Of a stretch of 34,488 nucleotides of DNA, positions 1 to 34,488 are shown one piece after another. The notes beneath the pieces were generated by a model. The model was not told the origin of the DNA and ran no database searches. It was given only the letters and a program-made list of their open reading frames with translations. This stretch comes from Rhodoblastus acidophilus (lineage in GTDB: Bacteria > Pseudomonadota > Alphaproteobacteria > Rhizobiales > Beijerinckiaceae). The position numbers and the translations under genes are program-made. The stretch lies in contig NZ_JAOQNX010000044.1 in the NCBI RefSeq assembly GCF_025961575.1, forward strand, positions 1 through 34,488, given 5' to 3'. Every line of letters begins with the position of its first letter. Positions within the stretch are counted from its first letter, which is position 1.

Positions 1-76
1 AGAGGGACCCCGCAAGCACGCTGGTTGTCCCCACACCCAACTCATCAGACAAGCGAAGGGACAGAGATTAAGTCAC

Positions 77-127
77 AGCCTCTGAGGAGCCCGCCTTGGC
101 GGGCGTCTCGAAGGGCGGGGGCGGGCC
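77..127. repeat. Dispersed palindromic repeat, copy 1
   Basis: The segment holds CTGAGGAG, a central hairpin (GCCCGCC, TT, GGCGGGC) and then GTCTCGAAGGGCG followed by a G-rich arm. The same flanks (CTGAGGAG and GTCTCGAAGGGCG) enclose a different central hairpin at 20576-20625. Conserved flanks with a variable, still self-complementary core indicate a dispersed extragenic palindromic element. Similar sequences are common in Rhizobiales genomes (recollection, not checked). It lies downstream of the Cache gene on the minus strand and could act as an RNA 3'-end structure, although no T-run follows. Confidence 0.6.
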
Positions 128-147
128 ACGAGTTTTTCAGCAGTCTG

Positions 148-621
148 CTAGTCGTAATAGCCCACGCCGCAGGCGTAATCGGCGTTCACCCGGGTCACGA
201 ATGAGGTTTTGTGGGCCGGTTTCGGGTCGGTCGGCTTGCCGAAGAGATAGGTGACTTCGGTGATCACGCCTTCCTTCTGCCCGGCGGCGTAGATCTCCTC
301 GCCATAGGCCTTGCCGGTCTCGTCCTTGAGCGCCCGCACGTCCGTGCCGAGCAGGTCCTTGGCGTTGACATTGCCCTGGGCGACGAATTTCCCGTCGCCG
401 ACATTGAAGCAGAACACATAGATATTGCCGGTCATGCCGGTCAAAAATTTGCCTCGGCCCGCATTGAACTCTTCAAAAGCGTGCTTGCTGTCGGAGGTCA
501 CGTCGGCGGCGGCCGTCATGAGCATGGCCTTGGCGATATATTTGTCGGCGGGATGAGCGAAAGCCATGGGCGAAAGCGCCAGGAGCGCGCCAGACGCCGC
601 CGCAAGGATGTTTTTGCGCAA
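148..621 (-). CDS. Secreted single Cache domain protein
   Basis: The likely start is a TTG at 619-621, because GGAGG (minus strand, 627-631) lies five bases upstream; the ATG at 652-654 has no comparable site. This gives about 157 residues. The N-terminus is a signal peptide: RK, a hydrophobic stretch, then cleavage after AFA near residue 23. The remainder resembles a small single Cache domain (sCache_2 type), with the typical GKF(L)-like, NVNAKDLLGTD and VTYLFGKP segments and a C-terminal YACGVGYYD. Cache domains bind small ligands outside the cytoplasm, usually within receptors; here there is no signalling domain, so it probably acts as a free periplasmic binding protein. The ligand is unknown. 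It lies 120 bp beyond the thioesterase gene and probably has its own promoter. Confidence 0.75.
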   Translation of the reverse strand: MRKNILAAASGALLALSPMAFAHPADKYIAKAMLMTAAADVTSDSKHAFEEFNAGRGKFLTGMTGNIYVFCFNVGDGKFVAQGNVNAKDLLGTDVRALKDETGKAYGEEIYAAGQKEGVITEVTYLFGKPTDPKPAHKTSFVTRVNADYACGVGYYD

Positions 622-741
622 GATGTCCTCCGTGATCGCGTCGTCTCGTTGCAAGGCGGCTTTTCCAGCCGCGCTCTGGGACTTTAACGCGAGACGGAGC
701 GGGCCGGCAGGGCCGCGATCCTTATTTAGCTTTGAGAAACG

Positions 742-1191
742 TCAGCGCAGGCCGGCGGCGGCGAAAACCTCGTCCTCGGATTCGACGACCTCGAAGGCGG
801 AGCGGACGTCCTCGTGGATCGGGATGGAGCGCCCGGTCGCGATATTGACGAAGGTCCACAGGGTTTCGGCGCGGGCGAGGACGTGCGGGCGCTCGCCCCG
901 TCGCACGAACAAAGTGCGGCGCGGCGAGGTCCGCTCGCTCAGTCCAGCGATCCAGGTGTAGATGGCGATTTCGTCATGCAGCATCGCCGGGCGCAGATAT
1001 TCGATCGTGTGCGAGCGCACGAACCAGGAGGCGCCGAGGTCGAGATAGCGCTGCATCGGCCAGCCCTGAGCGCAGGAATGCTTGATGGCGACCTCCTCCA
1101 TCCAGCGCAGATATTCCTGGTTGTTGACGTGGCGGTGGGCGTCGATGGCCTCGGCGCCCACAAGAATGTCCTTCTGGTAAATTCTCGCCAT
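742..1191 (-). CDS. Acyl-CoA thioesterase, 4HBT hotdog family
   Basis: The 149-residue protein has the 4-hydroxybenzoyl-CoA thioesterase (YbgC-like) hotdog pattern. The segment DAHRHVNNQEYLRWMEE (residues about 17-33) matches the family motif D..GHVNN..Y..W, and the middle (YLRPAMLHDEIAIYTWI) matches the central strand region. The family hydrolyses acyl-CoA thioesters in the cytoplasm; the substrate cannot be told from sequence. It starts 6 bp after the cowN stop on the same strand, so it is very likely co-transcribed with cowN and may share its regulation. No link between this enzyme class and CO protection is known to me. Confidence 0.85.
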   Translation of the reverse strand: MARIYQKDILVGAEAIDAHRHVNNQEYLRWMEEVAIKHSCAQGWPMQRYLDLGASWFVRSHTIEYLRPAMLHDEIAIYTWIAGLSERTSPRRTLFVRRGERPHVLARAETLWTFVNIATGRSIPIHEDVRSAFEVVESEDEVFAAAGLR

Positions 1192-1197
1192 GAGCGC

Positions 1198-1494
1198 TCA
1201 AAAACACTCTTCTTCGAGCGTCTTCAGATCCTTGAGCGCCTGGTCGTCGTCATGGTCCTCGAACAGTTCGACCATGTAATAGACATGCGAGTGCAGCAGC
1301 AGCAGCTTGTCGGTGATGGAGTTCTCACCGGCCTCGATGGCGGCGAGGCGCGCCTTGAACCGGTCCCAGAAGGCGTTGCCGGTCTCGGGATTGTCGATGT
1401 AGCGGCGCAGATGCGTGAGCACGCGCTGCATATTGCCTTCGAAATCGATGTCCAAAAAGCTCACGTAGCGGTCGGGCTGGGCGGCGGCGTTCAT
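1198..1494 (-). CDS. cowN: N2-fixation sustaining protein CowN
   Basis: The start is ATG at 1492-1494, preceded by GGAG on the minus strand; the reading frame stays open upstream to 1551 but has no better start. The 98-residue protein shows the CowN pattern: [13 protein letters not shown] near the N-terminus, [11 protein letters not shown] in the middle, then [15 protein letters not shown] and a C-terminal [12 protein letters not shown]. CowN is a small cytoplasmic protein that protects nitrogenase from inhibition by carbon monoxide (known from Rhodospirillum rubrum and later biochemistry). Its presence implies that the host fixes nitrogen, although no nif genes lie in this window. The gene immediately upstream encodes an RcoM-like CO sensor, a pairing that fits CO-induced expression. 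No convincing sigma54 promoter was found upstream. Confidence 0.9.
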
Positions 1495-1573
1495 GATCGT
1501 CTCCGAAACTGGATTTTCGCCAGTAAGACCTGAGCTTTTCCGCGGGCGCAACGGCCAACACGCGACCGGCGAT

Positions 1574-1609
1574 GCGCTTGCACGAGCGGTCGCGTGCTTG
1601 AATAAACGG
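1574..1609. promoter_or_regulatory. Direct repeats upstream of cowN, candidate LytTR operator
   Basis: Two copies of GNGCTTGNANNANCGG start at 1574 and 1594, exactly 20 bp apart, in the 120-bp gap between the rcoM-like gene and cowN. GCTTG is identical in both and a reversed GCAAGC follows at 1609-1614. LytTR proteins typically bind paired direct repeats about two helical turns apart, so the spacing fits the neighbouring regulator. A GCACG-N8-CGTGC inverted repeat overlaps the region and could be an alternative reading. Assignment to the regulator is inference. Confidence 0.4.
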
Positions 1610-1614
1610 CAAGC

Positions 1615-2334
1615 CTAAAAAGCCAGCAGTTTTCGCAGGCGCTCCACCTGCCGGCGTCCCACCGGGATTTTGGTCGCCGCCTTGTCGGCCATGCGCAGGA
1701 ACCACGCGCCATCCAGGCGCTCGGCGGCGCGGACATGGCTGAGATTGACGATGTGGCGGCGATGGACGCGGACAAACAAAGCGGGATCGAGCCGCGCCTC
1801 CAGGCTCGCCAGCGAACGCGGGCAGAAGGCGGAAAAATTCAGCGTCAGCGCCTCGGCATAATGGCCCTGCGCCGACAAGGCGGCGACCTCGTCGATGTCG
1901 ATCAGCGCGGTGACGTCGCCCATGCCCTTCTGGATCGGCAGTTTGACCAGGAAGGGGCCGGGCTCGGCCTCGGGCTCCGGGGGCGCGGCGAGATCGCCGA
2001 GCATGAAGAACATTAAGACGGTGGCGGGGTCTTCGGGGCCGCCGCCGGTCGCCAGCGCGATGGCGCGGGCCAGCAGATTGCCCATGCGGGTGGCGACGAT
2101 CAGCGAGGCGCCGAGCGGGCTTTCGCCGGCGCTGGCGATCAGCCAGCCCACTTTGGCGCGGGCCTGGGGCGGGTGCAGCTCCAGAATGTCGACGCCGAAA
2201 AACGGGCCGTCGCCATCGCCCAAAAAGCTCTGGACGGCGCCGCTCGCCGCGCGGATGCGGCGGTCGCGGTCGAGCATGACGACGCCGAGAGGCAGGCGCT
2301 GGAGGCGATACTCGAAAGTCTGCGCCTCGCCCAC
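1615..2334 (-). CDS. rcoM: RcoM-like PAS-LytTR transcription regulator, probable haem CO sensor
   Basis: The 239-residue protein has an N-terminal PAS domain (about 5-110) and a C-terminal LytTR DNA-binding domain (about 140-239, with RVHRRHIVNLSHV). The PAS segment FFGVDILELHP closely resembles the haem-binding region of Burkholderia RcoM as I remember it. His54 and Met84 are 30 residues apart, the same distance as the RcoM-2 ligands His74 and Met104 that bind ferrous haem. The position matching the ferric-haem ligand Cys94 appears to be Leu74, assuming no gaps. RcoM activates genes on binding CO. The GTG start lies two bases after the serB stop, so translation is probably coupled, and cowN follows on the same strand. 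The function is strong inference; haem binding is not shown. Confidence 0.8.
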   Translation of the reverse strand: MGEAQTFEYRLQRLPLGVVMLDRDRRIRAASGAVQSFLGDGDGPFFGVDILELHPPQARAKVGWLIASAGESPLGASLIVATRMGNLLARAIALATGGGPEDPATVLMFFMLGDLAAPPEPEAEPGPFLVKLPIQKGMGDVTALIDIDEVAALSAQGHYAEALTLNFSAFCPRSLASLEARLDPALFVRVHRRHIVNLSHVRAAERLDGAWFLRMADKAATKIPVGRRQVERLRKLLAF

Positions 2335-2336
2335 CT

Positions 2337-3269
2337 TCAGCTCACGAAATCCTGGAGCCGGTAGCCTTGCGCGAACAGCAGCGCGGTGAGGTCGCTGTGG
2401 TCGATGCGCGCATGCGCCGCGCTCGCCACCGCCGGCTTGGCGTGGAAGGCGACGCCCAGGCCCGCGGCTTGGAGCATGTCGAGGTCGTTGGCCCCGTCTC
2501 CCACGGCAAGGGTCTTGTGCGGCGGCAGTTCGTGCTTTTGCGTCAATTCCTTCAGCGCCGCGAGCTTGGCCGCCTTGCCGAGCACCGGCTCCTCCACTTC
2601 GCCCAAGAATTTTCCATCGGCGATTTTGAGGACATTGGCGCGGTTTTCCTGAAAGCCGAGCTTTTCCGCGATCACCTCCGTGAACACGGTGAAGCCGCCC
2701 GACACCAGCGCGGCATAGGCGCCGTTCGCGCGCATGGTCATCACCAATTCGCGCGCGCCTGGCGTCAGCGTGATCCGGTTGGCGATGGCCTCGTCCACCA
2801 CGGAGGCGTCGAGGCCTTTCAGCAGGGCGACGCGTTTGCGCAGCGCCGGCTCGAAGGCGATCTCGCCGCGCATGGCGCGTTCGGTGATGTCGGCGACCTC
2901 ATCCTTGAGGCCGACGAAATCGGCGAGCTCGTCGATACATTCCTGGCCGATCATGGTCGAATCCATATCGGCCAAAAACAGCTTTTTCCGGCGCCCCGCG
3001 AGCGGCTGCACGAAAATGTCGACCGGCGCGCCGCCCAAGGCGAGACGCAGCACGTCGGCGGCGGCGCGGCAATAGGCGGCGTCGGCGAAAGAGCCGTCGG
3101 CGTGATTGCCATGGGCGGCGCCCGGTGCGAAAGGAATGTCCGCCGCGCGGCCCGGCGCGAGAAACTGCGGGTCGCGCGCGCCCGGCAGCCGGCGGGCGGC
3201 GGCCATGAGCAGATCGGGGCTGATCGTCTGGGCGTCGGCGGCGCCGACCAGGGTCGCGACATGGGTCAT
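2337..3269 (-). CDS. serB: Phosphoserine phosphatase SerB
   Basis: The 310-residue protein, taken from ATG 3267-3269, carries out the last step of serine biosynthesis, O-phospho-L-serine to serine, in the cytoplasm. HAD-family motifs are clear: DMDSTMIGQE with nucleophile Asp101 and acid/base Asp103, LVSGGFTVF as motif II, and GDGANDLDML as motif III. The first 90 residues are the usual N-terminal ACT-like extension. The frame is open to 3548, but upstream it runs antisense through miaA and looks non-coding. The start codon overlaps the probable miaA start on the other strand. No good ribosome-binding site is visible, so translation may be leaderless or start further in. Confidence 0.93.
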   Translation of the reverse strand: MTHVATLVGAADAQTISPDLLMAAARRLPGARDPQFLAPGRAADIPFAPGAAHGNHADGSFADAAYCRAAADVLRLALGGAPVDIFVQPLAGRRKKLFLADMDSTMIGQECIDELADFVGLKDEVADITERAMRGEIAFEPALRKRVALLKGLDASVVDEAIANRITLTPGARELVMTMRANGAYAALVSGGFTVFTEVIAEKLGFQENRANVLKIADGKFLGEVEEPVLGKAAKLAALKELTQKHELPPHKTLAVGDGANDLDMLQAAGLGVAFHAKPAVASAAHARIDHSDLTALLFAQGYRLQDFVS

Positions 3270-4181
3270 TTGCTGTTGAACACTTTCAATTTTTCGGAAT
3301 TCGACGCCGTACAGGCCGTGCTCATCGCAGGTCCGACCGCAAGCGGCAAGACCGCGCTTTCCGCTGGGATCGCCGAAAAAATGGGCGCCGTGGTGATCAA
3401 TGCGGATTCCATGCAGGTTTACGCCGATCTGCCCGTGCTTTCCGCGCAGCCGACGGCGGCGGAAAAAGCCGCCGCGCCTCATTTGCTTTTCGGACATATC
3501 GCAGCGGAACGCAATTATTCCGTGGGTCAATGGCTTGTTGATGCTCAAGGAGCTGTGGCTGAATGTCGCAGGCTTGGACGGAGGCCGCTGTTCGTCGGCG
3601 GCACCGGCATGTATTTCAAGGCGCTCTTGCAGGGCCTGTCCGACATTCCCGCCGTGCCCGAGGAGGTGCGCGCCCGGGTGCGGGCGGAATGCGAAGCCGT
3701 CGCGCCGGCCGAGATTTATGATCGGCTGGCGAAGGTCGATCCGGAAACCGCGGCAAGGTTGCGGCCGACCGACCCGCAGCGGCTGATTCGCGCGCTGGAA
3801 ATTTTCGAAGCGTTTCAGACGCCGCTGGCGCGTTTGCAGGGCGCGCGGCAGGCCCCGCTGCTGGAGGCGTCACACTGCAAATGCCTGTTTCTCGCGCCCG
3901 AGCGCCCGGTGCTGAATGCGAGGATCGAGGCGCGCTTCGACCGGATGATGGAGAGCGGCGCTCTGGAAGAAGTTGCGCGGTTACGGGCGAAAAAACTCGA
4001 CCGTTCGCTGCCGGCCCTGCGCGCCGTCGGCGTTCCCGGGCTCCTGGATCATCTCGACGGCCTGTGTTCGCTCGACGAAGCGGTCGAGCGCGGCAAACGC
4101 GACAGCCGTCATTACGCCAAGCGGCAGTTCACTTTCGCCCGCACGCAATTGCCGGGCTTCGAATGGATCGCCGCGCCCTAA
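3261..4181 (+). CDS. miaA: tRNA dimethylallyltransferase MiaA
   Basis: MiaA transfers the dimethylallyl group to A37 of tRNAs reading UNN codons. The P-loop GPTASGKT is at about residues 24-31, followed by the substrate-binding INADSMQVY segment, GGTGMYFKALLQGLSDIP, and the C-terminal AVGVP and RDSRHYAKRQFTFARTQ motifs. The family-length body starts around 3319, so the exact start is uncertain: ATG 3261 (306 residues, with AGGG upstream) is chosen over GTG 3319, which would remove the first 19 residues. Start 3261 overlaps the serB start codon on the opposite strand by nine bases. The gene ends against a strong hairpin at 4188-4208. Confidence 0.93.
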   Translation: MGHLLLNTFNFSEFDAVQAVLIAGPTASGKTALSAGIAEKMGAVVINADSMQVYADLPVLSAQPTAAEKAAAPHLLFGHIAAERNYSVGQWLVDAQGAVAECRRLGRRPLFVGGTGMYFKALLQGLSDIPAVPEEVRARVRAECEAVAPAEIYDRLAKVDPETAARLRPTDPQRLIRALEIFEAFQTPLARLQGARQAPLLEASHCKCLFLAPERPVLNARIEARFDRMMESGALEEVARLRAKKLDRSLPALRAVGVPGLLDHLDGLCSLDEAVERGKRDSRHYAKRQFTFARTQLPGFEWIAAP

Positions 4182-4208
4182 AAAATCGGGCGGACCGAGG
4201 GTCCGCCC
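4181..4208 (-). terminator. Intrinsic terminator of the YRGG-repeat gene
   Basis: The inverted repeat GGGCGGACC, loop GAG, GGTCCGCCC (4188-4208) forms a perfect 9-bp stem. On the minus strand it is followed by ATTTTTT (4181-4187), the layout of a Rho-independent terminator. It lies 28 bp after the minus-strand gene ending at 4237. The plus strand lacks a T-run, so it would terminate miaA transcripts less efficiently. Confidence 0.85.
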
Positions 4209-4236
4209 TGCCTTGCGCGATGGCGCTAAACTCCCG

Positions 4237-4608
4237 TCACCAACGGCGACCGCCGCCGCGATAGGCGCCGCCGCCGCGGTACGCGCCCCCGCGATAAACC
4301 GCGCCGCCGCGATAGGCCCCGCCGCGATAGACGGCGCCGCCGCGATAATAGCCGCCCCGGTAAACCGCTCCGCCGCGATAGACGGCGCCGCCGCCATAGA
4401 CCGGGCCGCGATAGACCCCGCCATAGCCGACGCCGTTGGGAATGCAGCCGCCGTAGGGGCCGCGGTGGAAGCCGATGCCGCAGCCTCCCGCCGTCAGCGT
4501 CACGTGCGACTGGACCTCCGGAACCGAAGACGGCGAAAAGGCTTCGGCGCCAGAGGCCGCCAGCGACATCGCGCCGACCAGGCCCAGCATGGCAAGAATT
4601 TTCCTCAA
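4237..4608 (-). CDS. Secreted YRGG-repeat protein with GCG_CRPN-type motif
   Basis: The start is TTG 4606-4608, because AAGGAGG (minus strand, 4617-4623) lies eight bases upstream; this gives 123 residues. Residues 1 to about 22 form a signal peptide ending in SGAEA. A GCGIGFHRGPYGGCIPN segment follows, matching the GCG...GGC.PN prefix described for small exported proteins of Rhizobiales. The C-terminal half consists of about ten short repeats of the form GAVYRGG, GAYRGG and GYYRGG, rich in Gly, Tyr and Arg with no Lys. The role is unknown; a low-complexity envelope or surface protein is likely. The two Cys of the prefix may form a disulphide. A good terminator follows. Confidence 0.8.
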   Translation of the reverse strand: MRKILAMLGLVGAMSLAASGAEAFSPSSVPEVQSHVTLTAGGCGIGFHRGPYGGCIPNGVGYGGVYRGPVYGGGAVYRGGAVYRGGYYRGGAVYRGGAYRGGAVYRGGAYRGGGAYRGGGRRW

Positions 4609-4616
4609 GGCTAAAT

Positions 4617-4623
4617 CCTCCTT
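4617..4623 (-). promoter_or_regulatory. Ribosome-binding site that fixes a TTG start
   Basis: AAGGAGG on the minus strand, eight bases before TTG 4606-4608. It is a full anti-Shine-Dalgarno match and makes the longer upstream frame (to 4767) unlikely to be translated. Confidence 0.8.
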
Positions 4624-4714
4624 GGCGTTGTGGATCAGCGGCGTCGGATGGCCCGCCGCCGACGTGAACCGGACCAAGACTAATCCATTCGCGGATTCGA
4701 CGCCACTTCCGCCG

Positions 4715-5197
4715 CTATTTCTTCGCTTTCGCCGCCTTGGGGACCTTTCCCGGCCAGCTGACCACACGCTCGACCTGCTCGTCGATGGAGAGATCGTCCT
4801 CGAGCGCGTAGACGCGGCCGATCACGGACACGCCGGCCTCGACCACGCTCTCGCTTCGGCCGCTCACCAGCGGGTGCCAGTGCGGCAGGTCCTGGCCCTG
4901 GCCGATCAGGCGATAGGCGCAGGTCGGCGGCAGCCAGGTCAGGCTGCCCGCGCTTTCGGCATCGAGGCGGATGCAATCCTTCACCCGGCGCGAGCGGTGG
5001 CCGTAATCCGCGCAGCGCGCCTTGGCCGCGTCGAGCAGCCGGCAGCCGACATCGGTGAAGTAGATCTCCCCGGTATCCTCGTCCTGAAGCTTGACCAGGC
5101 AGCAGCGCCCGCAGCCGTCGCACAGGCTCTCCCATTCGGATTTGGAAAAATCCGCGAGCGACCGGCCTGCCCAAAATTTCTCGCCCTTGCGCGCCAA
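4715..5197 (-). CDS. YcgN-family cysteine cluster protein (UPF0260)
   Basis: The 160-residue protein matches the YcgN/UPF0260 family. It begins FW-rich (GEKFWAGRSLADFSKSEWESLCDGCGRCC) and contains the clustered cysteines CDGCGRCC at about 26-33, with further Cys at GCRLLD, ARCADY, KDCIRL and PTCAYR. Such Cys clusters are thought to bind zinc or iron-sulphur; no reaction is established for the family. The start is TTG 5195-5197 with GGGG upstream, and no alternative start is visible in frame. It diverges from the PBP1A gene and is followed by the YRGG-repeat gene on the same strand. Confidence 0.88.
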   Translation of the reverse strand: MARKGEKFWAGRSLADFSKSEWESLCDGCGRCCLVKLQDEDTGEIYFTDVGCRLLDAAKARCADYGHRSRRVKDCIRLDAESAGSLTWLPPTCAYRLIGQGQDLPHWHPLVSGRSESVVEAGVSVIGRVYALEDDLSIDEQVERVVSWPGKVPKAAKAKK

Positions 5198-5369
5198 AAA
5201 TGCCCCGTTGTTCCAGAATGAAACGTTTGTTGTGGCGCCGGGTTTGCGCCGGAAGCCGAGATGAGGCGGAGATGCGCCGCGACGGTGGACGCGTCAAGCT
5301 CCGCGCTCGTCAAGCGCGTAAAAAAAGTGTTAAGACAGGTCCGCACATTCGCGCTGAAAGGGTTTTGAG
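5198..5369. promoter_or_regulatory. Divergent control region of ycgN-like gene and PBP1A gene
   Basis: This 172-bp gap separates two genes that read away from each other, so promoters for both must lie here. It contains GGCGC-N7-GCGCC near 5234-5252 and an A-run around 5320. I could not place a convincing -35/-10 pair for either direction. Confidence 0.3.
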
Positions 5370-7556
5370 GTGCAGTCCGATCAAGGCAAATCCGCTCTGT
5401 TGCGTCGGCTGCGCCATCTGGCGCTGGCCGCGGATTCGTGGCTCGATTCGGTGCTGTTCTCGGCGCAGGTCAGGGCGGGCGAGCTTTGGCGGGATTTCTC
5501 CGGCTTCATGGAGAATTTTTCCGTGCGCGGGGTGTCGCGCCTTGCGGTCGAAGTCGCCTGCGAGGGCCTGACGCTGAGCGTGTTCGGCGGCATGGTGCTG
5601 GTGTTTCTGGCCCAGCCAGCCTTCAAGATGACCGCGAACGACGATTGGCTGAAGAAGACCAATCTCGCCGTGGTGTTTCGCGACCGCGACGACGTGGAGG
5701 TGGGCCGGCGCGGCGCGCTGCACGAAGATTCCGTGCCGATCGAGCAATATCCCGACCATGTGATCCAGGCGCTGCTGGCGACCGAGGACCGCCGCTTTTT
5801 CGACCATCTCGGCATTGACCCGATCGGCCTGGCGCGCGCCCTCACCGTCAACGCCCGCGGCTCCGGTTCGGTCCAGGGCGGCTCGACCCTGACCCAGCAA
5901 TTGGCGAAAAACCTCTTTCTTTCAAATGAGCGCACCGTCACCCGCAAAATCAACGAGGCCTTCCTCGCCTTCTGGCTGGAGAGCCGGCTGACCAAGCGCG
6001 AGATTCTCGAGCTCTATCTCGACCGCGCCTATATGGGCGGCGGCGTGTTCGGCATCCAGGCGGCGGCGCGGTTCTATTTCGGCCATTCCATCAAGGATGT
6101 GACGCTGGCCGAGGCCGCCATGCTCGCCGGCCTGTTCAAGGCGCCGACCAAATATGCGCCCCACGCCAATCTGCCCGCCGCGCGCGGCCGCGCCAATGAC
6201 GTGCTCAGCAATCTGGTGGCCGCCGGCTTCATGACCGAGAATCAGGTGGCGGAGGCGCGGCGCAACCCTGCTTCCGCCGTCGAGCAGCGCGGCGCCAATG
6301 CGACGCCGGACTGGTATCTCGACTGGGCCTTTGGCGAGATCAAGAGCTTGGCGGATTCGGGAAAACTCGGCTCCGACCGCGTGCTGAACGTCAAGCTCGC
6401 GCTCGACAGCGGCGTGCAAAAACTGGCGCAGGACACGATCGAGAAAAATCTGCGCGAGAGCGGGCCCACCTATAACGCCCATCAGGCGGCGGCGGTGATT
6501 CTCGAGCCGGACGGGGCGGTGCGCGGTCTGGTTGGCGGCCGGGACTATGGCGCGAGCCAGTTCAACCGCGCCGTCGACGCGCGGCGCCAGCCCGGCTCGT
6601 CGTTCAAGCCTTACGTCTATCTCACCGCGCTGATGAGCGGCAAATTCACGCCGCAGACCACGGTGGTCGACGCCCCGATTTGTCTCGGCAACTGGTGCCC
6701 CAAGAATTATGGCGGCTCCTATTCCGGCTCCATGCCGATGTGGAACGCGCTCGCCCATTCGCTCAACACCGTGGCTGTGCGCCTGTCGGTGGCGGTCGGC
6801 GACGGCGATGCGAAAAAGGGGCGGAAAAAAATCATCGACACGGCCCGGCGGCTTGGCGTCAGCGCGCCGCTGCCCGACACGCAATCGCTGCCGCTCGGCG
6901 CCGACGATGTCAGCGTCATGGACCAGGCCACCGCCTATGCCGCCTTCGCCAATGGCGGCAAGCGTATAAAACCCTATGCCGCGCTCGAAATCGCCAACAG
7001 CCGCGGCGATGTCATTTATCGCCACGATCGCGATGGCGAGCAGCCGCAGCAGGCGATCGAACAGCGCTATATCGAAATGCTCGACTTCATGATGACCCAG
7101 GTGGTGGAGCAGGGCACCGGCGGGCGCGCCAAACTCGAAGGCGTCAAAGTGGCCGGCAAGACCGGCACCACCAATGAATACAAGGACGCCTGGTTCTGCG
7201 GGTTCACCGGCAATTTCGTCGGCGCGGTCTGGTATGGCAATGACGACGACGAATCCATGGCCAAAATGACCGGCGGCACGCTGCCGGCCATGACCTGGCA
7301 TGATGTGATGCAATACGCCCACAGCGGCGTCGATCTGAAGCCGTTGCCTGGCATGACCCTGATCGCGGCGCAGGGGCCGCAGGCGCCGGTCGGCGACGCC
7401 AGCGCCGGCGCCCGGCGGCCCGAGCGGCTGACGCGCAAGGCGACCGAGACGATCGGCGCGATCGAGGTCCTGATGAAAAGCTCGTCGGGACGCCGCGCCA
7501 TGCTCGACCTCGGCGAGAACCGCCCGCGGGGCGGCGGCGTGATCGAACTGCGCTAA
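5370..7556 (+). CDS. Class A penicillin-binding protein 1A (transglycosylase/transpeptidase)
   Basis: The 728-residue bifunctional enzyme polymerises lipid II and cross-links peptidoglycan. A cytoplasmic N-terminus precedes one membrane anchor (about 64-82). The GT51 domain shows EDRRFFDH with catalytic Glu139 and GGSTLTQQLAKNLF. The transpeptidase domain shows SSFK with nucleophile Ser410 and Lys413, SLN at 464-466 and KTGTT from Lys597. The GTG start at 5370 has AAAGGG upstream. The protein is shorter than the E. coli PBP1A and seems to lack its extra periplasmic insert. The C-terminal tail (after about 660) is a short low-complexity region. MurJ, which supplies lipid II, is encoded about 3.5 kb further on. 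Confidence 0.93.
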   Translation: MQSDQGKSALLRRLRHLALAADSWLDSVLFSAQVRAGELWRDFSGFMENFSVRGVSRLAVEVACEGLTLSVFGGMVLVFLAQPAFKMTANDDWLKKTNLAVVFRDRDDVEVGRRGALHEDSVPIEQYPDHVIQALLATEDRRFFDHLGIDPIGLARALTVNARGSGSVQGGSTLTQQLAKNLFLSNERTVTRKINEAFLAFWLESRLTKREILELYLDRAYMGGGVFGIQAAARFYFGHSIKDVTLAEAAMLAGLFKAPTKYAPHANLPAARGRANDVLSNLVAAGFMTENQVAEARRNPASAVEQRGANATPDWYLDWAFGEIKSLADSGKLGSDRVLNVKLALDSGVQKLAQDTIEKNLRESGPTYNAHQAAAVILEPDGAVRGLVGGRDYGASQFNRAVDARRQPGSSFKPYVYLTALMSGKFTPQTTVVDAPICLGNWCPKNYGGSYSGSMPMWNALAHSLNTVAVRLSVAVGDGDAKKGRKKIIDTARRLGVSAPLPDTQSLPLGADDVSVMDQATAYAAFANGGKRIKPYAALEIANSRGDVIYRHDRDGEQPQQAIEQRYIEMLDFMMTQVVEQGTGGRAKLEGVKVAGKTGTTNEYKDAWFCGFTGNFVGAVWYGNDDDESMAKMTGGTLPAMTWHDVMQYAHSGVDLKPLPGMTLIAAQGPQAPVGDASAGARRPERLTRKATETIGAIEVLMKSSSGRRAMLDLGENRPRGGGVIELR

Positions 7557-7611
7557 GCAGGGTTTCCGAACAGTGGTCCCCGGTTTTTGTTTAAAAATCC
7601 TGCAAAAACAG

Positions 7612-7670
7612 AGGAGGCTAAGCGGAGCTTCGTTGGGTGACCAACGAAGCTCTGCTTAGGCGCGCGCATG
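7612..7670 (+). promoter_or_regulatory. Hairpin between GGAGG and the kinase start codon
   Basis: CTAAGCGGAGCTTCGTTGG (7618-7636), loop GTGA (7637-7640) and its complement (7641-7659) form a 19-bp stem with one G·U wobble and a GNRA-type loop. GGAGG lies directly before it (7612-7616) and the ATG of the kinase 8 bases after it (7668). Folded, the hairpin would bring GGAGG to about nine bases from the ATG; linear, the distance is 51. There is no T-run, so it is not a classical terminator. The single mismatch is a wobble only on the plus-strand RNA, which supports an RNA role for that strand. Confidence 0.6.
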
Positions 7671-10466
7671 TTTTCGCGGCCGTCCGGCGCCTTCCTCCAG
7701 TCGATGATCCGCCTGCTGCGGGCGCCCAGCTGGCGGCGGGCCGCCTTCGGCGTCACCCTCGCCCTGCTGGCGGCGGCGCTGCATTTCGCCTGGCCGCCTG
7801 TGCGCATGGAGCCGCTGCCCAGCGCGGGCCTCGGCCCGTTCATCGCCATCGCCGCTCTGCTCGGGCGCCGCGCCGGCGGCTTGGCCGCCCTGTTCGTCGC
7901 GACCGCGCTGGTCATGCTGTTCGACGATCCCGACCCCGAGCCGTTTCGTCTCGTCGTCTATGTCGCCAAATGGCTGGCCGTGGTCCTGGTTGCCGATGTC
8001 GCGCACAACCTCTGGCTCCGCGCCGCCGAGAACGAACGCGTCAGGGCCGAGGAAGCCCGTCTGGCGCAGCAGCGGCTGGAGCTGGCGCTCGAATCCGGCG
8101 CGATCGGCACGTTCGAGGTCGATCTCTCCACCCACCACATGCGCCTCAACGAAAAACATCGTGAAATCTTCGGTTGGAGCAACGACCAGCTCGTCACCAC
8201 CGGCCTGATCGACACGCTGGTCGTTCCGGAGGACCTTCCGGGGCTGCAGGAGGCGCGGGCGCGGACCCTGAGCGGGAAGGAGCGCTTTCACGCGAAAATT
8301 CGCATCAGGCGCGCCAATGACGGCGCGTTGCGGCACGTCGAGACGCGGGGCGAAGCGGTTTTTGAAAACGGCGTTCCGGTGCGCGTGTTCGGCGCCACCC
8401 GCGACGTGACGGATGAGAGGGAGGCGGCCGCCTCGCTGGAAGAGCGTGCGCGGCTTTCGGAACAGAACCGCTCCAAGGCGGACGAACTGGTCCAGGCGCA
8501 AAAGGGCCTGGCGCTGGCGCTCGAGGCCGGCGCGATCGGCGTCGGCGAGCTCGACCTGCGCTCCGGCGTGGTCAAGGTCAACGACAAGCTGCGGAAGATC
8601 TACGGCCTGGGCGCCGGCCCCGTCATGCTGGACAGCCTCGACGGCCTTGTCGTGGCCGAGGACCGGACGGCATATTATGCGACGATCGCGCAGGCGCTCG
8701 ATCCGCGCGGCGCCGGTCAATGTGAACAGCGTTTTCGCATCCGCCGGCGAGACGACGACGCCGTGCGCTGGGTTTACACGCGCAGCCAGGTCTTTTTCGA
8801 AGATGGCGCCGCGGTCCGCGTCGTCGGCTTGATGCGCGACATCACCGACGAACGGGCGGCGGCGGCGATGTTGGAGGAAAAGGCGCGGCTGGCGCAACTG
8901 GATCGCGTCCGCGCCGAGGAGCTCGCGCGGGAGCGGCGCCGCCTCGAATTGGCGCTTGAAGCGGGCGCCATCGGGACCTTCGAAGTCGATCTGATCAGGG
9001 GCGATATTCACCTCAGCGAGAAACACCGGGAAATTTCCGGCTGGACCAGCGAGGAGCCCTTGCCGGTTGACATTATGGACGGAGATATGGTCGTCGAAGA
9101 GGACCGCGCTGTGCTCCAGGAGGCGCGGCTGGCCGCGTTGCGCGGAGACGGGCGCTACGCCGCGCAATTTCGCATTCGCCGCGCCAATGACGGCGCCCTC
9201 CGCTGGGTCGACACCCGTGGCCAGGTCTATTTCGAGGGCGATGCGCCGGCGCGCGTGTTCGGCGTCACCCGCGACATCACCGACGAGAGAGCCGCCGCCG
9301 CCGTCCTTCAGGAAAGGGCGCGGCTGGCGGAGCAATTGAGCGCGCTCGCCGAGGCGCTGCCGGGCGCCATCTATTCCTACGTCGGCGGCGCCGTGGGGCG
9401 CAGCCAGCGCGGCTTCGTCGCCTATGTCTCCTCCAATATCGAGCGGCTCCTGGGGTTTGCGCCCGCCGTCTTCGCGCGCGATATCGACAGTTTCCTGGCG
9501 CGTGTTCATCCCGACGATCTCCCGCGCGTGCGCGCCGCCGCCAAAATCTCCGCGCGCGACCTCGCGCTCTGGAATGTGGTGTTTCGCTACGATCACCCGG
9601 AAAGGGGCGAAATCTGGATCGAGGGCGACAGTCAGCCGACCCGCCGCGAGGATGGCGCCACGGTCTGGCACGGCTATTATCAGGACGTGACCGAGCGCGA
9701 AACCGCCGCCCGCGCGCTGGCGGACAGCGAGGCGCGGGTCCGCGCGCTCAAGGACGAACGTCTGGCGGCGCTGGAAAAGCTGGCGGCGCGCCTCGCCCAT
9801 GAGGTCAATCAGCCGCTCGCCGCCGCCGCGACCCTGCTGGCGGTCGCCCGCCGGCGGTTGACCCCGAACCTCCCGGATGACGACAGCCGCGCCGCCGGGG
9901 CCGAGGCGCTGAAAAAGGCGGCGCATCAGCTGTTGCGCGCCGGCCAGATCATCACCCGGGTGCGCGAATTCACGCAGCATGGCGAGGCGGACAAGGTGTT
10001 TCGCAGCGTCCACGAGACCATCCACGAAACCCTGGCCCAGCTCGAAGGGGACTTGAGTTTCTCCGGCTTCGCATTCGAGTTGCGTCTGGAGGCCGCCCGC
10101 GACCGCGTCCTCATCGACCGCCTGCAGATCGCGGCCGTCTTGACCAATCTGCTGCGCAACGCCGCACAGGCCGCCTTGCCCGGAGGGCGGCGCGCCATCG
10201 TCGTCGCCACCCGGAACCAATGGGACAGGATCGAGATTTCAATCATTGATTATGGCGCGGGAGTGTCGGAAGATGCCCGCCGCCATCTTTTTGATTTATT
10301 CTGGACCACCAAGGGATCGGGCATGGGCGTCGGTCTCGCCATGTCCAAGGCGATTGTGGAGGCCCATTACGGGACCATCTGGCTGCAGGACGATGCGGAG
10401 AAAACGGTGTTCACTTTCAGCCTTCCCTTGATGATTGCGGGCGACGATCCCCGGGAGACTCGATGA
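7668..10466 (+). CDS. Membrane-bound hybrid-free histidine kinase with four PAS domains
   Basis: The 932-residue sensor has about four N-terminal membrane segments (about 26-122, KdpD-like DUF4118 arrangement). Three similar PAS_3/PAC repeats follow at about 137-250, 278-395 and 424-540, each starting LELALEAGAIG and ending in a TRDITDER-type motif. A fourth, divergent PAS lies at about 556-685. The kinase core has the H-box LAHEVNQPLA with His711, N-box LLRNAAQAAL, G1 DYGAGVSED and G2 GSGMGVGLAM. The H-box is of the FixL/DctB type, but no FixL haem-binding pattern is seen in any PAS. The signal is unknown. The stop overlaps the response-regulator ATG (ATGA), so the two form an operon and a cognate pair. 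Confidence 0.92.
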   Translation: MFSRPSGAFLQSMIRLLRAPSWRRAAFGVTLALLAAALHFAWPPVRMEPLPSAGLGPFIAIAALLGRRAGGLAALFVATALVMLFDDPDPEPFRLVVYVAKWLAVVLVADVAHNLWLRAAENERVRAEEARLAQQRLELALESGAIGTFEVDLSTHHMRLNEKHREIFGWSNDQLVTTGLIDTLVVPEDLPGLQEARARTLSGKERFHAKIRIRRANDGALRHVETRGEAVFENGVPVRVFGATRDVTDEREAAASLEERARLSEQNRSKADELVQAQKGLALALEAGAIGVGELDLRSGVVKVNDKLRKIYGLGAGPVMLDSLDGLVVAEDRTAYYATIAQALDPRGAGQCEQRFRIRRRDDDAVRWVYTRSQVFFEDGAAVRVVGLMRDITDERAAAAMLEEKARLAQLDRVRAEELARERRRLELALEAGAIGTFEVDLIRGDIHLSEKHREISGWTSEEPLPVDIMDGDMVVEEDRAVLQEARLAALRGDGRYAAQFRIRRANDGALRWVDTRGQVYFEGDAPARVFGVTRDITDERAAAAVLQERARLAEQLSALAEALPGAIYSYVGGAVGRSQRGFVAYVSSNIERLLGFAPAVFARDIDSFLARVHPDDLPRVRAAAKISARDLALWNVVFRYDHPERGEIWIEGDSQPTRREDGATVWHGYYQDVTERETAARALADSEARVRALKDERLAALEKLAARLAHEVNQPLAAAATLLAVARRRLTPNLPDDDSRAAGAEALKKAAHQLLRAGQIITRVREFTQHGEADKVFRSVHETIHETLAQLEGDLSFSGFAFELRLEAARDRVLIDRLQIAAVLTNLLRNAAQAALPGGRRAIVVATRNQWDRIEISIIDYGAGVSEDARRHLFDLFWTTKGSGMGVGLAMSKAIVEAHYGTIWLQDDAEKTVFTFSLPLMIAGDDPRETR

Positions 10467-11122
10467 ACGGGGCGGCGTCCGTTTACATCGTCGATGACGA
10501 CGCCGCGATCCGCGAGTCCCTGACCCTGCTGCTGGAGACCGAGGGCCTGAACGCGCGGGCCTTCTCCAGCGCGCTCGAATTCCTCGCCGCGCCGCTGGGA
10601 GAGGGACCGGGCTGCGTGGTGACGGACCTGCGCATGGCCGGCATGTCCGGCATGGAGCTGCTGGCGCAGATCAGGCAATCGCCGTCGCCCCTGCCGGTCG
10701 TGGTCATCACCGCCTATGGCGATGTGCGGCTGGCGGTGGAGGCGATGAAGCTCGGCGCCAGCGATTTCCTGGAAAAACCCTATTCCGAGACGGCGTTCGT
10801 CGCGGCGGTGCGCGGCGCGCTGGACGCGGCGGCGGACGCCGAGGCGCGCGCCAGCGACCGGCGTGAAATCGAGCAGCGCTTCAAGGCGCTGACGCCGCCC
10901 GAGCGCCGGGTGCTCGCCGGCCTGCTCGAAGGCAAGCTCAACAAGACCGCCGCCTTCGAAATGGGGGTGAGCCTGCGCACCGTGGAGGCGCTGCGCGCCA
11001 GCGTCATGGCCAAGCTCGGCGCCGATTGCCTGTCCGACCTGGTGCGCAGCACCATGCGCGCCGGGCTCGACCGCTTCATTTCCGCCGGATCAGACGAGAC
11101 AGGCCCATCTCCGCGGCCGTGA
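10463..11122 (+). CDS. FixJ/NarL-type response regulator
   Basis: The 219-residue protein has a receiver domain with the acidic pair DDD (11-13), phospho-acceptor Asp55 in VVTDLRM, Thr83 and Lys105 (KPY). The C-terminal LuxR-type helix-turn-helix (about 148-205) includes LTPPERRVLAGLLEGKLNK, a FixJ signature, followed by RTVEALRASVMAKLGA. FixJ proteins usually have TVE-HR at that point, so the recognition helix differs. It starts inside the stop of the kinase gene (4-bp overlap). Its final 47 bp run antisense to the end of murJ. The target genes are not evident; nearby cell-wall genes are candidates. Confidence 0.92.
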   Translation: MNGAASVYIVDDDAAIRESLTLLLETEGLNARAFSSALEFLAAPLGEGPGCVVTDLRMAGMSGMELLAQIRQSPSPLPVVVITAYGDVRLAVEAMKLGASDFLEKPYSETAFVAAVRGALDAAADAEARASDRREIEQRFKALTPPERRVLAGLLEGKLNKTAAFEMGVSLRTVEALRASVMAKLGADCLSDLVRSTMRAGLDRFISAGSDETGPSPRP

Positions 11123-12632
11123 CGCCCAGCGCCCGGGCGCCGGCCACCAGCGCCGCGCCATAGACCAAGGCGCCCAAAAGGCCGAGGCCCGCCATGCCCG
11201 CGAGCAGGCCGGGAACGCCGCCCACGGCGCGCGCCAGCGCCAGGAACGGCCCCTGCAGCCACAGCGCGACATTGGCGAGGATTACGCTGGCGGTGGCGCA
11301 GGCCAGCACGATCGAGCCAAAAGTTTTGTCCGGCTGGAACAGGTAGCGGCGCAGCGCCAGATAGGCGAGCAGCCCGACATTGACCCAGGCGTTGACGGAG
11401 GTCGCGATGGCGATGCCCACGGCGCCCAGCGGCTGGTAGAGCGCGATCTTCAGCAGCAGATTGACCGCCAGCGCGCCCAGGGCGACATACATCGGGGTTT
11501 TGGTGTCGCCCATCGCCTGAAATCCCGAGCGCATGGCGTTGATCGCCACCATCGCCAGCAGCCCCGCGCCATAGGCGCGCAGCACGGCGGCGGTCGCCAG
11601 CGAATCCTCGATCTGGAAACGCCCGTGCTCGAATAGGGCGCGCACGAGAAAATCGGGGATCACCATGAAGGCGACGACGAAAGGCGCGGTCAGCGCCACG
11701 GTCATGGCCAGCGTCCGGTTCTGCGCGGTGAAGGCGCCCTCCCAGTTTTCGCGGGCGAAGCAGCGGCTCATTTCCGGCAGCAGCACCGTGCCGGCGGCGA
11801 CGCCCACCAGGCCGATCGGCAGCTGATACAGCCGCTCCGCGTAATAGAGCGACGAAAGCCCGCCAGTCGCCAGCAGCGAGCCGATGATCGTGTCGGCGAA
11901 CATGGCGATCTGCACGCCGGAGGAGCCGATCACGGCGGGGCCGAACATGCGGAAAAAGGCGCGCACGTCCTCGCCCAGGCCGGGTTTGGCGATCTTTTCC
12001 ATCAGCCCATGCCGGCGCGCCTCGACCATCAGCAGGACGAGCTGGGCGATTCCGGAGGCGACCACGCCCGTCGCCGCCGCATAGGCCGCGTTGGGGAACA
12101 GGAAGCTCACCGTCAGAAACGCCATGGTGACGACATTGAGCAGCACCGGCGCGAAGGCGGGGACGGCGAACACGCCATGGGCGTTCAGCGTCGCCGAATG
12201 CATGGTGACCAGCGTCACGCAGAACAGATAGGGAAAGGTGATGCGCGTCAGCGACACCGCCAGCTCGTATTTCTGCGGATCCGCGGAAAAACCGGGCGCC
12301 AGCAGCTCGACGAAGGCGGGCATGAACAGCCAGCCCAGCGCCAGCAGGACCACCTGCGACAGCAGCAGCAGGCTGAAAATCTGATTGGCGAAATTTTTCG
12401 CGCGCGCTTCGCCATCCTGTTCCAGCACCCGCAGATAGGTGGGAACGTAGGCCGCGTTGAAGGCGCCCTCGCCAAAAATGGCGCGGAAATGATTGGGCAG
12501 GCGCAGGGCGACGGCGAAGGAATCCATCATCATGCCGGCGCCGAGCACGCCGCTGAGCATGATGTCGCGGAAAAAGCCGGTCAGGCGGGAGAGCAGCGTG
12601 AAGCCGCTGACCGAGAGGAAGCTTTTGTACAT
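11076..12632 (-). CDS. murJ: Lipid II flippase MurJ
   Basis: MurJ (MviN) moves lipid II across the inner membrane for peptidoglycan synthesis. The protein starts MYKSFLSVSGFTLLSRLTGF and contains FFRDIMLSGVLGAG, the family motif FAVALRLPNHFRAIFGEGAFNAAYVP, and repeated hydrophobic segments consistent with about 14 membrane helices over 518 residues. A TTG at 12672-12674 would add 14 residues, but the ATG at 12630-12632 matches the usual family N-terminus better. It lies downstream of the glycosyltransferase gene on the same strand (48-bp gap) and is probably co-transcribed with it. The 3' end overlaps the response-regulator gene tail-to-tail. Confidence 0.94.
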   Translation of the reverse strand: MYKSFLSVSGFTLLSRLTGFFRDIMLSGVLGAGMMMDSFAVALRLPNHFRAIFGEGAFNAAYVPTYLRVLEQDGEARAKNFANQIFSLLLLSQVVLLALGWLFMPAFVELLAPGFSADPQKYELAVSLTRITFPYLFCVTLVTMHSATLNAHGVFAVPAFAPVLLNVVTMAFLTVSFLFPNAAYAAATGVVASGIAQLVLLMVEARRHGLMEKIAKPGLGEDVRAFFRMFGPAVIGSSGVQIAMFADTIIGSLLATGGLSSLYYAERLYQLPIGLVGVAAGTVLLPEMSRCFARENWEGAFTAQNRTLAMTVALTAPFVVAFMVIPDFLVRALFEHGRFQIEDSLATAAVLRAYGAGLLAMVAINAMRSGFQAMGDTKTPMYVALGALAVNLLLKIALYQPLGAVGIAIATSVNAWVNVGLLAYLALRRYLFQPDKTFGSIVLACATASVILANVALWLQGPFLALARAVGGVPGLLAGMAGLGLLGALVYGAALVAGARALGVTAAEMGLSRLIRRK

Positions 12633-12680
12633 CGGGGCCGGACGGGTTGGGGGCTCTTGGCTGAGATAAATCAATTGCGA

Positions 12681-13673
12681 TTAAAACTTCGCCTTTTCCG
12701 CTTTGGCGGCGCGGCCGGCGTCCAAGCCGCCCGCGCCGATCCGCTCCTGCACCAGATAAAGCGGGCGTCCCTTCACCTCGGCGAACACCCGGCCGATATA
12801 TTCGCCGAGCACGCCGAGCGAAATCAGCTGCACGCCGGCGAAAAAGGTGATCGACACCACCAGGGTGGCGAAGCCGGGGGCGGACACGCCCCAGATCAGG
12901 GTTTCGAGCACGTAGTAAAGCGCATTGGCCAGCGCAAAGGCGGCGACCGCCATGCCGATATAGGTCCACACCTTCAGCGGCACGGTGGTGAAGGAGACCA
13001 GGCCGTCGAGGGCGAAACGGGTGAGTTTGCGATAGGAAAATTTGGATTCCCCGGCATGGCGCTCCGCCACGTCGAAGGGAACGCCGATGCTCTTGAACCC
13101 GATCCAGGCGTAAAGGCCTTTTGAGAACCGCGCCTGTTCCCGGAGCGTCTTGAGCGCGTCGAGCGCCACCCGGTCGAGCAGGCGAAAATCGCCGGCGCCC
13201 TCGGGCAGGCCGATCTCGCCGAATGTGCGGAACAGCCGGTAAAAGTGGCTGGTGAGCCATTTGCGCGCCGGCGAATCCGTGTCGCGGCTGTTGCGCACGC
13301 CAAAAATGTTCTGAAAACCTTCGCGCCATTTTTCGACGAACAGGGCGATGGCCTCGGGCGGGTGCTGGAGGTCGGCGTCCATGATCACCGCGCCGCGGCC
13401 GCGCGCTGCATCGACGCCGGCGGCGATGGCGATTTCCTTGCCGAAATTGCGGGAGAACGACAGCGCCGTGACGCGCGGGTCGGCCGCGTTCAGCTCGCGC
13501 GCCACATCCAGCGTGTTGTCGCTGGAGCCGTCATCGACAAAGATGATCTCAAAACTGTTCACGCAGGCCAGCGCCGGGACGAGTCGCGCGACCAGCGCGC
13601 GCAGATTGTCGCCCTCGTTGAACACCGGGATGATCACCGAAAGCTCCGGCGTTTCCTCTGCTACGTTCGACAT
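12681..13673 (-). CDS. Family 2 polyprenyl-phosphate glycosyltransferase (GtrB/DPM1-like)
   Basis: The 330-residue protein has an N-terminal GT-A domain: VIIPVFNEGDNL, FVDDGSSDNTLD, and the DXD-type IMDADLQHPPEAI at about 96-108. Two C-terminal membrane helices follow (about 228-255 and 262-290). This matches enzymes that transfer a sugar from a nucleotide donor to undecaprenyl or dolichyl phosphate, such as GtrB or ArnC. The sugar is unknown. It is upstream of murJ on the same strand, and the divergent gene encodes a carbohydrate deacetylase, so surface glycan or lipid modification is likely. Confidence 0.87.
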   Translation of the reverse strand: MSNVAEETPELSVIIPVFNEGDNLRALVARLVPALACVNSFEIIFVDDGSSDNTLDVARELNAADPRVTALSFSRNFGKEIAIAAGVDAARGRGAVIMDADLQHPPEAIALFVEKWREGFQNIFGVRNSRDTDSPARKWLTSHFYRLFRTFGEIGLPEGAGDFRLLDRVALDALKTLREQARFSKGLYAWIGFKSIGVPFDVAERHAGESKFSYRKLTRFALDGLVSFTTVPLKVWTYIGMAVAAFALANALYYVLETLIWGVSAPGFATLVVSITFFAGVQLISLGVLGEYIGRVFAEVKGRPLYLVQERIGAGGLDAGRAAKAEKAKF

Positions 13674-13768
13674 CTTTTCCCGTTCCAGCGGCTGGTCGTG
13701 CGTCAGGTCTAGTTTGGCGGACGAAAATGCGCAAGAAAGGGGCGGATTTTCGACAGGCTGCGGGACCC

Positions 13769-14605
13769 ATGACCTTCGCTTTCGCCCTCTGCGCCGACGA
13801 TTTCGCGCTCTCGCCGGCGGTCACCGCCGGCATTCTGGAAGCCCTGGCCGCCGGGCGGCTCAGCGCGACCTGCGCCATGACCACGCAAAAGGGTTGGTTC
13901 GAGGCGGCGCGGGCGTTCCGCGCGCTCAGCCCCGATGCCGATCTCGGTCTGCATTTCAACCTGACGCTCGGCGAACCCTTGGGCGACATGCCCCGCTTCG
14001 CGCCTTCGCGCTTTCCCGCCATGAATGCGATTGTGCCCGCGGCCTGGCGGCGCGCGCTGCCGCTCGACGAAATCCGCGACGAATTGCGCCGCCAGCTCGA
14101 CGCTTTTGAACGCGCCCATGGCGCGCCGCCCGATTTTGTCGACGGCCACCAGCATGTCCAGGTTCTGCCGGGAATTTCCGATGTCCTGCTCGCCGAACTT
14201 TTGGACCGAGGTTTTACGGGCTGGCTGCGCGATTCGGCCGACCGTCCCAAGCGGATTTTTGCCCGGGGAAAACATTGGGGCAAGGCGCTGACCGTGGCCG
14301 GGCTGGCGCGGGGATTTCGCAAGAAAGCGCGGGCGGCGGGCTTCGCCCTGAACGACGGGTTCTCCGGCTTTTCCGATTTCGACGCCGGCGCGGATTATGC
14401 GGCGGATTTCGCGACTTATTTGACGGCGCCGGGTCCCAGACAGCTCTTGATGTGCCATCCCGGCCATGTCGATGACGAACTCGCCCGGCTCGATCCCGTC
14501 ACCGCCTCGCGCGAGGCGGAGCTCGCCTTTCTGCTGTCGCCGCGCTTTGCCGAGGTCACGGCGGGGCTTGGCGCGCGGCTGGCCAGGCTTTCCGCTCATC
14601 CCTGA
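13769..14605 (+). CDS. ChbG/HpnK (YdjC) family carbohydrate deacetylase
   Basis: The 278-residue protein is taken from ATG 13769; an ATG at 13727 would add 14 residues with no family similarity. Metal-binding features of the YdjC fold are visible: CADDFALS (about 8-15), DLGLHFNLTLGEP and VDGHQHVQVLP (about 128-138), plus a C-terminal LLMCHPGHVDD. The family removes acetyl groups from sugars; members include ChbG (chitooligosaccharides) and HpnK (linked to hopanoid clusters). No hopanoid genes are nearby, so the subtype is open. It diverges from the GT2 gene, a frequent pairing that suggests a common glycan pathway. Confidence 0.85.
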   Translation: MTFAFALCADDFALSPAVTAGILEALAAGRLSATCAMTTQKGWFEAARAFRALSPDADLGLHFNLTLGEPLGDMPRFAPSRFPAMNAIVPAAWRRALPLDEIRDELRRQLDAFERAHGAPPDFVDGHQHVQVLPGISDVLLAELLDRGFTGWLRDSADRPKRIFARGKHWGKALTVAGLARGFRKKARAAGFALNDGFSGFSDFDAGADYAADFATYLTAPGPRQLLMCHPGHVDDELARLDPVTASREAELAFLLSPRFAEVTAGLGARLARLSAHP

Positions 14606-14608
14606 CGT

Positions 14609-14959
14609 TCAGCCGGCGCCCTTGCCGTCTTCCCTGATATGCACCGCCAGCCAGAGCGTCGGCGGCTCGGCCTGGGTCCATTCGATGCGATGGCGGCGGC
14701 GCGGCGTGATCAGCACATGGTCGCCCGGCCGGAACAGCACCGCTTCGGTATCGTCCTCGAAACGCAGCCGCGCCGCGCCCGCGAGCAGCATCACCCATTC
14801 CGTCCAGTTCTGGTCGTACCAGAAGCCGGGCGGGCTCGCCTGTCCCGTCGAGACGATGCGCTCGATCATCACGCCGCCCCGGTCGAACAGGACGGCAAAA
14901 TTCTCCTCCATCGAGGAATGCGGCAGGTCTTCGAAAATGTTGAGGGCTTCATCCATCAT
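14609..14959 (-). CDS. Cupin-domain protein
   Basis: The 116-residue protein has a single cupin barrel: WTEWVMLLAGAARLRFE around 60-76 and LFRPGDHVLITPRRRHRIEWT around 82-102, corresponding to cupin motifs 1 and 2. Motif 1 lacks the usual HXH, having a Glu in TEWV, so metal binding may be altered. The family is functionally diverse and no reaction can be assigned. ATG 14957-14959 overlaps the stop of the LysR gene (ATGA), indicating translational coupling. An alternative start is the next codon, ATG 14954-14956. It converges with the deacetylase gene, leaving 3 bp. Confidence 0.8.
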   Translation of the reverse strand: MMDEALNIFEDLPHSSMEENFAVLFDRGGVMIERIVSTGQASPPGFWYDQNWTEWVMLLAGAARLRFEDDTEAVLFRPGDHVLITPRRRHRIEWTQAEPPTLWLAVHIREDGKGAG

Positions 14960-15864
14960 GGCGCGCGTTTCGGGGGATCGAGGAACAGGGATTTTTCGGC
15001 CTGGGTCGCCGCGCTGATATGGTCGGCGACGGCGCGGATTTGCGGGAAATCGCGGCCATCCGCATGCATCAACAGATAAAAGCTGCGGGTGATGCAAATG
15101 TCATCAGGAAGAATGGCGACAAGGTCGAAACCTTGCGCGAGAAAGCGCGGCAGCACGGCGATCCCCAGGCCCGCCAGCACCGCCTGCAATTGCGCGATCA
15201 GATTGGCGCTGCGGATTTGCGCCGACAGGCCCGGAAGGATTTGCGGCAGATAATCCAGCTCCGGGGTGAACAGCAATTCGGAAATATAGCCGATCAGCCG
15301 CCGGGTTTTGATATCCTCCCGGGTTCGGATCGGGCCGGTTTTGGCGAGATAGTCGGGCGAGGCATAGAGGAACAGCCGGTAATCCAATAATTTTCGCCCA
15401 TAAATGCGGCCCTCGCGGGGCAGGGCGAGGCTGATGGCGATGTCGGCCTCGCGCTTGGACAGGCTGAACAGCCGCGCCGTCGCCACCAGTTCGATCTGCA
15501 ATTCCGGATGTTTTTCCGCCAGCGGGCCGAGCCGGGGCGCGAGGAAGAACGAGCCGAACCCGTCGGGGGCGCCGACGCGCACCGTGCCGGCGAGCCGCGC
15601 CGCGCCGCCCAAAATCTCCGCCTGGCCGCCGCGAATCTGCGATTCGATGGTTTCCGCCATGCCGGCGGCGCGCCGGCCGGCTTCGGTCAGCTCATAGCCG
15701 GTCTTGCGCCGGGCGAAAAGTTTGGCGCCGAGGTCGCGCTCCAGCCGATCTATGCGGCGGATGATGGTGGCGTGGTCAACGCCGAGTTTTTTCGCCGCAG
15801 CCGACACCGTGCCGTCGCGGGCCACCGCCAGGCAAAATTGCAGATCGTTCCAATCGAGCGCCAT
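14956..15864 (-). CDS. LysR-family transcriptional regulator
   Basis: The 302-residue protein starts MALDWNDLQFCLAVARDGTVSAAAKKLGVDHATIIRRI, a LysR winged helix-turn-helix with the variant DHATIIRRI recognition helix seen in the AaeR/VV2-like subgroup that compares itself to His-containing vDHaT motifs. A substrate-binding domain follows (about 90-295). It acts as a cytoplasmic DNA-binding regulator; the effector is unknown. Its cupin partner overlaps by 4 bp. It diverges from the 3-hydroxyisobutyryl-CoA hydrolase gene with a palindrome between them, so it may regulate both directions. Confidence 0.9.
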   Translation of the reverse strand: MALDWNDLQFCLAVARDGTVSAAAKKLGVDHATIIRRIDRLERDLGAKLFARRKTGYELTEAGRRAAGMAETIESQIRGGQAEILGGAARLAGTVRVGAPDGFGSFFLAPRLGPLAEKHPELQIELVATARLFSLSKREADIAISLALPREGRIYGRKLLDYRLFLYASPDYLAKTGPIRTREDIKTRRLIGYISELLFTPELDYLPQILPGLSAQIRSANLIAQLQAVLAGLGIAVLPRFLAQGFDLVAILPDDICITRSFYLLMHADGRDFPQIRAVADHISAATQAEKSLFLDPPKRAP

Positions 15865-15918
15865 AAAAGTTTCTTTTCGCGATATGCGCGCGCCCATTCT
15901 GCAAAGGTTTCGGTCACC

Positions 15919-15935
15919 GCGCAAATCCATTGCGC
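15919..15935. promoter_or_regulatory. Palindrome in the LysR/hydrolase gap
   Basis: GCGCAA-ATCCA-TTGCGC is a perfect inverted repeat with 6-bp arms and a 5-bp spacer, in the 118-bp divergent gap. LysR proteins usually bind such interrupted palindromes near divergent promoters. That this one is the site of the adjacent LysR is inference. Confidence 0.45.
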
Positions 15936-15982
15936 ATTTTTGCCCGGTTTCGCCGGCGCGCGCCCCCGCCTATAGACGAGTC

Positions 15983-17002
15983 ATGAGTGACGACGCCGAA
16001 ATCCTGCTTGCCCGCGAAGGCCGCCTCGGCCTGATCACCCTCAATCGCCCCAAGGCGATCAATGCGCTGACCGTGAACATGGTGCGCATCATCACCCGGG
16101 CGCTGGAGGACTGGGCCCATGACGACCGGGTGGCCACAATCCTGATTCGCGGCGCGGGGGAGCGCGGGCTGTGCGCCGGCGGCGACATTGTCGCGATTTA
16201 CAATGCGGCGCGCACAGGCGACCGGGCGCCCGTGGATTTTTGGCGCGAGGAATATGCGCTGAACCTGATGATCGCCGAATATGCCAAACCGATCGTCGTG
16301 GTCATGCATGGCATTGTGATGGGCGGCGGCGTCGGCGTCTCCGCCCATGCGGCGCATCGTATCGTCACCGAGGGCTCTTCCGTCGCCATGCCGGAAGTCT
16401 CCATCGGCTTCATCCCCGATGTCGGCGGCACGTTTTTGCTGTCGCGCGCCCCCGGCGAGCTTGGGACGCATCTGGCGATGACGGCGGGGCGCGCCGGGCC
16501 GGCCGATTGCCTGCTGCTCGGCCTGGCCGATCTTTATGTGCCCCAGGACCGGCTCTCGACCCTGACCGATCTGCGCGAATGCGCCACCCATGACGATGTG
16601 CGCGCCGTGCTTTCGGCTCTGTCCGGCCCCGTGGGGCCGGCGCCTCTGGCGCAGGAGCGCGCCTGGATCGACGCCGCCTATGCCGCCGACACGGTCGAAG
16701 AGATTTGCGCGGCCCTCGCGGCGCGGCCCGAGCCTGCGGCCCAGGCGGCGCTCGCGCAGCTGGGAAAACATTCGCCGACCTCGCTGAAGGTCACGCTGCG
16801 CGCGCTGCGACAGGCGAGGGCGTATGGCCGCCTGGCCCCCTGCCTCGACATGGAGCTGGTCGCGGCCTCCGCCTGTCTGGGCGGTTCCGATTTCCCCGAG
16901 GGGATACGCGCGGCGGTCATCGACAAGGACCGCGCGCCCAAATGGACGCCGGCGCGGCTGGACGATGTGGGCGAGGCTGAGATTTCCCGCTATTTCGCAT
17001 AG
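15983..17002 (+). CDS. 3-hydroxyisobutyryl-CoA hydrolase, crotonase fold
   Basis: The 339-residue protein, from ATG 15983, begins with the crotonase pattern LITLNRPKAINALT. Crotonase motifs follow: GLCAGGDI (about 57-64) and GIVMGGGVGVSAHAAHR (about 104-120). The signature FWREEYALN and the MPEVSIGFIPDVGG segment mark the HIBCH subgroup (EC 3.1.2.4) rather than enoyl-CoA hydratase. This subgroup hydrolyses 3-hydroxyisobutyryl-CoA in valine degradation. The length matches the family. It diverges from the LysR-family gene and ends 17 bp from the Rrf2 gene, which reads towards it. Confidence 0.87.
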   Translation: MSDDAEILLAREGRLGLITLNRPKAINALTVNMVRIITRALEDWAHDDRVATILIRGAGERGLCAGGDIVAIYNAARTGDRAPVDFWREEYALNLMIAEYAKPIVVVMHGIVMGGGVGVSAHAAHRIVTEGSSVAMPEVSIGFIPDVGGTFLLSRAPGELGTHLAMTAGRAGPADCLLLGLADLYVPQDRLSTLTDLRECATHDDVRAVLSALSGPVGPAPLAQERAWIDAAYAADTVEEICAALAARPEPAAQAALAQLGKHSPTSLKVTLRALRQARAYGRLAPCLDMELVAASACLGGSDFPEGIRAAVIDKDRAPKWTPARLDDVGEAEISRYFA

Positions 17003-17019
17003 CTGCGGGAGCGGCGGCT

Positions 17020-17469
17020 TCAAATCTGGTAGCTGAACTGCGCTTCTTCCGGATTGCTCTGCGCGCGCATGTCGGCGAGGCTGTGGTTGTCGAGCACGGC
17101 GGCGAGGGCGTTGCGCGCCTTGACCATCATCAGCCGGACGGCGCAGCCCTTTTCGTCGTCGCAATCGTCGCAGGGCCGATAGGCGGTGACGCTGGCGCAT
17201 TGGATCGGCGCGAGCGGGCCGTCAAGCACGCGCACGATCTGGCCGACGCTGATCTTGTGGGCGGGTTGAGCCAGTGCATAGCCTCCCCCCTTGCCCTTTT
17301 TCGAAAACACCAATCCGGCGTTGCGCAATTCCGATAGGATTTGGTCCAGAAATTTCTTGGGGATATTGTTCCGGTCGGCGATATCCTGCACCTGGGCGAG
17401 CGCGCCCGGCTCCATGCCTGCGAGATGAACCATGGCCTTGAGGCCGTATTTCCCCTTGTTGGTGAGCAT
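17020..17469 (-). CDS. Rrf2-family regulator with a four-cysteine cluster
   Basis: The 149-residue protein starts MLTNKGKYGLKAMVHLA, the Rrf2 N-terminus, with the winged helix at about 1-60 and KKGKGGGYAL as the typical wing. The Cys set is Cys91, Cys100, Cys103 and Cys109, with YRPCDDC and KGCAVR. Related regulators (IscR, NsrR, RirA) bind an iron-sulphur cluster with three Cys, so a cluster is likely here too; which regulator it corresponds to cannot be decided. It is close to neither an isc/suf operon nor another clear target. It diverges from the AmpG-like gene by 118 bp. Confidence 0.88.
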   Translation of the reverse strand: MLTNKGKYGLKAMVHLAGMEPGALAQVQDIADRNNIPKKFLDQILSELRNAGLVFSKKGKGGGYALAQPAHKISVGQIVRVLDGPLAPIQCASVTAYRPCDDCDDEKGCAVRLMMVKARNALAAVLDNHSLADMRAQSNPEEAQFSYQI

Positions 17470-17587
17470 ACGCGAATCCCTTCGGCGCCCAACATATCAG
17501 CATCGGGCGCCCGCAATCCAGTAATTGACTAGAGAAACTAAGGCGTCTTTGTCCAAATTTCACGCTTTTCATGCGATAGTCGGGCGC

Positions 17588-18883
17588 ATGGATACCGAAT
17601 CGCCGCGCCGCCCAAAAATTTTCGCCGACCGCACGCTCACCATGATGCTGGGCCTGGGCTTTTCCTCCGGCCTGCCCTTCCTTCTGGTGTTTTCGACGCA
17701 ATCCACGTGGTTGCGCGAAGTGGGCGTCAGCAAGGAGGCCATTGGCATGATCTCCTGGGTGGCGCTGGCCTATTCGCTCAAATTTTTATGGGCGCCGCTG
17801 CTCGACCGATTTGACGCGCCATTTTTGGGACGAAAACTTGGGCGCCGGCGCGGCTGGATGGCGCTCATTCAAATCGGCGTCATGCTCTGCCTCGCCGGCC
17901 TCGCCTTCGGCGATCCCGGCAACGGCCTGCTCTGGACCATCGTCTTCAGTTTCCTGCTCGGTTTTTGCGGCTCGACCCAGGACATCACCATCGACGGCTG
18001 GCGCATCGCCGTGGCGCCGCCGGAAAAGCAGGGGGCGATGTCGGCCGCCAGCCAGGTCGGCTACAAGATCGCTCTGCTCTGCGCCGGCGCCGGGGCGCTT
18101 TATCTGGCGCAATTCTATTCCTGGCGCGCGGCCTATCTGGTGATGGCGTCACTGATGCTGGTGGGGATGGTCGCCAATCTTTTGGCGCCGGAGCCGCAGA
18201 ACCATATCGAGACAGCGCCCGGCGCGCATCGCTCGCTGGTCGAAACCTATGCCGAGCCGCTCAAGGAGTTTTTTGCGCGCAATGGGCGGCACACCATCTT
18301 GTTTCTGCTGCTGCTCGCCATCTACCGCCTGCCCGACTTTTTGTCGGGCGTGATGGCCAATCCGCTCTATATCGACCTCGGCTTTTCGAAGACGGATATC
18401 GCCAACATCACCAAGGTGTTCGGGTTTGCGGTGGGGCTTACCGGCATCTTCGCCGGCGGCTGGAGCGCGTCGCGCTTCGGACTGATGCCGACGCTGCTGG
18501 TCGGCGGGATGGCGGCGGCGGCCTCGCATCTGAGCCTCGCCCTGCTCGCCCATGTCGGCCATGACATCCGCATGCTGACCGTGGCGATCTGCGTCGAGAA
18601 TTTCGCCGGAGGTTTTGCCGGGACGGCGCTGGTCGCCTTCATGTCGTCGCTGGTCTCGCCGCTGCACGCCGCCGCGCAATATGCGCTTTTGTCCTCGCTC
18701 TACGCGCTGCCCGGCAAGATTCTGGGCGGCTTTTCCGGCTTTGCCGCGGCAAAATTCGGCTATGCCGCGTTTTTTGTCGCCACGAGTTGCATCGGCCTGC
18801 CGGTGGCGGCGCTGTGCCTGGCGGTCTGGCGCGTCTATGCTGCGCAAACCAAGGCTGGCGCGGAAGAAAACTCTCTGGCATGA
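17588..18883 (+). CDS. AmpG-like major facilitator permease
   Basis: The 431-residue protein has about 12 hydrophobic segments. It matches AmpG-type transporters: LGFSSGLPFLLVFST at the first helix, WVALAYSLKFLWAPLLDRF, RRRGWM in the 2-3 loop region and the STQDITIDGWRIAV motif typical of AmpG. AmpG imports anhydromuropeptides from the periplasm for peptidoglycan recycling. ATG 17588 is chosen over an upstream frame start at 17525 because the family N-terminus begins there. The neighbouring phosphoglucomutase is encoded 27 bp downstream on the same strand, so the genes may be co-transcribed. Confidence 0.85.
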   Translation: MDTESPRRPKIFADRTLTMMLGLGFSSGLPFLLVFSTQSTWLREVGVSKEAIGMISWVALAYSLKFLWAPLLDRFDAPFLGRKLGRRRGWMALIQIGVMLCLAGLAFGDPGNGLLWTIVFSFLLGFCGSTQDITIDGWRIAVAPPEKQGAMSAASQVGYKIALLCAGAGALYLAQFYSWRAAYLVMASLMLVGMVANLLAPEPQNHIETAPGAHRSLVETYAEPLKEFFARNGRHTILFLLLLAIYRLPDFLSGVMANPLYIDLGFSKTDIANITKVFGFAVGLTGIFAGGWSASRFGLMPTLLVGGMAAAASHLSLALLAHVGHDIRMLTVAICVENFAGGFAGTALVAFMSSLVSPLHAAAQYALLSSLYALPGKILGGFSGFAAAKFGYAAFFVATSCIGLPVAALCLAVWRVYAAQTKAGAEENSLA

Positions 18884-20554
<1,671 letters not shown>

Positions 20555-20575
20555 TTTTCGCCTGATTTATCAAGA

Positions 20576-20625
20576 GCCCTCACCCTGAGGAGGCGGCATC
20601 GCCGCCGTCTCGAAGGGCGAGGGCG
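20576..20625. repeat. Dispersed palindromic repeat, copy 2
   Basis: CCCTCACCCTGAGGAG, GGCGGC-ATC-GCCGCC and GTCTCGAAGGGCGAGGGC form a long imperfect palindrome: inner hairpin arms of 6 bp and outer arms CCCTC/GAGGG. It shares the flanks CTGAGGAG and GTCTCGAAGGGCG with copy 1 at 77-127. It lies just after pgm and could stabilise or end its transcript, but has no T-run. Confidence 0.7.
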
Positions 20626-20698
20626 GTCCCGCCTCCCGGTCGGCTCTCCGCGTCGCCGCCGAGCTCACGCCCCAACAAAGCCGCAGACCTTAACGCCC

Positions 20699-20727
20699 TT
20701 GCATTATGCTCAGACTGAGTATATGTA
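20699..20727 (+). promoter_or_regulatory. Candidate sigma70 promoter of the nad operon
   Basis: TTGCAT (20699-20704) and TATGTA (20722-20727) are 17 bp apart. The spacer is filled by the first palindromic operator (20704-20724), so an occupied operator would block RNA polymerase. Transcription would start near 20734 and leave a leader of about 70 nt before nadA. Assignment from sequence only. Confidence 0.5.
20704..20724. promoter_or_regulatory. nad operator 1 (imperfect palindrome)
   Basis: TTATGCTCA-GAC-TGAGTATAT. The left arm is identical to that of operator 2; the right arm differs from a perfect match at two positions (TGAGTATAT against TGAGCATAA). It sits between the -35 and -10 elements. 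Confidence 0.65.
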
Positions 20728-20736
20728 GGAAGCATG

Positions 20737-20759
20737 ACGCCGGTAATCGGCGTATTTTT
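20737..20759 (+). other. Small hairpin with T-run in the nadA leader
   Basis: ACGCCG, loop GTAAT, CGGCGT, then ATTTTT. The stem is only 6 bp but GC-rich and followed by five T. It would lie at the very 5' end of a transcript started near 20734. It could be an attenuator, a 5' stabilising structure or chance; the proximity to the start argues against simple termination. Confidence 0.35.
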
Positions 20760-20768
20760 GGGTGCGTG

Positions 20769-20789
20769 TTATGCTCAATATGAGCATAA
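20769..20789. promoter_or_regulatory. nad operator 2 (perfect palindrome)
   Basis: TTATGCTCA-ATA-TGAGCATAA has perfect 9-bp arms. It is 65 bp centre-to-centre from operator 1 and 13 bp before the nadA ATG, overlapping its ribosome-binding region. The duplicated site is the form expected for a dimeric repressor binding as a loop or a pair. NadQ is known as a repressor of nadABC in several Alphaproteobacteria, and is the natural candidate; I could not verify its motif. No nadQ gene is in the window. Confidence 0.7.
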
Positions 20790-20802
20790 GGGGGTAAGCG
20801 TC

Positions 20803-21891
20803 ATGCAGGCCACTTCAGCCAAAGCCGTCCTCGGTTCGCCCGCTCATCTCCCCGACGCCCAAAAGCGCCGTGAAGCTCGATTCGCCCCCGTGGCGCTGCC
20901 CAATCTCGCCTGGACGCCGGAAGTCGCCCGCGAAACCGCGCATCTCTATGAAAAGGTCAAGGCGATCATCCCGCCGATCGAATGGCCGTTTCATGCGCCC
21001 TATGTGAAGGCGATCAACGAGCTGAAGAAGCAGCGCAACGCCGTCATCCTGGCGCATAATTACCAGACGCCGGAAATCTACAATTGCGTCGCCGACGTGG
21101 TCGGCGACAGCCTGCAGCTCGCCCGCATCGCCGAACAGTCGGAAGCCGACGTGATCGTGCAGGGCGGCGTGCATTTCATGGCTGAGACCTCGAAAATTCT
21201 CAGCCCCGACAAAACCGTGCTGATCCCCGACAGCCAGGCCGGCTGCTCGCTGGCGGCCTCGATCACCGGCGAGGATGTGCGCGCGCTCAAGCGCAAATAT
21301 CCGGGCGTTCCGGTCGTCGCCTATGTCAACACCTCCGCCGATGTGAAGGCCGAGGTGGACATTTGCTGCACCTCGTCCAATGCGGTGAAGATCGTCGAGA
21401 GCCTCGGCGTCGACACTGTCATCATGGTCCCCGACCGTTTTCTGGCCGCCAATGTCGCGCGCCAGACCAAAGTCAAAATTATCGCCTGGCATGGCGCCTG
21501 CGAAGTCCACGAGCGCTTCACGCCCGAGGAACTCCTGGGCTATCGCGAGGCTGAACCGGGCATCGAACTGATCGCCCATCCCGAATGCCCGCCGGAAGTC
21601 GTGGATGTCTGCGATTTCTCGGGCTCCACGGCGGCGATGATCGACTATGTGAAGACGCGCCGGCCGAAAAAAGTCCTGTTGGTCACCGAATGCTCGATGG
21701 CCGACAATGTTGCGGCGGAGACGCCCGGGGTGGATTTCATCCGCCCCTGCAATCTGTGCCCGCACATGAAGCGCATCACCCTGCCGAAGATCCTCGACAG
21801 CCTTGTCTACATGCGCGAGGAGGTGGTCATCGACCCCGCCCTCGCCGCCCGCGCCCGCCGGTCGGTGGAGCGGATGATCGCGGTCAAATAG
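20803..21891 (+). CDS. nadA: Quinolinate synthase NadA
   Basis: NadA condenses iminoaspartate with dihydroxyacetone phosphate to quinolinate, using an oxygen-sensitive [4Fe-4S] cluster. The start at ATG 20803 follows GGGGG at 20790-20794 with suitable spacing; an ATG at 20734 would place both operators inside the gene and is rejected. The protein has 362 residues. Markers include [31 protein letters not shown], the [11 protein letters not shown] segment with a cluster Cys, HPECPPEV and the C-terminal [11 protein letters not shown]. It is first in a compact nadA-nadB-nadC operon, with an 18-bp gap to nadB. Confidence 0.95.
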
Positions 21892-21909
21892 GCCGCTCGG
21901 GAGGGCGTC

Positions 21910-23481
21910 ATGCCCAGGTCTGATATTCTCATCGTCGGCGGCGGGCTCGCCGGCCTGTTCTGCGCGCTCAAACTCGCGCCGCAGCCGGTGACCCTGTTGG
22001 TCGCGGCGCCTCTGGGCGAGGGCTCGTCCTCGGCCTGGGCGCAGGGCGGCGTCGCCGCCGCCGTCCTGCCCAGCGACAGCCCGGAATTGCACGCCAAGGA
22101 CACGGAGGTTGCGGGGGCGGGGATCGTCGACAAGGACCTCGCTTTGTCCGTCGCGCGCGAGGCGGGCGCCCGCGTCAACGATCTGTTGGCGTTTGGCGCG
22201 CCGTTTGACCGCGACGCCTCCGGCGCGCTGCTTCCCTCGCAGGAGGCGGCGCATTCGGCGCGACGCATTGTGCGGGTGAAGGGCGACGGCGCCGGCGCTG
22301 CGATTATGGCCGCGCTGATTGCAAGAGTTCGCGCCACGCCCTCGGTCAACGTGGTCGAGGGTTATGTTGCTGAAGACCTGATCCTTGAGGATGGCCGCGT
22401 CGCCGGCGTCTTCGCCCGCGATGCTCAGGGCGCGTATAAAACGTTTACCGCCCGCGCTACGATTGTGGCGACCGGCGGAATCGGCGCGCTGTTCGCGCTG
22501 ACCACCAACCCGCCGCAAGCGACCGGCGCGGCCCTGGCCATGGGCGCGCGCGCCGGGGCGCGAATCGCCGACGCCGAATTCGTGCAGTTCCATCCCACCG
22601 CCATCGACATCGGCCGCGATCCCGCGCCGCTCGCCACCGAAGCTTTGCGCGGCGAGGGCGCCATTCTCGTCAATCGCGCCGGCAAGAGGTTCATGCCGGC
22701 GTTGCACAGGGATGCGGAGCTTGCGCCCCGTGATGTCGTCGCGCGCGGCGTCTTCGCCGAAGTCTCGGGCGGACGCGGCGCCTTCCTCGACGCCACCCAG
22801 GCGGTCGGCGCGGCTTTCGCCGAAAAATTCCCCAATGTCGCGAGCGCCTGCCTCGAAGCCGGCATCGATCCCGCAACGCAGCCGATTCCCGTTGCGCCGG
22901 CCGAGCATTATCATATGGGCGGACTGTGGACCGACGCGCGCGGCCGCACCAGTCTGCCCGGCCTGTGGGCGGCGGGCGAAAGCGGTTCGACCGGCCTGCA
23001 CGGCGGCAATCGGCTCGCCTCCAACAGTCTCTTGGAGGCCGTGGTGTTCGCCGCCCGCGCTGCCGAGGACGTCCAAACCGTTTTGCCCAGGCTGCCCGCG
23101 CCAAAAACGCCGGCGTCCGCGCCCCGCGCCGTCCCGCCCGACGCCGCCGGCGCCCGCGAAATCCGCGAGATCATGCAGCGCCATGTCGGTGTTTTGCGCG
23201 ACGACAAGGGGTTGCGCATTGCGGTCGTGCGGCTGCTGCGCTTGCGCGACAAGGCGGTTGTTTCCGAAAATCTCGACCTGCGCAATCGCGCCGAGGCGGC
23301 GCTCCTGATCGCCGCCGCCGCTTACAACCGCCGCGAAAGCCGGGGCGGGCATTTTCGCACCGATTACCCGCAGGCCGATCCCAAGCAGGCGCAGCGCTCC
23401 AGCCTCACGCTCGACGAGGCGCTCGCTTTGGCCCGCGCCTTAGCAACTGAAGAGAAATCCCATGTCCTTGCCCGTGCTTAA
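21910..23481 (+). CDS. nadB: L-aspartate oxidase NadB
   Basis: The 523-residue FAD flavoprotein oxidises L-aspartate to iminoaspartate, which NadA uses. The N-terminal Rossmann motif [12 protein letters not shown] (about 9-20) binds [16 protein letters not shown] matches the family, and the middle shows [17 protein letters not shown] and [11 protein letters not shown]. The [14 protein letters not shown] and [15 protein letters not shown] segments are active-site/cofactor motifs of the succinate dehydrogenase/fumarate reductase flavoprotein fold. The stop overlaps the nadC start by 20 bp, so the two are translationally coupled. Confidence 0.95.
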
Positions 23482-24319
23482 TCCGCTCATCGTCGAACAG
23501 GCGGTTCGCGCCGCCCTCGACGAGGATTTTGGCCGGGCCGGGGACATCACCTCGCAGGCGACCATTCCCGCCGAAGCCCGCGCCCGCGCGGTGATCGCGG
23601 CGCGGAAAAAGCCGGGCGTGCTGGCCGGGCTCGATCTGGCGAAAAAAGCGTTCGAGCTGGTCGATCCCAGCCTGACCTTTGAAGCTCTGGCCGGCGACGG
23701 CGATCATTTGTCCCCGGGCGCCATCGTCGCGCGCATCGAAGGGTCCGCACGAGGCATTCTGTCTGCGGAGCGGGTGGCGCTCAACTTTTTGGGACGCCTG
23801 TGCGGCGTCGCCACCCTGACCTCGCATTATGCGCAGGCCATCGCCCACACCAAGGCAAAGATTTGTTGCACCCGCAAAACCACGCCGGGCCTGCGCGCCT
23901 TTGAAAAATACGCGGTGCGCTGCGGCGGCGGCATGAACCACCGATTCGGTCTCGACGACGCCGTGCTGATCAAGGACAACCACATCGCCGTGGCGGGCGG
24001 CGTCGTTCCCGCTCTGCGCGCGGCCAAGAATTTTGTCGGGCATCTCGTCAAGATCGAGATCGAGGTCGACACGCTCGACCAGCTCCAAGAGGTTCTGGCG
24101 GAAGGCGCCGATGTCGTCCTGCTCGACAATATGACGCCAGACCAGTTGCGCGCGGCTGTCAAAATGATCGGCGGCCGCATGCGCGCCGAGGCCTCGGGCG
24201 GCGTCGCGCTCGCCGCGGTGAAGGAGATCGCCGAGACCGGGGTCGATCTGATTTCGGCGGGCGCGCTGACCCATTCCGCGCCGACGCTCGACCTTGGCCT
24301 CGACATAGAAATGACCTGA
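23462..24319 (+). CDS. nadC: Nicotinate-nucleotide pyrophosphorylase (carboxylating) NadC
   Basis: NadC converts quinolinate and PRPP to nicotinate mononucleotide, completing the de novo branch of this operon (EC 2.4.2.19). The 285-residue protein has [11 protein letters not shown] at about 22-32, [12 protein letters not shown], the [21 protein letters not shown] block for phosphate/PRPP contacts, [16 protein letters not shown], and [11 protein letters not shown]. The ATG lies inside nadB, in another frame (20-bp overlap). Confidence 0.95.
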
Positions 24320-24415
24320 GCGCCCTTGTGCTCGGAGCGCAAAATCGCCATCTTGCAGTGCGATTGCTCCGTTTCGCGACGCGCCACTTGCGCAAAGCCG
24401 CCAGAAAGTTCTTTC

Positions 24416-26206
24416 GTGCCGAAAACCTCCCTTACGCCCGCGCGTGGCCACAGACTTGGTCTGTTGGCGGTTTCGCTGCTTTTCCTCGGTTCTGGGTTGG
24501 CCCAGGCGCGTGAATCGGTGTCGCTGTCCGACCCGTTCGAGGTCAGCGACAGCCCGGCCGGCAATTATCTGTCCGCCCGCGTGGCGGAAGCGGAGCACGA
24601 TTCGTTCGCCGCCTCGACCTTCGCCCGCGAGACCCTGCGGGCCGACCCGCAAAATCTCGAACTGATCGAACGCGCCTTCGTCGCCACGCTGCTCAATGGC
24701 GACATGCCCGATTGTTTCGCCTTGGCGCAAAAACTGGTGGCGCGCGACCAGAAGAACGGCACGGCGCGGCTGGCGCTCGCCGTGCGCGACATCAAGGCGC
24801 GCAATTTCGCTTCGGCGCGCAAGCAGCTCAACAGCGGCGGCAACCTGCGCCAGCGCGATCTCACCGCCATCCTGCTGGATTCCTGGACCTATGTCGGCGG
24901 CGGCGATTCCAAGCGCGGCCTGGCGATCGTCGACACTTTGACGGAATCGAATCTTGCGGTGTTCCGTGATTTCCACGCGGGACTGATGCTCGATGTCTCC
25001 GGCAATGTCGAAGAGGCGGGCAAGCGCTTTGCCGCGGCCTATGCCGTCGACCAGAACACTTTGCGTCTGGTGGACGCCTATGCGCGCAACCTGTCGCGCC
25101 AGGGCAAGACCGAGGAGGCCAAGGCGGCCTATACGGCCTATCTGAAAATCCAGCCGCGCCAGCCCATGGTGAAGGCGGCGCTGCGCGATCTCGAAGCCGG
25201 TCGCAAGCTCGATCCGCTGGTCAAGGACGTCAGCGGCGGCGCGGCCGAAGTGCTTTACGGCCTCGGCGCTTATGGCTTGGGCTCCTCCGGCGGCCGCCAG
25301 GGGGATGAAGTCGCCGCCACCGTGTTCCTGCGGCTGGCGCTGGCGCTCGCGCCCACCCATGAGCTTGCGATCGACACGCTCGGCGAAGCCTACAGCCGGT
25401 TGAAGCAATACCGCACCGCCATCGAAGTCTATGACGAGACGCCGGAAAACGGTCCGATGCGGACCACGGCGGACATCCATATCGCGCTGTTGCTCGACGC
25501 CATCGGCAAGCCCGACGAGGCGCTCGCCCGGTTGCGCAAGATCACCGAAGCGCATCCGGACAATCCGGAGGCGCAATCGGCGCTCGCCGACCTGCTGCGC
25601 AACAAGAAGAAATATCTCGAGGCGGCCGACGCCTATACCCGCGTGATCGACCTGAGCCCGCCCGGCGAAAAGGGTCTTTGGGCGGTCTATTACTTCCGCG
25701 GCATTTCCTATGAGCGCGCCAAGGTCTGGAACAAGGCCGAGCCGGATTTCAAAAAGGCGCTGGAACTCTATCCCGAACAGCCCTTGGTGCTGAACTATCT
25801 CGGCTATTCCTGGGTGGACCAGGGCGTGCATCTCGATGAAGCGTTCAAGATGCTGCGGCGCGCTGTCGAGTTGCAGCCCGAAGACGGTTATATCGTGGAT
25901 TCCCTGGGCTGGGCGCATTACCGGCTGGGCCATTACGATGATGCGGTGAAACTGCTGGAGCGGGCCATCGAGCTCAAGCCCGGCGACCCCACCATCAACG
26001 ACCATCTCGGCGACGCCTATTGGCAGGCGGGGCGCAAGCTCGACGCGCAATTCCAGTGGAACCACGCGCGCGATCTCAATCCCGAGCCGGACGATCTGCC
26101 CAAGATTCTCGGCAAGATCGCCAATGGGCTCACCGAGCCGAAACAGCCCACCGCCGAGCAGAAGATCGAGGCGCCGCCGGCCGCGCCGCCGCGCAATGGC
26201 GGCTAG
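24416..26206 (+). CDS. Periplasmic or membrane-anchored TPR protein
   Basis: The likely start is GTG 24416, which gives 596 residues and a signal peptide (PARGHRLGLLAVSLLFLGSGLAQA); TTG 24326 would add a Cys-rich stretch with no similarity to signal sequences. TPR-type helical repeats run from about residue 60 to the end, with the densest set between 380 and 565: for example HPDNPEAQSALADLLRNKK, LNYLGYSWVDQGVHLDEAF and INDHLGDAYWQAGRKLDA. A Pro-rich, acidic tail follows. The protein is a scaffold, partner unknown. It follows the nad operon by 96 bp, so its relation to it is only proximity. Confidence 0.8.
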   Translation: MPKTSLTPARGHRLGLLAVSLLFLGSGLAQARESVSLSDPFEVSDSPAGNYLSARVAEAEHDSFAASTFARETLRADPQNLELIERAFVATLLNGDMPDCFALAQKLVARDQKNGTARLALAVRDIKARNFASARKQLNSGGNLRQRDLTAILLDSWTYVGGGDSKRGLAIVDTLTESNLAVFRDFHAGLMLDVSGNVEEAGKRFAAAYAVDQNTLRLVDAYARNLSRQGKTEEAKAAYTAYLKIQPRQPMVKAALRDLEAGRKLDPLVKDVSGGAAEVLYGLGAYGLGSSGGRQGDEVAATVFLRLALALAPTHELAIDTLGEAYSRLKQYRTAIEVYDETPENGPMRTTADIHIALLLDAIGKPDEALARLRKITEAHPDNPEAQSALADLLRNKKKYLEAADAYTRVIDLSPPGEKGLWAVYYFRGISYERAKVWNKAEPDFKKALELYPEQPLVLNYLGYSWVDQGVHLDEAFKMLRRAVELQPEDGYIVDSLGWAHYRLGHYDDAVKLLERAIELKPGDPTINDHLGDAYWQAGRKLDAQFQWNHARDLNPEPDDLPKILGKIANGLTEPKQPTAEQKIEAPPAAPPRNGG

Positions 26207-26211
26207 TCTAT

Positions 26212-26652
26212 TTAGGGTTCGCTGTCCTCATCGGTCTGGCCCAGCGCGGCGACCAGCGCCGTGTCGAGAAAGCGCACGCATTCGACAATCTTGAAGTCGC
26301 GCCATTTCAGGCGGTCGACGCCTTCGATGTCGGCTTGCGCGCCGGTGCCGCGGCTGCGCAGCGTCATGCGCCAGGAGACGAAGGCGACGCGCGGCAGGTC
26401 GGCGACGAAATCGTCGACGTCGAAATGGACCATTTCAAAGTCGACCTCGAACGTCCGAAAAGCCTCGCGGATCTCGTCCTTGCCGACGCGCAGGCCGGCG
26501 GCGGGAATCAGCGCGCGCGAGCCGAGGATGCGGAAGGTGGCGTTGTCGTCGAACAGGGCCAGCGCCGCTTCAAAATCGCCGCGGGCGCGGCGGCCGTAAA
26601 TGTCACGGCAAATGGCGATAAAATCCTCACGCGTCATCTCAAATAAATTCAT
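26212..26652 (-). CDS. NTF2-like (SnoaL-type) protein
   Basis: The 146-residue protein is taken from ATG 26650-26652, with TAGGA upstream; an ATG at 26668-26670 would add six residues. The arrangement of a helix with MTREDFIAICRDIYGRRARGDF, then LFDDNATFRI and strands through VSWRMTLRSRGTG, matches the NTF2-like cone fold used by SnoaL-type proteins. These act as small ligand-binding or isomerase enzymes; no function can be given. It ends 5 bp from the end of the TPR gene, reading towards it. Confidence 0.75.
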   Translation of the reverse strand: MNLFEMTREDFIAICRDIYGRRARGDFEAALALFDDNATFRILGSRALIPAAGLRVGKDEIREAFRTFEVDFEMVHFDVDDFVADLPRVAFVSWRMTLRSRGTGAQADIEGVDRLKWRDFKIVECVRFLDTALVAALGQTDEDSEP

Positions 26653-26885
26653 CGGAATCCTATACGCCATAGAAACTTGCGATCACCGCGCCCCGCGCCT
26701 GTAAAGGGTGGCGCCAGTCGGGTGAATGAGCAAGAGTCGTGTGGCGCGATCAGGCCAAAAAAACAAAACAAAGAACCGATTGGCGCCGATATGTCGTCTT
26801 GCGCCGCTCAAGTCGGACGAGAGCTCGGACGCCGCCCAGGCCGTCTCGGGGGCACGGCCTGCAAAAGGCAGGCCCAAAACGAAAA
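26653..26885. other. Intergenic stretch with a hairpin, no gene seen
   Basis: Between the NTF2-like gene and the ilvC terminator no convincing gene is present; reading frames across it lack family-like sequence. It holds an A-run AAAAAAACAAAACAAAG near 26757-26773 and a hairpin GGCCTGC-AAAAG-GCAGGCC at 26856-26874. The hairpin could be a second stop for ilvC transcripts on the minus strand, just beyond the main terminator. Confidence 0.5.
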
Positions 26886-26909
26886 CGGCGCGTCCCGTGG
26901 GACGCGCCG
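26881..26909 (-). terminator. ilvC intrinsic terminator
   Basis: CGGCGCGTCCC (26886-26896), loop GT and GGGACGCGCCG (26899-26909) form an 11-bp stem. On the minus strand TTTTC follows. It sits 9 bp after the ilvC stop, with a second hairpin beyond. Confidence 0.85.
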
Positions 26910-26917
26910 CAAAAGTC

Positions 26918-27982
<1,065 letters not shown>

Positions 27983-27994
27983 TCATCCCGCACG

Positions 27995-28023
27995 CCTATA
28001 AATGCACAGCGCCCGCTCGTCAA
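27995..28023 (-). promoter_or_regulatory. ilvC sigma70 promoter
   Basis: On the minus strand TTGACG (28018-28023), 17 bp, TATAGG (27995-28000). This is a close match to the housekeeping consensus and lies about 58 bp before the ilvC ATG, giving a leader of about 50 nt. Confidence 0.7.
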
Positions 28024-28220
28024 AGGGAGCGCGCGCTTTTCCACCCGCCTGATCCCGTCGATTGCGGCTCTGTTCCGCAACCGCAAGCCGCGCCAGCACG
28101 GCCCCTGGGCCGGGGGCGCGCCGCCATCACAAAAACACCACAGTTTGCCAATGCTTTATGCGTTCGGGGATGAAACGGGCGCGGTCCCGCCGCGTTCAGG
28201 GCCAGGGGAGGAGACGGGTC

Positions 28221-29150
28221 ATGCTCATACGCGTCGGAACGGATCGGCCAGTCGCCTCCAGCGACATCACGCCCCGTTCGCTCTGGCTGCGGCGCCGTGA
28301 GTTTCTGGCCGCCGGGGCGGGGCTCGGGCTTGGCCTCGCCGGTTTTGGCGCGCGGGCGGCGACGTCGCCTTATTCCACCGACGAAAAGCCCAACAGCCGC
28401 GCCGACATCACCAGCTACAACAATTTCTACGAGTTCGGGACCGACAAGAGCGATCCCGCCGCCAAGGCCGGCCGCCTGAAAACAAAACCCTGGACGCTGC
28501 GCATCGACGGCCTCGTCGAAAAGCCCGCGGATTACGCGCTCGAGGACTTTCTCAAACCCTTTTCGATGGAGGAGCGGATTTACCGCATGCGCTGCGTCGA
28601 GGGTTGGTCGATGGTCATCCCCTGGCTCGGGTTTCCTCTGGCCGAGGCGATCAAGCGGGCGCAGCCGCAAGCGGGCGCCAAATATGTGGCCTTCGAGACG
28701 CTGGTGCGGCCCGAGGAAATGCCGGGGCAGCGCAGTTTTCCGAAAATCATTCCCTGGCCCTATCGCGAGGGCTTGCGGCTCGACGAGGCCATGCACCCGC
28801 TGACCCTCCTGGCGACCGGCCTTTATGGCGAGCCGCTGCCCAACCAGAACGGCGCGCCGCTGCGGCTGGTCGTTCCTTGGAAATATGGGTTTAAAGGCAT
28901 CAAGTCGATCGTGCGCATGACGCTGGTCGCCGAGCAGCCCAAAACCTCGTGGAACATGATCGCGCCCGACGAATACGGATTTTACGCCAATGTGAACCCT
29001 GGCGTCGATCACCCGCGCTGGAGCCAGGCGACCGAGCGGCGCATCGGCGAGGGCGGCCTGTTCGCCAAGCGGCGGCCGACTTTGATGTTCAACGGCTACG
29101 AGTCCGTCGCCAGCCTCTATTCCGGCATGGACCTGAGGGCGAATTATTGA
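28221..29150 (+). CDS. msrP: Periplasmic methionine-sulfoxide reductase catalytic subunit MsrP
   Basis: MsrP (YedY) reduces methionine sulfoxide in periplasmic proteins, using molybdopterin. The 309-residue protein has a Tat signal: [18 protein letters not shown] (from about 23) with the twin Arg. The [14 protein letters not shown] segment holds the Cys that ligates molybdenum, and the SYNNFYEFG and [22 protein letters not shown] segments match the family. GGGGAGGAG precedes the ATG at 28221. The stop overlaps the msrQ start (TTGA). Confidence 0.94.
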
Positions 29151-29749
29151 AGACGCGCGGCTTCCCCGTCTGGGCGGTCTATGCTTTGGGGTTTGTTCCG
29201 GCCGTGGTCGCCTTCGGCGGCGGCCTCGCCGGGACCACCGGGCCGGACCCGATCCGCGCCCTCGAACAGACGCTTGGACTCTGGGCGTTGCGTTTTCTGC
29301 TCGCCGCGCTGTGCGTGACGCCCTTGCGCCGGTTTTTTGGCGTCAACCTGCTGCGCTATCGCCGTGCGCTCGGCCTGCTGTGTTTTTACTACGCCAGCCT
29401 GCACCTGCTCGCCTTCATCGGGCTCGACCACAGTTTTGATTGGGCCGAAATCACCCGCGAAATCCTCAAGCGCCCCTATGCCTTCATCGGCATGGCCTGC
29501 CTGTTGCTGCTGATTCCGCTGGCGGCGACCTCGACCAACGCCATGATCAAGCGGCTCGGCGCGAAAAACTGGACGCGCCTGCACAGGCTGGTCTATCCGG
29601 CGGCGCTGCTGGCCGCCGCCCATTTCATTTTTGCCGTGAAGAGCTGGCCCTTGGAGCCGTTGCTTTATGCGGGCGCCGCTCTGGCGCTGCTGCTGGTTCG
29701 TCTGGCGCCGAAGCGCCGTCCGTCATTCGAACAGCCCCATAAAGCCTGA
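29147..29749 (+). CDS. msrQ: MsrPQ haem-binding membrane subunit MsrQ
   Basis: MsrQ is the inner-membrane haem b protein that passes electrons to MsrP. The 200-residue protein has about six hydrophobic segments, with His in [15 protein letters not shown] and [18 protein letters not shown] as probable haem ligands. TTG 29147 is chosen because GAGGG (29134-29138) lies eight bases upstream and the codon overlaps the msrP stop by 4 bp. Its end overlaps the Nramp-type gene by 27 bp on the other strand. Confidence 0.9.
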
Positions 29750-30982
29750 ATAGACGCCGAATGACGAGGCGATGACGATCACGACGGCGCAGACAAAGGC
29801 GTTGAAGCCGCGCAGGCGAAAAAGTTTTGGCAGCCGGCGCGCCAAAAGATAGAGGAAGCCGAGCACGAAGGGCAGAAGCAGCGCATTCATCACCTGCACG
29901 CCGACGCTGAGCGACACCAGATTGACGCCCGAGGCGACGATGAGGCCGCAGCCGATCAGGGCCAGCGTATAGGCCCCGTAAAACCAGGGCGCCTCGCGCG
30001 GCGAATCGTCGAGGCTGCATTTGACGTCGAGCATTTCGCTCAAGGTGCGCGCCGCCGTCAGGCTGACGACGATGGCCGCGACCAGCGCCGCGCCGGTCAT
30101 GCCGAGGCCGAACAGCAATTTGCCGCCGAATTCGCCGAGGAAGGGGGTGATGGCCTCGGCGATGCGCTGCACCGTGTCGAGATCGGCGGCTTCGCCCGTG
30201 CGTCCGAGCGTCGCCGCCGTGGCGACCAGCACCGAGGCCATGATGATCTGGGTGAGGATGGCGCCGAGGATCGTGTCGAGCCGCGCCGCCGGCAAGTCCT
30301 CGGGCGTCAGCTTCTTTTCGACCACCGCGCTCTGCTGGAAGAACACCATCCACGGCATGATCACCGCGCCGATATTGGCGGCGATCAGATAAAGGTATTT
30401 GTCGTTGTGCAGGGGGATGTCGGCGATTTGCGCCGCGACCGTCGCAGGGTCGGGCTGCGCCAGCAGGACGACGACGAGGAACACCAGTTCGAACGCCCCG
30501 ATCGCGATGGCGATGCGCTCGACGGTGAGATAGGAGTGCGAATAGGCCATGGCGATCAGGGCGCCGACCACCAGCGCCATCGTCAGGGGCGGGGACAGGC
30601 CGAGCAGCGCGCCGACGCCCGCCAGTCCGGCGAATTCGCTGAGCAGGGCGCCCAGACAGGCGACCAGCAGGGTGGATACCGAGGCCCAGGCCCAGAACCG
30701 GCCGAAATGGCGCAGAATCAATTGCGCATGGCCTTCGCCGGTGGCGATCCCGATGCGCACCGTGAGCTCCTGCACCACGAACAGGATGGGGATGAGGATG
30801 ATCTGCAGCCACAGCAGCCGGAAGCCCCAGGAGGCGCCGCTCTGCGCCGCGGTGATCACGCTGCCGGCGTCGGTGTCGGCCAGCATCACCACCAGTCCGG
30901 GGCCGGCCACGGCCAGAAAACGCGCCAGGCGGGATTTCTTGGTGGGGGCAGGTTCGCTCAGGGCCGTCATTGCATCGCTCAA
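29723..30982 (-). CDS. Nramp-family divalent metal transporter, non-canonical metal site
   Basis: The 419-residue protein has about 11 membrane helices with the Nramp fold. Helix 1 reads VVMLADTDAGSVITAAQSGA where canonical Nramps have DPGN: the aligned motif is Asp38-Ala-Gly-Ser41. Helix 6 reads GAVIMPWMVFFQQS, keeping Ala and Met but replacing the usual MPH with MPW. Nramps move Mn2+ or Fe2+ with protons; the changed residues make the ion uncertain, and a Mg2+-type relative is possible. The gene converges with msrQ. The upstream gap to yacG is 67 bp and both read the same way. Confidence 0.88.
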   Translation of the reverse strand: MSDAMTALSEPAPTKKSRLARFLAVAGPGLVVMLADTDAGSVITAAQSGASWGFRLLWLQIILIPILFVVQELTVRIGIATGEGHAQLILRHFGRFWAWASVSTLLVACLGALLSEFAGLAGVGALLGLSPPLTMALVVGALIAMAYSHSYLTVERIAIAIGAFELVFLVVVLLAQPDPATVAAQIADIPLHNDKYLYLIAANIGAVIMPWMVFFQQSAVVEKKLTPEDLPAARLDTILGAILTQIIMASVLVATAATLGRTGEAADLDTVQRIAEAITPFLGEFGGKLLFGLGMTGAALVAAIVVSLTAARTLSEMLDVKCSLDDSPREAPWFYGAYTLALIGCGLIVASGVNLVSLSVGVQVMNALLLPFVLGFLYLLARRLPKLFRLRGFNAFVCAVVIVIASSFGVYSGFMGLFE

Positions 30983-31049
30983 ATCAATCGGCGCGCATAG
31001 TGCGCCGCGGGACGAGGCGCCGCAATCGCAAAGGTCTAGATTGCCGGAC

Positions 31050-31247
31050 TTACTGTTCGGACGGGTCGCCGGCGGGGGCCTCGTCGGCGGGCGCGCCGGC
31101 GATCGAATAGGAATTGTTCAACCAGCGGTGCAGGTCGACATCGGCGCAACGCTTCGAGCAGAAGGGCTTGTATTTGGGATCGACCGGCTTGCCGCAGATC
31201 GGGCAGGGGGCCGGCTTGTCCTTCGCCGAACCTTTTGTCTCCGTCAC
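31050..31247 (-). CDS. yacG: DNA gyrase inhibitor YacG, zinc-binding
   Basis: The 65-residue protein has the four zinc Cys: CPICGKPV (about 15-22) and [16 protein letters not shown] (about 28-43). YacG binds gyrase B and inhibits its activity. ATG overlaps the stop of maf by 4 bp, consistent with the infA-maf-yacG cluster seen in many Alphaproteobacteria. The C-terminal tail is acidic and low complexity. Confidence 0.93.
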
Positions 31248-31888
31248 ACCGCCGCTCCGACCGCCCGCAGATCATGCGCGGGAAAACCCAGGCCGTCGAG
31301 GAGGGCGCGCGTCTCATAGAGCGGCAGGCCGACCACGGCGGTGTAGGAGCCGACAAGCTGCACCACAAAACCGCCCGCGGCGCCCTGGATGGCGTAGCCG
31401 CCGGCCTTGCCCGCCCATTCGCGCCCGGCGAGATAGGCCTCGATTTCGCGCGACGACAGGCGCTTGAAGCGCAGCCGGGTTTCGACCAGCCGCGACCGTT
31501 CGCGGCCCTGCGGGTCGATCACGGTGACGCCGGTATAGACGCGATGCGCGCGTCCCGACAGCAGCCGCAGGCAATCCTCGGCCTGTTCCACGGTTTCGCA
31601 TTTCGGCAGAATGCGACGGCCGACGCAGACGACCGTGTCGGCGGCGACGACAAAGCAGGGCGAAAGATTTTCGCGCGCGCGCGCCACATGCGCGCCCGCC
31701 CGCGCCTTTTCCAGCGACAGACGCGCCGCCAGTTTTCGGGGCGATTCGTTGCGGCCGGGGGTCTCGTCGAGGTCCGCCGGGAGCAGCGCGTCGGGCTCGA
31801 TGCCGATCTGCTGCAGCAGCGCCAACCGGCGCGGCGATCCGGAGGCGAGCGCGAGATGCGCGGGGCGGGGAGGGCTTGCGGCGAACAA
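31244..31888 (-). CDS. maf: Maf family nucleotide pyrophosphatase
   Basis: The 214-residue protein has [14 protein letters not shown] (about 12-25), the family signature, and later [16 protein letters not shown] with the catalytic Asp and Lys-type residues, and [13 protein letters not shown]. Maf proteins hydrolyse dTTP, UTP or modified nucleotides to the monophosphate. A TTG at 31886-31888 lies 6 bp after the infA stop; no clear ribosome-binding site is seen, and coupling to infA is likely. It overlaps yacG by 4 bp. Confidence 0.92.
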
Positions 31889-31894
31889 GGGAGG

Positions 31895-32113
31895 CTATTT
31901 GAAACGGTAGGTGATGCGGCCCTTGGTGAGATCGTAGGGCGTCATCTCCACCAGGACGCGATCTCCGGTCAGCACGCGGATGCGGTTCTTGCGCATTTTG
32001 CCGGCGGTGTGCGCGATGATCTCGTGATCGTTGTCGAGCGTCACGCGGAAAGTGGCGTTCGGCAGCAATTCGCTGACGACACCGGGAAATTCAAGCAGTT
32101 CTTCCTTCGACAT
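31895..32113 (-). CDS. infA: Translation initiation factor IF-1
   Basis: The 72-residue S1-like OB-fold protein has [45 protein letters not shown] and the C-terminal [15 protein letters not shown], all typical of IF-1. ATG 32111-32113 has AGGAACCC upstream. A frame extends to 32182 but is not family-like. It heads the infA-maf-yacG cluster. Confidence 0.97.
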
Positions 32114-32284
32114 CGGGTTCCTATCATGGTCGGCCTGCGTCCCTCCCCCTGTACCTTGGGAGGAGAAAAAGACGCTTGTCATCGGCGCGCAGGCCGCGCA
32201 AGATCGAAAGTCGCGGCGAAGTTCACGCCTGTCTCCCCTGGGGCGGCAGGACGTTCAGCGAGGCAAATCGCGCTGATATCCGCC

Positions 32285-32313
32285 GCGCTATAACAAATTG
32301 TGACGCGCCTGCC
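32285..32313 (-). promoter_or_regulatory. Candidate infA promoter
   Basis: Minus strand TTGGCA (32308-32313), 17 bp, TATAGC (32285-32290). Transcription would start near 32278, leaving a leader of about 165 nt before infA. Assigned from consensus only. Confidence 0.55.
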
Positions 32314-32390
32314 AATGGCGCGTGGGAGGAGCGTACGAGTCTTTTCTCCGCCACAGGCGTTATGTGGGGCATTTCGAGGGACGGTGGGTC

Positions 32391-32759
32391 ATGAACGATA
32401 TCTTTGCCTTCAATCGGCGACTGGCGAACTCCTGGTGGGACATGACGGAAGTCAGTCTCGCCGCGTCTCAGACGATCGCGGCGCGCTTGCCGATGATCGC
32501 GGCGGCGGCGACCGGATTCGGCTCCCCTCACGCGCAACGCGAAACGCGGGAAATGGTCACAGAAAAACTCCAGGCGACGGCGGAGGGGCTTCAAGCCGGC
32601 GCCTTGCAGACCGCCAAGGCGACCTTGCGGTTGATGATGGGCCAGGCCGATGCGACGGCGATGGCGCATCACATGTTCGACGTGGCGGAAGCGGCGACCC
32701 AGCCGGCGCGCCGGAAAGCCCGGGCCAACGCCAAGCGTCTGTGGACGTCGGCCGGATAA
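32391..32759 (+). CDS. Small phasin-like protein
   Basis: The 122-residue protein from ATG 32391 begins MNDIFAFNRRLANSWWDMTEVSLAASQTIAARL and continues in amphipathic helical segments, with no transmembrane helix or enzyme motif. The short amphipathic-helix pattern resembles phasins that coat polyhydroxyalkanoate granules, but no family motif decides this. Upstream a GGTGGG lies at the right distance. It diverges from infA and precedes tRNA-Phe by about 100 bp. Function is uncertain. Confidence 0.6.
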   Translation: MNDIFAFNRRLANSWWDMTEVSLAASQTIAARLPMIAAAATGFGSPHAQRETREMVTEKLQATAEGLQAGALQTAKATLRLMMGQADATAMAHHMFDVAEAATQPARRKARANAKRLWTSAG

Positions 32760-32862
32760 GTCGCAGGTCTGTGACAGAATTTTGCAGAACTGGCGTTTGG
32801 AGGGCTGGACAAGCGCAAATGTGCTTTCTATAAGGCCCGTGCTTCGGCGTTGAGCCGCAGCC

Positions 32863-32938
32863 GCCCAGGTAGCTCAGTTGGTAGAGCATGCGACTGAAAA
32901 TCGCAGTGTCGGTGGTTCGATTCCGCCCCTGGGCACCA
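32863..32938 (+). tRNA. tRNA-Phe (GAA)
   Basis: The 76-nt sequence folds as a cloverleaf: acceptor GCCCAGG pairing CCTGGGC, D-arm GCTC...GAGC, anticodon stem TGCGA/TCGCA with loop CTGAAAA, so the anticodon is GAA (32896-32898), and a T-arm with GGTTCGATTCC. The discriminator A and the CCA end are encoded. It marks the boundary to the mobile-type genes on its 3' side. Confidence 0.97.
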
Positions 32939-32974
32939 TCAAAATCAACAACTTAGCCGAGATGCCCACGCGAC

Positions 32975-33006
32975 GTAGACAAAAAAGTCGTGTCGTGTAG
33001 ACAAAA
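32975..33006. repeat. Direct repeat GTAGACAAAA downstream of tRNA-Phe
   Basis: GTAGACAAAA occurs at 32975-32984 and 32997-33006, 22 bp apart, within the short gap after the tRNA. It could be an integrase arm-type site or a remnant of a boundary. The sequence alone does not show a link. Confidence 0.4.
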
Positions 33007-33037
33007 TCTTTTCCGGGTTCGTTCTTTCGGGATGACC

Positions 33038-33511
33038 CTAGCCTCCGAAATATCCCTTTACGGCGAAGCCGAAGACCCAGCTTACAAGCTGCCCGATGGT
33101 CTGCTTCCCAGTCTCAGCGCCAACATTTTTGGCAGCCTTGCCGATTTGCTTGCCGAGACTCTCTTCGCCTTTCAAGGTCGCGGGCGTGGCGTTCAAGGCC
33201 GTGAGAGCCTTGGAGGTTAAAACCACATCTCGATTTGCGTGGTCGCCATCGGCGAGAATGAAGCCTTCAGTGCGCAGCCACGAAAGAGTTTCGATCAGAA
33301 AGCGGTACGATTTGATTTCTGTGCCGGGAAGATTGCCATATTCGTTAGGTAATTCTTCGTCAAAAAATTCGCTCGTTGTATAGCTTATCTCGACACCCAT
33401 TGTCGCAAGCGCTTTGTCGCCGTGGAAATAGCTTATGGGGAGGGGGAAAGATCGGTAAAGCTCATCGAAAATTAGGCCCGTAAGAGTGTTGAAGTGATCG
33501 ATATTGTCCAT
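33038..33511 (-). CDS. Hypothetical protein of the integrated element
   Basis: The 157-residue protein starts MDNIDHFNTLTGLIFDELYRSFPLP. It is largely soluble, with an alpha-helical pattern, a helical stretch KTLSWLRTEGFIL-like around 85-100, and a C-terminal hydrophobic segment with GQLVSWVFGFAVKG. No recognised domain. It starts 27 bp after the integrase gene on the same strand, so both probably share a transcript. Lower GC than the core genes fits acquired DNA (impression, not measured). Confidence 0.6.
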   Translation of the reverse strand: MDNIDHFNTLTGLIFDELYRSFPLPISYFHGDKALATMGVEISYTTSEFFDEELPNEYGNLPGTEIKSYRFLIETLSWLRTEGFILADGDHANRDVVLTSKALTALNATPATLKGEESLGKQIGKAAKNVGAETGKQTIGQLVSWVFGFAVKGYFGG

Positions 33512-33538
33512 GTCTGCACCGAATCAGCGTGAGCCGAC

Positions 33539-34291
33539 TCATTCTAAAGGATCGCCGGTCAAATTGAGCCCCGCGACCATTTTGCGGGCCTCTTCCGGCA
33601 GCTTGGCGTTTTCTGAATAGTGCCGCGCCATTGCCGTGGACTTTTGCCCCAGTACGTCGGCAATCGTCCGGTCATCCGCGCCGGCCTCGCGTAGAAGCGT
33701 ACCCAGCGTGTGACGCAGCCCGTGGGGAGTGAGGCCCGGCTCAACCAAGCCTTCGGCCTCCAGCCGTTTCTTGAACGTGCGCCATGACGCGTTGAAGCCA
33801 GTCTCTGTCCACGGCTCGCCGTGTGAGTTGACGGCGATCTGAACCGCGTCACTCTCGGGGCGCTCAGCGAGGGCGCGCTTCAAGATCGGATGAAGGGGCA
33901 GGCAGACGGGAACGCCGCGCTTCGAAGTGCGGACAGTGATTCCCCCATCCTTTAGCGCCGAGAGCGTGACTTTCAGGAAGTCACCTTTCCGCAGGCCCCC
34001 ACACATGGCGAGCGCCAACGGGAGGCGCAGTTGGGGCGGCGCGCGTTCGATGACCACGCGGCGCTCAGCCTCAGACCATGGCCGATTCGCCACCTCCTCT
34101 GAGGTGTTCCGGATTTTCTTGACGCGCTCCGCGAGCGGGTTTTCCTTGATCCATCCCCGGTCCTTGGCGAACAGCAGGAGGATAGAAAGAACCGTGACCG
34201 TGTAATTTGCGAGCCAGCGCCCCCGCTTGGGGAAAATTTTCTTGTCCCGGAGGGCGAAGATGAAAGGCCGGTCCATCTTTGCGAGTGGCAT
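33539..34291 (-). CDS. Tyrosine-type site-specific integrase, probably 5'-truncated
   Basis: The 250-residue product has the catalytic set of tyrosine recombinases: Arg in CGGLRKGD, HGLRH (about 203-207), and a terminal HYSENA Tyr. An N-terminal SAM-like core-binding region (about 20-75, RGWIKENPLAERV) precedes it. The frame remains open upstream to about 34350, reading ISASRLRQRAVKPLRDM, which looks like the missing integrase sequence but has no start codon and runs into a TGA. This is where an insertion sequence begins, so the gene was probably cut by it and the ATG at 34291 may be only an internal Met. Treat as a likely pseudogene. Confidence 0.75.
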   Translation of the reverse strand: MPLAKMDRPFIFALRDKKIFPKRGRWLANYTVTVLSILLLFAKDRGWIKENPLAERVKKIRNTSEEVANRPWSEAERRVVIERAPPQLRLPLALAMCGGLRKGDFLKVTLSALKDGGITVRTSKRGVPVCLPLHPILKRALAERPESDAVQIAVNSHGEPWTETGFNASWRTFKKRLEAEGLVEPGLTPHGLRHTLGTLLREAGADDRTIADVLGQKSTAMARHYSENAKLPEEARKMVAGLNLTGDPLE

Positions 34292-34344
34292 ATCGCGGAG
34301 CGGCTTAACTGCCCGTTGACGAAGTCGGCTGGCGCTGATTCCCT

Positions 34345-34488
34345 TGAGTCACGTAAACTCGACGGGGTTTTTGGCGATGGCGATGAGGCGGGACGAGGGC
34401 GTTCAAGAAGATCTTATCGCCGTCTGGTCGGAGATCCCGCGCTCGCCTGGCCACGCCTTTTACGACAAGCTGCAAAAGCTTCTGCGCG
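34345..34488 (+). mobile_element. Left end of an insertion sequence, partial
   Basis: A transposase reading frame opens at 34377 and runs off the window. The integrase frame breaks at about 34350, so the IS boundary should lie at roughly 34335-34365. A candidate inverted-repeat end, GAGTCACGTAAACTCGACGG, falls in this zone; its partner lies outside the window. Confidence 0.6.
34377..34488 (+). CDS. IS transposase N-terminus, partial
   Basis: From ATG 34377 (or ATG 34383) the frame reads AMRRDEGVQEDLIAVWSEI and continues PRSPGHAFYDKLQKLL to the edge. The PRSPGHxFYxxL segment is characteristic of the start of IS5/IS1182-type DDE transposases. The rest, including the DDE residues, lies beyond the window, so intactness cannot be judged. 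Confidence 0.7.
   Translation, partial: MAMRRDEGVQEDLIAVWSEIPRSPGHAFYDKLQKLLR

Follow-up and report, generated by a model that had tools for sequence, protein, structure and literature searches.

Which signal does the regulator encoded directly upstream of cowN in Rhodoblastus acidophilus respond to, and which of its neighbouring genes does it serve? Rhodoblastus is a purple non-sulfur bacterium, and the host genome examined here (80 contigs, estimated to be 100% complete) carries nifHD and anfHD, both matching over the model cut-offs, and hence genes of the Mo- and Fe-nitrogenases. The role ascribed to CowN is the protection of nitrogenase from CO (PMC8047169). A preliminary description of the DNA stretch under analysis (34,488 nucleotides, hereafter the window) had presented serB, an RcoM-like regulator gene, cowN and a thioesterase gene as one CO-sensing cassette. 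The features of the locus are as follows.

3269-2337, minus strand: serB, phosphoserine phosphatase (NCBIfam SerB, 226 bits, cut-off 144)
2334-1615, minus strand: PAS-LytTR regulator of RcoM type, 239 aa, GTG start (Pfam LytTR, 66.8 bits; PAS_4, 21.1 bits)
1609-1599, 1589-1579 and 1569-1559, minus strand: predicted operator with three direct repeats, spaced at 20-bp steps (24.1 bits with the cross-genus matrix, the highest score in the window)
1549..1551, minus strand: TTG, presumably of the -35 element in the cowN promoter, 7 bp past the third repeat
1494-1198, minus strand: cowN, 98 aa (Pfam PF20543, 115.5 bits, cut-off 27; NCBIfam NF033689, 108.5 bits, cut-off 48)
1191-742, minus strand: 4HBT-type thioesterase (Pfam 4HBT_2, 60 bits, cut-off 25.5)

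Gene order and neighbouring genes

The gene order and the gaps were as first described, with 2 bp between serB and the regulator gene and 6 bp between cowN and the thioesterase gene. The presence of an RcoM-like regulator beside cowN was also confirmed: the regulator is a PAS-LytTR protein, and two curated models make the identity of CowN certain. The short gaps favour the idea that all four genes form a single CO-response unit, but the comparison with other genomes does not support such a cassette. We compared 32 named loci, which are a biased sample lacking R. rubrum, as they were obtained in one genome-collection scan with a six-row alignment and two peptide patterns. serB adjoins the regulator gene in the window and in the three Rhodoblastus loci of this set (R. 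acidophilus DSM 142, DSM 137 and R. sphagnicola) and was not found next to it in the other 29 loci, whereas a thioesterase gene next to cowN was found in none of the 32 and is thus peculiar to the studied genome. The regulator of R. acidophilus DSM 142 shares 95% identity with that of the window; in that strain the next recognised gene after cowN is a Cache gene and not the thioesterase gene, and in two of ten other Rhodoblastus genomes the thioesterase orthologue lies on another contig than cowN. With these data a single four-gene CO-response unit appears extremely improbable. Both serB and the thioesterase gene were therefore rejected as parts of the system; their linkage to it looks incidental, and the thioesterase gene would at most be carried along on the cowN transcript.

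Conservation of the regulator-cowN pairing

The pairing of the regulator with cowN is much wider. In 30 of the 32 named loci cowN lies downstream of the regulator gene on the same strand; the matched ends are at most 224 bp apart in 26 of them and 1.3-1.75 kb apart in four (L036, L038, L044 and L048). No cowN was found near the regulator gene within the locus DNA examined in L030 and L049. Among 100 relatives (the host's own genome included) a full-length regulator was present in four, and these are the four Rhodoblastus genomes that hold cowN with the regulator; seven genomes contain cowN without it, and 15 further regulator matches cover mainly the LytTR part. When 398 genomes sampled from the phylum were searched, six gave a full-length regulator match, and the four of these that are outside the class had no cowN match within 1.5 kb of the regulator gene. 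Thus, we observed the link to cowN only within the class.

This pairing has been described before. According to a statement in PMC4257681, which cites Kerby and Roberts (2011), rcoM stands beside cowN in Rhodospirillum rubrum. The pairing is therefore already known and carries limited surprise; our comparison with the R. rubrum system is by this gene pairing alone.

Predicted operator and cowN promoter

Next to cowN the loci share an arrangement of direct repeats. When steps of 14-26 bp were compared in 27 gaps, a step of 20 bp was the best, with a mean two-site score of 17.5 against 12.0-14.1 for the others, the repeat unit having originally been read by eye from the same gaps. Scored on both strands with a matrix built from 23 sites, all of them outside Rhodoblastus, the 34-kb window has its best 51-mer at 1609-1559 (24.1 bits). 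The second-best score (15.7 bits) belongs to the same array offset by one repeat, the next unrelated one is 4.9 bits, and the maximum in 60 simulated windows was 18.9 bits. In all 13 close-pair loci scored with their own group excluded from the matrix, the best site was located in the regulator-cowN gap, the weakest being that of L047 (15.6 bits). In four loci with DNA between the two genes the best site was just upstream of cowN, weaker in L036 (19.5 bits); the scores of L015, L038, L044 and L048 are not independent, as Azospirillum sites were included in the matrix used for them. No operator was found in L030, a locus without cowN (best score 4.6 bits), and L017 has the regulator-cowN pair without such an operator.

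The distance from the repeats to the promoter is nearly fixed. Among 31 sites picked by their repeats alone, 29 have TTG 7 bp past the third repeat, and the remaining two have it one base farther on. An operator pattern designed with the window site known had this site as its sole match without mismatches in the genome and one other place with one mismatch; at up to two mismatches there were 17 matches, compared with 16 for the reversed control. Patterns for NifA, CooA and full sigma-54 promoters were absent from the 27 gaps. A loose GG-N10-GC pattern matches many of them, which means little in GC-rich DNA.

The published RcoM-1 operator is described as three TTCNNGCA repeats placed 12-13 bp apart (PMC11347149). 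The corresponding trait is present in the window, where the three units, at 20-bp steps, are degenerate: compared with the plain published motif the site has 12 matches out of 18, while 13 matches are found at the top places within the first 6 kb. In Paraburkholderia aromaticivorans, similar repeat triples at 20-21-bp steps are found upstream of ompW and coxM. The predicted layout fits the RcoM-1 site, and it fits activation by a regulator bound upstream of the -35 element, as both are described in PMC11347149. Because the pairing is kept in many genera and is accompanied by an RcoM-like operator with a fixed TTG, the regulator very probably controls the adjacent cowN.

Kinship of the regulator to RcoM

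The RcoM trait of a PAS sensor joined to a LytTR DNA-binding domain is present in the regulator, its PAS_4 match (21.1 bits) being just below the cut-off of 23.1 and a PAS fold being seen in the AlphaFold model (mean pLDDT 80.6; pTM 0.48, so that the arrangement of the domains is unsure). Haem PAS domains are among the best Foldseek matches of this fold, namely the haem proteins FixL, FG214 and DosP, together with the non-haem proteins NifL (FAD) and HIF. A sequence search of solved structures with the regulator had no RcoM among its matches. With an RcoM-like protein of P. aromaticivorans (L013) the regulator shares 29% identity in an alignment of 254 columns that covers both domains; the gene for this RcoM-like protein adjoins cox genes, one of which encodes the form I motif AYRCSFR.

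Haem-ligand positions

RcoM proteins are characterised by haem, a nanomolar affinity for CO and activation that depends on CO. We take His74 and Cys94 to be the haem ligands of RcoM (His74 proximal, Cys94 in the ferric state) and Met104 to be the ferrous ligand that CO replaces. The corresponding columns were read from alignments of 8, 37 and 41 regulators, and RcoM-1 and RcoM-2 of Paraburkholderia xenovorans were compared via the cox-linked protein of P. aromaticivorans, in which His75, Cys95 and Met105 give a numbering one above that of His74, Cys94 and Met104. It had been claimed that His54 and Met84 of the window regulator, 30 residues apart, correspond to the RcoM ligand pair and that Leu seems to stand at the position of Cys94. 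Both residues are present at this spacing, and in the PAS alignment proposed as a check His54 stays at the ligand position, in the His74 column. However, Met84 is shifted off the Met104 column, which is occupied by Leu78 in the alignments of 8, 37 and 41 regulators, six residues before Met84, and the RcoM ligand pair is not reproduced. The Cys94 column holds a gap and not Leu, as it does in 35 of 37 regulators, that of the window included.

The AlphaFold models give the same correspondence. Strand G spans residues 76-82 in the window regulator and 86-92 in an RcoM of the Oxalobacteraceae; Leu78 and residue 88 of the latter (its Met104) are each third in this strand, and Met84 is in the predicted G-H turn, before strand H. 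Met84 was thus ruled out as the homologue of Met104 by the alignments and the two models. Among the 41 rows, a spacing of 30 between the His column and the Met84 column occurs in four, which are the four Rhodoblastus, the remaining 12 rows with Met at column 84 having a spacing of 31, and the spacing from the His column to the Met104 column ranges from 24 to 30. The His54-Met84 spacing of 30 is therefore a coincidence, arising because the loop is six residues shorter.

These findings bear on an alternative in which the PAS domain holds no haem and senses another ligand, so that the likeness to RcoM would be one of shared DNA binding only. The similarity of the PAS domain at the sequence level is weak, two of the RcoM ligands are missing, and a His at the position of His54 is frequent among PAS domains; a profile alignment with DosP pairs the His54 column with Ile, a residue that we assume not to be a haem ligand of DosP, so that His54 would not be at the DosP ligand place. 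On the other hand, all 37 aligned regulators have His in the His74 column amid varying surrounding residues, and the alignment with the RcoM-like protein spans both domains. We therefore consider a haem-free PAS domain quite improbable and favour haem binding through His54. Because Leu78 and a gap stand at the positions of Met104 and Cys94, the distal ligand of such a haem must differ from that of the RcoM proteins studied, and for the same reason we would say that the regulator is of RcoM type, functioning like RcoM, rather than file it as RcoM in the strict sense.

A clade with altered ligand positions

In a tree of 41 regulators (39 of them different), built with the ligand columns left out, 19 regulators form one clade with a support of 100/99. 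Its members come from Rhodoblastus (4), Magnetospirillum (3), Xanthobacter (5), Azospirillum (2), Roseospira, Pararhodospirillum, two MAGs and one genome identical to one of the MAGs. Of the 19 clade members, 13 carry Leu or Ile and six carry Met in the Met104 column, which is occupied by Met in 21 of the 22 regulators outside the clade. At column 84, 16 clade members have Met and three have Phe, and all three with Phe carry Met104. Two further positions were considered for the distal ligand: column 108 is Met in all 19 clade rows and in 13 of the 22 others, and residue 110 is His in 15 clade rows and Phe in the four Rhodoblastus. Over the 41 rows Met is present at column 104 only in 24, at column 84 only in 13, at both in three (R. 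sphagnicola, Azospirillum halopraeferens and Azospirillum TSO22-1) and at neither in one.

This pattern suggests a moved haem ligand. The exchange of Met104 for Met84 is not significant, as there are too few independent changes: only three to four independent pairs differ on the tree, and its long branches make the deep part unsure. As a tentative proposal, which we regard as possible though rather doubtful, the redox-switch cysteine could have been lost in the cowN-serving clade, with the role of CO-replaceable ligand passing from Met104 in strand G to Met84 in the G-H turn or to Met108 in the last strand, via forms with Met at both columns. If this were true, the regulator would be a CO sensor lacking the redox switch of RcoM and used only for protection, in a host without a recognised CO dehydrogenase. 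Molybdenum hydroxylase genes adjoin the Roseospira regulator gene, with 698 bits against a CO dehydrogenase cut-off of 991 and without AYxCSFR, which we take to be the CO dehydrogenase motif; a CO dehydrogenase beside this clade member was therefore discounted.

Our search of the literature on RcoM, cowN, nitrogenase and Rhodoblastus found no cowN operator, and as its coverage was limited, we do not claim that none has been reported. As far as checked, two findings are new, namely the promoter layout shared by the loci and the clade with variant ligand positions.

Probable signal and function of the locus

Searches of the host genome with models of the molybdenum CO dehydrogenase large subunit and of the nickel CO dehydrogenase gave no match. 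As nitrogenase genes are present, the locus looks like a switch for protection against CO. CO as the signal is also suggested by the other cowN loci. Fifteen distinct cowN loci scored over the cut-off, seven with an RcoM-type regulator and six with a CRP-family protein in the regulator's place, which we call CooA-like; in the other two (L011 and L016) neither was found within 1.5 kb. The occurrence of a CooA-like protein at 6 of 15 loci suggests CO as the common signal. In the host genome the CooA-like protein has two matches of 26% identity (E = 6.5e-6 and 3.3e-5), neither of them close.

It could also be that the PAS domain holds haem via His54 but senses oxygen, NO or the redox state, with cowN being on whenever conditions suit nitrogenase. 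Among the closest PAS folds are those of FixL and DosP, both oxygen sensors, and that of FG214, which is described as redox-responsive (PMC13060918); CowN of Gluconacetobacter is reported to be made under all nitrogen-fixing conditions (PMC8047169); and Met104, the RcoM ligand replaceable by CO, is absent. At the same time, the operator is RcoM-like, the LytTR domain is present, and the CooA-like proteins stand in the place of the regulator. We consider sensing of oxygen, NO or redox unlikely, though less so than a PAS domain without haem.

Judging from sequence comparisons, we think it likely that the regulator is a one-component RcoM-like CO sensor that serves cowN and has altered haem ligands, a reading that extends to haem binding, the CO response, activation and cowN as the main target. 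In the PAS domain, CO would bind to a ferrous haem with His54 as its ligand, and the LytTR domain of the CO-bound regulator would then bind the three direct repeats, the last of which stops 7 bp short of the cowN -35 element. From this operator the regulator would activate transcription of cowN, and CowN would keep nitrogenase turnover going under CO.

Such a CO sensor would resemble RcoM-1 and RcoM-2 of P. xenovorans in combining PAS and LytTR domains in one protein, in the His74 column, in a three-repeat operator and in a CO-related target. It differs from them in having Leu78 at the Met104 column, in lacking Cys94 and in a shorter loop before strand G; its operator has 20-bp steps, whereas theirs has 21-bp steps, and its target is cowN and theirs cox. 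The CooA-cowN arrangement (Gluconacetobacter, as given in PMC8047169, and six loci here) likewise has a CO sensor gene beside cowN, but its sensor, CooA, belongs to the unrelated CRP family and has a palindromic site. CoxC of Afipia carboxidovorans is described as sharing the LytTR domain, the three repeats and the CO response, but it has a membrane MHYT sensor domain and acts as a repressor (PMC11347149).

The finding would provide a simple rule for the defence of nitrogenase against CO in several alphaproteobacterial nitrogen fixers, with one sensor, one promoter and one protective gene. In addition, natural relatives of RcoM without Cys94 and Met104 may help to explain the tight hold of RcoM proteins on haem and CO, which is of relevance to the RcoM-based CO scavengers described in PMC11160397.

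Neighbouring genes in the window and in related loci

Past cowN, a domain search yielded a small gene product with a weak match to the Cache domain, and three other translations in the window were judged by eye.

Window 148-654, minus strand: small protein, weak Cache-domain match
Window 4237-4767, minus strand: short ORF in which RGGAVYRGG-like units recur
Window 7668-11122, plus strand: long sensor-kinase-like protein with repeated PAS-like segments
Window 33539-34291, minus strand: phage-type integrase-like translation at the right end of the window

In R. acidophilus DSM 142 a homologue of the Cache-domain gene (L020 7257-7745) is the next recognised gene past cowN, and the identical search returned no homologue at the other two Rhodoblastus loci, L021 and L022. 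Judged likewise by eye, the gene next after the sensor-kinase-like gene seems to encode a response regulator.

Near the regulator of Roseospira marina lie molybdenum hydroxylase genes.

L029 875-4843, minus strand: molybdenum hydroxylase genes

These are relatives of CO dehydrogenase that score below the CO dehydrogenase cut-off, and the form I motif (AYxCSFR) was looked for in them and not found.

Variation among regulator and thioesterase genes

The match to the thioesterase orthologue at locus L085 (genome G005) contains one internal TAG, and this copy is therefore perhaps disrupted; the RcoM-like match on the Caballeronia SBC1 plasmid (L014 3950-4752) is split into two overlapping pieces, which points to a possible frame break. 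In the LytTR domain of the regulator, residue 171 is a nearly invariant cysteine (at least 90% in the 27-row alignment A4), and this residue could be a redox site lying outside the PAS domain.

The repeat-site scan detected sites of three repeats close to the starts of two further RcoM-type genes.

L064 1381-1431, minus strand: triple-repeat site
L065 1372-1422, minus strand: triple-repeat site

Both sites are oriented away from the adjoining RcoM-type genes, which suggests that their targets are divergent.
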